DNA of 64,000 nucleotides from Gammaproteobacteria bacterium (GTDB taxonomy: Bacteria > Pseudomonadota > Gammaproteobacteria > Steroidobacterales > Steroidobacteraceae), in NCBI GenBank assembly GCA_025359205.1, contig JANYHD010000019.1, positions 124,001 through 188,000 of the forward strand, written 5' to 3'. The notes under the pieces are model-generated. The model had not been told where the DNA came from, did no database searches, and saw only the letters and a program-made list of their open reading frames with translations. The position numbers and the translations under genes are program-made. Below, one piece after another: positions 1-64,000 of this stretch (within the stretch, counting starts at the first letter, position 1; each line of letters begins with the position of its first letter).

Positions 1-513
1 CACGCGCCGACGCTCGCCGCGCTGTGGCTGCTGTGGCCGGTGCTGCTTAGTTATCTGTTGAGCTTCGTGTTCATCGGCATCTATTGGAACAACCATCACC
101 ACCTCTGGCAGGTGGTCGAGCACGTGAACGGCTCGGTGCTGTGGGCCAACCTGCACCTGCTGTTCTGGCTGTCACTGGTGCCTTTCGTCACCGCCTGGAT
201 GGGCGAGAACCACTTCGCGGCCGTGCCGGTGGCGGTGTACGGCGTGGTGCTGTTGGGGTCGGCCATCGCCTACTACGCAATGACGCGCGTGCTGCTGGCA
301 AACCATGCGCATGACTCGCTGCTGGCGCGGGCGCTCGGGAGCGATTTCAAGGGGCGCATCTCGCTGCTGATCTACATGGCCGCGATCGCCGTCGCGTTCC
401 GGCTGCCATGGCTGTCCGGGCTCCTGTATGCCACGGTTGCCGTGATCTGGCTGGTGCCCGACCGACGGATGGAAAGGGTGTTGCAGGCGCACCGGCGTGC
501 CGCCGCCGGATAG
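1..513 (+). CDS. TMEM175/DUF1211-like membrane protein, C-terminal part
   Basis: The reading frame is already open at base 1, so the start lies outside the window; 170 codons are visible. The product is strongly hydrophobic with about four membrane segments. A central motif, FIGIYWNNHHHLW, followed by an ANLHLLFWLSLVPF segment, is characteristic of the TMEM175 (DUF1211) family, whose studied members are potassium channels of the inner membrane. Bacterial members are usually about 200 residues, so only the N-terminal helix or so is missing. It ends 22 bp before the convergent tamB gene. The family assignment is firm from the motif; channel activity is inferred from relatives. Confidence 0.8.
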   Translation, partial: HAPTLAALWLLWPVLLSYLLSFVFIGIYWNNHHHLWQVVEHVNGSVLWANLHLLFWLSLVPFVTAWMGENHFAAVPVAVYGVVLLGSAIAYYAMTRVLLANHAHDSLLARALGSDFKGRISLLIYMAAIAVAFRLPWLSGLLYATVAVIWLVPDRRMERVLQAHRRAAAG

Positions 514-535
514 CGCGCACCCGGGGTCCGCAGCG

Positions 536-3500
536 TCAGCGTTCGATCGTGTAGACGAGGTCCGCGCTGCGCGAGGTGCCGGCCTCGGTCTTGATGGTCC
601 AGTGGTCGCCGATGGTGTAGCGCATCTTGATTGTGTTGATCGCCTCGGCGAGGCTGATGCCGTAGCTGACGTACAGGCGCGGCGAAAGGTAGCGGCCCAG
701 CACCAGCGAAGTGTCGTTGTTGAGGCCGGATTCAACGCTGACGTCATCCAGCCCCACTTTACCGCCAAACTGCTGGAACAGCAGGGCGCTGCCCTGCAAC
801 AGCATGTTGTTGCGCGCCTCGTTGCTGCGCTGCGTGGGATCGGTGTTGTTCTGCACGCTCTCGAGCGAACCGCCGGCGATCAGCAGCGAGACGATCTGCG
901 ACTGGGACACCGCCGGGTCCGAGAAGAAGGTCATGCGCGGTGCGCGCAGTGTGCCACGCACGTTCACGCCCGCGGTGATGTCGGGGAATTTCTTGATCGC
1001 CCGCAGGTCGATCACCGGGTCGTTCAGTGGCCCGTTCTTGAACTGCAGCCTGCCGCGCTCGATGTCGAGCTTGCGCCCATAGGCCGTGTATTTCCCTTCC
1101 TCCACCTGCAGCTCGCCGGTGCCGCGGTTGAAGCCCGAATCATCGGCCACGGTGCGCAGGCTCCCGCTCAGGCGCCCGACCAGTCCGAGCGTGTCGATGG
1201 TGACGCGCTCGCCGAGCTTCAGCGTCAGGTCGCTGAACACGTGGAAAGCCGGCTGGGGCGGCGGCTGGTTCACCGACACGATCACTTCGTCGCCGGATGT
1301 GCGCACCGCGTTGGTGAGCTCGTCGGGACGCTGGAGCCTGGCGTAGGGCAGCGTGACGGTGCCGGTGACGTCGATGCGCCGGCCGGCGAATTTCATGCGC
1401 ACGTCGGGCGAGGCCTGCACGCGTGCTTCCGGGATGTTGACCAGGCGCAGGTTCTCACCACTCAGGTGCAGCTGGCCGTATGGCAGCGCGTCGCGCCAGG
1501 CGAGCTCGCCTTCGAATTGCGCGTGGCCGTCGGCGCCGGCGCGCGTGCTGCCGTTGAACTGCAGCACCGTGTCCTTAAGCCGCGCGTCGAAATTCAGTTC
1601 GCGCAAGGCGAGGTTGATCTGGTAGGCGTCGACTTCGGCGCCGGTCACCTTCAGTTCGCCGTTGAGCCCGAGCGCCGCCAGCGAACCCGCCAGCGTGAGG
1701 TTGGCGTCGAGCTGGCCGCTGACGCGATCCACCTGCGCCACGTAGGAGTCGATGAAGCCCAGGGCCCGCGTCTGTAGCCTGAGCGCGCCGTTGAGCGGCC
1801 AGCTATGCAACGCGCCGCCGTCGTTGCGCGCCTCCAGGTGTCCAGCGACGTTGCCGGCTGCGCCAGCATCGAGTCCGACGCTGGCAGTGAGCCCGCCCGC
1901 GTCGAGTTGTGCCTGTACCTTGCCGTTGCCGAGACTGAAGGATTCGATGCGGCCGCCACTGAGATGATGGCGCAGCGCCGCGTCGGCGAGCGTGCCATTG
2001 ATCGAGCCGCTCCAGGGCGCCGTGGCAGTCATCGCCTCGGCCTGCGCATCGAGCGAAACGCGGCCGTCGAAATCCGTGTCCGTGCTCAATCCCGCAGTCA
2101 GGGCGCGCAGCGGCACGTTGGCCGCGTGCAATCCGAGCTGGTTGTGGCCGTCCTGCCGCGACAGTGCCGCGCACAGCGTCGCCAGCGTGTCATGCAGGCA
2201 GAAATCGCGCAGCGCGAACTGCGTGCCATCGAGCGCCATGGCCAACGTCGCCGGCGCAGTCAGCGCCATGTGCATCGTGGCGCCGTCGACGGCCGTGAAC
2301 TCATCGACTGCGGCATGCCACACGCCGTCGCTGAACTGCGCGCCGCCGCCTGCCTGCACGCGATAGGGCGGGGCGCGCAGCTCGAGCGCGTAGTGATGCG
2401 CGGCGGCGGTGCCGGTGGTGGTGAAGCCCAGGTGTTCGATGCGGCGCGCGCCCGCGCTGAACTGCTCGAGCTGCAGGCTGACATCGACGCGGTCGTTACC
2501 CTGCGGTTCGAAGTTGATGTCCGCGTGCAGCGCGCGCAGCCGCAGCCCGTCATATTCCAGCGCCGTGCCGTTGACACGCGCCAGCAGCAGCGGATTGCGC
2601 CGGTCGCCGCGCAGGTGCCCGGCGGCGCGCAGCTGCCCGCGCGCGCCGTTATGCAGCAACGCCAGGTCGCTGGCGTCGATGGCAAAGCGCAGGTCGGGAC
2701 GCGCACCGAGGCGGCCGTCAGCCGCGATCCGCGTCGCGCCGAGCTGCAGCTGCACTTGCTGCAGCAGCCAGTCGTCGCCGGCGAGCGCGATGCCGGCCTG
2801 GCCGCTGGCGCGCTGGCCGCGAACATTGCCGCCGAGCCCCGTGAATTTCGCTCGCAGCGAGCGGCCGGCGCCAAAGCCCAGGCCGTCGGCGTCGAGATTG
2901 AAGTCGAGCCGGCCCTTGATGGCCGGACGGAGCGCGCTGATGTCCAGGCCGTGCATGCTGCCGGTGGCCGACCAGTGCTCGCGAGGCGACCACTCCACGC
3001 CGGCGTGCAGCTGCGCGTGGCCACCGAAAGCCTCGAGCGCCAGTTCGGGCAGGTCCAGGCCACTGTGTTCGATGTGCCCGGCGGCGCGAAAGCGCAGCGC
3101 CGGCGTAGCCAGCACCTGTAATGCGCCACTCGCGTTCAGCGCGTAGGGCTTGAGGCCCGCGAGCGTGTACGCGCCGGCGGCGCTGTGCAAATTGGCGTCA
3201 GCATCCTCCAGGGGCCAGCGGAATTGCTGCCACTCACCGCGCAGATCGAGCCGCGGGCCGCCGGTGACGATGCCGACCTGGCCCGCCGCGCTGAGCTGCG
3301 CACCGGAGGCGCGATGCAGGAAAGTCAGGCGCGAGACCTCAAGCACATGCGCGGCGTACTTGCCGGCGAAATTCACCGCCAGCGGGCCGGCGCTGAGCCC
3401 GGGCGGATCGAGCGTGCCCTGCGCGCCGAAGCCGTTGCGGTCGCCGGCGAGCTGCAGCGTGCCGTGCACGACGCCGAGCGCGCCACCCAGACCCCAGGCG

Positions 3501-4291
3501 CGCAGGTCGAAATCGCGCACCTGCGACTCGCCCTGCCAGTGCCACTCGCCGCTGAGCGCGCGTGCGTCGCCTTGAAAATCGGCAATGAAGGGTGCCAGCA
3601 GGGCGCCGCTGATGACCAGACGATCCAAATCGCCCTCGAATTGCGCGTTCGCCAGCCAGGACGGCTGACCCGGCGCATCCATGCTGAGGCGTGTGCCGCC
3701 CTGCAGCTGGATCGGCGTGGCGGCGCGCACCGTGCCGGTGCTGCGCACATCGAAGCCCGCGTACAGCATGTTGCTGTCGAAGACGCGGATCTCCTTGGTA
3801 CCGACCTGCGCCACCGCGTGCAGCCGGTCGGCCACCAGCCTCACGCCGCTGGGTGAGATCAGCTCGGCATGCTCCACGGCCAGGTCCTCGGCCTGGATGT
3901 TGAGCAGCCCGATCAGGAAATGCGGTTGCCACGCTGCGCCGCTCTGCCCCGGGTGCGGCAGCACGTGGATCTGCAGTCCCCCAATCTGCAGGTGCGCGAC
4001 CCGGATGGTCTGCCACAGCAGCGGCAGCAGCGCGACGCGGCCGTCGAGATTGGTGGCCACGATGCGTACGCGCGGGTGGTCGACCACGAGCCGGTCGATG
4101 TGCACTCCGCCGTGCAGCGTGCCGCGCGCGCCGCTGATCTGCAGCGTCACGTGTCCGAGCCGCCGGTTCGACAGCGATACGAGCCGCTGCAAACCACCCG
4201 CCGTCCATCCGATGTAGTAGCTGGCGCCCACCACCAGCAGCACCAGCGCGAGCAGCGAGATCCACGAGGTATGCAGCAGGCGGCGCATCAT
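536..4291 (-). CDS. tamB: Translocation and assembly module protein TamB
   Basis: A 1251-residue protein, close to the 1259 residues of E. coli TamB. An uncleaved N-terminal anchor (about residues 8-30, SLLALVLLVVGASYYIGW) is followed by a very long beta-rich repetitive stretch and a C-terminal TamB (DUF490) domain over about the last 350 residues. TamB spans the periplasm as a hydrophobic groove; it partners TamA in outer-membrane protein insertion and is implicated in moving phospholipid to the outer membrane. Its ATG overlaps the tamA stop by 4 bp (ATGA), so the two are translationally coupled in the order nudC-tamA-tamB. Identity is supported by size, topology and neighbour. Confidence 0.93.
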   Translation of the reverse strand: MMRRLLHTSWISLLALVLLVVGASYYIGWTAGGLQRLVSLSNRRLGHVTLQISGARGTLHGGVHIDRLVVDHPRVRIVATNLDGRVALLPLLWQTIRVAHLQIGGLQIHVLPHPGQSGAAWQPHFLIGLLNIQAEDLAVEHAELISPSGVRLVADRLHAVAQVGTKEIRVFDSNMLYAGFDVRSTGTVRAATPIQLQGGTRLSMDAPGQPSWLANAQFEGDLDRLVISGALLAPFIADFQGDARALSGEWHWQGESQVRDFDLRAWGLGGALGVVHGTLQLAGDRNGFGAQGTLDPPGLSAGPLAVNFAGKYAAHVLEVSRLTFLHRASGAQLSAAGQVGIVTGGPRLDLRGEWQQFRWPLEDADANLHSAAGAYTLAGLKPYALNASGALQVLATPALRFRAAGHIEHSGLDLPELALEAFGGHAQLHAGVEWSPREHWSATGSMHGLDISALRPAIKGRLDFNLDADGLGFGAGRSLRAKFTGLGGNVRGQRASGQAGIALAGDDWLLQQVQLQLGATRIAADGRLGARPDLRFAIDASDLALLHNGARGQLRAAGHLRGDRRNPLLLARVNGTALEYDGLRLRALHADINFEPQGNDRVDVSLQLEQFSAGARRIEHLGFTTTGTAAAHHYALELRAPPYRVQAGGGAQFSDGVWHAAVDEFTAVDGATMHMALTAPATLAMALDGTQFALRDFCLHDTLATLCAALSRQDGHNQLGLHAANVPLRALTAGLSTDTDFDGRVSLDAQAEAMTATAPWSGSINGTLADAALRHHLSGGRIESFSLGNGKVQAQLDAGGLTASVGLDAGAAGNVAGHLEARNDGGALHSWPLNGALRLQTRALGFIDSYVAQVDRVSGQLDANLTLAGSLAALGLNGELKVTGAEVDAYQINLALRELNFDARLKDTVLQFNGSTRAGADGHAQFEGELAWRDALPYGQLHLSGENLRLVNIPEARVQASPDVRMKFAGRRIDVTGTVTLPYARLQRPDELTNAVRTSGDEVIVSVNQPPPQPAFHVFSDLTLKLGERVTIDTLGLVGRLSGSLRTVADDSGFNRGTGELQVEEGKYTAYGRKLDIERGRLQFKNGPLNDPVIDLRAIKKFPDITAGVNVRGTLRAPRMTFFSDPAVSQSQIVSLLIAGGSLESVQNNTDPTQRSNEARNNMLLQGSALLFQQFGGKVGLDDVSVESGLNNDTSLVLGRYLSPRLYVSYGISLAEAINTIKMRYTIGDHWTIKTEAGTSRSADLVYTIER

Positions 4292-6210
4292 AGGCGCGGC
4301 GAGATGTTCAGGTGCAGGCGTGGCCCGGGGAGAGAATCAAAGCCAGGCGCGTGCAGCGCCTTGGCGACATCGACGCCCACCGTGACTACGGACAGGCGCC
4401 AGCGAAAGCCCAGTCCTACCGAGACCGCCAGCGGGTCACCCAGCCGGTCCAGGGCATTGCCAAAATCGGTGAAAGCCGCGATGCCGAGATTGTGCGGCAG
4501 GTCGCGTTCGAATTCGATCGTGCCCGTGAGCAGATGGCGCCCGCCGATCCGCTGCGACACGCTGCGCAGGAAATAGCTGTTGTTGGCGAGGTCGCCGCCC
4601 GATTGCGTCACGGTGCGCAGCGGCGAGAGATCATCGAGGCCAAAGCCGCGCACGCTGCGGTCACCCCCGGCGAAGAATCGGTAGGTGGCGGGCAACTCCT
4701 CAAAGTTATGCACCGCGCTGACGCCGACTTCGCCGCGCAGCAGCAGGTGCCACAGAGTGCCGAAATCGAGGACGCGCTCTGAGCGCAGGTCGAGCCGCAG
4801 GAAATTGGCCCTTGCTCCCAGGGCGCTGATGGAGCCGTCGAGCTGCGCGTACAGGGTGCGCGAAAACAGGTCCTCGCCCAGATAACCTTCCGGGACGGCG
4901 GCAATAATGATGCTCGGCACCACCAGGTTGTCGATCTTGCGGCCATCGATGGCGTCGCTGGTGATGTCGTGGGCAAATTTGGCCGCCAGCACGCGCTGCC
5001 AGCGGCCCGTGCTGACGGTGATGCTGGGCGTGAGCGAGACCTCATTCGTGTCGATGTGGGCACCGCTGGTCGTGAAGCCGGTATCCGGCGGCATGGGCGG
5101 CGGTATGATCTGCTGTGTGTAGACGTTGCTGCCGATCTGCTGCGTCTGATCCACGAACTGCAGCGAGATCTTTTCAAGCACCGGATCGCCGAAGGGTATG
5201 TCGTAGCGGCCGTTGATGGCCTGGGAGACTTCGGAAATCTGCAGCGACACGCGCAACCGGTGGCCGCGATCGTTGACGCGCGGATTGAGCCAGCTGATCG
5301 TGCCGCGGGCACGCGTGTCGGTGCCGTAGCCGGCGGCGAAAGAATAACTGTTGCGCGCCGCCTTGGCCGTGATCGTGATCGGCACGATATGCGTCGCCGG
5401 GTCGCGTTCGCCCGGCACGAGATCGACGCTGGAAAAGAACTGGCTGTCATCGAGCGCGAACTGCGTGCGTAGCAGCTTGCCGGCATCGTAGGGTTCGCCT
5501 TCGTGGTATCGCAGGTAGCGACGCAGTTGCGGTTCGCGGATGGCATTCTGCTCGATGGTGGTGGTGCCAAAGGAATAGCGCTCGCCGGTGTCGAGCTCGA
5601 GCACCACGTTGGCGCGGTGCGCGGCCGGGTCGACCTGCAGCTCGTTGCGCAGCAATCGCGCGTCCAGGTAACCGAAGGTTGCCGCCGCCGATTGCAGGTC
5701 GGTCTTCACCTTCTCGTAGGCGGCGTGCTCGAGGCGCGCGCCCTTCACCAGTGTATGTCCGGCGGCGACGTGCTCGAACACCGGATCGCTGGCGCCGGCG
5801 CCGCGGATGACGATGCTGACTTCCTCGAGCAGCACCGGCTCGCCGGGCCGGATGTCGATCTGCACGTGCCAGTTGCGCTGCTCGTCCTCGGCGGTGAGCG
5901 TGGCCTGGATCACCGGTTCGTAGTAACCAAACGGCCGCAGCGCATCGCGCACTTCGCCGTCGACGCGGCGGAACAGACGCGCGACCGCGTCGGGCTCGAT
6001 GCGGTCGCGGTCCTTGTAGCGTTCGAGACTCAGCAGCGCCAGCACGTTGCGGCGCATGGTGCTGTCCACGCCCGTGACCTCGACACGGATGATGGCCGCG
6101 GCCGGCCCGGCCACCGCCAGTAGCCCTAGCAGCAGCAGCGCCATTCGGGCCCGCGCGGAACCAGTGCGGCGAGCGGGGTTCATCAAATTGGGAGTGCGCC
6201 TGCCCGCCAT
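4288..6210 (-). CDS. tamA: Outer-membrane assembly factor TamA (BamA/Omp85 family)
   Basis: About 640 residues: signal peptide (MALLLLGLLAVAGPAAA near residues 23-39), three POTRA domains to about residue 280, then a 16-strand Omp85 barrel. The loop-6 motif VRGF is present (near SVRGFGLDDLSP), and the protein ends in an aromatic/hydrophobic strand, as barrel proteins do. TamA sits in the outer membrane and works with TamB. The start chosen at 6210 has a GGGGA ribosome site 5 bp upstream; an alternative ATG at 6225 overlaps the nudC stop as ATGA but lacks a ribosome site. E. coli TamA is 577 residues, so this one is slightly long. Confidence 0.92.
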   Translation of the reverse strand: MAGRRTPNLMNPARRTGSARARMALLLLGLLAVAGPAAAIIRVEVTGVDSTMRRNVLALLSLERYKDRDRIEPDAVARLFRRVDGEVRDALRPFGYYEPVIQATLTAEDEQRNWHVQIDIRPGEPVLLEEVSIVIRGAGASDPVFEHVAAGHTLVKGARLEHAAYEKVKTDLQSAAATFGYLDARLLRNELQVDPAAHRANVVLELDTGERYSFGTTTIEQNAIREPQLRRYLRYHEGEPYDAGKLLRTQFALDDSQFFSSVDLVPGERDPATHIVPITITAKAARNSYSFAAGYGTDTRARGTISWLNPRVNDRGHRLRVSLQISEVSQAINGRYDIPFGDPVLEKISLQFVDQTQQIGSNVYTQQIIPPPMPPDTGFTTSGAHIDTNEVSLTPSITVSTGRWQRVLAAKFAHDITSDAIDGRKIDNLVVPSIIIAAVPEGYLGEDLFSRTLYAQLDGSISALGARANFLRLDLRSERVLDFGTLWHLLLRGEVGVSAVHNFEELPATYRFFAGGDRSVRGFGLDDLSPLRTVTQSGGDLANNSYFLRSVSQRIGGRHLLTGTIEFERDLPHNLGIAAFTDFGNALDRLGDPLAVSVGLGFRWRLSVVTVGVDVAKALHAPGFDSLPGPRLHLNISPRL

Positions 6211-6221
6211 GGTTCCCCGCT

Positions 6222-7145
6222 TCATGGGCGGGGCTGAAGCGCTGCGCCCGTGGCGCGCTGGTACCAGGCGTCGATCAGGCGGCGTGCGATCGTGTAGCGC
6301 GGTGGCAGCAGGGCACCGTCGCGCGCGAGTTCCGCGGCACTGAACCAGCGCGCATCCTCGAGTTCACCATCGAGCTGCAATGGCTCGGCGCGGCTGGCGC
6401 TGGCGTGAAAGCCGAGCATCAGCGAGGACGGAAACGGCCAGGGCTGCGAGGCAAAGTAGCGGACCGCGGTGGCGCGGACACCGGCTTCCTCGCGCACTTC
6501 CCGCACCACCGTGTCCTCGAGGCTCTCGCCCGGTTCAACGAATCCGGCCAGCGTCGAGTAGCGTCCGGCCGGCCAGCTTGCCTGGCGCCCGAGCAGCGCA
6601 TGCTCGCCGTCGCTCACCAGCACGATCACCGCCGGATCGAGCCGTGGAAAGAACTCGGCGCCGCATTCGCTGCTGGTGCAGCGCAGGCAGTGCCCGGCCT
6701 GGCGCGGTGCGGTCGGCGCCCCGCAGGCGCCGCAGTGGCGGTGCCGCGCGCGCCAGATCTGCAGCGCCCGCGCGCAGGTCAGCAGCGCGGCCTGCGGCTC
6801 GGGCAGCTCGGTGAGCAGCGGGCGCAGTTCTTCGAGTTGCGTGCCGTCGGGATATTCGCTGCTGCCCGGCAGCGCCTCGAGCAGCACGCAGCGCTGGTCC
6901 TGGAACCACCCGAGCAGCAACAGCTGGCCGGGGTCGGCGCCGCGCACCAGTGGATGCGTGGCGTCGAGGAAGGCGATCGTGGCGTCGGGGCTGCGTCGCA
7001 CCAGATGGCGCGTGCCGCTGGCCACCAGGAAACGAGTGCCGGGCTCCGCCAGCGCCTGCACCGCCCAATCTGCGGCCTGGCGGGCTTCCGAACGGCGCTC
7101 CAGCCAGGCGCCCGAGAAGGGATTCTGGTCGTGCTCTGCCGTCAT
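6222..7145 (-). CDS. nudC: NAD+ diphosphatase / NAD-decapping hydrolase NudC
   Basis: A 307-residue Nudix hydrolase. It shows a zinc ribbon (C138-x2-C141 with C153-C161), the full Nudix box G-x5-E-x7-REVREEAG at residues 201-222, and the NudC-specific SQPWPFP motif at 233-239. NudC splits NADH or NAD into NMN and AMP and removes NAD caps from RNA. The long N-terminal domain (about 130 residues) is typical of the larger NudC subgroup. The start at 7145 (MTAEHDQNPF) was chosen because residues further upstream look non-coding and overlap the neighbouring gene. It is the first gene of the nudC-tamA-tamB run. Confidence 0.95.
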   Translation of the reverse strand: MTAEHDQNPFSGAWLERRSEARQAADWAVQALAEPGTRFLVASGTRHLVRRSPDATIAFLDATHPLVRGADPGQLLLLGWFQDQRCVLLEALPGSSEYPDGTQLEELRPLLTELPEPQAALLTCARALQIWRARHRHCGACGAPTAPRQAGHCLRCTSSECGAEFFPRLDPAVIVLVSDGEHALLGRQASWPAGRYSTLAGFVEPGESLEDTVVREVREEAGVRATAVRYFASQPWPFPSSLMLGFHASASRAEPLQLDGELEDARWFSAAELARDGALLPPRYTIARRLIDAWYQRATGAALQPRP

Positions 7146-7228
7146 CGGGCCGCTGCCTGCATGGCCCGATATTATCAGGTAGGCGCGGGCGGACTCCCGC
7201 AGACCCGCTGGCGCGCCCCGGCTGCAAA

Positions 7229-7822
7229 TCAGGGCGCCGGACGCGCGCTGTGTGCGTTGTTGCAGGCAGGCACGCGGCGCGGATCTTCGCCCGTGCACAG
7301 TACGCAACGCGCCGGCCGCAGCGCCAACGAGTCGACCACCAGCAGTGCGCCACAGCCATGGCAGTCGTCGAGCGCGAGCTCACTGCCGCGCGCCAGCGCG
7401 TTCACCAGCAGCACGGCGTGTTCGAAGCTGATGCCCGGCGCAGCGACGATCGCCCGGTAAACGTCGTAGGCCTGGCACAGGGCCGCCGCGCGGGTCACGC
7501 ACGCAAGCGGCGCTGAGCCGGCGCGTCCCTGGTGCCGTTCGAGCACGCCGACCAGGCAGCACAGGCCCGCGAGCGCGCCGGCCTCATGGCGCAGCCGCAC
7601 CGAACGCAGAAAGAACGCGGCCTGTTGCGGTGACTTGCCGCGATGACGCGCGAGGCGGAAGCCCCCGTCCTGCAGGTAGGAGCGGTACAACTTGCGGATG
7701 CGGTCGTCGGTGAGCCCGGTCCACTGGCGGATGGTGTGCGTGCGCGCCTCGTGGCGGATGAAATGCATGGCGATATCGAGCCGCTGGCGGTCGCGGTTGT
7801 AACGGTCGTCGGAAATGCGCAT
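7229..7822 (-). CDS. FlhC-like transcriptional regulator, orphan
   Basis: A 197-residue protein resembling flagellar master regulator FlhC along its length: an N-terminal helical region (DIAMHFIRHEARTHTI), a helix-turn-helix-like stretch (WTGLTDDRIRKLYRSYL, residues 34-50), an AYDVYRAIV segment, and the zinc site C154-x2-C157-x15-C173-x2-C176 that FlhC uses. No flhD-like gene is next to it, and no flagellar gene is in the window. FlhC normally acts only as a complex with FlhD, so this orphan must differ in partner or targets. The start at 7822 removes a 40-residue upstream extension that runs into the divergent promoter. It diverges from the unknown gene at 7941. Confidence 0.75.
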   Translation of the reverse strand: MRISDDRYNRDRQRLDIAMHFIRHEARTHTIRQWTGLTDDRIRKLYRSYLQDGGFRLARHRGKSPQQAAFFLRSVRLRHEAGALAGLCCLVGVLERHQGRAGSAPLACVTRAAALCQAYDVYRAIVAAPGISFEHAVLLVNALARGSELALDDCHGCGALLVVDSLALRPARCVLCTGEDPRRVPACNNAHSARPAP

Positions 7823-7850
7823 GGCTGCCTCGCTCGCCGGTGTTACGGCT

Positions 7851-7880
7851 TTTGGATATAATTGGTCTAAATATCCCAAA
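7851..7880. promoter_or_regulatory. Divergent promoter/operator with imperfect dyad
   Basis: An AT-rich island in GC-rich surroundings, between the FlhC-like gene and the gene at 7941. It contains a perfect TATAAT at 7857-7862 on the plus strand, and an imperfect dyad: TTTGGATAT (7851-7859) against ATATCCCAAA (7871-7880), which pair with one bulged base. On the minus strand TTATAT can serve as a -10. No good -35 is present for the plus-strand gene, so an activator may be needed. The dyad would be a natural operator for a regulator, possibly the FlhC-like protein itself. Confidence 0.45.
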
Positions 7881-7940
7881 TTAAGGGGTGGCTTCCAAGC
7901 CCCGCGGCCACGAATATGTCGCCAGTACAGCGAGGAACAC

Positions 7941-8543
7941 ATGACTGAAGCGCACTACTTGGCCGTCGGCGGCACCAGCAGCTGGGATGGCGGTATTCTC
8001 GAACCGCTGGCCGAACTCAACCTCGAAGTGCTGGATGCGCTGGCTGGCGCGGCCGTGGGGCTGCGCTGGCCGTGGCGCGCGCTCGGCGAGGCGGCGCGGC
8101 AACGGCTTGCGCATTGTCCCTTCCTGCTGGTGGAGGCCGCGTTCGCGCGGCCAGAGCTTTGGGCAGGGCTGCCGCGCGTAGGGGTGCACGAGAGCCTGCC
8201 TTTATCGGCAGTTCCCGCGCAGCGTGGGCCGCTGCCCACACCGCTCCTGCGGCGCGTGCTGTTGTTTGCCTGGCACCTGGCGCGCGCGAATCGGGTCGTG
8301 GCTCGCGTCGCGCTGGGCATGAGCGCACCCTGTGCTGGCTTGGTGGCCGCCTGTCGTTTCGCTGACCTGGAGGCGCTCGCCGAGCTGCGGCCCGCCTGGA
8401 TCCACCCGCGCTGGGACGATCGCCCCGCGGTCTGGCAGGCCTGGCTTGCGGCCGCCGCGGAAGAGTCGCCGCGCGCGCTGGAAAACCTGCAGCTGTGGGG
8501 ACTGCAGATGCTGGCGGCAGACGTGCTGGCGCGCCGCGCCTGA
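7941..8543 (+). CDS. Hypothetical protein beside the FlhC-like regulator
   Basis: A 200-residue soluble protein I do not recognise. It begins MTEAHYLAVGGTSSWDGG, has no signal peptide or clear membrane segment, and is mostly predicted helix, rich in Ala, Leu, Arg and Trp. A central LFAWHLARANRVVARVALGM stretch and a C-terminal ALENLQLWGLQMLA helix stand out. The ATG at 7941 has a GAGGA ribosome site 7 bp upstream. It is divergent from the FlhC-like gene and shares its upstream region, so the two may be co-regulated. No function is proposed. Confidence 0.75.
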   Translation: MTEAHYLAVGGTSSWDGGILEPLAELNLEVLDALAGAAVGLRWPWRALGEAARQRLAHCPFLLVEAAFARPELWAGLPRVGVHESLPLSAVPAQRGPLPTPLLRRVLLFAWHLARANRVVARVALGMSAPCAGLVAACRFADLEALAELRPAWIHPRWDDRPAVWQAWLAAAAEESPRALENLQLWGLQMLAADVLARRA

Positions 8544-8682
8544 GGGCCGGAAAATCCTGCAAAATGCCGCTGCCGGTACGCGCCGGGTGCGCTGCGGGCG
8601 GTGGAAACTTGAGCGCGCAGGCCCTACTATTAAGTCGCAGCCGCGTCGTCAGTCCAAACAGGGAACTTCGAGGGTCATTGCT

Positions 8683-9629
8683 ATGTGGCAAAAGGGCATG
8701 AAGCTTGCTTTCGTGGTGTCGGTTACGGCCGGCATTGCCAGCCTGGGCCTTGCGGCGAGTGCGGCTCGCGCCCGCGAGAAGGACACCAAGCCCCCCGAGA
8801 TCCCGATCTGCGACCACAAAATCGGCACGTTGGCGGTCACGGAACCTGAGAAGCGGTGGTGGCAGGACCTGAACCTCGAATCGCCTGAGGCGCTGATCAA
8901 GATCTTCGTGTCGCAGTCGCATTGCTTCACGCTCGTTGATCGCGGCAAGGGCCTGGCTGCGGCGCAGGCTGAGCGGGCGCTGGCCGGCGAGGGCGAGATG
9001 CGCGGCGGTTCCAACATCGGCAAGGGCCAGATGAAAGCTGCGGACTACGTACTGGTGCCCGACATCGTCAACCAAAATGGCAATTCCGGCGGCCGCCACC
9101 TCGGCGGCATACTCGGCGGCCTCGTGCCCGGCCTCGGCGGCGTGCTCCTCGGTGGCATCAGCCTCAAGAGCAAGACGGCTGATGTCGTGCTGACGCTCAC
9201 TGACGTGCGCTCCACTGAGCAGGTTTCGTTGCAGCAGGGGCACGCGAAGAAAACCGATCTCGGCTGGGGAGCCGGCGGCGGCGTAGGTTTCTTTGGCGGT
9301 TTTGCCGCCGGCGGCGCCAGCAGCTACGCCAACACCGAGATCGGCCAGGTCGTGACCATGGCCTACCTCGACGCGTTTGCCAAGCTGGTGACCGACGTCA
9401 AGGCAATCCAGCCCAACGCCAAGGCCGACAACGTCACGCAGTCGGTGGCCATGTCAAAGCCCGGCAAGCTCTATGAAAAGCCCAACCTCAAGGCAACGGT
9501 AGTGCGCGATCTGGACCCGGGGATGACGCTGTATCCCACCGGCGAGAAGGAAGGCATCTGTGGAAAGTGACGGACGAGCTGGGCAACGAGGGCTGGGTGC
9601 CTTCCAGCCTGTTTCAGCTCGCGAAGTAG
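8683..9629 (+). pseudogene. CsgG/HfaB-like lipoprotein-type protein with SH3 domain, frameshifted near the 3' end
   Basis: An N-terminal signal sequence is followed by a CsgG-like domain (IGTLAVTEPEKRWW, then FTLVDRGKGLAAAQAERAL, then KAADYVLVPDIV), a glycine-rich segment, and a bacterial SH3 domain beginning SKPGKLYEKPNLKATVV. The frame from 8683 stops at 9568-9570 inside the SH3 domain, in GICGK. If one G is restored near 9559-9561, the text becomes GIWWKVTDELGNEGWVPSSL and ends at TAG 9627-9629, giving 315 residues. WWKV and GWVPSSL are standard SH3 elements, so a one-base deletion, or a sequencing error, is clear. CsgG-like proteins form or help assemble outer-membrane structures. The corrected stop lies 1 bp before the yadG-like start. 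Confidence 0.8.
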
Positions 9630-9630
9630 C

Positions 9631-10554
9631 TTGCAGGCGCTGTCGATACGTGGGCTGACCAAGACCTACCGCAATGGCGTGCAGGCGCTGCGCGGTGTCG
9701 ACCTCGACGTTGAGCAGGGTGATTTCTTCGCGCTGCTGGGTCCAAACGGCGCCGGCAAGACCACGCTGATCGGCATCATCACCTCGCTGATCAACAAGAC
9801 CGCGGGCACCGCCAGTGTGTTCGGCTACGACCTCGACGCGCAGCTCGAGCGTGCCAAGTCCTGCATCGGCGTGGTGCCGCAGGAACTGAACTTCAACCAG
9901 TTCGAGTCGCCGCTCACCATTGTCATCAACCAGGCGGGCTTCTACGGCATTCCGCGGCCGGTGGCGCGCGTGCGCGCCGAGAAATACCTGCGCCAGCTGC
10001 AACTGTGGGACAAGCGCAACGGCATGGCGCGTGCTCTGTCGGGCGGCATGAAGCGCCGGCTGATGATCGCGCGCGCGCTGATGCACGAGCCGCGCCTGCT
10101 GGTGCTCGACGAGCCAACCGCCGGCGTCGACATCGAGATCCGCCGCTCGATGTGGGAGTTCCTCAACGACATCAACGCGCGCGGCACCACCATCATCCTC
10201 ACTACGCATTACCTCGAGGAAGCCGAGAATCTGTGCCGCAACATCGCCATCATTGACAACGGTCTCATCGTAGAGCGTGACCGCATGAGCAACCTGCTGC
10301 GCGGGCTGCATACCGAGACCTTCGTGTTGAACCTGCGCGACCCGGTGGCGGTCGCGCCGCAAGTCACCGGCTTCGCGCTTACCCGCATCGACGATCATAC
10401 GCTCGAGGCGGAAGTGTCCAAAGACCAAAGCCTGAACGGCCTGTTTGCGCAGCTCGCGGCGCAGCGCCTCGACGTGCTGTCGATGCGCAACAAGGTCAAC
10501 CGGCTCGAGGAAGTATTCATGCGGCTGGTCGAACACAAGGGCAGTCATGCCTGA
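9631..10554 (+). CDS. yadG: ABC transporter ATP-binding protein, YadG family
   Basis: A 307-residue ABC ATPase: Walker A GPNGAGKTT near residues 36-44, Q-loop in VVPQELNFN, signature LSGGMKRR, Walker B LLVLDEPTAGVD, and H-loop TTHYLEEAE. The match to E. coli YadG runs through the long C-terminal part (LSMRNKVNRLEEVFM). It starts with TTG at 9631, one base after the corrected stop of the preceding CsgG-like gene, which suggests coupling and supports the original frame of that gene. It overlaps the permease by 8 bp. YadG/YadH is an ABC-2-type exporter; its substrate is not established. Confidence 0.92.
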   Translation: MQALSIRGLTKTYRNGVQALRGVDLDVEQGDFFALLGPNGAGKTTLIGIITSLINKTAGTASVFGYDLDAQLERAKSCIGVVPQELNFNQFESPLTIVINQAGFYGIPRPVARVRAEKYLRQLQLWDKRNGMARALSGGMKRRLMIARALMHEPRLLVLDEPTAGVDIEIRRSMWEFLNDINARGTTIILTTHYLEEAENLCRNIAIIDNGLIVERDRMSNLLRGLHTETFVLNLRDPVAVAPQVTGFALTRIDDHTLEAEVSKDQSLNGLFAQLAAQRLDVLSMRNKVNRLEEVFMRLVEHKGSHA

Positions 10555-11362
10555 GGCAAGCGCAGCAGCAGTGAGCGCCGCGGCACCGTCGCTGAACTCG
10601 ACCCGCTGGATCGGCTTCGCGACCATCGTGATCCGCGAATACAGCCGCATCGTGCGCATCTGGGGCCAGACGCTGGTGCCCTCGGCGGTGACCGCGATCC
10701 TTTATTTCGTGATCTTCGGCAGCCTGATCGGGCGGCGCGTCGGGCAGATGGGCGGTTTCGATTACATGCAGTACATCGCGCCCGGGCTGATCATGATGTC
10801 CGTGATCACCAATTCCTACGGCAACTCAGTGTCTTCGTTCTTCGGTGCCAAGTTCGGCAAGCACGTCGAGGAGCTGTTGGTCTCGCCGCTCCCCAACTGG
10901 ATCATCGTGGCAGGCTACGCCACTGGCGGCCTGGTGCGCGGGCTGATGGTCGGCGGCGTGGTGACTGTCGTGTCGCTGATCTTCGCGCACCTGCCGGTGC
11001 AGCACCTGGGGTTGCTCATCGCGGCGGTGCTGCTCACTTCGCTGATTTTCTCGCTCGGCGGCTTCATCAATGCGGTGTTCGCCAAGAACTTCGATCAGGT
11101 CAACTGGATCCCGGCCTTCGTGCTCACGCCGCTCACGTACTTCGGCGGTGTGTTTTATTCCGTCGCGATGCTGCCGCCGTGGGCGCGCGCGCTCTCGCAC
11201 GTCAATCCGATCCTGCACATGGTCAATGCCTTTCGATACGGCTTCCTGGGCGTCAGCGACGTCAGCGTCAGCAGCGCTTTTGCCATCATGGTGGCGCTGG
11301 CGGTGGCGCTGTTCGTCACGGCGCTGCAGCTGATGAATCGCGGGGTCGGCATCCGCGATTGA
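10547..11362 (+). CDS. yadH: ABC-2 type transporter permease, YadH family
   Basis: A 271-residue integral membrane protein with six predicted membrane segments, starting around VPSAVTAILYFVIFGSLIG. It contains the conserved ABC-2 stretch PLTYFGGVFYSVAMLPPW followed by HVNPILHMVNAFRYGFLG, as in E. coli YadH. The ATG at 10547 overlaps the yadG stop by 8 bp, so the ATPase and the permease are made together. Together they would form an inner-membrane exporter. The upstream CsgG-like lipoprotein is in the same orientation and could belong to the same envelope process; this is inference from position only. Confidence 0.92.
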   Translation: MPEASAAAVSAAAPSLNSTRWIGFATIVIREYSRIVRIWGQTLVPSAVTAILYFVIFGSLIGRRVGQMGGFDYMQYIAPGLIMMSVITNSYGNSVSSFFGAKFGKHVEELLVSPLPNWIIVAGYATGGLVRGLMVGGVVTVVSLIFAHLPVQHLGLLIAAVLLTSLIFSLGGFINAVFAKNFDQVNWIPAFVLTPLTYFGGVFYSVAMLPPWARALSHVNPILHMVNAFRYGFLGVSDVSVSSAFAIMVALAVALFVTALQLMNRGVGIRD

Positions 11363-11367
11363 ACTGG

Positions 11368-11385
11368 CGGCTCAGGAATGAGCCG
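11368..11385 (+). terminator. Stem-loop after yadH
   Basis: CGGCTCA and TGAGCCG form a perfect 7-bp stem with a GGAA (GNRA) tetraloop directly after the yadH stop. No T-run follows, so intrinsic termination is uncertain; it may instead stabilise the mRNA 3' end. Confidence 0.45.
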
Positions 11386-11418
11386 TAACTGGTTCACTTA
11401 ATTGAGCAGAATTTTGGG

Positions 11419-11460
11419 TTGTCACACAACTGTCATCGTCTGGTAACCCGACAGTAGCAT
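11419..11460 (+). promoter_or_regulatory. Pho-box-like site and -10 upstream of the PAP2-glycosyltransferase operon
   Basis: Positions 11419-11436 read TTGTCAC-ACAA-CTGTCAT, two 7-bp repeats 11 bp apart. This matches the PhoB binding consensus CTGTCAT-AWAW-CTGTCAY at 15 of 18 positions. A weaker third unit, TGGTAAC (11441-11447), keeps the 11-bp phase. A possible -10, TAGCAT, lies at 11455-11460, 22 bp before the start codon, and there is no separate -35 consensus, as expected for a PhoB-activated promoter. The function is inferred from the motif, its position and the lipid genes downstream. Confidence 0.6.
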
Positions 11461-11481
11461 CGCCTGCGCAGGATGCCAGGC

Positions 11482-12015
11482 ATGAATCGCGCCCAACTCG
11501 TACTTGCCCGATTCGATGACGCCGAATACCGGCTGTGTCGCGGCCTCAATCGTGCGGCGGGCCGGCCGTGGCTGCGCGAGACGATGCGTATCGCGAGCCG
11601 GCTGGGCGATGGCGTGTTCTGGTACCTGCTGCTGGCCGCGATGCCGCTGCTGTTTGGCGCGGCGGCTATCAGGCCGGCACTCATCATGATGGCGACGGGT
11701 CTGGCCGGGCTCCTGATCTACCGCCGGCTGAAGTCGGTGCTGGTGCGCGAGCGCCCGTTTATCCGCTATCCGGGCATCACGCTAGAGATGGCACCCCTGG
11801 ATCGCTACAGCTTTCCTTCGGGCCATACTCTGCACGCCGTGTGCTTCACATGCCAGGCGGTCGCGCATTTCCCGGTGCTGGGCTGGGTGCTGGTGCCAGC
11901 GGCCGCGCTGATCGCGCTCTCGCGCGTGGTGCTGGGACTCCACTACCCGACCGACGTACTGGCCGGCGCCGCGATTGGCGCATTGCTGGCCGTCTGCGGG
12001 CTGGCACTCGCCTGA
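11482..12015 (+). CDS. PAP2-family phosphatase, membrane-bound (putative phosphatidate phosphatase)
   Basis: A 177-residue integral membrane protein with all three PAP2 motifs intact: KSVLVRERP at 84-92, PSGH at 112-115, and SRVVLGLHYPTD at 147-158. Proteins of this size with four to six membrane helices hydrolyse lipid phosphates such as phosphatidate, phosphatidylglycerol phosphate or undecaprenyl pyrophosphate. The start at 11482 is preferred because AGGA lies 8 bp upstream; an ATG at 11473 has no spaced ribosome site. It is the first gene after the Pho-box-like site and is followed 11 bp later by a diacylglycerol glucosyltransferase-like gene. This favours phosphatidate-to-diacylglycerol conversion, but undecaprenyl-PP is a real alternative. 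Confidence 0.85.
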   Translation: MNRAQLVLARFDDAEYRLCRGLNRAAGRPWLRETMRIASRLGDGVFWYLLLAAMPLLFGAAAIRPALIMMATGLAGLLIYRRLKSVLVRERPFIRYPGITLEMAPLDRYSFPSGHTLHAVCFTCQAVAHFPVLGWVLVPAAALIALSRVVLGLHYPTDVLAGAAIGALLAVCGLALA

Positions 12016-12026
12016 GCCCCGAGCTG

Positions 12027-13262
12027 ATGCGGGTTTTGTTCATTTCTGATGTTTACTTTCCACGCGTCAACGGCGTGTCCACTTCCATAGCGACGTTTCG
12101 CGCCGACCTTGCCGCGGCCGGCGTTGACACGACGCTGGTGGTGCCGCAGTACGCCGAGGCGCCGGCCGTGCCGGACGATCCGGATGTGATCCGCGTGCGT
12201 TCGGGGCAGGTGCCGCGCGATCCTGAGGATCGGCGCATGCTCTGGGGCGAGTTGCAGCGCGCGCTGCAGGCACTGCCGGGCCAGAACTTCGATCTCGTGC
12301 ATGTGCACACGCCCTTCCTGGCGCACTACGCGGGAGTGCGGTTCGCACGCGCGGCGGGCATCCCGGTGGTCGAGACCTACCACACCTTCTTCGAGGAATA
12401 CCTGCACCACTACGTGCCGTTGCTGCCGCGGGCACTCGGCCGGCGCCTGGCGCGCGCGGTCACGCGTGCGCAGTGCACGCAGGTCGATGCGGTCATCGCG
12501 CCCTCGCAGCCGATGCGCGAGATGCTCGCGGCCAGCGGCGTGCGCCGGCCGGTGCAGGTAATTCCAACGGGGCTGCCGGCTGATCGCTTCGTGCGTGGCG
12601 ACGGTGCGCGTTTCCGGCGACTGCAGAATTTGCCGCCGGACCGTCCGCTGCTGCTGTACGTCGGGCGCGTGGCGCACGAAAAGAACATCGGCTTCCTACT
12701 GGAGAGTTTCCTCGAAGTGCGGCGCAGCCGTCCCGACGCGCTGCTGGTGATCGCGGGCGAAGGGCCGGCGCGCGCCCCACTCGCCGCGCAGGTTGCACGC
12801 CTGGGCCTGGTGCGCGATGTCGCGTTCGTGGGTTACCTGGATCGCGAACGCTCGCTGGCCGACTGTTACGCGGCCGCGGCCGTGTTCGTGTTCGCCTCGC
12901 GCACCGAGACCCAGGGACTGGTGCTGCTCGAGGCCATGGCGCAGGCCTGTCCGGTGGTCTCGACCGCGCACCTGGGCACGGCCTCGATCCTGCAGCCGGG
13001 CTGCGGTGCGCGCGTCGCGCCGGACGAGCCGGCAGCATTCGCGCAATCCGTGCTGCAACTGCTCGATGATCCCGAGCGTGCGGAGCGCTGCGGCGTGCAG
13101 GGCCAGGTGTACGCGCGCGGCTGGTCCTCCGCCCTGATGGCCGCTCGCATGCGGGAGTTCTACGCGGAGCATTGCGCGCGCGCTAATATTGCCCCTGAGC
13201 CGGCCTCGACGGCCGTGCCCGGGGAACCGCATGAGCGCCAAGCGTGCCTTGATAGTCGATGA
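12027..13262 (+). CDS. GT4-family glycosyltransferase, diacylglycerol glucosyltransferase-like
   Basis: A 411-residue GT-B fold enzyme. The N-terminus, FISDVYFPRVNGVSTSI (5-21), and the acceptor-side motifs FDLVHVHTPF (88-97) and VETYHTFFEEYLHHYVPLLP (115-134) are the pattern of bacterial 1,2-diacylglycerol 3-glucosyltransferases. The nucleotide-sugar side has YVGRVAHEKN (211-220) and the E-x7-E motif at E294-E302. Such enzymes sit on the inner membrane and make monoglycosyl-diacylglycerol. The sugar cannot be read from sequence; mannosyl or sulfoquinovosyl transfer is possible. The ATG at 12027 lacks a strong ribosome site, suggesting coupling to the PAP2 gene. Its last 32 bp overlap the receiver gene. 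Confidence 0.85.
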   Translation: MRVLFISDVYFPRVNGVSTSIATFRADLAAAGVDTTLVVPQYAEAPAVPDDPDVIRVRSGQVPRDPEDRRMLWGELQRALQALPGQNFDLVHVHTPFLAHYAGVRFARAAGIPVVETYHTFFEEYLHHYVPLLPRALGRRLARAVTRAQCTQVDAVIAPSQPMREMLAASGVRRPVQVIPTGLPADRFVRGDGARFRRLQNLPPDRPLLLYVGRVAHEKNIGFLLESFLEVRRSRPDALLVIAGEGPARAPLAAQVARLGLVRDVAFVGYLDRERSLADCYAAAAVFVFASRTETQGLVLLEAMAQACPVVSTAHLGTASILQPGCGARVAPDEPAAFAQSVLQLLDDPERAERCGVQGQVYARGWSSALMAARMREFYAEHCARANIAPEPASTAVPGEPHERQACLDSR

Positions 13263-14634
13263 TTCGCGCTCTGCACGCACGTTCCTGACCCGCATTCTCG
13301 AGCGCTACGACCTGCAGGTCGACGGCGCGGGTTCCGCCGAAGAGGCGATCGAGTACCTCCACAACCAGCATCCGGACGTGATCTTCATGGATCACCTGAT
13401 GCCGGGGATGGACGGTTTCCAGGCGCTCAGCGCCATCAAGAGCGATCCGCGCACCGCGGCCATCCCGGTAATGATGTACACCTCGCAGGAAGGCGCGCTG
13501 TACCTCGATCAGGCGCGCGCGCTCGGCGCGGTGGGCGTGCTGCCCAAGCAGACACGCCCGGGCGATGTCAGCCGCGCGCTCGAACAGCTGCGCCTGCTGG
13601 GCGAGCCGGATGCGGAGCGCCTGGCGCGGGCGGCAACCGCGGTGCCGGCAACACCGGCGCCCGCCGCGGCGGGCGCCGCTGCGGCCCTGTCCACGCCTGC
13701 GGCGGGGAGTGCGGCAGCAGTCGCAGGTCTCACGCCGGAGCTGCGCGCGCAGCTCGACGCGTTGCTGCGCGACCATGGCATCGAGCTGCGGCGCTTCGTG
13801 GCCGCCACGCTCGCGCAGCATACTGGCCAGATCATCAGCGAAGTGCGCGCGCTCATGGACGAGGCGTCAGTGCCCGCGACCACGGCTGCACCCGCAACGG
13901 ACCAGGCACCTGCGCGCCCGTTCAGCGGCGGTCGGGCCGTGCTGTGGCTCGCCGCGGTGGCCGCGCTCATCGCGGCGGCGGCGGGCCTGCTCTGGTACCA
14001 GACCGCGCGCGATGAAATGAACCGCGTGGTTTCTCCGGTCGCCAGGGTCGTGAATGCCGCGCCCGCGGCGGCGCCCGCGGCAGTGCCCGCACTCGCGACG
14101 GCGTCTGTGCCTGTGGCCGCACCCGTCGCTTCGACGACCACGCCGACGCCTGGCGCGCCGGCTGCGACCGTCGTGCACGAGGACATGGCGCTGGTCGAGA
14201 CGGTGCCCTTCGGTGAAGCGCCGCTCGGCGGCGCGCGCCTCGAGCCGCTGCGCTCGCTGCTGGCGCGACTCACCGCCGCGGGCTTTCGCGGCGTGGTCGA
14301 GATCCGCAGCTACACTGGCCGCTATTGCATGCAGGGAGAGCCGGGTGCGCAGCAGCTCCCGGCTGCGGACATCGCCTATTCGAAGTGCAGCGTGATCGGC
14401 AACCCGCTGGAATACGCCGACACGGCGAAGCTCCAGTCGCCCGCGTTCGCCAGCTTGCTGGCAGCGCAGGCCGGACGCGGGCGCGGATCGCCCGACCTGC
14501 AACTCGTCACCGGCAGCGCGGATGAGGTCGTGACACCGTATCCCGCGATCTCGCCGCCGCTCACCGCGGGCGAGTGGAATCGCGCGGCGGCGGCCAACAA
14601 TCGCATCGAAGTACACACCCGGCCGCTGCCTTGA
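13231..14634 (+). CDS. Receiver-domain protein with membrane segment and extracytoplasmic C-terminal domain
   Basis: A 467-residue protein with an unusual plan. Residues 1-120 are a CheY-like receiver with the acidic pair D10/D11, phosphoacceptor D54 (IFMDHLMPGMDG), T84 and K106. An Ala/Pro linker and a short helical region follow, then one membrane helix (about 236-256, AVLWLAAVAALIAAAAGLLW), an Ala/Pro/Val-rich stalk, and a C-terminal domain with two cysteines (YCMQG, KCSVIG) ending near NNRIEVHTRP, probably in the periplasm. There is no DNA-binding, GGDEF or kinase domain. The ATG at 13231 has GGGGA upstream. It could relay a phosphorylation signal across the membrane or to the neighbouring lipid enzymes; no close family is recognised. 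Confidence 0.75.
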   Translation: MSAKRALIVDDSRSARTFLTRILERYDLQVDGAGSAEEAIEYLHNQHPDVIFMDHLMPGMDGFQALSAIKSDPRTAAIPVMMYTSQEGALYLDQARALGAVGVLPKQTRPGDVSRALEQLRLLGEPDAERLARAATAVPATPAPAAAGAAAALSTPAAGSAAAVAGLTPELRAQLDALLRDHGIELRRFVAATLAQHTGQIISEVRALMDEASVPATTAAPATDQAPARPFSGGRAVLWLAAVAALIAAAAGLLWYQTARDEMNRVVSPVARVVNAAPAAAPAAVPALATASVPVAAPVASTTTPTPGAPAATVVHEDMALVETVPFGEAPLGGARLEPLRSLLARLTAAGFRGVVEIRSYTGRYCMQGEPGAQQLPAADIAYSKCSVIGNPLEYADTAKLQSPAFASLLAAQAGRGRGSPDLQLVTGSADEVVTPYPAISPPLTAGEWNRAAAANNRIEVHTRPLP

Positions 14635-15698
14635 CGCGGGCGCTTAGGTCCCACGTCGCGCAGGAATGGGCGACGGATTTCCGGCCGCGCGCCTGGCTGC
14701 GCGGCGGGCACCTGCAATCGATCCTGCCGAGCCTCCCGCCGCGGCGCACCTGGACGCGCTGGCAGTCGCGCGCGCTGCGCGCTGTGGCGCGACCCTGGCT
14801 GCTCGATTGCGGCAATGGCGTACGGCTGCAGGCCTGGCACAGCCCGAACCCCGCGTCCTGCGGGCGCACCGCAGTTTTGCTGCACGGTTGGGAGGGCAAT
14901 GCCGATTCCTGCTACGTGCTCTCGCTCGCGGCGCTGCTTTATGCGCAAGGCTACGAGATCGTACGGCTGAACCTGCGCGATCACGGCCGCACGCAAGCGC
15001 TCAACCGCGGGCTGTTTCACTCCTGCCGCCTCGCGGACGTCACCGGTGCATTGCGCGCGATGGCAGCACGCTGCGGCGCGCAGCCGCTGTACCTGGCGGG
15101 CTTCTCGCTCGGCGGAAATTTCCTGTTGCGCGCCTGCGCCGAGCCGGCGCTGCCCGAGCGCGTCGCGGGCGTGGTCGCGATCTCGCCGGTCCTGGATCCG
15201 GACCATACGCTGCGTGCGCTCGAGGAAGGCTGGCCCGTGTACCACGCTTATTTCGTGCAGCGGTGGTCGCGCTCGTTGCGCTACAAGCAGCAATGCTGGC
15301 CCGACGCCTATGATTTCCGCGAGCTGCTGCGCTCGCGGAGCCTGCGCATCATGACCGACGTGCTGGTGCGTGAGCGCACGGCCTTCGCCGACAGCGCCGC
15401 TTACCTCGATGGCTACTCGATCACGGGCGCACGCCTGCTCACGCTGGGCGTGCCGGCGCGCATCCTGGCCGCCGACGATGACCCGATCATTCCGGCTGCT
15501 GACCTCGCGCGGCTCGCGCCAACGCCGCTGCTGCGAGTCAGGCGTACGGCACACGGTGGGCACTGCGGATTCCTGTCCGGCCTGCTGGCCAATGCCTACT
15601 CGGATCGCTACGCCGTGGCGCAGTTCGCCGCGTTCCACGACTCGGCGCCGGGCAGCGAGCAACACGGGCCGCCGCCGCAGCGGCCCCAGGGACGTTGA
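14631..15698 (+). CDS. YheT-family alpha/beta hydrolase
   Basis: About 355 residues with the hallmarks of the YheT/ABHD1-ABHD3 branch: WLRGGHLQSILPSL near the N-terminus, the oxyanion region LLHGWEGNADSCYV, the nucleophile elbow GFSLGGNF, the catalytic acid in ADDDPIIPA, and the histidine in HGGHCGF. Relatives include esterases and phospholipid-acting enzymes. The likely start is TTG at 14631, overlapping the preceding TGA; a GTG at 14574 would extend it into the receiver gene. As the last gene of the operon behind the Pho-box-like site, a lipase or acyl-transfer role fits, but the substrate is unknown. Confidence 0.85.
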   Translation: MTRALRSHVAQEWATDFRPRAWLRGGHLQSILPSLPPRRTWTRWQSRALRAVARPWLLDCGNGVRLQAWHSPNPASCGRTAVLLHGWEGNADSCYVLSLAALLYAQGYEIVRLNLRDHGRTQALNRGLFHSCRLADVTGALRAMAARCGAQPLYLAGFSLGGNFLLRACAEPALPERVAGVVAISPVLDPDHTLRALEEGWPVYHAYFVQRWSRSLRYKQQCWPDAYDFRELLRSRSLRIMTDVLVRERTAFADSAAYLDGYSITGARLLTLGVPARILAADDDPIIPAADLARLAPTPLLRVRRTAHGGHCGFLSGLLANAYSDRYAVAQFAAFHDSAPGSEQHGPPPQRPQGR

Positions 15699-15704
15699 CG
15701 AGCC

Positions 15705-17168
15705 CTAAGGCACCGGCGTCATTCCGGAGTTGACTGCGTCGAGGAAGCGGTGGTAGCGCGCCTGCAGCGCGGCGTCGCGCTCCGGCTGCCAGCTGCGGGT
15801 TGGTGTGCCCGGCCAGTTCGCGGCCAGGTCCGGTGCGGCCAGCCGCGCGACGCCGCGCGCGCTGGCCTCGGCTGCGGTGACCTGCACCGGCAATCCGAGC
15901 AGCGAAGCGAGGCGCCGGCACAGCCAGTGCGAGCGGCTCATGCCGCCAGCCAGCAGCACGCGCTGCGGCGCGCCGCCCTGCTGCTCCAGCAGCGCGGCGT
16001 TGGCAGCGATCATGAAGGCGATGCTCTCGATCACGGCGGCGAAGCGCGCCAGGATGTCAACTGCGCTTGCGCCCGCCTCGTCGATGAAGCGTGACTCCAT
16101 CGTCGGCCGCCACCAGGGCGAGCCGAGGCCACCGACGCCATTCCGAAACACCGGCAGTGCCGTTCGAGCGTCCAGCGTTTCGAGCGCCGCCCACAGTGCC
16201 TGTTCATCACAGTGCTCCTGGGCGCAGAACCAGCTGACGGCGGCGCCGGCACCGTTGACGGTTCCTTCGAGGGAGTAAATCGCGCCAGCATTATCGCGGC
16301 TCAATACGCTGCCGAGGAGCGGTGCCGGTGCCGCCGGGCGCGTGCGCAGCGGACGCTGGATGAATGCACCCGTTCCCAGGTTCACGTACAGCGTCGCGGG
16401 ATCGGCCGGACCCTCGGCGTAAGGCACCGCCGACTGGTCGCCCGTAACCGCGCACAGTTGCACGTCCTGGCCGGCCAGCGACAGCGTGCCCCAATCGCCG
16501 CGCGTGGGCGCATGCTCCGGCAGGTACGCACGTTCGAGCGCGAACAGTCTGAGCAGTTCGCTCGACCAGTCCAGCCGCGCCGAATCGAACAGCAGCGTGC
16601 GCGCGGCATTGGCGGCGTCGACGCGCGCTGTGCCTGCTGCACCCGCGGCGCCGTTATGCAGGTGCATGGCGAGGTAGCTTGCCAGCGGCGCCGCCAGCAG
16701 TTCGCCCGCGGCCGCGGCCCGCGCGACTTCCGGCAGGTGATCGAGGCACCAACGCACCTTGCTGGCGCCGTAGTGCGCCGACAACGGCAGGCCCGTCAGC
16801 TCGCGGATGCGTGCCGCCTGCGGCGCAAGCGTCTGCAGCCAGCCGGCGTTGCGGTGATCCTGCCAAGACAGGGCCGGCGCCAGCGCACGGCCATCCTTGC
16901 GCGTACAGCAGACGATGGTCGAACGCTGCACCGCCAGCCCGGCCGCCGCGAGTTCCAGGCGCGGCTCCTGCGCCTCGGCCACGGCCTGCGCCGCGGCACT
17001 GCGCAGCGACTGCAGCAGTTCGTCGGCGTCCTGTTCAACTTCGGCAGCGCCGCGACGCGTGGTGGCGACCGGCACTGAAGCGCTGGCGAGCAAGTGGCCG
17101 GACCCGTCGAACAGGCAGGCGCGGCTGGCGTGGCTCCCCTGGTCGAGGGCGAGCACGCAGCGGCTCAT
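15705..17168 (-). CDS. glpK: FGGY-family kinase, probable glycerol kinase
   Basis: A 487-residue FGGY sugar kinase. The N-terminus LALDQGSHASRACLFD is the phosphate-binding loop of glycerol kinases in slightly altered form, the usual Thr-Thr/Ser-Ser being replaced by Ser-His-Ala-Ser. Also seen are SWQDHRNAGWL, YGASKVRWCLDH (FGGY signature 1), GTGAFI, and the C-terminal ATP-site motif AGGMSRSHWLCRRLA with AAEASARGVA. Glycerol kinase makes glycerol 3-phosphate. The ATG at 17168 overlaps the glpD stop by 4 bp, and with gdpd this forms a fully coupled operon. Another polyol kinase is possible, but the neighbours argue for glycerol. Confidence 0.85.
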   Translation of the reverse strand: MSRCVLALDQGSHASRACLFDGSGHLLASASVPVATTRRGAAEVEQDADELLQSLRSAAAQAVAEAQEPRLELAAAGLAVQRSTIVCCTRKDGRALAPALSWQDHRNAGWLQTLAPQAARIRELTGLPLSAHYGASKVRWCLDHLPEVARAAAAGELLAAPLASYLAMHLHNGAAGAAGTARVDAANAARTLLFDSARLDWSSELLRLFALERAYLPEHAPTRGDWGTLSLAGQDVQLCAVTGDQSAVPYAEGPADPATLYVNLGTGAFIQRPLRTRPAAPAPLLGSVLSRDNAGAIYSLEGTVNGAGAAVSWFCAQEHCDEQALWAALETLDARTALPVFRNGVGGLGSPWWRPTMESRFIDEAGASAVDILARFAAVIESIAFMIAANAALLEQQGGAPQRVLLAGGMSRSHWLCRRLASLLGLPVQVTAAEASARGVARLAAPDLAANWPGTPTRSWQPERDAALQARYHRFLDAVNSGMTPVP

Positions 17169-18346
17169 GCCGGATGCAGCTCGATGGCGTCGGTGCGCGC
17201 GCGTGCGCTCCGCACCGGCAGCGAAGCGCTGATCTGTGCCAGCACCCGCTCCGACACCGCGCGCCAAGTGGTCAGTTTGCCGCCGTAGATCGACAGCACG
17301 CGCGGGCGCGCCGGACGGTCGGGCACCAGCAGCGTCTCGCGCGAGCGATGGAAGGCGTGGCCGCCGCCAGCCGGCAGTACCCGTAGGCCCGCGAACTCGC
17401 CGCGCAGCTGTGAAGCTGCGGTGTCGCGGAAGCGCGGGAAATAGTGGCGCAGCACGCCCAGCAGGTAATGCACCTCGTGCGGACCGGGCGCCACCGTGGC
17501 CGGGTCGCCGTGAAAGCGCACCTCGGTCGTGCCCACCATGAGTTGTCCGCGGAACGGCATGACGAAGATCGCGCGGCCGTCGCGCGGACTCTCGACGTAG
17601 TAGACGCCGCGTTGCGGCGGACCGTCGAGCAGCAGGTGCGTGCCCTGCACGAGCTCCAACGCGGGCACGTTGATTGCCGGCGTGATGCTGCGCGCGAGCG
17701 CGTCGGCCCAGGGTCCGGCCGCGTTGACCAGCACGCGCGCGCTGCACTGCTGCTCGACGCCGTCGCGCAGGTAGCGCACCTGCACGCCATCGGCAGTGAG
17801 CGTGGCGCCGGTGCAGCGGGCCGGCAGCGCCAGCTCGGCGCCGAGCGCCTGCGCCGAGCGCATCACCGCCGCCGTGAGCAGCGCGTCGTCAGTCTGCGCA
17901 TCGTGGTACCAGTAGACCTGCCGGAGTCCCTCCAGCTCAAGGCCGTCGAGCGACGCCCACTCAGCGCGCGGCACAGTGCCGAAGCGCGCCGCCGCGTCGA
18001 GTCCGGCGAGCAGCGCATACAAGCCAAGTCCGATGCGCAACTGCCAGGACTTGCGCCGGCTGTGATCGTACAGGGGAATGTAGAATTTCTGCAGGCGCAC
18101 CAGCTCGGGAGCGAGCCGCAACAGCAGCGCGCGCTCGTGCAGGCTCTCGCGCACGAGCCGCAGCTGGCCCGATTCCAGGTAGCGCAGTCCCCCGTGGATC
18201 AGCTTGCTGGAACGGCTGGAGGAGCCCGCGGCCAGTGCGCTCCGTTCGAGCACCAGCACCGAGTGGCCCGCCGCGACAGCCGCCTGTGCGATCCCGGTGC
18301 CGTGGATGCCACCGCCGGCCACGACTACGTCGTAGCTGCGGCTCAT
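17165..18346 (-). CDS. glpD: FAD-dependent glycerol-3-phosphate dehydrogenase, short form
   Basis: A 393-residue flavoprotein with N-terminal dinucleotide fold VVVAGGGIHGTGIAQAA, then SSRSSKLIHGGLRYLESG (flavin-binding stretch typical of GlpD), YWYHDAQTDDALLT, and VNAAGPWADALA. It oxidises glycerol 3-phosphate to dihydroxyacetone phosphate and feeds quinone at the inner membrane. Canonical GlpD is about 500 residues; this one stops after SIYGGKLTTWRAVSERV, so it lacks most of the C-terminal helical domain. It starts at 18346, overlapping the gdpd stop (ATGA), and its stop overlaps the kinase start in the same way. Confidence 0.88.
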   Translation of the reverse strand: MSRSYDVVVAGGGIHGTGIAQAAVAAGHSVLVLERSALAAGSSSRSSKLIHGGLRYLESGQLRLVRESLHERALLLRLAPELVRLQKFYIPLYDHSRRKSWQLRIGLGLYALLAGLDAAARFGTVPRAEWASLDGLELEGLRQVYWYHDAQTDDALLTAAVMRSAQALGAELALPARCTGATLTADGVQVRYLRDGVEQQCSARVLVNAAGPWADALARSITPAINVPALELVQGTHLLLDGPPQRGVYYVESPRDGRAIFVMPFRGQLMVGTTEVRFHGDPATVAPGPHEVHYLLGVLRHYFPRFRDTAASQLRGEFAGLRVLPAGGGHAFHRSRETLLVPDRPARPRVLSIYGGKLTTWRAVSERVLAQISASLPVRSARARTDAIELHPA

Positions 18347-19098
18347 TGCGTGGCACGCAGTCCGCGCAGCGCGGCGGACATTTCCCGGACGGCCATGGTC
18401 TCGACGTAATCGGCGCCACGCTCGGCAAGGCTGAGTGCCAGCGGCAGGGTCGCGACCTCGTAGATCACCCAGCGCCATGGTCCCTGCCACAGGCGGCCCG
18501 CGGGCGGGAGCTTCAGGTGATCGCAGAACAGGAACTGCGGCTGCAAGGCCTCGTATTTCAGGCGGCTGTGATCGTCAGAGGATTCAAGCACCCAGCCAAT
18601 GGGTGCATCGCCCAGGCGCCGCGCGCGATGAATTGCCGCGAGGTCGAAGGAAATCACCACGCACTGCGCGCGCCACGGCCTGATCACCTCGAGCACCTGC
18701 GAGACCACGTGGTCGTGCCCGAATTGCGCGAGGCTGGCGCGCTTGATCTCGATGAACAGCGTGATCTCGGGCCGCCCGGCCAGCAGCTGCAGCACGTCGC
18801 GCAGCAGTGCCAGCCGCGTACCGGTGAAGCGCGTACCGAAGCGCTGGGACTCGGCAGCCTCGATGGTGGCCAGTTCGCTGGCATCGTGGTCGAAGACACT
18901 GCCGGGGAGCCCGGTGGTGCGCGCCAACAGGTGATCATGCGTGACGATCGGCACGCCGTCGCGGCTCAGCTGCACGTCGAGCTCCAGGAAGCGCACGCCC
19001 AGTTCCAGCGCGGACACGAACGCCGGCAGTGTATTCTCGGGGAATTCGGCCGCGTTGCCGCGGTGTGCCACCAAGTGTATGAGCCGCGCTGCGTTCAA
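18343..19098 (-). CDS. Glycerophosphodiester phosphodiesterase
   Basis: A 251-residue cytoplasmic enzyme of the GDPD family. The catalytic motif is intact: LVAHRGNAAEFPENTLPAF (metal and catalytic residues H, R, E, N), LELDVQLSRDGVPIVTHDHLL (Glu, Asp and the second catalytic His), and TLFIEIKR. It cleaves glycerophosphodiesters, the products of phospholipid deacylation, to glycerol 3-phosphate and an alcohol. No signal peptide is seen. The start is taken as TTG at 19098, preceded by a short AGG ribosome site, because codons further upstream look non-coding. It is the first gene of the gdpd-glpD-glpK run. Confidence 0.9.
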   Translation of the reverse strand: MNAARLIHLVAHRGNAAEFPENTLPAFVSALELGVRFLELDVQLSRDGVPIVTHDHLLARTTGLPGSVFDHDASELATIEAAESQRFGTRFTGTRLALLRDVLQLLAGRPEITLFIEIKRASLAQFGHDHVVSQVLEVIRPWRAQCVVISFDLAAIHRARRLGDAPIGWVLESSDDHSRLKYEALQPQFLFCDHLKLPPAGRLWQGPWRWVIYEVATLPLALSLAERGADYVETMAVREMSAALRGLRATQ

Positions 19099-19209
19099 GG
19101 TGCCTACCGCGTGATGTCGCCGGCCGCAGACGCCGCAGCCACTGCCGGGGCCGCTGCGCCTGTGCCACGATGACGCGGCGGAAATGCGGGGTCCCGGATC
19201 CAGCCGCAA

Positions 19210-19215
19210 ATTATA
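19210..19215 (-). promoter_or_regulatory. -10 element for the gdpd-glpD-glpK operon
   Basis: A perfect TATAAT on the minus strand, 112 bp before the gdpd start, in otherwise GC-rich sequence. No convincing -35 is visible 16-18 bp upstream. The element overlaps the leader of the plus-strand dehydrogenase gene starting at 19230. Confidence 0.4.
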
Positions 19216-19229
19216 GCGGGGTATGCGGC

Positions 19230-20477
19230 ATGAAGAGCGAGACGCGGGTTCGAACCTTGCTATTGATCGCCTGCACGGCGCTGCTGCAGAGCTCCTGCGG
19301 GGGCGGCAGCAGCAGCCTGGTCAGTCCGCCGCCGCCGCCGGCCTACACGCTGAGCGTGACGCGCGCCTTTGCGGCGCTGACCTTCAGCATGCCGGTCGGT
19401 GCGCTGCAGGCGCCGGGCGTTTCCAGCCACTGGTTCGTCGTCGAACAGGCCGGGCATATCCGGGTGTTCGCCAATCAGGCCGGCACGGCCAGCTTCACGG
19501 ACTTCCTCGACATCAGTGGTCGCGTGACCTGCTGCGGCGAGACCGGGCTCCTCGGACTGGCCTTCCATCCCAATTTTCCCACGGACCCGCGTGCCTATGT
19601 GTCCTATACCACCACAGTAGGCGGGCAACTCGTGTCACGCCTGGCGGAGTACCGCACCAGCGACGCTGGCGCCACGCTCGATCCGGCGAGCGAGGTGATC
19701 CTGTTGCAGGTAAACCAGCCAGAAGCGAATCACAACGGCGGCCACGTGCTGTTCGGGCACGACAGCTATCTGTACCTGGGGCTGGGCGATGGCGGCGGCG
19801 GCGGCGACATGCACGGCGCGATCGGCAACGGGCAGAACCTGGACACGCTGCTGGGGAAGATGCTGCGTATCGATGTGGACGCAGGCGTGACGCCGTATGC
19901 GATTCCGGCCGGCAATCCCTACGCCGGAAACGCACTCTGTGGCGGCAGCGGCGGCAGCGGCGGCAACGGCAGCGCGCCCTGTGCCGAGATCTACGCCTGG
20001 GGATTGCGCAACCCCTGGCAGTACAGCTTCGATCGCAGTGGCGGCGCGCTCTGGATCGGCGATGTGGGACAGAACCTGTGGGAAGAGGTCGATCGCATCA
20101 GCGCGCCGGCCAACCTGGGCTGGCGCTGCCGCGAAGGTGCGCACGTGTACAACTCGACCTGTGGATCCGGCGCCATGGTGACTGATCCGGTTGCGGAGTA
20201 TCCCCACAGTCCGGACGAGGCGATCACCGGCGGCTTCGTCTATCGGGGCAGCCTGTACCCGGCACTGGCGGGGCAGTACGTGTGCGCCGACTACATCAGC
20301 GGCCGGCTGTTTCACTTCGATGCGGCGACCAGCGCTTCATCGACGCTGACCATGGCCAGCAGTGGCAGCAGTGGAATCAACCCATCAGCACTTGCTGAGG
20401 ACGCCAACGGCGAGTTGTACCTGCTCGATTACAGCGGCGGGGGTTTCTACCAGCTGGTACTGCTGCCAGGAGCCTGA
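19230..20477 (+). CDS. PQQ-dependent sugar dehydrogenase (GSDH-type beta-propeller)
   Basis: A 415-residue exported protein. The signal peptide LLLIACTALLQSSC ends in a cysteine that may be lipidated, although the lipobox is imperfect, and is followed by Gly/Ser and poly-Pro. The rest is a six-bladed propeller of the glucose/sorbosone dehydrogenase family: CCGETGLLGLAFHPNF, the active-site segment NHNGGHVLFG with LYLGLGDGGGGGD, LLGKMLRIDV, and YAWGLRNPWQYSFD followed by WIGDVGQNLWEEVD. These oxidise aldoses with PQQ in the periplasm. A low-complexity glycine-rich loop flanked by cysteines lies near residue 238. The ATG at 19230 follows a GCGGGG ribosome site. Confidence 0.88.
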   Translation: MKSETRVRTLLLIACTALLQSSCGGGSSSLVSPPPPPAYTLSVTRAFAALTFSMPVGALQAPGVSSHWFVVEQAGHIRVFANQAGTASFTDFLDISGRVTCCGETGLLGLAFHPNFPTDPRAYVSYTTTVGGQLVSRLAEYRTSDAGATLDPASEVILLQVNQPEANHNGGHVLFGHDSYLYLGLGDGGGGGDMHGAIGNGQNLDTLLGKMLRIDVDAGVTPYAIPAGNPYAGNALCGGSGGSGGNGSAPCAEIYAWGLRNPWQYSFDRSGGALWIGDVGQNLWEEVDRISAPANLGWRCREGAHVYNSTCGSGAMVTDPVAEYPHSPDEAITGGFVYRGSLYPALAGQYVCADYISGRLFHFDAATSASSTLTMASSGSSGINPSALAEDANGELYLLDYSGGGFYQLVLLPGA

Positions 20478-20516
20478 AACCGGCATCGCGGCGTTTTCCT
20501 TGGGTGCGAACGGACC

Positions 20517-20924
20517 CTAGGGTTCAGGTACCGCAGCGCGCTTCTCGACGAACTCGATGATCGGCTCGCTGCCGGTGCAGGCCACGTCGCCTTCGATCTG
20601 CGCACCGAGCGCGATCGCGATGCGCTTGGCGGAAACGCGACCGCGCAGGCGCGCGTTGGCGCCGATTTCCAGCTTGTCGGCTACGGTGATATTGCCGATC
20701 ACCGTGCCCGCGATCACGGCGCGCTCGGCCTGCAAGTCGCCCTCCCAGCGGGCGCCGGTGGAGAGGGCAACTTCGCCGCCGACGCGGCCATTGCCTTGCA
20801 CGGTGCCGTTGACCAGCAGCGCACCAGCAGTGTCGATGTCACCGATCAGGCGTGTGTGCTGGGCGATCAGCGAGGGCGTGGAACCCAGGCGGTCGAGCAG
20901 CCGGCGGCGTGGCAGTTCGGACAT
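20517..20924 (-). CDS. Bactofilin (polymer-forming cytoskeletal protein)
   Basis: A 135-residue protein with the bactofilin (DUF583) core of short beta-helical repeats: TRLIGDIDTAGALLVNGTVQ, GRVGGEVALSTGARWEGDL, and further turns ending in IAIALGAQIEGDV. It has unstructured ends, the C-terminus being acidic then basic. Bactofilins self-assemble without nucleotide into filaments at the inner membrane and scaffold envelope enzymes. The gene is divergent from the SPOR-domain lipoprotein at 20961, with only 36 bp between the start codons, so the two probably share control. Confidence 0.92.
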   Translation of the reverse strand: MSELPRRRLLDRLGSTPSLIAQHTRLIGDIDTAGALLVNGTVQGNGRVGGEVALSTGARWEGDLQAERAVIAGTVIGNITVADKLEIGANARLRGRVSAKRIAIALGAQIEGDVACTGSEPIIEFVEKRAAVPEP

Positions 20925-20929
20925 GCTGT

Positions 20930-20935
20930 TACAAT
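20930..20935 (+). promoter_or_regulatory. -10 element for the SPOR protein gene
   Basis: TACAAT matches the sigma70 -10 at five of six positions, 25 bp upstream of the ATG at 20961, inside the 36-bp divergent gap with the bactofilin gene. No clear -35 is visible. Confidence 0.35.
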
Positions 20936-20960
20936 ATCCGACTTCACCGTGGAGAAAAGA

Positions 20961-21758
20961 ATGCGCAAGTCTCATATTGGACTGATCGCCATGCTGACGG
21001 CGGTCACGATTGTGATCGCCGGCTGCAGCCGCGTCGGGGAAGACTGGAAGGCTGCGCAAGCCGCCGATACGACCGAGGCCTACCAGGATTTCCTGCGCCA
21101 GCACCCGGACAGTGAATTCGGCGTTCCTGCGCAAGAGCGTGTCAAGCAACTCGCTGAGGATCGCGATTGGCAGGCCGCCTCCAAGGCCGACACGCTCGAT
21201 GCTTATCAACAGTTCGTGGCAACGCACGCCGACGGCAAATGGGCGCAGGAAGCGCGCGTGCGCATCGAGAACTTCCAGCTCACGTCCGGCGGCCAGCCCC
21301 CGGCGGGTGGAGCAACGGCCGCCCTCGCGCCTGGCGCTGCGACATCGCCCGGCACCATGGCGACGCCTGGCATGACGGCAACGACTGTGAAACCGCCATC
21401 TGCGCCAGCCGCCAGCGCCGCGGCGCCGGTCACCTTGAAGCTCGCTGCCAAACCCACGGTCAAACCCGCGGTAAAGAGCGCGGCCAAACCGGCGGCCAAA
21501 CCGGCGGCCAAGACGACTGGTGGCCACTACGCCCAGCTCGGCGCCTTTGCTTCAAAGGCCAGTGCAGAGACTGCGTGGCACAAGCTCAGCGGCCGCTTCC
21601 CGGCGCAGCTGAAATCACTCCAGCCGCACTACGCCGCGGCGAGTTCGCATGGCAAGGCGGTCGTGCGCCTGCAGGTTGCACTGCCATCATCGCAGCGGGT
21701 GCACGATTTGTGCACCGAGCTGAAGAAGCAGTCGCAGGCCTGCCTGCCCGCCGGTTGA
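20961..21758 (+). CDS. SPOR-domain lipoprotein
   Basis: A 265-residue lipoprotein: signal peptide with lipobox VIAGC, two tetratricopeptide-like units (AYQDFLRQHPDSEFG, then AYQQFVATHADGKWAQEA) at about residues 33-100, a Pro/Ala/Lys-rich linker with AAKP repeats, and a C-terminal SPOR domain starting GGHYAQLGAFASKASAETAW. SPOR domains bind glycan strands stripped of stem peptides, as found at division sites. The GGAG ribosome site before ATG 20961 is clear. The divergent bactofilin suggests a shared role in cell shape or septal wall work; this is inferred from position. Confidence 0.88.
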   Translation: MRKSHIGLIAMLTAVTIVIAGCSRVGEDWKAAQAADTTEAYQDFLRQHPDSEFGVPAQERVKQLAEDRDWQAASKADTLDAYQQFVATHADGKWAQEARVRIENFQLTSGGQPPAGGATAALAPGAATSPGTMATPGMTATTVKPPSAPAASAAAPVTLKLAAKPTVKPAVKSAAKPAAKPAAKTTGGHYAQLGAFASKASAETAWHKLSGRFPAQLKSLQPHYAAASSHGKAVVRLQVALPSSQRVHDLCTELKKQSQACLPAG

Positions 21759-21804
21759 TGCGGCCAGCGTGGTTGCGAACCATGAATCCGGGTGGCGGGC
21801 GGCG

Positions 21805-23211
21805 ATGCGCGCAGGCGCGAGGCGCTGGCTTGGCGGCCCGCTGCTCGGCGCCGCCGTGCTCGCTGCGGCTGCGCTCGGCGGGGTGTTCTATAACGCATCA
21901 TGTGCGGCTCGCTCTGCTGCGCCCGCGGCCGCACCCATGAGCTTTGCCAGCGCCGGGGCGGCGATCCAGACGCGCACGCTCGCCAACGGATTGCAGGTAA
22001 TTGTCTGGCCCGACCACAACATCCCGAGTGTCGCGCTCTTCAACTGGGTGCACGTCGGCAGTCGCAACGAGGGTTCGGGCACCACCGGGCTCGCGCATTT
22101 CTTCGAGCACATGATGTTCAACGGCACTTCGCGTCGCGCGCAGGGCGAGTTCGACCGACTGCTCGAGTCGAGCGGTGGCAGCAACAACGCCTACACCTCA
22201 CAGGACGTGACGGTCTACCAGGACTGGTTTCCGCGCTCGACGCTCGAGCTGGTGCTGGAACTCGAGAGCGACCGGCTCGCGAACCTCGCGTTTGCCCCGC
22301 AGGTCGTCGAGAAGGAACGCGAGGTGGTCTACTCGGAACGACGCCTGCGTGTCGAGGACAGCAATCCCTCGTTCCTGAATGAGCAGGTTCAGGCCACAGC
22401 GTTCATCGCGCACCCCTATCGCATTCCGACCATCGGCTGGCCTTCAGACATCAAGGCCTGGACGCTGGGCGACCTGCAGAATTTCTATCACACCTGGTAC
22501 GCGCCCAACAACTGCACGCTGGTGCTGGTGGGTGACGTCGAGCCCGAGCAGGTGTTCGCGCTGGTGGAGAAATATTACGGCTCCATTCCGCGCGGTCCGG
22601 CGACTTTGCCGGTGCGCACGGTGGAACCTGAGCAGACGGGCGAGCGGCGACTGGTGATCGAACGCAGTGGGCAGAACCCGCTGGTGCAGGTGGCCTGGCA
22701 CGCCATCGCGGCCGACGATCCGCGCGCGCCGGCGCTGAACCTGCTCCAGACCATACTCACCGAAGGGGACGCCGCGCGCTTGCATCGCGCGCTGGTGGAG
22801 GAGCGCAAGCTCGCGGTGGAGGTGGGTAGCGGCTGGTCCGAGGGTTTCGATCCCAACACGTATTCGGTCTACGCCACGCTGGCCGAAGGCGCCTCGAGCA
22901 GCGAATTCGAGCAGGCGCTGAATGGCGAGCTGGCGCAGCTGCTCACCAAGGGCGTCACCGCGGCGGAGTTGTCGCGCGCCAAGCACCAGGTCGCGGCCTC
23001 GTTCTGGCGCGGCGTCTCGACCATCGACGGCAAGGCAAGGCTGCTGGGCGAGTACGCGGTGCTGCACGGGGACTATCGCAAGCTGTTTGCGGCACCGGAC
23101 GCCTACGAGCGCGTGACGGTTGCCGACGTGCTGGCCGTGGCGCGCGAGGTTTTCAAGCCCGAGCACCGCACCGTGGGCGTACTGCTGCCGCGTCCGGCGG
23201 CCGGGCACTGA
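21805..23211 (+). CDS. M16-family zinc metalloprotease, catalytic subunit
   Basis: A 468-residue protein (from ATG 21805; a GTG at 21769 is an alternative) with an N-terminal hydrophobic anchor (about 10-28), so it faces the periplasm. The inverted zinc motif HFFEH is at 98-102, with E179 as the distal ligand 77 residues after H102, as the family requires. Substrate-side motifs follow: NNAYTSQDVTVYQ and FNGTSRRAQGEFD. M16B peptidases of about 450 residues work as heterodimers with an inactive partner, and the next gene, 3 bp downstream, is exactly that. Confidence 0.92.
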   Translation: MRAGARRWLGGPLLGAAVLAAAALGGVFYNASCAARSAAPAAAPMSFASAGAAIQTRTLANGLQVIVWPDHNIPSVALFNWVHVGSRNEGSGTTGLAHFFEHMMFNGTSRRAQGEFDRLLESSGGSNNAYTSQDVTVYQDWFPRSTLELVLELESDRLANLAFAPQVVEKEREVVYSERRLRVEDSNPSFLNEQVQATAFIAHPYRIPTIGWPSDIKAWTLGDLQNFYHTWYAPNNCTLVLVGDVEPEQVFALVEKYYGSIPRGPATLPVRTVEPEQTGERRLVIERSGQNPLVQVAWHAIAADDPRAPALNLLQTILTEGDAARLHRALVEERKLAVEVGSGWSEGFDPNTYSVYATLAEGASSSEFEQALNGELAQLLTKGVTAAELSRAKHQVAASFWRGVSTIDGKARLLGEYAVLHGDYRKLFAAPDAYERVTVADVLAVAREVFKPEHRTVGVLLPRPAAGH

Positions 23212-23214
23212 GCA

Positions 23215-24666
23215 ATGAGGGTGACTCTCATGGTCCTGGCAAGCATCGTGGCTGGGTCTGCGGCTGGCGCGGTGCCGGCCGCTGCTGCGCCTGCCGTGAC
23301 GGCAGTCCCGAATCACGTCAACGTGCCGGTGCCGGCCAACGAGCGTGTCACGCTCCCCAATGGCCTGCGGCTGGTGCTGGTACCGCGCCACGATATTCCG
23401 CTGGTGGCTTTCAACCTGCTGTTGCGCGGTGGTGCGATGCTCGATCCGCCCGGGCGTGATGGCACGGCGGCGCTTGCCGCGGACCTGCTCACGCATGGCG
23501 CCGGCTCGCGCGACGCCTATGCCTACGCCGATGCGGTCGAAGGTTCAGGTGGCAACATCGACGCCGCGGCGCACGCCGAATTCATCCAGGTGCAGGGGCA
23601 GTTCCTCGCGCACGACAGCCGCCTCATGCTGGAACTGCTGGGCGAGGCCGTGCTGCATCCGTGTTTCGAGGCCGACGAGTTCGAAAAGCTGCGCGAACGG
23701 CGCATCGAGGAACTGAAGGCCGCAAAGGATTCCTCGCCGCAGGCGCTGCTCGGCAGTTATGGCCGCGCCATGCTGTTTGCCGGCCACCCCTACGGCCGCA
23801 CGGTCGGCGGCAGCGAGACCTCGCTCGCACGCCTCACGCGCGCTGACGTCACGGGCTTCTATGCCGCGCAAACCGGGGCCGACCGGGCGATCCTGGTCAT
23901 TGCCGGCGACTTTGATCCCGCGCAGGTGCGCCGCGATGTGACGGCCGTATTTGGCGGCTGGAAACGTGCGGCGGCACCGCTGGCGCCGCTCCTGCCCGCC
24001 GCGCGCGTCCACGGTCGGCGCCTGCTGCTGGTGGACTCCCCGGGCTCCGCCCAGACCTATTTCTGGATAGCGAATGTTGGCGTGCCACGCCACTACGATC
24101 TGCGGCCCGCGCTGAACATAGCGAACCTGGCTTTCGGCGGCAGTTTTGGCTCGATGCTTAATCGCGAGCTGCGGCTCAAGGCCGGCCTCACTTACGACGC
24201 GAGTTCGCGCTTCACGCGCGGCGCGGTGGCCGGCGAGTTTGCGATCAGTTCGTTTACGCAGACTGACAACACCGCGCGCGCCCTCGAATTGGCGCTCGCA
24301 ACCCTGGGGAAGCTCAAGCACGATGGCCTGGACGGTGCGGCGACGGACTCGGCGCGCAACTACCTGCTCGGCCAGTACCCGTTGGCTTTCGAGACGCCTT
24401 TCGATTGGGCGGTCGCGCTGGGCGACCTCGACTTCTACGACCTGCCGGAGAGCTACGTCGGCCACTTCGGCTCCGACCTCGTGGCGACCGATGCGGCTTC
24501 GGTCCACGCGGTCATCGATGCGGCGTTCCCCTCGCCGGATGATCTCGACATCGTGTTGATCGGCGATGCTGCCAAGATCCGGGAGGCGATCGCCAAATTC
24601 GGGGCGGTGGTCACGATGCCGCTGTCGGCACCAGATTTCTCACCGCCTGCCGACACAGCGCGTTGA
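23215..24666 (+). CDS. M16-family protein, non-catalytic partner
   Basis: A 483-residue secreted protein with a signal peptide (VLASIVAGSAAGAVPAAAA). The M16 fold is plain (LPNGLRLVLVPRHDIPLVAF; GGSFGSMLNRELRLKAGLTYD), but at the position of HxxEH it reads ALAADLLTHG, so the zinc ligands are absent. The C-terminal R/Y-type substrate site, ELRLKAGLTYDASS, is kept. This is the regulatory half of a two-subunit periplasmic protease with the product of the preceding gene. Start ATG 23215 lies 3 bp after the upstream stop. Confidence 0.9.
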   Translation: MRVTLMVLASIVAGSAAGAVPAAAAPAVTAVPNHVNVPVPANERVTLPNGLRLVLVPRHDIPLVAFNLLLRGGAMLDPPGRDGTAALAADLLTHGAGSRDAYAYADAVEGSGGNIDAAAHAEFIQVQGQFLAHDSRLMLELLGEAVLHPCFEADEFEKLRERRIEELKAAKDSSPQALLGSYGRAMLFAGHPYGRTVGGSETSLARLTRADVTGFYAAQTGADRAILVIAGDFDPAQVRRDVTAVFGGWKRAAAPLAPLLPAARVHGRRLLLVDSPGSAQTYFWIANVGVPRHYDLRPALNIANLAFGGSFGSMLNRELRLKAGLTYDASSRFTRGAVAGEFAISSFTQTDNTARALELALATLGKLKHDGLDGAATDSARNYLLGQYPLAFETPFDWAVALGDLDFYDLPESYVGHFGSDLVATDAASVHAVIDAAFPSPDDLDIVLIGDAAKIREAIAKFGAVVTMPLSAPDFSPPADTAR

Positions 24667-24735
24667 GCATGGGTCGAGTGGCCGGTCCAGTCGCTCCCCG
24701 ATGCTCGCTTTGTTGACCGGCCACTCGACCCATGC
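24667..24735 (+). repeat. Hairpin element A (21-bp perfect stem, 27-nt loop)
   Basis: The arms 24667-24687 and 24715-24735 are perfectly complementary over 21 bp. The loop is 24688-24714. The left arm begins right after the TGA of the M16 partner gene, so the structure would close the 3' end of that mRNA. Its loop core (24690-24712, GTCGCTCCCCGAT then GCTCGCTTTG) recurs, reverse-complemented, in element B with 21 of 23 matches. No T-run follows, so it is not a standard terminator. Confidence 0.85.
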
Positions 24736-24807
24736 GCAACCCGCCAAGTCGCGTAGTGCACAATCCCGCGCAGCCAGTGGTCTCGTGAGACGAGTAGTTG
24801 TCGGTCT

Positions 24808-24870
24808 GCTGCACTGACCTGGGTCAACACAGCGAGTATCGGGGAGCGACTTGACCCAGGTCAGTGCGGC
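24808..24870 (-). repeat. Hairpin element B (20-bp stem, 23-nt loop), inverted relative of element A
   Basis: The arms 24811-24827 and 24851-24867 are perfectly complementary over 17 bp, and three more pairs, one a G-U wobble, extend the stem to 24808/24870. The 23-nt loop (24828-24850) read on the minus strand is GTCGCTCCCCGAT then ACTCGCTGTG, differing from element A at two bases. Apart from the GGTC/GACC pairs nearest the loop, the stem sequence is unlike that of element A yet fully paired. Confidence 0.85.
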
Positions 24871-25169
24871 GGATCGACGACCGCGCGTCCCGCGATTCCC
24901 GACGCCTAACCTCATGGCAATGAATACATTGACCGCCGAATCATCGTCAGTAATATTCAGGCCATAGGTTCAAGGGTGCTGTTCGGCGCCAGGCGCAGAA
25001 CCGCTGGCGGTCTGGTCGCCCGGGCGGTTTCTCAGGTCGCTGGCCCGGCTTACCCGCCGCAAGTCTCTGAAATTATTCGGTTAATTGTCCGTTCCTGGCC
25101 TGCGCGGGACGGTTCGCCCGTGCGCGACTGCCGCAGTGAGCGGGCGCAGAGTTTGCAATGAGGGACCAC
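24871..25169 (+). promoter_or_regulatory. gltB promoter and leader region
   Basis: A sigma70-like promoter is visible: TTGACC at 24929-24934, 16 bp, then TAATAT at 24951-24956. Transcription would begin near 24963, leaving a leader of about 200 nt before the gltB start. The leader is GC-rich until 25068-25090, where AAATTATTCGGTTAATTG forms a short AT-rich island that could hold a second promoter. No riboswitch was recognised, and no open reading frame with coding character is seen. Confidence 0.5.
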
Positions 25170-29780
<4,611 letters not shown>

Positions 29781-29818
29781 GCAGCCCGCTTAGGCTCGCA
29801 TACAACGGCACGGACCAG

Positions 29819-31303
29819 ATGGGTAAACCTACAGGGTTCATCGAGTACCTGCGCGAGCTGCCAGTCGATCGCGCTCCGGGCGAGCGTATGCGCGACTGGG
29901 GCGAGTTCCACCATCACATGGAGGAGCGGCACTTGCGCCAGCAGGGAGCGCGCTGCATGGACTGCGGCGTGCCTTTCTGCCAGACCGGCAAGCTCATCAG
30001 CGGCATGGCTTCCGGTTGCCCGGTCAACAACCTGATCCCCGAGTGGAACGACCTGGTGTACCGCGGCCTGTGGCACGAGGCGCTGGACCGGCTGCACCTG
30101 ACCAACAATTTCCCCGAATTCACCGGGCGAGTGTGCCCCGCGCCCTGCGAGGGTTCCTGCGTGCTCGGCATGAACGCGGCGCCAGTGGCGATCAAGACAC
30201 TCGAGAATGCGATCATCGACAAGGGCTTCGAGTCCGGTTGGGTGTTGCCTCACGTTCCACCGGTGCGCAGCGGCAAGAAGGTCGCCGTAGTTGGGTCCGG
30301 GCCGGCCGGCCTGGCGGCCGCGGCGCAGCTCAATCGCGCCGGCCACCTGGTGACGGTGCTCGAGCGCGCCGATCGGCCTGGGGGCCTGCTGATGTACGGC
30401 ATCCCGAACATGAAGCTCGATAAACGCGTGGTTGTGCTCCGCCGCATCGAGCTGCTCGAGCGCGAGGGTATCAAGTTCATCTGCAACGCCAACGTCGGCG
30501 AGAACGTCGAGGGTCCGTTGTTGCAGCGCGACTTCGACGCTGTCGTGCTGTGTACCGGGGCCACGCAGGCGCGTGACCTGCAGGTGGAAGGACGCGCGTT
30601 GCCGGGCGTGCACCTGGCGATGGACTACCTCACTGCGAGTACGCGCTCGCTCCTGAACGGCGGGGCGGATCACGCGGCGATACATGCGCGTGACAGAGAT
30701 GTGGTCGTAGTTGGCGGCGGCGACACGGGCACCGACTGCGTCGGCACGGCGATGCGCCAGGGCTGCCGCAGCCTGGTGCAGCTCGAGATCCTGCCGCGCC
30801 CGCCCGATGCGCGTGCGGCCGACAACCCGTGGCCCGAGTGGCCGAAGGTCTACAAGCTCGATTACGGCCAGGAGGAGGCGGCGGCGCGCTTTGGCGGCGA
30901 CCCGCGCAGCTACTCGACCACCGTGAAGAAATTCAGCGCCGGCGCCGGCGGTGCGCTGGCCTCGCTCCTGACCGTGACGATACGCTGGGAGAAGAGTGCC
31001 GCGGGTCAGTTCACGCCGGTCGAAATGCCCGAGAGCGAGCGCACGCTACCGGCGCAGCTCGCGCTCCTGGCGCTGGGGTTCCTCGGCCCCGAGCAATCAC
31101 TGCTGCGCGACCTGAAGACAGCGGTCGACGCGCGCAGCAACGTGCAGGCCGAGTACGGCAAGTACGCGACCAGCATCAAGGGCGTGTTCGCGGCCGGCGA
31201 TTGCCGGCGCGGCCAGAGCCTGGTCGTGTGGGCCATCAACGAAGGCCGCGGCGCGGCGCGCGAGTGCGATCGCTACCTGATGGGCCGAAGTAGCCTGCCC
31301 TAG
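29819..31303 (+). CDS. gltD: Glutamate synthase (NADPH) small subunit
   Basis: A 494-residue flavoprotein. N-terminal cysteine clusters for 4Fe-4S centres appear in CMDCGVPFCQ, SGCPVNN, and CPAPCEGSCV. Two nucleotide-binding folds follow: KVAVVGSGPAGLAAAAQLN for FAD and VVVVGGGDTGTDCVGTA for NADPH. The C-terminal GVFAAGDCRRGQSLVVWAI completes the FAD site. GltD passes electrons from NADPH to GltB. The gene lies 38 bp after gltB with only a weak ribosome site, so it is cotranscribed. Confidence 0.96.
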   Translation: MGKPTGFIEYLRELPVDRAPGERMRDWGEFHHHMEERHLRQQGARCMDCGVPFCQTGKLISGMASGCPVNNLIPEWNDLVYRGLWHEALDRLHLTNNFPEFTGRVCPAPCEGSCVLGMNAAPVAIKTLENAIIDKGFESGWVLPHVPPVRSGKKVAVVGSGPAGLAAAAQLNRAGHLVTVLERADRPGGLLMYGIPNMKLDKRVVVLRRIELLEREGIKFICNANVGENVEGPLLQRDFDAVVLCTGATQARDLQVEGRALPGVHLAMDYLTASTRSLLNGGADHAAIHARDRDVVVVGGGDTGTDCVGTAMRQGCRSLVQLEILPRPPDARAADNPWPEWPKVYKLDYGQEEAAARFGGDPRSYSTTVKKFSAGAGGALASLLTVTIRWEKSAAGQFTPVEMPESERTLPAQLALLALGFLGPEQSLLRDLKTAVDARSNVQAEYGKYATSIKGVFAAGDCRRGQSLVVWAINEGRGAARECDRYLMGRSSLP

Positions 31304-31328
31304 TCGCCAACGCGCGCCGCGGGCCGTC

Positions 31329-31853
31329 TCAGAACCGGTAGCCCACGCCGATGGCGGGCCCCTTGATGGTGACGCCGTCCTTGTCGTAGAGCGACATGTA
31401 CTCACCCTGCACGTACCAGTTCTTATTGAACAGGTATTGCGCGCCGACACCGTAGGAGAAGCTGCTGTCGCTGCCGGTGCCCGACACGGCGTTGCTGCTG
31501 AGCGTGATGTGCGCCCAGCCCGCCCGCGCATACACTTCGAAGTGTGACGCGGCCTCGAACTGCGCCTTCAGGTACGCGCCGTAGGCCGAATCCACTTTGA
31601 GGGTGACGCCGTTGATATCCCCGCTGGATGCCCCCGCCGCGGCCATGGCCTCAACAGCGAAGTTGCGGTTGAAGTTGTAGCCGCCCCGCACGACCAGCTC
31701 GCTCTGGTTGGAGGAAAGGCCAGCGAAGGATGTCTGTGGAAAGGCATAGCTGGCTTCAAAATAGCTGCCATCCGTGGGTTCGGCTGCCAGGACCGCCCCT
31801 GCCACGCAGCTGCCGAGACAGGCTGCGAGCGTCGTCGTAACTCCTGCTTTCAT
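31329..31853 (-). CDS. Small outer-membrane beta-barrel protein
   Basis: A 174-residue exported protein: signal peptide ending near VLAAE, then alternating strands rich in aromatic and small residues (YFEASYAFPQTSF; ELVVRGGYNFNRNFAVEAM; FEVYARAGWAHITL; NWYVQGEYMSLY), and a C-terminal strand ending GVGYRF, the usual signal for BAM-dependent insertion. Size and pattern suggest an eight-strand barrel of the OmpA/OmpX/Ail type. A GGGAG ribosome site precedes the ATG. It converges on gltD with a 25-bp gap. No specific function can be read. Confidence 0.85.
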   Translation of the reverse strand: MKAGVTTTLAACLGSCVAGAVLAAEPTDGSYFEASYAFPQTSFAGLSSNQSELVVRGGYNFNRNFAVEAMAAAGASSGDINGVTLKVDSAYGAYLKAQFEAASHFEVYARAGWAHITLSSNAVSGTGSDSSFSYGVGAQYLFNKNWYVQGEYMSLYDKDGVTIKGPAIGVGYRF

Positions 31854-32003
31854 CGATCTGCTCCCGTTGGTATGAGGAAACCGGACGGGAGGGAGCCTAG
31901 GCCGAGCGCTGCCGCAGCTGCCTTACCCCGGGCTTACAATCCGCATACACGAAGTGAGTTTCCACCACGAGAAGGCAACGGCTGTTGAGGTCGCATTGCG
32001 CAG

Positions 32004-32032
32004 TTGACGGTTGAATTATCGAGGCGTCAAAT
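32004..32032 (+). promoter_or_regulatory. Promoter of the cupin gene
   Basis: TTGACG (32004-32009), a 17-bp spacer, and TCAAAT (32027-32032), 98 bp upstream of the cupin ATG. Five of six and four of six matches to sigma70 boxes. The rest of the 277-bp divergent gap shows no gene. Confidence 0.45.
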
Positions 32033-32130
32033 GGAAGGATCGGCTGCGCCGCAGCCCGCGCCTATGGCGGGCTACGACGGCCGCCGTGTCTGCACTCGGT
32101 CCACAACTACGCCAACAAGGGAGAAATTCG

Positions 32131-32643
32131 ATGACACCGCGAAGCAAATTCATCGTAAGCACCGCGGCATTGGCCGCGCTGGCCGCCGGCATCGCGCTGG
32201 CGACCCCGCAAGTCGGATTGTTGTTCAGCTCCGTCTTGGTGACCGGCACGGTCAATCATGATGTCAATGCGCATGCTCATGTCGCGCTGGCCGGCACCGA
32301 AGAGGGTTTCAGCGCCCAGGTCGAGACTGAAGGCGCTGCAAATTTCCTCGTGCTGGACGCAAAGTATGCCCAGGGCGGCACTACCGGCTGGCACAACCAT
32401 CCCGGCATACTGCTACTGAGCCTGGCGGCCGATTCCGGGCCGATAGACTGGTATGACGCCAACTGCGTCAAGCATGTCTACAACGCTGGCGATTCCTGGA
32501 CGGAAGGAACATCGCTGCACGATGTGGTATTCCCCACGGCTCAGGGTGCGCATTTCGTGATCACCTACATACTGCCGAAAGGCGTCGGCAGGCGTACAGA
32601 CCAGGCGCCGCCCGCATGTGCGGCGGCGCTCGGCCTGATTTGA
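32131..32643 (+). CDS. Exported cupin-domain protein
   Basis: A 170-residue protein with an N-terminal membrane or signal segment (FIVSTAALAALAAGIALA) and a single cupin barrel. The first cupin motif is GGTTGWHNHPGILLLSLA, carrying metal-type histidines H88 and H90; the second includes AQGAHFVITYILPKG with H141. The ribosome site AAGGGAG before ATG 32131 is strong. Single-domain exported cupins are common and of varied or unknown function; enzyme activity cannot be claimed. A strong stem-loop follows the gene. Confidence 0.8.
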   Translation: MTPRSKFIVSTAALAALAAGIALATPQVGLLFSSVLVTGTVNHDVNAHAHVALAGTEEGFSAQVETEGAANFLVLDAKYAQGGTTGWHNHPGILLLSLAADSGPIDWYDANCVKHVYNAGDSWTEGTSLHDVVFPTAQGAHFVITYILPKGVGRRTDQAPPACAAALGLI

Positions 32644-32661
32644 TCGATTGCAGCGATTGAT

Positions 32662-32692
32662 GCGGGAGCGCCCGGTCAGCGGGCGCTCCCGC
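32662..32692. terminator. 13-bp stem-loop between convergent genes
   Basis: GCGGGAGCGCCCG (32662-32674) and CGGGCGCTCCCGC (32680-32692) form a perfect 13-bp stem with loop GTCAG. It lies between the cupin gene and the opposing cysQ. There is no T-run on either side, but the symmetry and position suggest a bidirectional transcription stop. Confidence 0.65.
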
Positions 32693-32732
32693 ACGCCGCA
32701 CGGTGGTCTTTGCCCTGGCGCCCCTGCGGTCG

Positions 32733-33467
32733 TCAGGGAGGCTTGCGTGCCGCCAGCGTGACGATCCGCTCCGCGAGCTCGGCGGGACACACCAGCAGGT
32801 CGGGCATGTAGGTGTTGACCTGGTTGTAGCGAAGTGGACTGCCGTCCAATCTCGACACGTGCAGGCCGGCGGACCGCGCGACCGCGACCGGCGCGCAGCT
32901 GTCCCATTCGTATTGACCGCCCGAATGCAGATAAATATCGGCCTCGCCGCGCACCACCGCCATGATCTTGGCGCCGGCCGAACCCATCGGGATGAGCTCC
33001 GCGCCGAGCGCATCGGCCACCACCACCGATTCAGCCGCTGGTCGCGTGCGGCTGACGACGATGCGGAGCTTGCCGGTATGGCGCGGTCGCGCGAACGTGT
33101 CACCGCTCCCGAGCGTGAGTGGCAGGCCAGGCAGGGCAACGGCACCGAGCGTGGCAACGCCGCCGACGGCGAGCGCCACGTGTACGGCCCAGTCGGCGCG
33201 TCCCTCGCCGTACTCGCGAGTGCCATCGAGCGGGTCGATGATCCATACGCGCTGGGCGCCGAGCCGCGCGGCGCTGTCCTGTTCTTCCTCCGACAGCAGC
33301 GCATCCGCCGGGCGATGCGTGCGGAGCGCGTGCATGATGAACATGTTGGCGAGCTGGTCGCCGAGTTTGCCGAGCGCCTTGCCCTCGAGCAGCCCAGACT
33401 GGCGCAGGTCCATCAGCAGCCGCCCGGCGCTCTCGGCGATCTGTCGCGCGAGCTCGGTGTCGTTCAT
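32733..33467 (-). CDS. cysQ: 3'(2'),5'-bisphosphate nucleotidase CysQ
   Basis: A 244-residue member of the inositol-monophosphatase superfamily. Metal-site motifs are present: LLSEEEQD, then [15 protein letters not shown] (DPxDGT), and [15 protein letters not shown] with the distal Asp. CysQ hydrolyses phosphoadenosine phosphate and PAPS to AMP and APS, removing the toxic by-product of sulfate assimilation. The start at 33467 overlaps the cysNC stop by 4 bp (ATGA), placing it last in the cysH-cysD-cysNC-cysQ operon. Confidence 0.93.
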
Positions 33468-35368
33468 GGCATCAGCCGGCTGACGATCAGCTCGGCCGCT
33501 TCTTCCGGCGTGAGCTTGGCCGTGTCGATGTGGATCTCGGGGGCGATCGGAGCCTCGTAGGGGCTGTCGATGCCGGTGAAGTTCTTCAGCTGGCCCGCGC
33601 GTGCCTTCTTGTACAGCCCCTTGACGTCGCGCGCCTCCGCGGCGGCAAGCGTCGAGTCGATGTGGATTTCGAAGAACTCTCCCGGCGCGACCATCTGCCG
33701 CACCATGGCGCGTTCGGCGCGGAACGGCGATATGAAGGCGGTGATCACGATCAGGCCGGCGTCCGTCATCAGCCTGGCCACCTCGCCAACGCGGCGAATG
33801 TTCTCGACGCGGTCGGCATCGGAAAAGCCGAGGTCGCGGTTGAGTCCGTGGCGGACGTTGTCGCCGTCGAGCAGGAAGGTGTGGCGGTTCATCCGCACCA
33901 GCCGCTTTTCGACCAGATTCGCAATGGTCGATTTGCCGGCGCCGGACAGACCCGTGAACCACAGTACCGCTGGCTTCTGGTGCTTGAGCTGCGCGTGCAG
34001 CTCGCGCGTCACGTCGAGCAGCTGCCAGTGGATGTTGCTGGCACGGCGCAGCGCGAAGTGCAGCAGGCCCGCGGCGACCGTGGCGTTGCTGAGCTTGTCG
34101 ATCAGGATGAAGCCGCCCAGCTCGCGGCTTTGTTCGTAGGCTTCGAATACCAGCGGCTGGTCAGTGGATATATTGGCGACGCCGATCGCGTTCAGGTCCA
34201 GCGTGCGGGCCGCCAGGTGCTCGAGCGTGTTGACGTTGAGCTGGTACTTCGGCGCCTGCACCTGCGCTGTCACGGTCTGCGTGCCGAGCTTCAGCCAGTA
34301 GGTGCGCCCGGGCAGCATCTCCTCGTCGGCCATCCACACGATCGTGGCCTCGAACTGGTCGGCCGCCTCGGGCGGATCGCAGGCCTCTGCGATCACGCAG
34401 CCGCGCGAGCAATCGAGCTCATCGGCGAAGCATAGCGTGACCGATTGGCCGGCCACGGCCTCGGCCAGGTCGCCGTCCAGCGTGGCAATGCGGCTGACCG
34501 TGGTCATGCCACCCGCGGGCAGCACGCGCACCGCGTCGCCCGGGCGTACGCGCCCGGCGGCGATCAGGCCCGCGTAACCGCGAAAATCGTGGCTCGGCCG
34601 GTTCACCCATTGCACCGGCATGCGGAAGGGCCGCGCCTGCTCTGCATCGGTCGCGAGCGGCACGGTCTCGAGGTGCTCGATCAACGCCGGGCCGCGATAC
34701 CAGGGCGTGCGCTCCGATCGGCTCGCGATGTTGTCGCCGACCAAGCCTGAAATCGGCATGGCGACGAATGCGCCCATGCCGATGCGGTCCGCGAAAGCGC
34801 GATAGTCGGCGACGACGGCGTCGAAGCGCGCCTGCTCATAGCCCACCAGGTCCATCTTGTTGACGGCGAGCACAATGTTGCGGATGCCGAGCAGCTGCAC
34901 AAGGTAACTGTGGCGGCGCGTCTGCGTCAGCACGCCCAGGCGCGCGTCGACCAGGATGACGGCCAGCTCGGCGGTCGAGGCGCCGGTGACCATGTTGCGC
35001 GTGTACTGCTCGTGGCCGGGCGTGTCGGCGACGATGAACTTGCGCCGGTCAGTGGCGAAATAACGGTATGCGACATCAATCGTAATGCCCTGCTCCCGCT
35101 CCGCAGCCAGCCCGTCCACCAGCAGCGCGAAGTCGAGGTTCTGACCCTGCGTGCCGACGCGGGCGCTGTCGGCCGCGAGCGCGGCGAGCTGGTCCTCGAA
35201 GATCATCTTCGAGTCGTATAGCAGCCGCCCGATCAGTGTCGACTTGCCGTCATCGACGCTGCCGCAGGTGATGAAGCGCAGCAGCGACTTGTGCTGCTGC
35301 GCCTCGAGGTAGGCCTCGATGTCCGCGACCGCGAGCGCCGGGGCCTGGTAGCTGGGGCGGGGACTCAA
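33464..35368 (-). CDS. cysNC: Bifunctional sulfate adenylyltransferase large subunit / APS kinase (CysN-CysC fusion)
   Basis: A 634-residue fusion. Residues 1 to about 440 are CysN, an EF-Tu-like GTPase: P-loop GSVDDGKST near 36-44, TPGHEQY, and NKMDLVG, then a beta-barrel part. Residues from about 455 onward are Cys[12 protein letters not shown] near 470, [16 protein letters not shown], and AFISPF. CysN with CysD makes APS from sulfate and ATP using GTP; CysC phosphorylates APS to PAPS. The ATG overlaps the cysD stop by 4 bp. The fusion is known in several proteobacteria. Confidence 0.96.
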
Positions 35369-36261
35369 AAGTAGCCCTCCTGCTTCTTCTTTTCCATGCT
35401 CGCGGGCTGGTCGCGATCGATCGCGCGTCCCTGCCGTTCCGAGGTCGTGGTGAGCAGCATCTCGCGGATGATCTCGGGCACAGTCGCCGCCGTGCTCTCG
35501 ACCGCGCCGGTGAGCGGGTAGCAGCCGAGCGTGCGGAAGCGGATCGAGCGAGTGACCGGCTGCTCGCCAGCGCTAAGCGGTAAGCGCTCGTCGTCCACCA
35601 TCAGCAGCAGGCCATCGCGCCTGACGGTGGGGCGTGGCGCCGCGAAATACAGCGGCACGATGGGGATCTTCTCCAGGTGGATGTACTGCCAGACATCCAG
35701 TTCGGTCCAGTTGGAAAGCGGAAATACGCGCATGCTCTCGCCGCGGAACTTGCGCGCGTTATAGAGGCGCCACAGCTCAGGCCGTTGGCGCTTGGGATCC
35801 CAGCGGTGGTTGGCGGAACGAAAGCTGAAGATGCGTTCCTTGGCGCGGCTGGCTTCTTCATCGCGCCGCGCGCCGCCGAAGGCCGCATCGAACCCGTAAT
35901 GGTCGAGCGCCTGCTTCAGGCCTTCGGTCTTCCACAGATCAGTGTGCAGCGTACCGTGTTCGAAAGGATTGATGCCGCGCCGCTTGGCTTCCGGGTTCTG
36001 GTAGACGAGCAACTGGATGCCCGGCAACGCCGCCACCTGCGCGCGCAGCGCGTACATGTCGCGGAACTTCCAGGTGGTGTCGACGTGCAGCAAAGGGAAC
36101 GGCAGCGGGGCGGGGTGGAAGGCCTTGCGCGCCAGCTGCAACATCACGGCCGAGTCCTTGCCGATCGAATACAGCAGGACCGGCTTGCCGGTCTCGGCGA
36201 CCACCTCGCGGAAGATGTGAATGCTTTCGGCTTCGAGTCGTTGCAGGTGCGTGAGTGGCAT
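35365..36261 (-). CDS. cysD: Sulfate adenylyltransferase small subunit CysD
   Basis: A 298-residue member of the PP-loop ATPase family with [20 protein letters not shown] (the SxGKDS phosphate loop), [37 protein letters not shown], and WNPWQ-like [21 protein letters not shown]. It forms the catalytic part of ATP sulfurylase with CysN. The start at 36261 shares one base with the cysH stop (TAATG), so translation is coupled. Residues upstream of [13 protein letters not shown] belong to the overlapping cysH region and were not included. Confidence 0.95.
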
Positions 36262-36998
36262 TACAGATCGCTGATGGAACCCGGCAATTGTCGAGGTTGC
36301 AGCCCGCATTCGCGCGACTCGGGGCTCTCCCACCACCAGCGGCCGGACCGGCTGTCCTGGCCGGGTTCGACCGCGCGGGTGCAGGGCGCGCAGCCGATGC
36401 TGGGGAAGCCTGCATCGTGCAGCGGATTGTAGGGCAATTTTTCCTGCCGGATATAGTTCCAGATTTCAGCGCCGCTCCACTCGAGCAGTGGATTCACCTT
36501 CTGCAGTCGGTAGCGCGCGTCCCATTCCAGCGTCTGCACCTCGGCGCGCTCGGCCGACTGCTCGTGGCGCACGCCCGTGACCCAGGCGTTGTAGCCGATG
36601 ATGGCGCGCTGGAACGGCTCGACCTTGCGGATGTGGCAGCAGGCCTGCCGCTGCGCGAGTCCCTTGTAGAATCCGTTGATGCCGTGATCCGCCACGTAAT
36701 TCTGCACGCGCTGCGCTTCGGGGAATGCGACGCGGATGCGGCGCTGGTAACGCTGCTCGATGCGCTCGAGCAGCTCGAGCGTCGACTCCGGGAGCCGCCC
36801 GGTGTCGACTGTGAAGATGTCGATCTGCGGCGCGTGCCTGAAGATGAGATCGGTCAGGACTGCGGCCTCGGACCCGAGGCTGCTGGCGTAGACCACGCGC
36901 CCAAAGTCGCGCACCGCCGCCTGCAGCAGCCGGACAGAATCAGCCACTTTCGCGGCCGCAGCAGGCGCCACGGTGATTGCGGACGCTTCGATTTGCAT
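36261..36998 (-). CDS. cysH: Phosphoadenylyl/adenylyl-sulfate reductase, 4Fe-4S (APS) type
   Basis: A 245-residue PP-loop reductase with [25 protein letters not shown], and RHEQSAER. It has the paired cysteines C120-C121 and C203-x2-C206 that bind a 4Fe-4S cluster in assimilatory APS reductases and are absent from PAPS reductases. The catalytic cysteine C231 is in RECGLQ. It should therefore reduce APS directly to sulfite, although the operon also encodes an APS kinase. The start at 36998 (MQIEASAIT) was chosen over an upstream extension lying in the divergent promoter. Confidence 0.92.
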
Positions 36999-37019
36999 GC
37001 CCGCATTGTGCTTGGAAGA

Positions 37020-37025
37020 ACTATA
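37020..37025 (-). promoter_or_regulatory. -10 element for the cys operon
   Basis: TATAGT on the minus strand, 22 bp before the cysH start, in an AT-rich stretch (about 37015-37051) of an otherwise GC-rich divergent gap. No good -35 is visible, which fits dependence on an activator such as CysB, but no CysB site could be defined. Confidence 0.35.
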
Positions 37026-37144
37026 ACAATGTTGATATGAGCACTGATATGCCTGCGGGGACAGGGTCCGCGCGCCTGCCGCTGCGTCCGGCTGCATGCG
37101 GGAGCGTGTAGTAACATGCGCCCGATCCCGACAGGAGCTGCGCC

Positions 37145-37603
37145 TTGGCCGGACTGTATTTCGAAGAGTTCCACGTGGGGCAGCTGTTTCGTCACGCCAT
37201 GCGCCGCACCGTGACCGAAACCGACAACCTGATCTTTTCGGCGCTGACGCACAACCCGGCGGCGCTTCATCTCGACGCCGAATATTGCCGCACCCAATCC
37301 GAGTTCGGCCAGCGCGTCGTCAACAGCGTGTACACGCTCGGGCTCATGGTCGGCGTTTCAGTGGGCGACACGACGCTCGGCACCACAGTTGCCAACCTGG
37401 GCTGGGACGAAGTGCGCTTTCCGAAGCCCTTGTTCCACGGCGACACCGTGCGCTGTGAAACCGAGGTGCTTGAATTGCGCGACAGCCGCTCGCGTCCGGC
37501 CCACGGCATCGTCATCTTCGCGCACCGCGCCTACAACCAGCACGAGGTACTGGTAGCCAGCTGCAAGCGCTCGGCGCTCATGCTGCGGAAACCCCACTCG
37601 TGA
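37145..37603 (+). CDS. MaoC-family (R)-specific enoyl-CoA hydratase-like protein
   Basis: A 152-residue hot-dog fold protein with the MaoC motifs: FEEFHVGQLFRHAMRRTVTETDNLIFSALTHNPAALHLD (catalytic Asp/His segment) and GTTVANLGWDEVRFPKPLFHGDTV. It hydrates an enoyl-CoA. The start is TTG at 37145 with an AGGAG ribosome site 7 bp upstream. Its stop overlaps the CitE-like gene (TGATG). MaoC proteins paired with CitE-type lyases act on C5 dicarboxylic CoA esters such as mesaconyl- or itaconyl-CoA, so a similar substrate is the best guess. Confidence 0.88.
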   Translation: MAGLYFEEFHVGQLFRHAMRRTVTETDNLIFSALTHNPAALHLDAEYCRTQSEFGQRVVNSVYTLGLMVGVSVGDTTLGTTVANLGWDEVRFPKPLFHGDTVRCETEVLELRDSRSRPAHGIVIFAHRAYNQHEVLVASCKRSALMLRKPHS

Positions 37604-38490
37604 TGGCACGCTCCTGGCTGTTCGTCCCGGGCGACAGCGAACGCAAACTGGCGAAATCGGAAAATTGCGGCGCCGACGTGCTCATCCTCGACCTCGAGGA
37701 TTCCGTGACGCCGGAGCACAAGGCCGCGGCGCGCGGCCTGGTGCGTGACTTCCTCGCCGCACACGCGGCGCGGCGGCGCTCGCAGCTGTGGGTGCGCGTC
37801 AATTCCGCCGGCAGCGCCGATTGTGCGGCGGATCTCGCCGCCGTCGTTGCCGCGCGGCCCGATGGCATTGTGCAACCGAAGACACGCTCGGCCGCGGACG
37901 TGACCTGGCTGGGCACGCAGCTCGACGGCCTCGAACGCAGGCACGGCCTGCAACAAGCAGCGATCCGCATCCTGCCGATCGCGACCGAGACGCCCGCGGC
38001 GCTGTTTGCGATGGGCGGTTATGCACAGTGCGGCGCGCGGCTCGCCGGCCTCACCTGGGGCGCGGAGGACCTGAGCGTTGCAATTGGCGCCACCGCCAAC
38101 CAGGAAGCGGACGGCACGTGGACTGCACCCTTCCAGTTCGCGCGCTCGCTGTGTCTGTTCGGCGCGGCGGCCGCAGGCGTCGCCGCCATCGACACGCTGC
38201 ACATCGATTTCCGCGATGGTGCCGGCCTGATCGCCAGTTGCGCCGCGGCGCGGCGCGACGGTTTCAGTGGCAAGCTCGCCATTCATCCTGAACAGGTGAG
38301 CGTGATCAACGAATGCTTCCTGCCGAGCGCGGCCGAACTCGCGCAGGCCCAGCGTATCGTGGCGCTGTTTGCCGCGAATCCGGGCGCTGCTGCACTGTCG
38401 CTCGACGGCCGCATGGTGGATATCCCACACCTGCGCCAGGCGGAGCATATCCTGGCTCGCGCCGCCGACCAGGGCCTGAAGCGCGCATGA
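37603..38490 (+). CDS. HpcH/HpaI/CitE-family CoA ester lyase
   Basis: A 295-residue TIM-barrel enzyme: RSWLFVPGDSERKLAKSE, DVLILDLEDSVTPEHKAAAR (metal-binding acidic residues), RVNS, IVQPKTRSAADV, ILPIATETPAALFAM (the catalytic/metal Glu), LTWGAEDLSVAIGA, and GFSGKLAIHPEQV. Relatives cleave citramalyl-CoA, malyl-CoA or citryl-type esters to acetyl-CoA and an oxo acid. The ATG at 37603 overlaps the MaoC stop by one base. The MaoC-lyase pair suggests hydration followed by retro-Claisen cleavage. No CoA-transferase gene is nearby. Confidence 0.9.
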   Translation: MARSWLFVPGDSERKLAKSENCGADVLILDLEDSVTPEHKAAARGLVRDFLAAHAARRRSQLWVRVNSAGSADCAADLAAVVAARPDGIVQPKTRSAADVTWLGTQLDGLERRHGLQQAAIRILPIATETPAALFAMGGYAQCGARLAGLTWGAEDLSVAIGATANQEADGTWTAPFQFARSLCLFGAAAAGVAAIDTLHIDFRDGAGLIASCAAARRDGFSGKLAIHPEQVSVINECFLPSAAELAQAQRIVALFAANPGAAALSLDGRMVDIPHLRQAEHILARAADQGLKRA

Positions 38491-39512
38491 CAGCCACCAA
38501 CCGTCGCATCGTGCTCGACCACCGCCCGGAAGGCACTCCAGTCGCCGGGAATTTCCGCCGCGACGACCAGCCGGTGCCGGAATTGTCTGATGGACAGATC
38601 CTGCTGCGTAATCACTACCTGTCGATCGACCCGGCGCAGCGCGGCTGGATCAGTCCCGGCGTCAATTTCGCCGACCCGGTGCCGGTCGGCGATGTGATGC
38701 GCTCGCTCGCGGTCGGCAGCGTCGCCGTCACGCGCAACGCGAAATATGCGATCGGCGAATTTCTCTACGGCTGGTTTGGCTGGCAGGACTACTGCGCGGC
38801 GGGCGAGGCACAGGTGATTGCGCGCGTGCAGCCCGCGCAGGGGCCGGTGAGCCTCGGGTTGGGCCTGTATGGCATCTCGGGCGTCACGGCATACCTGGCG
38901 CTGACCGAACTGGGCCGGCCGCGCGCGGGCGAAACTGTGCTCGTCTCGACCGCAGCCGGCGCGGTGGGCAGCATCGTCGGCCAACTCGCGCGCCGCCTGG
39001 GTTGCCGCGTGGCAGGGCTCACCGGGAGCGATGACAAGGTGCGCCAGTGCCTCGCCGAGTTTGGTTATCACGCGGCACTCAACTATCACAATGGGCTTGA
39101 TGCACCTGCCCTTCAGGCGCTGTGCCCGCATGGTGTGGACATCTTTTTCGACAACACCTCCGGCGCGATTGCCGACGCAGTTTGGCCGTTCATGAACCTG
39201 CGCGGCCGCATCGTGCAATGTGGCACCGCCGCGGTCGCCTCCTGGGACCCGGCGCCGCTCGCGCCACGGCGCGAGCGCATCATGCTGACGCGTCGCCTGC
39301 GCCACGAGGGCTTCATCATCTTCGATCATCTCGAGCGCTTCCCGGCCGTGGTGACGCAGCTGGCCCGCTGGCAGCAGGAGGGCGCCCTGGTGTTTCACGA
39401 GGACATCGAGACGGGCCTCGATCACGCGCCGGGCGCGCTGGCAGCCATTTTCCGCGGCGAGAACCGCGGCAAGAAGATGGTCCGCATCACCAATGGGACG
39501 CGCGCGCTGTAA
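38487..39512 (+). CDS. Zinc-independent NADP-dependent oxidoreductase (MDR, CurA-like)
   Basis: A 341-residue medium-chain reductase: LSIDPAQRGWIS near the substrate site, FGWQDYC, GLYGISGVTAYLAL, and the nucleotide fold VLVSTAAGAVGSIVGQLARRLG. No zinc-ligand cysteines are present. It resembles leukotriene-B4 12-hydroxydehydrogenase and E. coli CurA, which reduce alpha,beta-unsaturated ketones with NADPH. The ATG overlaps the lyase stop (ATGA), making a three-gene MaoC-CitE-reductase operon. The substrate is unknown. Confidence 0.9.
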   Translation: MTATNRRIVLDHRPEGTPVAGNFRRDDQPVPELSDGQILLRNHYLSIDPAQRGWISPGVNFADPVPVGDVMRSLAVGSVAVTRNAKYAIGEFLYGWFGWQDYCAAGEAQVIARVQPAQGPVSLGLGLYGISGVTAYLALTELGRPRAGETVLVSTAAGAVGSIVGQLARRLGCRVAGLTGSDDKVRQCLAEFGYHAALNYHNGLDAPALQALCPHGVDIFFDNTSGAIADAVWPFMNLRGRIVQCGTAAVASWDPAPLAPRRERIMLTRRLRHEGFIIFDHLERFPAVVTQLARWQQEGALVFHEDIETGLDHAPGALAAIFRGENRGKKMVRITNGTRAL

Positions 39513-39549
39513 GCTGCGCGAGCCGCCACCGGCGGATGAGGAGAGCGCC

Positions 39550-39852
39550 ATGACCGACGATTCGCCTACTTCGTTGCCCTATGCTGACCGGCCCGAGGTC
39601 CGCGAGATCTTTGCCGACCAGATCCGCCTGACCCACTTTGACGGTTATTCCGTGCGGCTCGAGTTCGCCGTGGTCCGCCCGCACCTCGCCGGGCAGGATC
39701 GCGCTGAGGCGACGCTGGTTCCGGCCGCGCGGCTGGTGCTCTCGCCGCACGCGGCGATTGGCCTCAAGGACCAGCTGGTGCAGCTGCTCGCCACGCTCGA
39801 GCAGCAGGGTGTGCTGCGGCGCGTCGCTCCAGCGAGCAACTCGCGCCAGTAG
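39550..39852 (+). CDS. Small conserved-type protein, DUF3467-like
   Basis: A 100-residue soluble protein beginning MTDDSPTSLPYADRPEVREI. Features are an IRLTHFDGYSVRLEFAVVRP strand pair, ATLVPAARLVLSPHAAIGLK, and a C-terminal helix LVQLLATLEQQG. The order strand-strand, then SPHAA with a terminal helix, resembles DUF3467, but I am not certain. AGGAG sits 8 bp before the ATG, so expression is likely. It lies between the reductase and a GT2 gene in the same direction. Confidence 0.7.
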   Translation: MTDDSPTSLPYADRPEVREIFADQIRLTHFDGYSVRLEFAVVRPHLAGQDRAEATLVPAARLVLSPHAAIGLKDQLVQLLATLEQQGVLRRVAPASNSRQ

Positions 39853-39867
39853 CCGCAACACTCCGGC

Positions 39868-40632
39868 ATGACTGCCCCGAAACTCGCCGCCTGCATCATC
39901 ACGCGCAACGAGGCCGCGCGCATCGCGCCTTGCATCGAGGCGCTGCGCTTCTGCGACGAAATCGTCGTGGTTGATGCGCATTCGGACGATGCGACGCGCG
40001 CGATCGCCGCACGGCTGGGCGCACGTGTCATCGAGCGCGACTGGCCGGGTTACCGCACGCAGAAGCAATTCGCGACCGACGCAGCCAGCTGCGACTGGGT
40101 GCTGTCCGTCGACGCCGACGAGCGTGTGACGGACGCGCTGCGTGCCGAGATCGAAGCGCTCCGGGCGGGCGGTTTCGCGGGCGCGCGCGGCTGGACGATT
40201 CCCCGCCTCACCGAGTACTTCGGGAAATTCCTGCGCCATGGCAATGCCTGGCCAGACCGGCAGGTGCGTTTGTATGACCGGCGCGTGGCGTGCTGGGTGG
40301 GCTACGAAGTGCACGAGAAGATCGCCGTCGACGGACCGGTCGGCGCGCTGGCCGCGCCGCTCGAGCACTATGCCTACCGTGATCTCGATGACCAGCTCGC
40401 GCGGCTCGATCGCTATGCCAGCCTGATGGCTGCGCAAATGTACGCTGCCGGCCGCCGCGCCGGGCTCGTGCAGGTTCTGTGCAATCCGGCCTGGCGGCTG
40501 TTCCGTGGCCTCATCATCAAGGGCGGTGTGCTCGATGGTTGGCGCGGATGGCTGTTCCACATCGCCGAGGCCGGCTACGTGCGGCGCAAGTACCTGCGCC
40601 TTTGGGCGCGCTCGCGCGGCATCCTATCCTGA
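39868..40632 (+). CDS. GT2-family glycosyltransferase, WaaE/KdtX-like
   Basis: A 254-residue enzyme with the GT-A start LAACIITRNEAARIAPCIEAL, then VVVDAHSDDAT, the metal motif SVDADERV, and a C-terminal region (WPDRQVRLYDRR; YEVHEKI; HYAYRDLDDQLARLDRYA) characteristic of the WaaE branch, which adds a beta-glucosyl unit to the lipopolysaccharide core. It is cytoplasmic or inner-membrane associated. The ATG lies 15 bp after the preceding stop. The sugar and acceptor are inferred from the family only. Confidence 0.88.
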   Translation: MTAPKLAACIITRNEAARIAPCIEALRFCDEIVVVDAHSDDATRAIAARLGARVIERDWPGYRTQKQFATDAASCDWVLSVDADERVTDALRAEIEALRAGGFAGARGWTIPRLTEYFGKFLRHGNAWPDRQVRLYDRRVACWVGYEVHEKIAVDGPVGALAAPLEHYAYRDLDDQLARLDRYASLMAAQMYAAGRRAGLVQVLCNPAWRLFRGLIIKGGVLDGWRGWLFHIAEAGYVRRKYLRLWARSRGILS

Positions 40633-40645
40633 GGCGGATCCAGAC

Positions 40646-41680
40646 ATGGCTACGGTAAAATTCACGGCGGGCGGCAAGCAGGGCAAGGCAGGCGGCAAAG
40701 CGGCGCGCAAGCCCGTCAATTCACGCCGTCGTCTCAAGCCTGCTGCGCGTGAGCGCGGACTGGCGGGCGCCGAGATTGCACTGCCGCGCGAGCACGCGGA
40801 GCTCGCGGACCTGGTGAAGCAGGTCGAGGCGGCGGGTGGCGCCGCTGTCGGCGCGTACCGCGATCCGCTCGGCGGCCGCGCACTGCTGCTCGCCACGCTG
40901 CCACTGAAGGCCGTGCAGCCCACGCCGTTCCAGCGCGACCTGTCGCCCACGCACACCAAGCGCCTGGCCGAGAAAATCGAGCAAGCCGGCGTGTTCCTCG
41001 ACCCGCTGATCGTGGTGCGCGGGCAGGACGGCTTATTCTGGACGCCGAACGGGCGGCACCGGCTCGCGGCGGCGAAAGTGCTGGGCCTGCGCCAGATCAC
41101 GACGCTGATCTGTCCGGATGAGACGCTCGCCTTTCGCATCCTCGCGCTCAACACCGAAAAGGCGCACAACCTGAAGGATCGGAGCCTCGAGGTGATACGC
41201 ATGGCGCGCAACCTCGTGAAGCGCGCCAGCAGTACGCGCGAGAGCCAGTACCAGGACCAGTTCGAGGCGGCTGAACTGCTGACGCTGGGCATACTCTTCG
41301 AAGAGAATCCGCGTTTTGCCGGCGGCGCCTACAGTTCGCTGCTGCGCAAGGTCGATCGCTTCAGCGAACGCACGCTCGCCGTCTCACTGCGCGAGCGTGC
41401 CGGCTATGCGGCACGGTTGTTGGCGATCGACACGGAGGTCAAGCGCATTATCACTGCGCTGACCGCGCGCGGCTTCAAGTCGCCGTACCTGCGCAACTAC
41501 GTGGTGGCGCGCATCAACCCCGTACGCTTCGTCAAGTTAGCACCACGTTCGCTGGGGCCAGCGATGCCGATCGGTCAGGCGCTGACGCGCATGACCGCAG
41601 CGGCGAAGGGTTTCAAGCTGGAATCCGTGTCGAATACCGATCTCGCGTGGGTCGCCGTCGGCGCCGCCGCGCAGGACTAG
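40646..41680 (+). CDS. ParB/sulfiredoxin-like domain protein, orphan
   Basis: A 344-residue protein. A Lys/Gly/Arg-rich N-terminal tail (residues 2-40) could bind nucleic acid. A ParB-type domain follows at about 75-165: LPLKAVQPTPFQRDLSPTHTKRLAEKI, FLDPLIVVR, and TPNGRHRLAAAKVLGLRQI. The remaining 180 residues are helical and unfamiliar (SLEVIRMARNLVKRASSTRE; LGILFEENPRFAGGAYSSLL). No ParA partner is adjacent. Chromosome partition ParB normally sits with ParA, so this is more likely a regulator or nucleic-acid enzyme of the wider superfamily. GAGG precedes ATG 40646. Confidence 0.82.
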   Translation: MATVKFTAGGKQGKAGGKAARKPVNSRRRLKPAARERGLAGAEIALPREHAELADLVKQVEAAGGAAVGAYRDPLGGRALLLATLPLKAVQPTPFQRDLSPTHTKRLAEKIEQAGVFLDPLIVVRGQDGLFWTPNGRHRLAAAKVLGLRQITTLICPDETLAFRILALNTEKAHNLKDRSLEVIRMARNLVKRASSTRESQYQDQFEAAELLTLGILFEENPRFAGGAYSSLLRKVDRFSERTLAVSLRERAGYAARLLAIDTEVKRIITALTARGFKSPYLRNYVVARINPVRFVKLAPRSLGPAMPIGQALTRMTAAAKGFKLESVSNTDLAWVAVGAAAQD

Positions 41681-41684
41681 CGCG

Positions 41685-42893
41685 CTATTTGCGGTAGAGC
41701 AGCACGCCCTCGCGCGCTTCCAGCCAGGCCTGTTCCTCGGGCGCCGTCATGTCGTCGAGGTCAGCCGCATCCGCGTGCGGGTCCTCGATCCATTGCCGCA
41801 GGCGCGGCCCGCCGTTGATCACGTCGAAGGCGAGGCGCGAGTGCTCGTACTCGTACGGGAATTCGCGCCACAGCATGCGCTCGGGTTGCACCGTCCGCTG
41901 CGCCTTGAGGATCGCGGCGATCAACCGCCACGGGCGGAACAGCGCGTGCCGGTAGTCGCTGGCGTCGACGTGTAGCTGGACGCCCTCGCACAGCTGGCCG
42001 ACGTACTTGTGAAAGGTGGGCTCGAACCAGCACACGCGCGGCGTGCAGCCCGCGAGCCAGTGTGGGGCGAAATCCTCCAGCCACTGCAGCACGGCGCGAG
42101 CGCCGAAATTCGGCGCACCGAGCAATTCCAGCGGCCGGGTCGTGCCGCGCCCCTCGGACAGCGTCGTGCCTTCGACCATGACCGTGCCGGCGTAGCTGCG
42201 CACCATCGACAGGTTGGGCGCATTGGGACTCGGGTTCACCCAGGAACGTTCATAAAGTGGCCAGCCGAAACCGGGCGCGGCTTGTGGCTCCCAGCCCTGC
42301 ATTTCAACGACCTGCAGGTCCAGGTCGAGTTTGAGAGTGCTGACGAACCAACGCGCCAGCTCGCCCATCGTCAGGCCGTGGCGCATTGGCATGAGGCCGG
42401 CGCCGACGAAGCTCTCCCAGCCCGATTCGAGCAGCAGGCCCTCGGCCGGGCGTCCGGCCGGATTCGGCCGATCGAGCACCCACACGGTCTTGCGCTGCGC
42501 GGTGCAGGCCTCGAGCAGGTAGCGGAGCGTGGTGATGAAGGTGTAGACGCGGCAGCCGATGTCCTGCAGGTCGATGAGCAGTACGTCGAAGCTGTCCATC
42601 ATCGCCGGCGTCGGCCGGCGCACGGCGCCGTAGAGACTGAATACCGGTACGCGAAGCGCCGGGTCATGAAAGTCCGGCGACTCGATCATGTTGTCCTGCT
42701 TGTCGCCGCGCAGGCCATGCTGCGGACCGAAAGCTGCGCTGAGTTGCAGGCGCGGCAGGGCGGCGAGCGCGTCGAGCGAGTGGCGCAGGTCCGCCGTGAC
42801 GGAGGCGGGATGCGCCACCAGTGCGAGCCGCCGCCCCTCGAGAGGTCGGCGCAACCCAGCTTCGTCAACCAACCTGTCGATGCCGAACTTCAT
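41685..42893 (-). CDS. Exo-beta-N-acetylmuramidase NamZ-like (DUF1343)
   Basis: A 402-residue member of the DUF1343 family: GIDRLVDEAGLRRPLEGRRLALVAHPAS, AAFGPQHGLRG, LLIDLQDIGCRVYTFITTL, VLDRPNPAGR, and MPMRHGLTMGELA. NamZ releases N-acetylmuramic acid from muropeptide ends. No signal peptide is visible, so it should act in the cytoplasm on recycled fragments. It converges on the ParB-like gene with a 4-bp gap. Its start overlaps the stop of the DOMON-like gene by 4 bp. Confidence 0.85.
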   Translation of the reverse strand: MKFGIDRLVDEAGLRRPLEGRRLALVAHPASVTADLRHSLDALAALPRLQLSAAFGPQHGLRGDKQDNMIESPDFHDPALRVPVFSLYGAVRRPTPAMMDSFDVLLIDLQDIGCRVYTFITTLRYLLEACTAQRKTVWVLDRPNPAGRPAEGLLLESGWESFVGAGLMPMRHGLTMGELARWFVSTLKLDLDLQVVEMQGWEPQAAPGFGWPLYERSWVNPSPNAPNLSMVRSYAGTVMVEGTTLSEGRGTTRPLELLGAPNFGARAVLQWLEDFAPHWLAGCTPRVCWFEPTFHKYVGQLCEGVQLHVDASDYRHALFRPWRLIAAILKAQRTVQPERMLWREFPYEYEHSRLAFDVINGGPRLRQWIEDPHADAADLDDMTAPEEQAWLEAREGVLLYRK

Positions 42894-43522
42894 GGCATGG
42901 CTGTCCGGGTCCGTGGCGCCTCGCCGCTGGGCACGAGGGCGAGGCTGAAATTTTCCGGTGCGTGAAAGTCGGGTCGCACGCCGGGGTGACGTGTAGCCCA
43001 GTAAGCCAGTGTTCCGTCGCTCGCCTCGATGACAGCGGCAAATCCAATTTGCCAGACCTCAGTCCGTGTGCCGGGGGCCGCGACGCGTTCAGTGGAATCC
43101 ACTTCGTTCGGTAATTGCGCCCGCGCCTGCAGGCGCAACTGGCCGGGCCCGAGCGCGTGCAACGTGATGCCAGGCTGCGCCAGCTCCGGGCGGCCCTGTC
43201 CGCGCCGGTAGCCTTCGAAGTGGTACATGGCCCAATCGCCCGAGGGAGAGAAATTGAATTCCACGTAGGCGTCCGCAGCTCCGCGCCGCGCGAACAATTC
43301 GAAGCAGGTGTGGCGCCACAATTCGTCGCGCCGTCGCGGTGCGCGTGCCGCCTCGGGCAGGCGCAAGCGCACCAGCTCGCCCTGCAGCAGGCAGTCGACC
43401 GTGATCCGGCCCGTCACATCGAGGGCGCCGGAGACTGACAGTGAATGCAGCGGACCTGGCTGGCAGGTCGGGTGCGGCTGCAGAGGCAGGTCGTGGAATT
43501 CGGCAATGTGGTTGGCTGTCAC
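42890..43522 (-). CDS. DOMON-like domain protein
   Basis: A 210-residue protein without a signal peptide. It looks like a carbohydrate-binding beta-sandwich of the DOMON-like type: LWRHTCFELFARRGAADAYVEFNFSPSGDWAMYHFEGYRRG is typical, with later WQIGFAAVIEASDGTLAYWA and a C-terminal RPDFHAPENFSL. The start is uncertain; GTG at 43522 (TANHIAEFHDL) is the best fit because residues upstream are out of character. It precedes and overlaps the NamZ gene, so it may support the same wall-recycling step. Confidence 0.78.
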   Translation of the reverse strand: MTANHIAEFHDLPLQPHPTCQPGPLHSLSVSGALDVTGRITVDCLLQGELVRLRLPEAARAPRRRDELWRHTCFELFARRGAADAYVEFNFSPSGDWAMYHFEGYRRGQGRPELAQPGITLHALGPGQLRLQARAQLPNEVDSTERVAAPGTRTEVWQIGFAAVIEASDGTLAYWATRHPGVRPDFHAPENFSLALVPSGEAPRTRTAMP

Positions 43523-43589
43523 GGCGGGCAACGCTACGCAATTGCCCGGCGCAGCGCAATTCGCAGCTCCATGCGCTTCAGGATGCGCA

Positions 43590-44819
43590 TCAGGGCGGCG
43601 CCGACGGCACGCCGTCAATCTGCGCGCGTGCGATGGCCGGACGCGCGTCGCGCTGATAAGACCAGGGTAGGCTGTGCAGGCGCGCGAGCAGTGCGCCAAC
43701 GAAACGATCCTGCCGCTGCCGCGCCACGGGCACCGGCACGCCGTGATTGAGGATAGCGAAGTACACGGTGCCGCGATCGTTGGTCGGGATGGCGCCGATG
43801 AGCGCGCTCGCGCCGAAATCGCCGAAGGTGCCCGTCTTGCCCACCACGCGGCCGGCCTGGTCCGGTGCATTCAGGCGCTCGTGCAGCGTGCCGGCGTCGA
43901 CACCTGCGACCGGCAGGATGTCGACCAGCCTGTGGCCGCTGCGCACGAGCTCCGCTTCCAGCGCGCGCAATACTTTCACGGCCGCACGCGGGCTGAGCCG
44001 GTTGCGCGCGTCAGTGCCCGCGCCGTCGCCGAGCCTGATTTCGCCGCGCATCCCGGGCGGCACCGCCGCGCGCGCCACTGCCTCGACCGCGGCAGCGCCG
44101 CCGGCCGCGTCCGCCAGCGGCTTGAAAATGTTGTTCGAGTAATCGTTCAGCTGCTTGGCGAGTTCGAGCAGCGTCTGTGAACGATGCACCAGCAGGACCC
44201 GCGGCGGCTCTGCGGCGGTGGTAGCGGTCGCGGGCGTGACGCCGTCGAAGCGCAGCGCGGGCGGTGCGGCTGCCGTCGGCTGCAGCGCCTGCACGGCCCC
44301 CCAGGCCGCCGGCGGAAAAGTTCCCGACAACACCTGCTGCAGCCGCAGTACGGCGCCGGCGCCCTGCCAGTCGAAAGTCAGCGGCGCCAGCGCGCGCAGG
44401 CTCCCGGTCACGCGCCGCAGTCCGAGCTGGTTGAGCTGTTGCGCCACCAGCAGGGCGTTCTCGTCGAGGAAATATGGGTCGCCGCCGCTGTCGACCAGCA
44501 GGTCGCCCTCGAGCGTGTCCGCACGCAGGGGCGCCGTGGCGAGGAAGCGCGTGGTGAAGCGAAAATCGGGGCCCAGCTTGCGCAGCAGCGCCAGCGTCGT
44601 GGGCACCTTGGAGATCGAGGCGGGATGCACCGCCCGCTGCGCGGCCTGGGCGAGCAGCACGGTGCCATCCGCAGCTTCGACATATACGCCCTGGCCGGTT
44701 CCCAGTAACGATCGGGCCAGGTCCGCCAGCGAGGGCGGTTCGCGCGCCGCCGACCCGGTTGCAATCGCGACCAGCAGCACCGCGGCCAGCGCGCGCGGGT
44801 AGAATGCGCCTTTGAACAT
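43590..44819 (-). CDS. dacB: D-alanyl-D-alanine carboxypeptidase/endopeptidase (PBP4, peptidase S13)
   Basis: A 409-residue periplasmic enzyme with a signal peptide (ALAAVLLVAIATGSAA). The penicillin-binding motifs are intact: S68-I-S-K71 in PASISKVPTTL, SNN in DYSNNIFKPL, and KTGT in VVGKTGTFGDFG. The extra domain between the first and second motifs (LVDSGGDPYF; FPPAAWGAVQAL) is typical of S13, though slightly short. It trims or cleaves peptidoglycan cross-links. It diverges from the M3 peptidase gene, with only 15 bp between the starts. Confidence 0.93.
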   Translation of the reverse strand: MFKGAFYPRALAAVLLVAIATGSAAREPPSLADLARSLLGTGQGVYVEAADGTVLLAQAAQRAVHPASISKVPTTLALLRKLGPDFRFTTRFLATAPLRADTLEGDLLVDSGGDPYFLDENALLVAQQLNQLGLRRVTGSLRALAPLTFDWQGAGAVLRLQQVLSGTFPPAAWGAVQALQPTAAAPPALRFDGVTPATATTAAEPPRVLLVHRSQTLLELAKQLNDYSNNIFKPLADAAGGAAAVEAVARAAVPPGMRGEIRLGDGAGTDARNRLSPRAAVKVLRALEAELVRSGHRLVDILPVAGVDAGTLHERLNAPDQAGRVVGKTGTFGDFGASALIGAIPTNDRGTVYFAILNHGVPVPVARQRQDRFVGALLARLHSLPWSYQRDARPAIARAQIDGVPSAPP

Positions 44820-44834
44820 TCGGGGGAGTATCGC

Positions 44835-47075
44835 ATGCGAATCACCAGCGCCGCCTGGACCACGATCGCAGTGTATGCACTGGGCCTGCCGATTGCGGCC
44901 GCAGCCGTAGCCGAAACCGCAGCCGCAGCCGCGCCGACGCTGCCGGCCGACAATCCCTTCGCCGCTCCGAGCTCGCTGCCCTACGGCATGCCGCCCTTTG
45001 ACCGCATCAAGGACAGCGACTTCCTGCCCGCCTTCGAAGCCGGCATGGCCGAGCAGCTGCGTGAAGTGAAGGCGATCACTGACAATCCTGCGCCACCCAA
45101 TTTTGACAACACCTCGCTGGCGCTGGAGCGCTCCGGAGCGCTGCTGACCCGGGTGCGCGAGACCTTCACCAACCTGAATGCGTCCAACAGCGACGACGCG
45201 CTCGACAAGCTCGACGGCGAGATCCAGCCGCGACTTGCAGCACACAAGGACGCGATCAACCTGGATCCGGCGCTGTACGCGCGCGTCGACGCCGTGTACC
45301 GCGATCGCAAGCACCTGCTGCTCGATTCCGAGTCCTATCAACTGCTGATGCGCCAGCACCGCATCATGGTGAGCGCGGGTGCGCAGCTGCCGGAAGCTGC
45401 CAAGTCGCGGCTGCGGGCCTGCAACACGGAGATTGCGGAGCTGATGGCGCGCTTCCGCCTCAGCCTCCTCAAGGCCGCCAACGATGGCGCGGTGGTGGTC
45501 GACGACGCGCAGCAACTCGACGGCCTGAGCGCGGCGGACATCGCCGCCGCCGCCGATGCGGCTACGAAGCGCGGGCTCAAAGGCGAGTGGGCGCTGGTGC
45601 TGATCAACACCACCACCCAGCCATTCCTGGCGGAGCTGCGCAACCGGGCGCTGCGTGAACGGCTGTATCGCGCCTCCGTAAATCGCGGCATCGGCGGATC
45701 CGACGACACGACCGCGACGATCGCGCGGCTGCTGCGCGTGCGCGCCGAGCGCGCGCGGATCCTGGGGTTCCCCAATCACGCCGCGGCCATGCTGGATGAG
45801 GAGACCGCGGGTACGCCCGCAGCGGTCGAGGCGATGCTGCGCGGCCTGACGCCGGCAGTGCGTGCCGGAGCGGAGCGCGAAGCCGCGGTGCTGCAGAAAT
45901 TCATCGACCAGCAGGCGGCGGCGGCTGGCCGGCCCAGTGAAAAACTGCAGCCCTGGGACTGGGATTTTTACTCCCAGCAGGTGCGCAAAGCCTCGTATGA
46001 CTACGATGCAGCCGAGGCGAAGCCGTTCTTCGAGCTCAACCATGTGTTGAACGACGGCGTGTTCTACGCCGCGCACGAGCTGTATGGCCTCAGCTTCAGC
46101 GAACGCACCGACCTGCCGGTTTACCAGCCGGACGTGCGCGTGTTCGAGGTATTCGACGCGGATGGCAAACCGCTGGCACTGTTTCTGGCCGACTACTTTG
46201 CGCGCAGCAACAAGCAGGGCGGCGCCTGGATGGACAATTTCGTCGACCAGTCACGGCTGCTCGGGCAGCTGCCAGTGATCGTCAACAACCTCAACATTGC
46301 CAAACCTCCCGCGGGCGAGCCCGTGTTGCTGACCTTCGACGAGGTCAACGGCCTGTTCCATGAAATGGGCCATGCGCTGCACGGCATGCTCTCGAATGTC
46401 CGCTACCGAAGCCTGTCGGGCACGAACACCCCCAACGACTTCGTCGAGTATCCCTCGCAGTTCAATGAGATGTGGCAACGCGAGCCCGCGGTGCTGGCGC
46501 ACTACGCGCGCCACTACCAGACTGGCGCGCCGATTCCTGTGGCACTGCTGCAGAAGATCCTGGCGGCGGTCAATTTCAACCAGGGCTACGGCTACCTGGA
46601 AAGGCTGGAGGCGGCGACCATCGACATCGCGCTGCACGAGGTCACGCCAGACAAGGCGCCGGCCGCGAAGGACATTGCCGCCTTCGAGCAGGACGCGCTG
46701 CGCAGGACGGGCCTGGCGTTCGAGCCCGTGCCGCCGCGCTATCACGCCAACTATTTCCGCCACATTTTTGGCGACGACTATTCGGCGGGCTACTACGCCT
46801 ACACCTGGGCTGAAGTGCTGGCACGCGATACCGGCGCGTGGATGCACCAGCACGGCGGGCTGACCCGCGCCAACGGTGAGGTGCTGCGCGACAAGATACT
46901 CTCGCGCGGCCGCACCCGGGAGCCGAGCGACCTGTTTCGGGATTTCTACGGGCGCGAACCAGCGGTCGGTCCACTGCTGGAGTACTACGGCCTGGCCCAG
47001 CCAGCCGAGCCTGCGATGGACACGAAAGCCAAGTCCAAAGCGAAGAGCAAGGCGAAGTCGAAGGCTGCTGGCTAG
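44835..47075 (+). CDS. dcp: M3-family peptidyl-dipeptidase (Dcp-like), exported
   Basis: A 746-residue zinc peptidase with an N-terminal signal-like segment (AVYALGLPIAAAAVAE), so it is probably periplasmic. The core carries FDEVNGLFHEMGHALHGML (HExGH zinc site) and the downstream YPSQFNEMW with the third ligand Glu. The flanking FGDDYSAGYYAYTWAEVLARD is typical of Dcp, which removes C-terminal dipeptides. The last 20 residues are a KAKSK repeat, a basic tail not usual for Dcp. The ribosome site GGGGGAG is very strong. Confidence 0.93.
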   Translation: MRITSAAWTTIAVYALGLPIAAAAVAETAAAAAPTLPADNPFAAPSSLPYGMPPFDRIKDSDFLPAFEAGMAEQLREVKAITDNPAPPNFDNTSLALERSGALLTRVRETFTNLNASNSDDALDKLDGEIQPRLAAHKDAINLDPALYARVDAVYRDRKHLLLDSESYQLLMRQHRIMVSAGAQLPEAAKSRLRACNTEIAELMARFRLSLLKAANDGAVVVDDAQQLDGLSAADIAAAADAATKRGLKGEWALVLINTTTQPFLAELRNRALRERLYRASVNRGIGGSDDTTATIARLLRVRAERARILGFPNHAAAMLDEETAGTPAAVEAMLRGLTPAVRAGAEREAAVLQKFIDQQAAAAGRPSEKLQPWDWDFYSQQVRKASYDYDAAEAKPFFELNHVLNDGVFYAAHELYGLSFSERTDLPVYQPDVRVFEVFDADGKPLALFLADYFARSNKQGGAWMDNFVDQSRLLGQLPVIVNNLNIAKPPAGEPVLLTFDEVNGLFHEMGHALHGMLSNVRYRSLSGTNTPNDFVEYPSQFNEMWQREPAVLAHYARHYQTGAPIPVALLQKILAAVNFNQGYGYLERLEAATIDIALHEVTPDKAPAAKDIAAFEQDALRRTGLAFEPVPPRYHANYFRHIFGDDYSAGYYAYTWAEVLARDTGAWMHQHGGLTRANGEVLRDKILSRGRTREPSDLFRDFYGREPAVGPLLEYYGLAQPAEPAMDTKAKSKAKSKAKSKAAG

Positions 47076-47359
47076 CGCCGGCGTTCGCGCCGCTCGCCGG
47101 GCCGCCGGCGTTCTGCGCTCATCGGCTTGGGCGCGCTGCCAAAGCCGCTGTCTTCTTCGCGGCGGGGACTACTGCGCCGGTCGGGCAGGTGCTGGTATTT
47201 GCACTGACATTCGTTCTGGCGGTTGCACTCCGTCAGCGGCAGCCGCGGGGCCTCACGCGTCAGGAAGCGCCGGCCACGCAGCTGCAGCGCCAGTTCGCAG
47301 GCGATGCCGCCCGGCACCACACTTACAGCGCGCCAGTTCTTGTTCGGTACAGGCTTCAT
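47072..47359 (-). CDS. Small cysteine-motif protein, function unknown
   Basis: A 95-residue basic protein starting MKPVPNKNWRAVSVVPGG. It contains ACELALQLRGRRFLTREAPRLPL and then a compact cysteine cluster, C-x5-C-x-C, in LTECNRQNECQCKYQH followed by PDRRSSPRR. Similar C-x-C-KYxH-x2-DRR tails occur in small proteobacterial proteins of unknown role, which suggests metal binding or redox sensing. Its end overlaps the M3 peptidase end by 4 bp, tail to tail. The coding pattern and cysteine motif support it as a real gene. Confidence 0.65.
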   Translation of the reverse strand: MKPVPNKNWRAVSVVPGGIACELALQLRGRRFLTREAPRLPLTECNRQNECQCKYQHLPDRRSSPRREEDSGFGSAPKPMSAERRRPGERRERRR

Positions 47360-47396
47360 GGCGCGCCTTCGGCTCAGTAGATTGCGAGGTGGGCAC

Positions 47397-48092
47397 TCAC
47401 AGGAGTGATTGCCACTGGGCGCGCAGCTCGCCCAGTTCGCGTCGCAGCTCCGCCAGTTCCGCGCGCAGCGTGCGCAGTTCGGCCTCCAGCAGCTCGACAC
47501 GCGCGTCGCCCGCGGCCTCGACCCGCGCGGCCGGCTCCGCGAAAGTTGCGGGTTCGGCCGTCAGTTCCGCGCTCAATTCACCCGTGAGCAACTGCGCATA
47601 GCGTGCCTCGCGGCGGCCGGGCTGGCGCGGCAGGCGCTGCACGACGGCGCCTTCGGCGCGTGCGGCCAGCGCCTCGAGCACGCGTTCAACCTCCGCGCTG
47701 TCGGCAAAGGCGGCCATGCGCGCGGCACGGCTGCGCAGCTCGCCCGGCGTCTGCGGGCCGCGCAGCAACAGTTCGCACACGATTGCAAGTTCCTGCGGCG
47801 TGAATTTCAGGCCGGAAAATTCCGTATTGCAGTAGCAGTGCTGGTACTTGGGCACGCGGCTGCCGAAGCCACTGCGTTCCATGACCACGTGCTTGCGTAC
47901 CAACAGGTCGACGAGTTGCTGCACCTCGGTCTCGCCGAGCGCCATCACCGGGTCACGGTTGCTCTTCTGATTGCACGCATTGGTCAGCGCGTTGAGCGAG
48001 AGCGGATACTGGTCGGGCGTGGTGATCTGCTTTTCGATCAGGCAGCCGATCACGCGTGCTTCGACCGCCGACAGGATGACCTTCAGGCTCAT
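47397..48092 (-). CDS. yceH: YceH family protein (DUF480/UPF0502)
   Basis: A 231-residue protein made of two winged-helix units: LSAVEARVIGCLIEKQITTPDQYPLSLNALTNACNQKSNRDPVM and FTPQELAIVCELLLRGPQTPGELRSRA are the family signatures. A C-terminal coiled coil of about 30 residues (AELRTLRAELAELRRELGEL) follows. YceH proteins look like nucleic-acid-binding regulators, but their targets are not known. It starts at 48092, just after the gloA-like gene, in the same direction. Confidence 0.92.
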   Translation of the reverse strand: MSLKVILSAVEARVIGCLIEKQITTPDQYPLSLNALTNACNQKSNRDPVMALGETEVQQLVDLLVRKHVVMERSGFGSRVPKYQHCYCNTEFSGLKFTPQELAIVCELLLRGPQTPGELRSRAARMAAFADSAEVERVLEALAARAEGAVVQRLPRQPGRREARYAQLLTGELSAELTAEPATFAEPAARVEAAGDARVELLEAELRTLRAELAELRRELGELRAQWQSLL

Positions 48093-48108
48093 GCGTCCGC
48101 GCCCATGC

Positions 48109-48528
48109 TCACCAGCTGCCCACGTTGGACATGGATAGCCACGGCTCGCGCGGCGGCTGTGCGCCGCCGCGCTGCAGGAGCTCGATTGAGATGTTGTCCG
48201 GCGAGCGCACGAAGGCCATGTGCCCGTCGCGCGGTGGCCGGTTGATGGTGACGCCATGCTCGCGCAGCCGCTCGCAGGTGGCGTAAATATCGGCCACCTC
48301 GTAGGCGAGGTGGCCGAAATTGCGGCCACCCGTGTAGCCTTCCGGATCCCAGTTATACGTCAGCTCGACCTGCGCTGATTCGTTGCCGGGTGCACACAGG
48401 AATACCAGCGTGTAGCGACCCTTCTCGTAGTCTGTATGGTCCAGCTCCACGAGCCCGAGCGCGTCGCAGTAGAAGCGCCGCGCTGCCTGCAAGTCGCTCA
48501 CACGCACCATCGTGTGCAGGTACTTCAT
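48109..48528 (-). CDS. gloA: Lactoylglutathione lyase (glyoxalase I)
   Basis: A 139-residue vicinal-oxygen-chelate enzyme: MKYLHTMVRVSDLQAARRFYCDALGLVE gives the first metal His, QVELTYNWD the first metal Glu, NFGHLAYEVADIYATCERL the second His, and FVRSPDNISIELLQ the second Glu. It converts the methylglyoxal-glutathione adduct to lactoylglutathione. The compact size matches the nickel-type bacterial enzyme. It is followed by yceH with a 16-bp gap. Confidence 0.95.
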   Translation of the reverse strand: MKYLHTMVRVSDLQAARRFYCDALGLVELDHTDYEKGRYTLVFLCAPGNESAQVELTYNWDPEGYTGGRNFGHLAYEVADIYATCERLREHGVTINRPPRDGHMAFVRSPDNISIELLQRGGAQPPREPWLSMSNVGSW

Positions 48529-48541
48529 CCCGAAGCAGACC

Positions 48542-49402
48542 CTACTTGGCGTCTGCTGGTGCCGCCGGAGTTGCCGGCGCTGCGGGTGCGGCCGGTGCCG
48601 CCGGAGCAGTTGCCGCGGCTGGCGCTGCGGGCATGGCCGGCGCGGCCGGGGCAGGCGGTGCAGCCTTCACCACGTCCAGCAGCTCGACCTGGAACACCAG
48701 CGTCGAACCGCCCGGAATGGAGGGCGGCGCGCCGCGATCGCCGTAGGCGAGGTCCGGCGGACAGATCAGCGTCATCTTGCCGCCGACCTTCATGTGCTGC
48801 AGGCCCTCGGTCCAGCAGGGAACGACACCGTTGAGCTTGAAGCTGGCAGGCTGGCCGCGCTTGTAGGAGCTGTCGAACACCGTGCCGTCGATGAGCTTAC
48901 CCTCGTAGTTCACCTTCACTTCGTCGTCGGGCGCCGGGTTGGCGCCCGAGCCATCCGCAACCGTGGTCATGACCAGGCCGCTGGGCGTCGTGGTCGCGCC
49001 CTTGGCAGCGGCGGCTTTGTCGCGATAGGTCTTGCCCGCGGCCTTGGACTTGGTCATTGCAGCCGCGGTCCGCGCGCTGAGCAACGTCTGGATCTTGGCC
49101 CGATTACTTTCGACATCGGCAGCATTGGCCTTGCCGCGCAGGCCCGCGGCGAAACCGGCCTGCACCTGCAGCATCTCTTTTTCGCTGAGGGCAAAGGGCT
49201 TGACGCTCCCGCTCAGGATTGCGCCGATCGAATACATGACCTTGTCCTCGTCCGTCTTCGACGCGGCGGCGCCCTTCGCGGGGCTGACCGCACCTGCCGG
49301 GCTGGCCGGTTTGGCCGGTTTGGCCTGGCCGGCCGGCGCATTGGCGGCGTAGGCGCCGATCGGCAGGGCACACAACAGCAGCAGGGAAAGGATACGGGTC
49401 AT
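48542..49402 (-). CDS. FKBP-type peptidyl-prolyl isomerase, FkpA/Mip-like
   Basis: A 286-residue periplasmic chaperone: signal peptide (ILSLLLLCALPIGAYAA), an Ala/Pro/Lys linker, a Mip-type dimerisation region (MYSIGAILSGSVKPFALSEKEMLQVQAGFAAGL), then the FKBP domain (VKVNYEGKLIDGTVFDSSYKRG; GGKMTLICPPDLAYGDRGAPPSIPGGSTLVFQVELL). The last 40 residues are a low-complexity Ala-Pro tail rarely seen in FkpA. AGGAGAG precedes the ATG at 49402. It is divergent from the gene at 49444. Confidence 0.92.
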   Translation of the reverse strand: MTRILSLLLLCALPIGAYAANAPAGQAKPAKPASPAGAVSPAKGAAASKTDEDKVMYSIGAILSGSVKPFALSEKEMLQVQAGFAAGLRGKANAADVESNRAKIQTLLSARTAAAMTKSKAAGKTYRDKAAAAKGATTTPSGLVMTTVADGSGANPAPDDEVKVNYEGKLIDGTVFDSSYKRGQPASFKLNGVVPCWTEGLQHMKVGGKMTLICPPDLAYGDRGAPPSIPGGSTLVFQVELLDVVKAAPPAPAAPAMPAAPAAATAPAAPAAPAAPATPAAPADAK

Positions 49403-49443
49403 GAACACTCTCCTGGTTGAATCTGCCGCGTATTCTATAGCGC

Positions 49444-50040
49444 ATGGGCGCCGCAGTTTCGAGCAACGCATCGCAGGCGCGTCCGGCGGTGCCTGGTAGC
49501 CGGCCGCTCCGATTCGTGGGTGCCGCGGCACTCGCGGGCGACCTGGCCGGGGCCATCGCCGCGGGCGACGGCCTGACCGGCGCGCATTGCATCCACGAAC
49601 TGTGGATGCGCGGCGAACTGGCCGTGAACATCGAAACTGCACTCGAGCGGCTGTGGCGCAGTGCGGCCGGCTTGATCCCCGAATGGCTGCCGATGCGGCA
49701 CATCGAGTGGCTGCAGCTGGCCTACGAGGTGGCGGCGCGCTTTCAGCCGCGGCGACGCGGCCGTTCCAATATCTACCTGGTGCTGCTCGACTATCGCGAT
49801 AGCAGGGATGATCCTTACGGAGTCTACGTGGGCGAAACCCGTCATCCGATCGCCGATCGCTTCGACCAGCATAAGGCCGGGATCCGCGCGGCCGGCAGTG
49901 TGCTGCGCCGGGGTCTGGAACTTTTGCCTGGGCCGACTATGCACCTGCAGGGCATCGCGCGCGCCGATGCCATCGAGATCGAGGAGCGCCTTGCCGAGGC
50001 GCTGCGCGCCGAGGGTTTGCTGGTGCACGGCGGCCACTAG
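49444..50040 (+). CDS. GIY-YIG-like domain protein
   Basis: A 198-residue cytoplasmic protein of unknown role. The N-terminal 90 residues are helical (LERLWRSAAGLIPEWLPM). The second half, SNIYLVLLDYRDSRD then YGVYVGETRHPIADRFDQHK, resembles a GIY-YIG fold: strand-loop-YVGET, an Arg in the following helix, and RADAIEIEERLAEAL near the end with an acidic residue. If so, it could be a small nuclease, but the first GIY/YIG tyrosine pattern is only partly kept. It is divergent from the FKBP gene, with 41 bp between the starts. Confidence 0.65.
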   Translation: MGAAVSSNASQARPAVPGSRPLRFVGAAALAGDLAGAIAAGDGLTGAHCIHELWMRGELAVNIETALERLWRSAAGLIPEWLPMRHIEWLQLAYEVAARFQPRRRGRSNIYLVLLDYRDSRDDPYGVYVGETRHPIADRFDQHKAGIRAAGSVLRRGLELLPGPTMHLQGIARADAIEIEERLAEALRAEGLLVHGGH

Positions 50041-50215
50041 CAGCAGTACGCGGTCAAGGGCAGGGGCCACGGCCGGATTGACATAATTCCGTGCAGGATG
50101 CACGACTTGTGCACCTGCAGCAGTCTGCCGGCAGATTCCGGACCGGTGGACATAAAGCTTGGCCTGACGCTGACGATACAGGTTGCGGGTAGTGTTACCC
50201 GGGCCGGGACGTGCA
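50041..50215 (+). promoter_or_regulatory. Upstream region of the diguanylate cyclase gene
   Basis: A 175-bp gap holding two small dyads: CGTGCA-GGA-TGCACG (50090-50104) and the perfect palindrome TCTGCCGGCAGA (50124-50135). A consensus -35 TTGACA is at 50078-50083, but no matching -10 is 16-18 bp further. The dyads could be operator sites; nothing more can be defined. Confidence 0.3.
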
Positions 50216-51304
50216 ATGAGATACCAGGAATCTGCAACCGAGAGCGCGGAACTGCTGCGGTTGATCCTGCCGCGCATCGCCAGGCACGGCGGGGCCTACG
50301 TGCCGACCACCTATTCGCTCTGGTACGAATACCTCTCAGGCGTCAATCCCAAGCTCATCGCGGCAGTCGACGAGCGGCTCAAGAACGACCGGCCGCTGAC
50401 GCAGGCGGAAATCGAGCACTTCTACGCCAAGTTCATCGACACGCGCGAAGCGGGCGCGCTCGAGGCCTACCAGGCCGGCCTCAGCGAGCTGATGCGCCGA
50501 ATGGGCGAGATCGCCACGAACTCCGGCGCTGGCACGGCCGAGTTTGCCCGCTCGCTCGCGCAATGCCAGCAGGAACTCAGCGCCAGCAGCGATTCGGACG
50601 GCGTGCAGCGCATCATCAAATCTCTGGTGACGTCCACCAACTCGGTGCGTGAATCGACTGAGACACTGCACAAGGAAGTCACGGCGACGCGCGAAGAGAT
50701 GCAGCAACTGCGCGGGCAGATGGGCGCGCTGCAGAACCTGGCGCAGACCGACCCGCTCACCCGGCTCCGCAACCGCCGCGGCTTCGAAACGGCGGTGAGC
50801 GAATATGCGCTGGGGCGCGAGGCGGACCTGGGCGGCTGCACGGTGCTCATTGTCGACATCGATCACTTCAAGAAGGTCAACGACAACTACGGGCACCTGG
50901 TGGGCGACCAGGTGATTCGCGCGCTGGCCCAGGTGCTGCAGAACAACGTCAAGGGCCGCGACATCGCCGCGCGCTGGGGCGGTGAAGAATTCATTGTGCT
51001 GCTGCCCGAGACGCCGGGCGAGGGCGCAGTGATGCTGGCCGAGCAGGTGCGCGCGGCCTTCGGCAAGACGCGCATCAAGAGCGGTGGCAAGAAGGAAGTC
51101 AGCGACACCGTCACGATCTCGATCGGGGTGGCCGAGATCGCCAGCGGCGAGCCGCTCGAGCAGGCGGTGGGCCGTGCCGACAGCGCGCTCTACCAGGCCA
51201 AGAACGGTGGCCGCAATTGCGTGCGCGTGGCGCCACCGGCGGGCGCGGCCGCAGCGGGGCATTCGGACGACGAGGCTGAGACGACGGTCGCCGCAGCCAG
51301 CTGA
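50216..51304 (+). CDS. GGDEF-domain diguanylate cyclase
   Basis: A 362-residue cytoplasmic protein. The N-terminal 170 residues carry a conserved-looking helical region (YVPTTYSLWYEYLSGVNPKL) followed by a coiled coil (about 140-185). The GGDEF domain begins DPLTRLRNRRGFE, has the metal site VDIDHFKKVNDNYGH, and the active motif GGEEF at 255-259. The product-inhibition RxxD site is not intact (KGRD), so feedback by cyclic di-GMP may be weak. It makes cyclic di-GMP. The GAF-domain gene follows 19 bp later. Confidence 0.93.
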   Translation: MRYQESATESAELLRLILPRIARHGGAYVPTTYSLWYEYLSGVNPKLIAAVDERLKNDRPLTQAEIEHFYAKFIDTREAGALEAYQAGLSELMRRMGEIATNSGAGTAEFARSLAQCQQELSASSDSDGVQRIIKSLVTSTNSVRESTETLHKEVTATREEMQQLRGQMGALQNLAQTDPLTRLRNRRGFETAVSEYALGREADLGGCTVLIVDIDHFKKVNDNYGHLVGDQVIRALAQVLQNNVKGRDIAARWGGEEFIVLLPETPGEGAVMLAEQVRAAFGKTRIKSGGKKEVSDTVTISIGVAEIASGEPLEQAVGRADSALYQAKNGGRNCVRVAPPAGAAAAGHSDDEAETTVAAAS

Positions 51305-51323
51305 GGCCGGGTATCATGCGACG

Positions 51324-51773
51324 GTGCCATACCTAGACCTGCAGCGTGCGCTCGGCGGACTGCTCGCCGGCGAGTCCGACCTGATCGCCAACTGCGCGAA
51401 TTTTTCCGCACTCGTCTACACGAGCCTGCCGGAGCTGAACTGGGCCGGCTGCTATTTCCTGCGCGGCGAGGAGTTGGTGCTCGGGCCCTTCCAGGGCATG
51501 CCGGCCTGCGTGCGCATCGCCATGGGACGCGGCGTGTGCGGGACGGCGGCGGCGCGCCGCGCGAGCGTGCTGGTGCCCGATGTGCACGCCTTCACCGATC
51601 ACATCGTCTGCGACCCGGTCTCGCGTTCCGAGCTGGTGGTGCCGATGTTGAAGGACGGCGCACTGGTCGGCATCTTCGACATGGACAGCCCGTTGCCGGA
51701 TCGGTTCAGCGCCGCCGATCAGTCAGGCATGGAAGCAGCGGTGGCGCTGCTCATGGGCGCCTGCCACCTCTAA
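51324..51773 (+). CDS. msrC: Free methionine-(R)-sulfoxide reductase (fRMsr, GAF domain)
   Basis: A 149-residue GAF protein whose cysteines C62, C72 and C96 have the same spacing (10 and 24) as the catalytic cysteines of E. coli YebR/MsrC (84, 94, 118). Supporting motifs are AGCYFL, LGPFQG, GRGVCGTAAA, VPDVHAFTDHIVCDPVSRSELVVP, and FDMDSPLPDRFS. It reduces free methionine R-sulfoxide. The start is GTG at 51324, and the N-terminus MPYLDLQRALGGLLAGE fits the family. It is likely cotranscribed with the GGDEF gene. Confidence 0.92.
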   Translation: MPYLDLQRALGGLLAGESDLIANCANFSALVYTSLPELNWAGCYFLRGEELVLGPFQGMPACVRIAMGRGVCGTAAARRASVLVPDVHAFTDHIVCDPVSRSELVVPMLKDGALVGIFDMDSPLPDRFSAADQSGMEAAVALLMGACHL

Positions 51774-51806
51774 CGCGCGCGGGTGGCCTGCCGACGCTGG
51801 CGGCCT

Positions 51807-52439
51807 TCAGAAGCTACGCTTCCAACCGACGTATACACTGTGCGGCATGAGGCTGAGCACGACCGGCGTGCGCGTGCGTCGCCCCATGAAGTAACCGGCC
51901 GCGCTGCCGAGCCCGTAGCCGGCCAGCACGTCCGACTGCCAGTGGCCGTGCACCTTGACGCGGGCGATGGCGTCGTAGATGGGGAGCAGTTCGAGAGCGT
52001 AGACAGCCGGATGATCGTGACGGTATTCGAGCACGAGCGGCGTGACGATCGCGCTGACGATGGTGACTTCGCCGCTCGGAAAACTCGCGTGGCCGCCGCC
52101 CTGGAACCATTGGTTGGGGTCGGTGGTCTCGCTCGGACGCGCGCGCGCGAAGGCCAGCTTCAGGCCCGTGGCCGCGACGCCGCCCACGACCGTCGCGTCG
52201 ATCGATTTCCACAGCGTGCGTCCGAGGCGCGTGTCGCCGCCTTCCCACAGCGCCACGACGCTCTCACCGGCTAGCATGGTATCGATGAGCAGCAGCTGGT
52301 TGCGGCGCGCCCAGATGCCACTATCGTTCTTATTCACGTAGTGGTCGAGCCCGAGCAGTCCGCCGCCCGCCCACGCCGGCACAGCGGCGAGCAATATGGC
52401 GGCGAGGGCCAAGGCGCCGGCGCAGCGAGCGAAGTTCAT
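51807..52439 (-). CDS. PAP2-family phosphatase, periplasmic, PSGE variant
   Basis: A 210-residue exported protein: signal peptide LALAAILLAAVPAWAG, then the three PAP2 motifs in altered form. KLAFARARP (94-102) is normal. The second motif is PSGE (121-124) instead of PSGH, replacing the usual acid/base histidine. The third is ARVKVHGHWQSD, with the nucleophile His at 166 and Asp at 170 in place, but Ala for Ser at 159. The changes leave activity uncertain; I recall similar PSGE variants in related bacteria. It is divergent from dgkA, with 85 bp between the starts. Confidence 0.85.
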   Translation of the reverse strand: MNFARCAGALALAAILLAAVPAWAGGGLLGLDHYVNKNDSGIWARRNQLLLIDTMLAGESVVALWEGGDTRLGRTLWKSIDATVVGGVAATGLKLAFARARPSETTDPNQWFQGGGHASFPSGEVTIVSAIVTPLVLEYRHDHPAVYALELLPIYDAIARVKVHGHWQSDVLAGYGLGSAAGYFMGRRTRTPVVLSLMPHSVYVGWKRSF

Positions 52440-52524
52440 GCCTGTTCCTTGTGCGCGGCCGCGCCGGCCGCCGATGTTAAGATTGGCGCGCGCCGCAAGC
52501 CTAGGGCATCGCGCTGGGGAAGAC

Positions 52525-52893
52525 ATGAGCCACCTTAAGAACCTGCCGCTCGCGGCCCGCCTGCGCCATGCCTGGGCTGGGCTGCGTCACGCGGCGGGCG
52601 CGGAGCGCAGCCTGCGCACGCAGCTCGCGGCGCTGTGTGCAGCGCTGGCGCTGCTCGCGTACCTGCATCCCGCGCCGCTGTGGTGGGCGCTGGTGCTGCT
52701 GGCGTGCAGCGGCGTGATCGCCGGCGAGCTGCTGAACACGGCGCTCGAGCATCTCGCCGACCATCTGCACCCGCAGGCGCACGCGCAGATCCGCATCGTC
52801 AAGGATTGCGCCGCCGCGGCCGTGCTGGTGCTGGCGGCCGGCGCCCTGTGCGTGGCCATCGCGCTGGCGCTGGACCTCTGGCGCGCGCATTGA
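52525..52893 (+). CDS. dgkA: Diacylglycerol kinase DgkA
   Basis: A 122-residue inner-membrane protein with three membrane helices. The active-site signature is intact: GELLNTALEHLADHLHPQAH, with E68, N71 and E75, then IRIVKDCAAAAVLV. It phosphorylates diacylglycerol, released by membrane-derived oligosaccharide or glycolipid synthesis, back to phosphatidate. The N-terminus RLRHAWAGLRHAAGAERSLRTQL is also typical. Start ATG 52525 follows GGGGA. The next gene overlaps its stop. Confidence 0.95.
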   Translation: MSHLKNLPLAARLRHAWAGLRHAAGAERSLRTQLAALCAALALLAYLHPAPLWWALVLLACSGVIAGELLNTALEHLADHLHPQAHAQIRIVKDCAAAAVLVLAAGALCVAIALALDLWRAH

Positions 52894-53810
52894 CGTCGGC
52901 GCCCGTGACGGAACACGCTGCCAATCGCGCCGGCGTGGCTATGGCGCTCGCGGCGATCTATCTCATCTGGGGCACCACCTACCTGGCAGTCGCGCTGGTG
53001 CTGCGCACGATCCCGCCGTTTGCAAGCTCGGCGCTGCGCTACATCTTCGGTGGCGGCTTGCTGCTGGTCTGGTTGCTGGTGTTCAGACGGCAGGCTTTCC
53101 GCGGCCTGCCCATGCGGCGGCTGATGGCGGCCGGCGTGCTGCTGGTCGCCGGCGGCAATGGCTTCTCGGTGTGGGCGCAGCAGGGCGTGCCCTCCGGGAT
53201 CGCCGCGCTGCTGATTTCCTCGGTGCCGGTGTTTGTGCTGCTGCTCAATTGGCTGTTGTTCGCGCGGCGCGCGCCCGATACGCGCTCGCTGGTGGGTATC
53301 CTGGTCGGCATGTGTGGCGTGGCGGTGATCGTCGCGCACATGCACACGCTGTCAGGTGCGGTGCGCGCGCCCTACGTAATCGCCTTGCTGGCCGCGATGC
53401 TGTGCTGGAGCAGCGGCACGCTGGTGACGCGCGGCCTGGTGTCGGCGTCGCAGGTCGGCGCCGCGACCTGCGTGCAGATGATCGTGGGCGCGGTGCTGCT
53501 GTCGCTCATGGCGCTGGTGCATGGCGACTGGCACCGGCTGCACCCGGCGCAGGTGTCGCTGACCTCGTGGCTGGCGCTGGCGTACCTGACCGTGTTCGGC
53601 AGCATCATTGCGCTCAGCTGCTTCCTGTGGCTGCTGACGCAGGTGTCCGCGCAGAAGGCGACTACCTACGCGCTGGTCAATCCGCTGGTGGCGCTGCTGC
53701 TGGGCGCGCTGGTGCTGGGCGAAAAGATCACCGCGTACGTGCTGCTGGCGATCGTGCTGATCCTGGCGGGCGTGGCGCTGGTGCTGTTCCAGGGTCCGCG
53801 GGCGCGCTGA
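52890..53810 (+). CDS. EamA-family drug/metabolite transporter, YedA-like
   Basis: A 306-residue protein with ten membrane helices in two EamA repeats: AAIYLIWGTTYLAVALVLRTIPPF opens the first, and FLWLLTQVSAQKATTYALVNPLVALLLGALVLGEKITAY closes the second. The sequence VPSGIAALLISSVPVFVLLLNWLL resembles E. coli YedA. It exports an unknown metabolite. The start is either TTG 52890, overlapping the dgkA TGA, or GTG 52905. Coupling to dgkA is positional and need not imply a common pathway. Confidence 0.88.
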   Translation: MTSAPVTEHAANRAGVAMALAAIYLIWGTTYLAVALVLRTIPPFASSALRYIFGGGLLLVWLLVFRRQAFRGLPMRRLMAAGVLLVAGGNGFSVWAQQGVPSGIAALLISSVPVFVLLLNWLLFARRAPDTRSLVGILVGMCGVAVIVAHMHTLSGAVRAPYVIALLAAMLCWSSGTLVTRGLVSASQVGAATCVQMIVGAVLLSLMALVHGDWHRLHPAQVSLTSWLALAYLTVFGSIIALSCFLWLLTQVSAQKATTYALVNPLVALLLGALVLGEKITAYVLLAIVLILAGVALVLFQGPRAR

Positions 53811-53944
53811 AGCGCAGCGTGCGGGCATAATCGGCCGCGGCCTTTTCATAACGCCGCCGCGCTGCGCAAATTTCCGCGCCGGCCGCGATTAACGTGAGCA
53901 CCTTCAAGGAATCCTCAGGTCCCGACCCGGCATGCTGGACCCCT

Positions 53945-54037
53945 ATGGAAACCAAAGACACCTTCATGCGCTTCGTGGTCATCGGCTCGATCGTTGCGGT
54001 TGCCGCGCTGGCGCTGATCGTCAGGATGCACGCCTAG
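53945..54037 (+). CDS. Small single-pass membrane protein (30 residues)
   Basis: A 30-codon reading frame: METKDTFMRFVVIG, then a hydrophobic run SIVAVAALALIV, then RMHA and TAG. It has a charged start, one 19-21 residue membrane helix and a positive end, the layout of known bacterial small membrane proteins. The upstream ribosome site is modest (GGA 6 bp before ATG). It fills the only free space between the EamA and DUF4136 genes. No homologous family is recognised. Confidence 0.5.
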   Translation: METKDTFMRFVVIGSIVAVAALALIVRMHA

Positions 54038-54068
54038 GCACGATCGCACCGGCGGTTCCTGCCGGGTA

Positions 54069-54100
54069 GAACTTTCCCGCCACCGGCGTGCTCTTATACT
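54069..54100 (+). promoter_or_regulatory. Promoter of the DUF4136 lipoprotein gene
   Basis: Two readings are possible. A sigma70 -10, TATACT, is at 54095-54100 with a poor -35. Alternatively, an extracytoplasmic-stress (sigma-E) promoter: GAACTT at 54069-54074, 17 bp, then TCTTA at 54092-54096. The lipoprotein product fits the second, but the match is short. Confidence 0.4.
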
Positions 54101-54148
54101 AGAGTAGAGCCAGATGAACTGCCGCGAGCGCGGCAGCGGGAGAGAACG

Positions 54149-54754
54149 ATGACGATCCGCAGCAGTATTCCAGGATTCGCCGTCGCGACGGCAGCGCTCC
54201 TGCTGGCCGGTTGTGCGCTTGAAGCGCAGACCGATTCAGACCCCAGGGCATCGGTGGCCGCCTGCCACAACTACGCCTTCGCCGAAGCTGCCGAGACCCG
54301 GCCGGAAGGCGCCACGGCCTTCGGCAACCCCCTCAACGAAAAGCGCCTGCGCGACGCCATCGCCGGCGGCCTGGCCGCTCACGGCGTGCCGGCCGTCGCC
54401 GAGGGCGCGACGGCTGATTGCGTGGTCGGTTATGCCATCGGCTCGCGCCTCGCCCCGGACCCGGCCGCGCCGCGCTTCAGCTGGGGCCTGGGATGGGGCG
54501 GCTGGGGCCACCGCGGCATGGGCGGTTCGCTGGCCTGGCAGGTGCCCTACGATTATCGCGAAGGCCGCGTGACGGTGAACCTGTATGACTCCCGGTCGCA
54601 CCAGGCCTTGTGGCATGCCTTCGTCGACGCAGACGTCACTGGGCTCACCGGCGCGGATGCGGAACAGCGCATCAAAGCCGTGGTCGACGCCATCTTCAAG
54701 AAATTTCCGGGCGGCGGCGTGGCCGCTGCGCCGGCTCCGGCCATCAAATCCTGA
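54149..54754 (+). CDS. DUF4136-type lipoprotein
   Basis: A 201-residue lipoprotein: signal with lipobox LLLAGC, then a beta-rich domain (YAFAEAAETRPEG; LNEKRLRDAIAGGLAAHGV; ADCVVGYAIGSRLA), a Gly/Trp-rich loop (FSWGLGWGGWGHRGMGG), and YREGRVTVNLYDSRSHQALWHAFVDADV, which is the family pattern. The C-terminus ends in Ala/Pro. It is periplasmic, membrane-anchored and of unknown role. GGGAGAG precedes the ATG. Confidence 0.85.
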   Translation: MTIRSSIPGFAVATAALLLAGCALEAQTDSDPRASVAACHNYAFAEAAETRPEGATAFGNPLNEKRLRDAIAGGLAAHGVPAVAEGATADCVVGYAIGSRLAPDPAAPRFSWGLGWGGWGHRGMGGSLAWQVPYDYREGRVTVNLYDSRSHQALWHAFVDADVTGLTGADAEQRIKAVVDAIFKKFPGGGVAAAPAPAIKS

Positions 54755-54888
54755 AGACCGCATACCTAACGAGAATTTAATGTTCGCAGCCAGTCGGCCC
54801 GGCTGGCCGGAGCCGTCCGGGGCGCTGGGACCGGCTGCATTACAAGCATTTCACGTTGGCGCCCGCTGAACGTGGCGATACTCCTGCA

Positions 54889-54927
54889 CCCCTCGAAGAA
54901 GGGGCCACAATTCAACCAGGAGTATCT
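54889..54927 (+). promoter_or_regulatory. Conserved 5' leader hairpin of the first twin gene
   Basis: CCCCT (54889-54893) pairs with AGGGG (54900-54904) around a six-base loop, 23 bp before the ATG, followed by ATTCAACCAGGAG. The same hairpin, spacing and ribosome-site context recur before the second twin gene at 55342. Confidence 0.55.
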
Positions 54928-55140
54928 ATGAAGTCCCAGATCGTACTCGTTGCGGCCGCCATCGCCGCCCTGTCTGCTGCCCCGATGTTCGCCGCTGACG
55001 CGCCGCCGGCTGCCAAGCCCGCTGCCGCTGCCCCGGCCGCTGCACCGGCTGCCCCGGCTGCTGCCGCGCCGGCTGCCGACGCCAAGAAGGACATGAAGAA
55101 GGATGCAAAGAAGGACAAGAAGGACAAGAGGGATAAGTAA
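54928..55140 (+). CDS. Exported Ala/Pro/Lys-rich small protein, twin 1 (Asr-like composition)
   Basis: A 70-residue protein: signal peptide MKSQIVLVAAAIAALSAAP then MFAAD, a stretch of Ala and Pro (about 25-50), and a lysine/aspartate tail (KKDMKKDAKKDKKDK). Composition recalls acid-shock protein Asr, a periplasmic disordered protein, but there is no clear homology beyond that. The first 26 residues are identical to those of the twin gene downstream. AGGAG sits 8 bp before the ATG. An intrinsic terminator follows the stop. Confidence 0.7.
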   Translation: MKSQIVLVAAAIAALSAAPMFAADAPPAAKPAAAAPAAAPAAPAAAAPAADAKKDMKKDAKKDKKDKRDK

Positions 55141-55145
55141 GCTCG

Positions 55146-55197
55146 AGGCGGTTTGCCGCCTACGCGACAGGGCGCCACGGGGCGCCCTGTTCTATTT
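55146..55197 (+). terminator. Terminator after twin 1
   Basis: A small hairpin AGGCGG-TTTG-CCGCCT (55146-55161) is followed by the main stem ACAGGGCGCC (55167-55176), loop ACGG, GGCGCCCTGT (55181-55190), and TCTATTT. The main stem and loop are identical to those of the terminator after twin 2. Confidence 0.8.
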
Positions 55198-55302
55198 GGA
55201 CACATGAAAGCTCGCCGGCGCGCCGGTTTCATTACGGTTTATTCATGCGTCCATTACACGCAATTCACGATATCGCGCCGCCAGGCTGGCAATACTTGCT
55301 CA

Positions 55303-55341
55303 CCCCTGCCCAAAGGGGCATTCAACCAACCAGGAGCACTT
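55303..55341 (+). promoter_or_regulatory. Conserved 5' leader hairpin of the second twin gene
   Basis: CCCCT (55303-55307) pairs with AGGGG (55314-55318) around GCCCAA, again 23 bp before the ATG and followed by ATTCAACCAACCAGGAG. The loop differs from the first copy while the stem is kept. Confidence 0.55.
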
Positions 55342-55566
55342 ATGAAGTCTCAGATCGTTCTTGTCGCGGCTGCCATTGCCGCACTGTCCGCTGCCCCGAT
55401 GTTTGCTGCTGACGCCCCGGCTGCTGCCGCTGCGAAGCCGGCTGCTGCCGCGCCCGCCGCTGCTCCGGCCGCCGCACCGGCTGCCGACACCTCGGCTGCC
55501 AAGCCGGCGAAGAAGCATCACCACAAGAAGAAAGCGAAGGCTGACGACGCTGCCGCTGCCAAGTAA
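55342..55566 (+). CDS. Exported Ala/Pro/Lys/His-rich small protein, twin 2 (Asr-like composition)
   Basis: A 74-residue paralogue of the preceding small protein. The signal peptide is identical, while about eleven of its codons differ only by synonymous changes, so the duplication is old and the signal is under selection. The mature part is Ala/Pro-rich and ends in KPAKKHHHKKKAKADDAAAAK, with a His cluster that twin 1 lacks. This resembles Asr even more closely. Function is unknown; periplasmic buffering, protection or metal binding are possibilities. Confidence 0.72.
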   Translation: MKSQIVLVAAAIAALSAAPMFAADAPAAAAAKPAAAAPAAAPAAAPAADTSAAKPAKKHHHKKKAKADDAAAAK

Positions 55567-55586
55567 GAGCGGATTACACAGCTAAG

Positions 55587-55638
55587 GCGAACCCCTCGAG
55601 GGTTCGCGACAGGGCGCCACGGGGCGCCCTGTTTTTTT
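55587..55638 (+). terminator. Terminator after twin 2
   Basis: A first hairpin GCGAACCC-CTCGA-GGGTTCGC (55587-55607) precedes the main stem ACAGGGCGCC (55609-55618), loop ACGG, GGCGCCCTGT (55623-55632) and six further Ts. This is a strong intrinsic terminator. Confidence 0.92.
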
Positions 55639-55640
55639 GC

Positions 55641-55654
55641 GACCGGTACCGGTC
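55641..55654. repeat. Perfect 14-bp palindrome
   Basis: GACCGGTACCGGTC is a perfect palindrome right after the twin 2 terminator and 139 bp upstream of the HAMP-GGDEF gene. It could be a protein-binding site, but a chance event in GC-rich DNA cannot be excluded. Confidence 0.3.
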
Positions 55655-55792
55655 TGCAATTCGGGGCGGCAAAGCACGCACATTGCGCCGGATGTGACGC
55701 AGTTCCGGCCGATTTCTTAACCAGATCATCATTTTCCCGGGCCCCAACCGTTAACCTGCGTCTCACTCGCATTGCGGCGGAGGCTTTCAAAC

Positions 55793-57667
55793 ATGGGCGG
55801 GTTCGTCCAGGCCATCCGGCTCCAGGGGTGGTCGGTAGGCACCAGGTTGCTGCTGATCAACGGCCTTCTGGCCGTGGCCCTGGCATTTGTCGGCGCGATC
55901 GTCTGGCAAGCCCTGAGCGCGCAGAACCGCGCCATGTCCGAGCTCGTGCTGATCAGCAAGGCCGCGCGCTACCACCAGGATGCCGCGACGCTCCAGGCCG
56001 AGCTGCGCGCCGACGTGAACGCCGCGCTCGCGGGCCGAGCTGCCACCGAAGCGGAGCGCGCGACGCTGCTCGATTCGCTCGACGAGAATTCCAAGGAACT
56101 GCGCCGCGACCTGCTGACGCTCGAGAAACTAGATTTGCCCGCCGACCTCGTCGACACCGAGGCGAAGGTGCAGACGCTCGCCGACCTGTACCTGGTGCGA
56201 GCCACAGAGCTCGGGCGCTTCGCGGTGCGCGATCCGGGCACGGCCACGCAGCTGGTGGCGCAGTTCAATGATTCGCTCGTGGCGCTGAACCAGGCCATGG
56301 ACAAGCAGACCATGGCCTTCTCCACGCACATCGTACAGGCCAACGACGCCGCCGCGGCCGCCGAGGTCAATGCGAAGAAATGGATGATCACCGCCTTCAT
56401 CCTCACCAACCTGGTGGTGGGCCTGCTGGTGGAATGGCTGTCGCGCTCGATCCGCCGCTCGCTGCGCGGCGTGCGCGACGTTGCCCAGGCGCTGGCGACG
56501 GGCGATCTCACGGCCCGCAATCGCGCTACCGGTGCGGACGAGCTCGGCGAGCTCGGCAGCGCCGTCAACGACATGGCCGACAACCTGCGCGATGTCATCG
56601 GCAAGCTGCGCGCCGAGGCCGACCGCGACGCCTTCGGCACGCAGCTGGTCGAAGCGCTGGAAATGGCCGACACCGAGGAAGAGGCCTATGGCGTGCTCGG
56701 CCGCGCCATGACGCTCATCTCGCCCGAACTGCCGACCGAACTGCTGTTGGCCGATTCCAGCCGCGCGCACCTCGAGCGCGCCACGGCACACCCGCAGGCG
56801 GGCGCGGCTGGCTGCACGGTGGATTCGCCATTCAGCTGCATGGCGGTACGGCGTGGCAGCGCGGTGACTTTCGCGGACAGTGACACGCTCAACGCCTGCT
56901 CGCGCCTGCGCGACCGAGCCTGCGGGCCCGTGTCGGCGGTGTGCGTGCCGATCAGTTTCATGGGACGCGCGCTCGGCGTGCTGCACGCGGCGGCACCGGC
57001 CGGTAAGCTCCCGGACGCGCGCCAAATTGCGCAGCTCACGACGCTCGGGCTGCAGGCCGGCGCACGCATCGGCACGGTGCGCGCCTTCCACAGCACGCAG
57101 CACCGCGCCGCGACCGACAGCCTCACGGGCCTGCACAACCGGCGTTCGGCGGAAGAGCGCGCGCGCGAGCTGGCGGCCGCAGGACGGCCCTTCGCCGTGG
57201 TGCTGGCCGACCTCGATCACTTCAAGAAGCTCAACGACTCACGCGGCCACGAGTCGGGCGACCAGGCACTGCGGCTGTTTGCCGATACGCTGCGTGCGCA
57301 GTTGCGCGAGCACGATATGGCGGCCCGCTGGGGCGGTGAGGAGTTTGTGCTGATCCTGCCCAACGCCAACGCCAAGCAGGCCCACGAAGCGGCCGAGCGG
57401 ATCCGCGATGGGCTGGCAACTTCGCTCCTGCTCGGCGGTTCGCCAGCCTTCACCTCCAGCTTCGGCGTCTCCGACAGCTCGATGAGCCCGCGCTTCGAGA
57501 AGCTGCTGAAGATCGCCGACGGGGCGCTCTACCGCGCCAAGGATGCCGGCCGTGATCGCGTCGTGATCGGTTCAGCGCAGATGGTGGATGACGTCGACAC
57601 CTATACGCGGCACGTCTACGAGCATCCCGCCTCGCCCAACATGAAGAAGATGAGCGCCGAGCGCTGA
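55793..57667 (+). CDS. Membrane diguanylate cyclase with periplasmic sensor, HAMP, GAF-like and GGDEF domains
   Basis: A 624-residue protein. Membrane helix 1 (about 18-40), a helical periplasmic region (about 41-195), membrane helix 2 (about 196-217), a HAMP domain (VAQALATGDLTARNRATGADELGELGSAVNDM), a GAF-like region (about 285-440), and a GGDEF domain with DSLTGLHNRRSAEE, LADLDHFKKLND and GGEEF at 514-518. The inhibitory RxxD site is present (R505-E-H-D508). It should make cyclic di-GMP in response to an external signal. The periplasmic part resembles methyl-accepting sensor modules. GGAGG precedes ATG 55793. Confidence 0.92.
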   Translation: MGGFVQAIRLQGWSVGTRLLLINGLLAVALAFVGAIVWQALSAQNRAMSELVLISKAARYHQDAATLQAELRADVNAALAGRAATEAERATLLDSLDENSKELRRDLLTLEKLDLPADLVDTEAKVQTLADLYLVRATELGRFAVRDPGTATQLVAQFNDSLVALNQAMDKQTMAFSTHIVQANDAAAAAEVNAKKWMITAFILTNLVVGLLVEWLSRSIRRSLRGVRDVAQALATGDLTARNRATGADELGELGSAVNDMADNLRDVIGKLRAEADRDAFGTQLVEALEMADTEEEAYGVLGRAMTLISPELPTELLLADSSRAHLERATAHPQAGAAGCTVDSPFSCMAVRRGSAVTFADSDTLNACSRLRDRACGPVSAVCVPISFMGRALGVLHAAAPAGKLPDARQIAQLTTLGLQAGARIGTVRAFHSTQHRAATDSLTGLHNRRSAEERARELAAAGRPFAVVLADLDHFKKLNDSRGHESGDQALRLFADTLRAQLREHDMAARWGGEEFVLILPNANAKQAHEAAERIRDGLATSLLLGGSPAFTSSFGVSDSSMSPRFEKLLKIADGALYRAKDAGRDRVVIGSAQMVDDVDTYTRHVYEHPASPNMKKMSAER

Positions 57668-57680
57668 TCGCGCCGGTTGC

Positions 57681-58127
57681 CTAGAACTTGCCCACCACGA
57701 TGACGCCGGCCGGCGGCGTGGTCTGCACATAGCTGCAGGCGCCCGGAGTCTGCCGCACGTAGGCAATGGTCTCGGCGTCGCTGGCCTTGACCGGCGGCGG
57801 ATTGGCGCCGTCGCGAAAGGACTTCTTGGTCCAGAGACTGGTGTAACGATCGGCGCTGACCTTCACCACGCGCTGCAGGAATGCGGCCTGTGCCGCCAGG
57901 TTGTCGGCCGGGGTCAACCGCGTACTGCCAGCAAAGCTCTTTTCACCGATGAACACGTCGCGCACGTCGGAAGACTGCAGCGTGACATTGGCATTGCAGA
58001 CCACATATAGGTCGGCGGCCGTGGCCGCGCCGCTGGCGCCCGCCAGCACGACGGCCAGCAGGCAGGCGCGTGGGCGCGAGGCCAGGCGCGGGCGCGGGCA
58101 CGTCGCGTGGTCAGAAGCGGATCGCAT
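57681..58127 (-). CDS. Small periplasmic phosphate-binding-like protein (PBP-like)
   Basis: A 148-residue exported protein with a signal peptide (ACLLAVVLAGASGAATAA). The mature part, LYVVCNANVTLQSSDVRDVFIGEKSFAGSTRLTPADN, then FLQRVVKVSADRYTSLWTKKSFRDG and IAYVRQTPGACSYV, is the pattern of short proteins annotated as phosphate ABC transporter substrate-binding (PstS-like half domain). It is too short for a full two-lobe binding protein. It overlaps the porin stop by 17 bp and ends the SCO-porin operon. Ligand unknown. Confidence 0.78.
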   Translation of the reverse strand: MRSASDHATCPRPRLASRPRACLLAVVLAGASGAATAADLYVVCNANVTLQSSDVRDVFIGEKSFAGSTRLTPADNLAAQAAFLQRVVKVSADRYTSLWTKKSFRDGANPPPVKASDAETIAYVRQTPGACSYVQTTPPAGVIVVGKF

Positions 58128-59454
58128 ATTGCACCAGCCCTTCGCTGTATTGCTCGAGGCTGCGATCAGTCAGGCGCGTGTTGGCGAGTTCCAGCTTGAC
58201 GGCGGATTTCAGGTCCAGATCGAAGCGCGCGCCGAGCGCAACGCGATGGTAGGAACCACCGCCTTCCAGGGCCGCGAAGTAGGGATCGGTCTGCTCGAGC
58301 ACGGTGCGCTCGTAGCGCGCGTAGGGCACACCCCAGGTGGCGCGGTAACCGAACTGCACGAAGCCGGCGTTGCTGCGATGGGTGCCGCTGCCGCCGTTGA
58401 TGTCGCGGTCGTCGAACAGGTAGATCTCGGCAATGTCTTCCCATTGGTCGGTGTCGTAGACGGCATAGCCGCCGTAAGCCAGCACCCGGGTCGCATTGGC
58501 CGGCATCGCGTTGTCGCCAATGCGCGCGGTGAATGCATGCACACCCAGCATCAGGCCCTCGGCAGTGCCGCTGCTGAACTGGTACGCCAGGCGCGCGCCC
58601 CCGCCCATGTGGCCATTGGTGTTGCCGGCGTTGCGCATGTCGAGCACGCCGCCGAAGATTTCCTGGCTGTTGCCCGCGTAGAAGTCGTACAGCACCTTGC
58701 CGCCGCCCACGTGCGTCGAGCCGGTCAGCCACAGGCCGACGGTGTGCGCCGGCATGATGCCGCCGTTGTCCTCGAACTGCAGGAACCTCGGGCGCCGCAG
58801 CGTATTGTTGATCCAGCTGCCATGGTGAAGAGCTGTATTCACGTAGCCGTACGGCGTGTGGTAACGCCCCACCCAGAGCGTGGCCTGGTCGTTGAACTGG
58901 TAGCCGATCTGCGCGCGCTCGAGATCCACACCCACTGTGCCATCCGAGCCCACTTCGGTATTCATTTCGAACAGCGCGCGGGTGTGATCGCCCAGGCGCG
59001 GCGACAGGTAGAAATCCAGGTTGCCGACGTAGGTCCCCTTTAGAGCAGGATTGATCGGGTTATGCGTGCCGACGCCAACGTCGGCGAAACCGTGCAGTGG
59101 CAGGCCGGTGTCGTCGGCGGTGCGGCTGGCGTTCTCCTTTTCAAGCTGGTCCAATTTCTGCTCGGCAGCTTCGAGGCGTGAGTTGTCCGCCACGACTGGC
59201 GCGGCCGGCGGCGCGGCCGGCGGTGTCGCTGCAGCAGTCGCCGCGGCCTGCTTCGCCTCCAGTTCGCGCACCCGCTCGGTCAGGGCCTGGATCATCTGCA
59301 GGCTCTGGTCCAGCTTGTTCTGCATTTCGGCCAGTTCGGGGTCCTGCTTGCCGGTGGCGCTGAGTGCTGCGGAGGGCAATACGGCGATGGCCACCGCCAC
59401 CAGCGCAAGGGCTCCCATGCGGTAGCGGCTGAAGTTCATCGTCGTGCGGGGCAT
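58111..59454 (-). CDS. Outer-membrane porin with N-terminal coiled coil
   Basis: A 447-residue exported protein. After the signal peptide (ALVAVAIAVLPSAALSA) comes a coiled coil (PELAEMQNKLDQSLQMIQAL; LEAAEQKLDQLEKEN) split by an Ala/Pro stretch, then a beta-barrel (LHGFADVGVGTH; FYLSPRLGDHTRALFEMN; QATLWVGRYHTPYGYVN) ending with the aromatic strand GLVQYAIRF. The coiled-coil plus barrel plan resembles porins of the OprO/OprP or DcaP type, in which the coil trimerises or anchors to the cell wall. The substrate is not clear. Confidence 0.85.
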   Translation of the reverse strand: MPRTTMNFSRYRMGALALVAVAIAVLPSAALSATGKQDPELAEMQNKLDQSLQMIQALTERVRELEAKQAAATAAATPPAAPPAAPVVADNSRLEAAEQKLDQLEKENASRTADDTGLPLHGFADVGVGTHNPINPALKGTYVGNLDFYLSPRLGDHTRALFEMNTEVGSDGTVGVDLERAQIGYQFNDQATLWVGRYHTPYGYVNTALHHGSWINNTLRRPRFLQFEDNGGIMPAHTVGLWLTGSTHVGGGKVLYDFYAGNSQEIFGGVLDMRNAGNTNGHMGGGARLAYQFSSGTAEGLMLGVHAFTARIGDNAMPANATRVLAYGGYAVYDTDQWEDIAEIYLFDDRDINGGSGTHRSNAGFVQFGYRATWGVPYARYERTVLEQTDPYFAALEGGGSYHRVALGARFDLDLKSAVKLELANTRLTDRSLEQYSEGLVQYAIRF

Positions 59455-59471
59455 TGGCTCTTCTCCGTGGT

Positions 59472-60029
59472 TCAGAGTAGGGCCGTCCAGTCGCCGGTCG
59501 CGGGGCTCACGGCGCCGCTGTACAGGCCCTTGCTGTCAAAAAAGACTACGCGCGATTCATGCATCACGTGTGTGTCGTAGTTCCAGAATTCGAAACCCAG
59601 CTGCTGCGCAAGGCGGCGGACATTTCTTGCCGTTCCGGTCAGGAAATGCCAGTTCGGGCGATCGAGCCGGTGATTGAGCCGGTACAGATGCCAGCTTTGC
59701 GGGTCGTCGTTGTCGGCGTCGTAGCCGACGATGACGAAGCTGGCTTGCTCACCGCGTCCGTCCAGCACTTTCTGCATGCGCTGCAGTTCGTTGAGCGTGG
59801 CCGGGCAGGTGTTGTGGCAGCGCGTGTAGGCCATCGACAGGATGACGCGGTGCCCGGTCAGGTCAGTGAGCATGAGAGCCAGGCCCTGATCGTCGCGCCA
59901 CGCCTGCGGAAGCTGGTCGAGGCGCGCAGCGCCCGCAACGGTACCGGCACCCCCGGCACTGGCACACAGCAGGGCGGTGCAGGCCCACGTCGCCCGCCAC
60001 CCCGACGATGCCGGATGCCGGAGATTCAT
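59472..60029 (-). CDS. SCO1/SenC-family protein
   Basis: A 185-residue exported thioredoxin-fold protein: signal segment, then the copper site C71-x3-C75 in YTRCHNTCPATLNEL, followed by FVIVGYDADNDDPQSW and, near the end, DTHVMHESRVVFFD, where the third ligand His lies (H154 or H157). SCO proteins deliver copper to cytochrome oxidase CuA or act as thiol-disulfide proteins. No oxidase gene is in the window; instead it heads an operon with a porin and a PBP-like protein, 17 bp upstream of the porin. Confidence 0.88.
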   Translation of the reverse strand: MNLRHPASSGWRATWACTALLCASAGGAGTVAGAARLDQLPQAWRDDQGLALMLTDLTGHRVILSMAYTRCHNTCPATLNELQRMQKVLDGRGEQASFVIVGYDADNDDPQSWHLYRLNHRLDRPNWHFLTGTARNVRRLAQQLGFEFWNYDTHVMHESRVVFFDSKGLYSGAVSPATGDWTALL

Positions 60030-60090
60030 CGCGGCCGATTCTGACTCACTCGGGGCACCGTGCCTAGTTGGGTACGTGAATCCCTACTCT

Positions 60091-60111
60091 GCTGAACCGT
60101 CGCTGAACCGT
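60091..60111. promoter_or_regulatory. 11-bp direct repeats in a divergent gap
   Basis: GCTGAACCGT occurs twice, at 60091-60100 and 60102-60111, one helical turn apart, between the SCO operon and the FecR-like gene. Repeats in this phase are typical of sites for OmpR-family response regulators. No exact known motif is matched. Confidence 0.45.
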
Positions 60112-60135
60112 GACCTGTGCACGAAATAAGGCCGC

Positions 60136-60160
60136 CGCGGCCCGCGTGGGCCGCGTTTTT
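60136..60160 (+). terminator. Intrinsic terminator with no gene upstream on its strand
   Basis: CGCGGCCC (60136-60143), loop GCGT, GGGCCGCG (60148-60155), then TTTTT. The only plus-strand DNA before it is the 107-bp stretch after the SCO start, so it would end a short leader or small RNA, or attenuate the FecR-like gene starting at 60233. Confidence 0.7.
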
Positions 60161-60232
60161 GCGGCACTATTGCCCTGCCTGCCGGTCACAACGTATACCG
60201 GCTTCAGTCGGCGGAATCGGGGAGCGGACATC

Positions 60233-62110
60233 ATGCGCAACACGGCGTTTCTCTCACGTGCGGGTACCTGGCTGGTAGCATTCACCGCGGTGTTTGCCGT
60301 ACTGGCGTCGGCTACGGCTACGGCTGCTGCTGACGAGGACCCGCCGGGTCGCGTGGCCCGCGTCAACCTGCTCGACGGGCGTGGCGCCATGGAACCGGCC
60401 GGCACCCAGGACTGGGTCGATGACCTGCTAAACCGGCCGTTGACCGGTGGCGACAAGGTCTGGATCGATGCGGGTGCGCGCGCCGAAATGCACATTGGTT
60501 CCACGGTCCTGCGGCTTGGTGCACGCACCGCCGTGCAGATCGTCACCATAGACGACCGCCGCGTGCGCCTGCGCATCACCGCGGGCTCGGTCAACGTGCG
60601 TGTCCGCTTGCTGGACGAAGACGAGCGCTTCGAGATCGAAACGCCGGCCGGCGACATTTCCCTGCTGCAACCCGGTGGCTACCGGCTCGACGTCGATGAT
60701 CGCGACGAGCGTGCGCAGTTCGCGGTGTGGAGCGGGCGCGCCGAGGCGCGTGGCGACAGCGGCAGCCGCATCCTGCACAGCAACGAAGCGGTCGAGCTGA
60801 TCGGCGGCGATGAGCCGGCGCTCGAGGCGGCTTCCGCCGGAGCTCCCGACAGCCTCGACCTGTGGGCCGAGGACCGCGACCATCGCGAAGACGAATCGCG
60901 CGCAGCGCGCTACGTCTCGCGCGACGTGGTCGGCTACGAAGAACTCGATGGCTATGGCGATTGGGTTGTCGATCCCATGTACGGCTCGGTGTGGGTGCCG
61001 CAGGTTGTGGTTGTCGACTGGGCGCCGTATCGCTTTGGCCACTGGGTATGGATCGGCCTGTGGGGCTGGACCTGGATCGACGACGCGCCCTGGGGCTTCG
61101 CGCCTTGCCACTACGGCCGCTGGGTGCATGCCGGCCGCGGCTGGGCCTGGGCGCCCGGGCCGCGCGAAGTGCGCCGGCCGGTATTCGCGCCGGCGCTCGT
61201 GGCGTGGCGAGGTGATCGTTACCCGCGCCGGGAAGCGGGCAACGAGCGCGCGCCGCGCGTGGGCTGGGTGCCACTCGGATACAACGAGATTTACGAGCCG
61301 CCGTTCCGTGCCAGCCGCAATTACCTGCGCGCGGCGAATCTCTCCAACACGCGCCTCGGGCATGGGGATGTCGATCGCTACATCGACGAACGAGCGCGCG
61401 CGGGCGACCAGCGGCCCGAGCGGCACTACGCTAACGAAAGCGTGCCCGGCGCGCTGACCACTGTGTCCCGCGATACCTTCGTCGGCGCCAAACCGGTGGC
61501 GCGCAACCGCATCAACGGGGGGCCTGACGAGGCGCGCCAGTCACCGTTTTCCGCGCACGGACCTGAGCTGCGGCCAGAGCCGCGCAGCGCCGGTCGGATC
61601 CTGCCCTCCGACCGGCCGGTAGTCCAGCCCGATCGCTCGGTGTTTGACCGCCCGGTGAAATCCGGCCCTGCAGCTGTGGACAGATCAGTGAGTGGGGCGG
61701 GGATTGGCCAGATGCATGGCGAACGTGCGCGCGAGCGCGCACCAATCATTCAGCGCGGTCCAGACCCGGCGCCGGCCGTGCGTGCACCGCCACCCGAGCA
61801 GCCGCAAGTGCAGCGCGATGTGCAGCGCGAGGAGCGCCGCAACGACCGGCCTGTGGCTGCACCCGCCGAGCGGCGCATCGATCGCACCATCGAGCGCGTA
61901 GCGCCGCCGCCGGTGGAGGTGCAACGCGAACCTCAACAGCGCTATGCGCCGCCGCAAAATCACGCTCCACAGCGCTCGGCGCCGCCACCGGCGTCGGCGC
62001 GCGAATCGCGCTCTTCGCCCCCGCCTTCGTCCGCACCCTCTTCGAGCGCGCCAGCTTCCAGTGCGCCGTCCTCGCACGAAGACCGGCACCGCGATCGCGA
62101 CAAACGTTGA
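60233..62110 (+). CDS. FecR/DUF6600-type exported protein with Pro/Arg-rich tail
   Basis: A 625-residue exported protein: signal peptide (TWLVAFTAVFAVLASATATAAA), a FecR-like beta region (RVARVNLLDGRGAMEPAG; ADDLL-type; RLGARTAVQI; VRLRITAGSVNVRVRLLD), then a Trp-rich DUF6600 region (YGDWVVDPMYGSVWVP; FGHWVWIGLWGWTWIDDA; WGFAPCHYGRWV), and a 240-residue disordered tail rich in Pro, Arg, Ser and Gln. Its role is unknown; the FecR part suggests envelope structure or signalling. GGGGAG precedes ATG 60233. Confidence 0.85.
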   Translation: MRNTAFLSRAGTWLVAFTAVFAVLASATATAAADEDPPGRVARVNLLDGRGAMEPAGTQDWVDDLLNRPLTGGDKVWIDAGARAEMHIGSTVLRLGARTAVQIVTIDDRRVRLRITAGSVNVRVRLLDEDERFEIETPAGDISLLQPGGYRLDVDDRDERAQFAVWSGRAEARGDSGSRILHSNEAVELIGGDEPALEAASAGAPDSLDLWAEDRDHREDESRAARYVSRDVVGYEELDGYGDWVVDPMYGSVWVPQVVVVDWAPYRFGHWVWIGLWGWTWIDDAPWGFAPCHYGRWVHAGRGWAWAPGPREVRRPVFAPALVAWRGDRYPRREAGNERAPRVGWVPLGYNEIYEPPFRASRNYLRAANLSNTRLGHGDVDRYIDERARAGDQRPERHYANESVPGALTTVSRDTFVGAKPVARNRINGGPDEARQSPFSAHGPELRPEPRSAGRILPSDRPVVQPDRSVFDRPVKSGPAAVDRSVSGAGIGQMHGERARERAPIIQRGPDPAPAVRAPPPEQPQVQRDVQREERRNDRPVAAPAERRIDRTIERVAPPPVEVQREPQQRYAPPQNHAPQRSAPPPASARESRSSPPPSSAPSSSAPASSAPSSHEDRHRDRDKR

Positions 62111-62144
62111 AGCCTGGTGCGGCGGAAGGCCGCCGCGCGCGCGA

Positions 62145-62954
62145 TCAGTGCTTGGGCGCCGCCTCGTAGAGTGGCAGCACCCGCGGCAGGAGCGATTGCA
62201 ACACCGCCAGGCGCGCGCTGTCACTCGGGTGCGTGCTCAGGAATGCGGGCGTGCCGTTCTGGCTGGCCTGGCCCATCTTCTGCCACAGCGACAGTGCCGC
62301 ATGCGGATCGTAGCCGGCGCGTGCCATCAGCTCGAGGCCGATGCGATCGGCTTCTGATTCCTGCACCCGGCTGTGCGGCAGGTTGAAAGTGACTTCGGTG
62401 AGCGCGCCAGCGATATTCACCGAGGTGTTGCTCAGTCCCGCCAGTTGCGCGAGCGCACCGAGCCCAAGCTGCTCCGCCTGGGCGCGCGACACGGCTTCGC
62501 GGCTGTGTTCGCGCAGCGCGTGCGCCATCTCGTGGCCGATCACCGTAGCCAGCTCGGCATCGTTGAGCTTCAGCTTATCGATCAGGCCTGAATACACCAT
62601 GATCTTGCCACCCGGCATGCAGTAGGCGTTGATCTGGTCGGTCTTCTGCACGTTGACGGTCCAGGCCCACTTGGCGGCATCGGGCCGAAACACGGGCGTC
62701 TGGCGGATCAGACGGTCCGCGATCGCACGCACGCGCTGCGCCTGGCCCGCGTCGGCGTTGAGTTGCCCCTGCTGCCTGGCCTTGTCGATTTCGGCGGCAT
62801 AGGCCTGCGTGGCGCCCTGCTCGACCTCGGCTTCGGAGACCAGCATCGCCTGCTTGCGATCGACGCCGACCGCGCCAGGTGCGGTGGTGCTCACCGTCTC
62901 GCAGCCCGACAACAACAATCCGGCACAGGCGAGAAACAACATGAGGGTTTTCAT
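62145..62954 (-). CDS. M48-family zinc metalloprotease, lipoprotein (LoiP/YcaL-like)
   Basis: A 269-residue lipoprotein: lipobox LLLSGC with C18, then a helical region and the zinc site H141-E-x2-H145 in VIGHEMAHALREHSRE. The third ligand E199 lies in ESEADRIGLELMARAGYDP. LINAYCMPGGKIMVY-like text (INAYCMPGGKIMVYSGLID) completes the family pattern. Members such as LoiP and YcaL degrade damaged outer-membrane proteins in the periplasm. Confidence 0.93.
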   Translation of the reverse strand: MKTLMLFLACAGLLLSGCETVSTTAPGAVGVDRKQAMLVSEAEVEQGATQAYAAEIDKARQQGQLNADAGQAQRVRAIADRLIRQTPVFRPDAAKWAWTVNVQKTDQINAYCMPGGKIMVYSGLIDKLKLNDAELATVIGHEMAHALREHSREAVSRAQAEQLGLGALAQLAGLSNTSVNIAGALTEVTFNLPHSRVQESEADRIGLELMARAGYDPHAALSLWQKMGQASQNGTPAFLSTHPSDSARLAVLQSLLPRVLPLYEAAPKH

Positions 62955-63015
62955 CGCGCCATTTTATCCATTCCCGGCAGTTGCGGCACCTGGCAGCTTG
63001 CGTGGAATATAGGCC

Positions 63016-63861
63016 ATGGAATCACTGGTCTCGACCAGCGCTCTCGCAGCCGAGCTCTCGAGCCCGGAACTCGTGGTGCTCGATGCCACCTGGTACATGC
63101 CGGGCGGCGCGCGCAATGCCCGCGAACTGTACGCCGCCGCACGCATTCCCGGCGCACGCATCTTCGACATCGACCAGATCGCCGACCGGCAGACGAGCCT
63201 GCCGCACATGGTGCCGTCGCCCGAATTCTTTGCGCAGCAGGTGGGCGCATTGGGTGTGTCGAATGCCAGCCGCGTCGTCTGCTATGACCAGCACGGCATC
63301 ATGTCGGCGCCGCGCGCGCGCTGGATGTTTCGTCTCTACGGCCACGATCAGGTTGCGGTGCTCGATGGCGGCCTGCCCAAATGGCGTGCCGAAGGGCGGG
63401 AGCTGGTGGGCGGCCCGCCCGCGCCGGTTGCGCCGGTTGCGCCGGTGCGATTCCAGAGCGCGTTCCGTGCCGGACTGTTGCGCGGCCTCGGCGACCTGCG
63501 CGACAACCTGCGCACGCGCCGTGAGCTGGTGCTCGATGCACGATCGGCGGACCGCTTCCATGCACGGGTGCCGGAGCCGCGTCCCGGATTGCGCGGCGGG
63601 CATGTGCCAGGCGCGCGCAGCCTGCCATTCGGAGAGTTGCTGACACCACAGCAGACGCTGTTGCCGCTGGCGGCGTTGCGCGCGCGCTTCGCCGCGGCCG
63701 GCGTGGACGCGCGCAGCGCGGTTATAACGAGTTGCGGTTCGGGACTGACGGCCGCTGTATTAAACTTGGCGCTCGCAGTCGCAGGCTTGCCCGAGGGGGC
63801 GCTCTACGACGGATCCTGGGCAGAGTGGGGCGGGCGCGACGACACGCCCGTGGAGGCCTGA
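63016..63861 (+). CDS. sseA: 3-mercaptopyruvate/thiosulfate sulfurtransferase
   Basis: A 281-residue protein of two rhodanese domains. The first is inactive, as usual (VVLDATWYMPG; GARIFDIDQIADRQT; DQHGIMSAPRARWMFRLYGH). The second carries the active loop with C240 in SCGSGLTAAVL, the C-G-S-G form of mercaptopyruvate sulfurtransferases rather than the CRKGVT of thiosulfate enzymes. Also VLDARSADRFHARVPEPRPGLRGGHVPGA. It moves sulfur from mercaptopyruvate to a thiol acceptor or cyanide. The next gene begins right after its stop. Confidence 0.93.
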   Translation: MESLVSTSALAAELSSPELVVLDATWYMPGGARNARELYAAARIPGARIFDIDQIADRQTSLPHMVPSPEFFAQQVGALGVSNASRVVCYDQHGIMSAPRARWMFRLYGHDQVAVLDGGLPKWRAEGRELVGGPPAPVAPVAPVRFQSAFRAGLLRGLGDLRDNLRTRRELVLDARSADRFHARVPEPRPGLRGGHVPGARSLPFGELLTPQQTLLPLAALRARFAAAGVDARSAVITSCGSGLTAAVLNLALAVAGLPEGALYDGSWAEWGGRDDTPVEA

Positions 63862-64000
63862 TTGATCACGCTCTACGATTACCTCGATTCTGGCAATGGC
63901 TACAAGGTGCGGCTGCTGCTGACGCAGCTGGGCATTCCGTATCGCTACGTGGATGTCGACATTATGCGTGGCGAGACGCGCACGCCGCAGTTCCTGGCGA
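63862..64000 (+). CDS. Glutathione S-transferase-like protein, N-terminal part
   Basis: The frame opens with TTG directly after the sseA stop and runs off the window: MITLYDYLDSGNGYKVRLLL then TQLGIPYRYVDVDIMRGETRTPQFLA. This is the thioredoxin-like N-terminal domain of a GST, with the Ser/Gly-Asn-type active-site turn (DSGNGYKVRLLL) and the start of the glutathione-binding loop. Only 46 codons are visible. Confidence 0.75.
   Translation, partial: MITLYDYLDSGNGYKVRLLLTQLGIPYRYVDVDIMRGETRTPQFLA

Follow-up and report, generated by a model that had tools for sequence, protein, structure and literature searches.

Between an M16 peptidase-family gene and a gltB-like ORF, the 64,000-nucleotide stretch of DNA analyzed here (the window) contains two inverted hairpins that share a loop and differ in their stems. 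The palindromic repeats known from bacteria take their names from conserved stems or feet; the present hairpins invert that rule, with a fixed loop and a free stem. What kind of element keeps its loop and lets the stem vary, and which strand is folded?

Two convergent hairpins at the M16-gltB locus

Examination of the sequence and an inverted-repeat search both recovered hairpins A and B (Table 1), so that the pair reported in the preliminary description, with a shared loop and different, paired stems, is real. Their loop cores, GTCGCTCCCCGATGCTCGCTTTG and GTCGCTCCCCGATACTCGCTGTG, are identical at 21 of 23 positions in opposite orientation. The TTGACC that pairs with GGTC beside each loop, previously listed as a further shared feature, is indeed common to A and B but forms only the innermost part of stems that differ elsewhere; the closing base pairs next to the loop vary from copy to copy.

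Table 1. Coordinates of the two hairpins and the flanking genes in the window
Feature	Position	Strand	Basis or remark
M16 peptidase-family gene, upstream	23215..24666	+	stop codon immediately before hairpin A
Hairpin A	24667..24735	- (apparently selected fold)	sequence, inverted repeats; covariance-model match G000:C41:148676-148726 on -
Hairpin A arms	24667-24687 / 24715-24735		21 bp, perfect
Conserved 23-nt loop core of A	24690..24712	-	reads GTCGCTCCCCGATGCTCGCTTTG on +; CA/TT separates arm from core
Spacer between convergent hairpins A and B	24736..24807	.	homology to congener G004 recognizable by eye
Hairpin B	24808..24870	+ (apparently selected fold)	sequence, inverted repeats, covariance model
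Hairpin B arms	24810-24827 / 24851-24867		17 perfect pairs adjoining loop, further pairs beyond
Conserved 23-nt loop of B	24828..24850	+	reads CACAGCGAGTATCGGGGAGCGAC; GTCGCTCCCCGATACTCGCTGTG core on - strand
gltB-like 1540-aa ORF, downstream	25158..29780	+	N-terminal sequence and neighboring small-subunit-like gene (glutamate synthase large subunit)

An orthologous A/B pair is present in the congener G004, where the B stem differs by one compensated pair and the A stem is wholly different and still paired. At the same site, G002 keeps B only, and G012 and G013 lack both hairpins, so that A and B predate the split between the source genome of the window (G000) and G004, and loss is common. The match of the two loops in inverted orientation would also be expected if B were a recent inverted copy of A that changed later, an origin raised at the outset; the G004 pair, with its nearly unchanged B and entirely different A stem, refutes it, convergent pairs recur across the whole family, and we give this origin practically no chance of being correct. 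A proposal that the outer arm was a pre-existing target, derived from the empty site in G012, was set aside because deletion accounts for that site equally well; G013 retains a possible loop remnant.

A dispersed family with a patchy distribution

Both hairpins belong to a family of ~75-nt DNA repeats that had not been described before and that is patchy across bacteria. In the 2.98-Mb source genome, the loop occurs 12 times at up to 3 mismatches, versus once for the reversed control, and nearly all of these copies are flanked by complementary arms that differ between copies; the genome thus holds about 11-12 hairpins, each with a near-fixed 23-nt loop, GTCGCTCCMCGNNAYNCGCTTKG, on a 20-26 bp stem of free sequence. 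The small family that had been suspected is therefore confirmed and is larger than first noted, with further copies with other stems found by a covariance-model search of this genome and its relatives.

An exact degenerate scan for the loop, applied to one genome per species, left open loop positions 9, 12, 13 and 15 (A/C, N, N and C/T, respectively) and 16; it fixed most of the other positions, whose apparent invariance is therefore partly due to ascertainment. At least 113 stretches were found in Pandoraea, Pseudohaliea, Halioglobus, Thermomonas, Lysobacter, Luteimonas and several MAGs; a few matches without complementary arms, for example in two Planctomycetaceae contigs, resemble chance occurrences. 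Copy numbers obtained with a covariance model of the complementary strand (the CAAAGCGARTNNCGKGGAGCGAC side of the loop) are highest in Halioglobus HKST-UBA220 (106), followed by Pseudohaliea rubra (66), Luteimonas (37) and MAG.332 (34); two other MAGs have 17 copies each, three genomes of Thermomonas or Lysobacter 7-9, the five carrier congeners 4-13 (including 11 in the source genome) and two Pandoraea 2-4. Many of the genomes compared are MAGs, in which palindromes may be misassembled. This model found zero copies in the congeners G003 and G013 and in Pandoraea G053, G056 and G064, and in a class-wide search of 369 evenly sampled genomes, with only 16 candidates per genome scored, the source genome was the sole match. 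It is from the carrier counts, the zero-copy relatives and the class-wide sample that the patchiness is deduced.

Rfam covariance-model scans yielded no family at the gathering score, only sub-threshold microRNA-like matches of the kind usual for any long hairpin. The few exact loop forms tried had no match in viral contigs, plasmids or phages, and literature searches on such hairpins returned no description.

Stems of free sequence and the folded strand

For most copies in the source genome, an orthologous counterpart exists elsewhere in its genus, g1, in another species (clpB-fmdB, lexA-imuA, a fabI-like gene, atpA-atpG and M16-gltB). Comparison of stems at orthologous sites (17 comparisons of 20 positions, or 340 cells, not all of them independent) gave 162 unchanged cells, 116 with compensated changes, 37 that are wobbles on the apparently selected strand and 25 with broken pairs. 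Among 45 diverse copies, 14 of 14 inner pairs change on both sides, with a covariation score of 1.285 versus 0.235 when shuffled and at most 0.263 when slid; these copies were chosen for having at least 13 of 14 positions paired, which inflates the paired fraction and not the diversity. Without such filtering, pairing amounts to 88-99% at positions 1-10 from the loop and about three quarters to position 24, and is near background by position 27. The arms measure exactly 26 bp in 15 of 15 scored Pseudohaliea copies, 26-28 bp in most Halioglobus, 24 bp in most Pandoraea and 23-31 bp in Xanthomonadaceae; they are more variable in genus g1, often 20 bp with weaker similarity further out, and MAG.332 copies differ, having 9-16 bp followed by an internal loop.

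The mismatches that do occur in the stems are strongly biased. Read on the GTCGCTCC strand, they comprise 75 A.C and 14 G.T collapsed events (binomial p = 3e-11); the excess points the same way in all lineages that have enough mismatches (Halioglobus contributes a single one). Known mutational strand biases in genes would push in the opposite direction. Because A.C on the GTCGCTCC strand is G.T or G.U wobble on its complement, the opposite strand, with loop CAAAGCGARTNNCGKGGAGCGAC, appears to be the one that is folded and selected, which corrects the preliminary description. For 143 of 155 copies, this complement is also the strand with the more stable RNA fold; when the same neutral loop is put in both strands, it still folds better than its counterpart (98 versus 28). 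Orthologous-site compensation, covariation among the 45 copies and the mismatch bias all lend support to the earlier proposition that a conserved loop on a covarying stem marks a single-strand structure under selection.

Coupled and species-wide changes in the loop

Loop positions 9 and 15 are coupled: about 160 of 164 copies, drawn from different lineages, have either A/T or C/C there, and at three orthologous sites they differ together. Every scored copy of G000, G002 and G001 has AT at positions 12-13; all G004 copies have TA, and those of G012 have TA or CA. Copies at shared sites retain their own closing pairs. This species-wide difference resembles concerted evolution. G004 and G012 are not sisters in a single-gene tree; other pieces are less clear, and the G004 assembly is fragmentary. 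Either the loops track a changing partner, or the loop alone is copied between sites.

Loop orientation is reversed at some orthologous sites, namely at clpB-fmdB in L092 (G012) versus L037, L177 and L225, and, at another site that differs between G004 and G002, in L100 versus L215, as if the inverted arms recombined occasionally. Near position 4202 of L159 (G002), the final 20 nt of the gene before the hairpin are repeated in inverted orientation 44 nt past the hairpin (19 of 20 positions), which suggests an inverted duplication or template switch centered on the hairpin.

Arrangement, genomic context and neighboring genes

Copies are single or form convergent pairs, with the GTCGCTCC strands facing each other, at a spacing of mostly 110-750 bp. 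The members of some pairs, such as the one at L172, have different loop types. Pair members in L076, L083, L109, L124, L175 and other Halieaceae and Xanthomonadaceae often differ at loop position 22, with a CGCTTTG or a CGCTTGG end.

Hairpins of genus g1 begin, with few exceptions, 3-60 nt past a stop codon; since the GTCGCTCC strand lies in the sense of that gene, the selected strand is antisense to the gene just upstream. Over all loci, a gene end is found on the GTCGCTCC-sense side only in 46 copies and on the other side only in 11, a test that was repeated with a strand-symmetric control and that is approximate in GC-rich loci, where automatic gene calls are noisy. Several copies lie inside operons or genes: a pair with ~300-nt spacing separates atpA and atpG in the ATP synthase operon (L030 1443-1909, G000:C6), a further pair is located between lpxA and an lpxB-like ORF, and one hairpin stands in-frame within the first 35 codons of an imuA/SulA-like ORF overlapping the lexA stop (L034 830-1576, minus strand, G000:C25), its loop being translated as SSLPDTRF. 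T-rich 7-mers beside the stems are no commoner than background on either strand, that is, there is no U-tract.

A linked transposase, reverse transcriptase or RNA-binding gene, which the preliminary description had envisaged, was looked for, and none was found linked. The Y1 transposase TnpA_REP (PF01797) is absent from G000-G014, Pseudohaliea and MAG.332 and present in some other carriers; Y2 transposases and reverse transcriptases are absent from G000 and most carriers, with none common to the carriers. RAYT, Y2 transposase and reverse transcriptase were accordingly rejected as mobilizers, these enzymes being missing from many carriers. The genes that recur among neighbors across loci belong only to ordinary large families (ABC, SDR, TonB receptors and aldehyde dehydrogenase).

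Competing explanations

On balance, we consider it probable that the family is a dispersed, non-autonomous REP/BIME-like hairpin repeat that would be recognized through its loop as a strand-specific fold. Each unit would combine the near-fixed 23-nt loop with a stem of 20-26 bp, whose sequence is free provided that it pairs, and selection would act on the folded single strand carrying loop CAAAGCGARTNNCGKGGAGCGAC. A dedicated trans-acting factor would read the loop, held in place by the stem, in a folded molecule that may be ssDNA or RNA; such recognition may first have spread the units and may still constrain those kept at orthologous sites. Two observations count against this explanation: the putative trans-acting gene was not found among the Y1, Y2, reverse transcriptase and linked-gene candidates, and in genus g1 and Pandoraea the units have stayed in place for a long time, which is unusual behavior for a repeat that is purely selfish. 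We nevertheless rank it ahead of a structured RNA element that would act in transcripts (3'-UTR, intercistronic or antisense) and serve the host at each site by protein binding, processing (e.g., by RNase III) or stability. The G.U-type wobble and purine-rich loop on one strand, the position 3-60 nt after stop codons, the in situ conservation in genus g1 and the atpA-atpG pair, where RNA stability or stoichiometry could be tuned, are all compatible with such a role, and a discrete 70-80 nt RNA or processed ends would then be expected on the CAAAGCGA strand. However, the apparently selected strand in g1 almost always runs antisense to its neighboring gene, the loop can face opposite ways at one site in different species (L092 versus L037/L177/L225; L100 versus L215), the large amplification and carriage by MITEs resemble a mobile repeat, and Rfam offers no match, so that an RNA element of this kind, as judged from sequence, seems rather doubtful.

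A factor-dependent bidirectional transcription terminator or insulator would fit the location directly after stop codons and the convergent, symmetrical pairs, as well as the position of the Pandoraea element, at which several element-free species have a hairpin with a T-run. Efficient termination is disfavored by the pairs at atpA-atpG and lpxA-lpxB, the in-frame copy in the imuA-like ORF and the lack of a U-tract on either strand; we find this function improbable, and the earlier suggestion of an efficient 3'-end or insulator module between the M16 genes and gltB gains no support. The hairpins might instead be a mutational artefact, long palindromes kept perfect by replication template switching with no selection on the fold. 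Strand switching or recombination is evident in the loop flips at orthologous sites and in the inverted gene-end duplicate at L159, but the near-fixed loop, its coupled positions, the sharp 26-bp arms and the A.C/G.T strand bias are left unexplained, making this account, if anything, even harder to credit.

More tentatively, the loop-recognized repeat could possibly represent a new class of hairpin elements that are strand-specific and have a recognition system of their own. A loop reader (an enzyme or binding protein) would then keep all loops within a genome evolving in step, through loop-only conversion or co-evolution, while the stems drift freely, each at its own site, under the pairing constraint. 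The strand signature indicates the strand that is apparently read, and the loop changes species-wide; the predicted factor would be missing from element-free sister species and would bind the folded hairpin by its loop. The loop with a 26-bp stem offers a simple substrate for binding that is already at hand, and finding such a factor could bring to light a new system for recognizing single-stranded DNA or RNA.

Relation to known palindromic repeats

Rickettsia palindromic elements are palindromic repeats able to lie in-frame in genes. Compared by description only, they resemble the present family in its in-frame copy in the imuA-like ORF, whereas this family is mostly intergenic and conserved by its loop. 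As in the attC sites of integrons, a folded hairpin would be the functional form and stem sequence is largely free, but conservation here resides in the terminal loop, there is no cassette array, and R'/R'' core boxes at the foot are present in 0-1 of 152 copies. The closest likeness is to REP, BIME and REPIN sequences, which are likewise dispersed intergenic palindromes, single or in inverted pairs, after stop codons and inside operons; their TnpA_REP (RAYT) transposase recognizes the folded hairpin on one strand only (PMC8266576). The differences are that the loop (23 nt) is fixed and the stem (~26 bp) free, that many carriers have no Y1 transposase, and that REP foot motifs in 152 copies are not above chance (GTAG, 8 and 15 versus 9 and 18 when shuffled; GGAG, 7 and 26 versus 26 and 34). 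By analogy, the family would seem to work like REP, a likeness of behavior rather than of demonstrated membership.

MITEs provide a further parallel. In MAG.332, the hairpin is the center of a ~140-bp element with terminal inverted repeats CTAGTGTGGCGTCCCGCAA, and in Halioglobus, a hairpin pair lies inside a ~460-bp element with terminal inverted repeats CTAGCAGCGTGTTGAAAA; both elements are short, with no ORF identified. Unlike in a single MITE family, these ends are lineage-specific and unrelated to each other, so that the hairpin is an inner module common to different MITEs, and the mobility that had been considered possible is supported in these two lineages. No terminal inverted repeats of the MITE kind were found at the copies in genus g1. 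Single hairpins between further, different terminal inverted repeats of 25-35 bp were observed in L132 (SJ574) and L163 (KLAP199).

Pandoraea species differ in whether a larger inverted unit occupies one particular site; several of those without it have the T-run hairpin there. This unit (L113 4363-5120 and the orthologous loci L079, L140, L153 and L246-L252) also contains a second hairpin type with an apparently conserved loop, CGTCCCCACGTGCTTCGCAWCTGCTGGKG, and a changing stem, which stands inverted at both unit ends.
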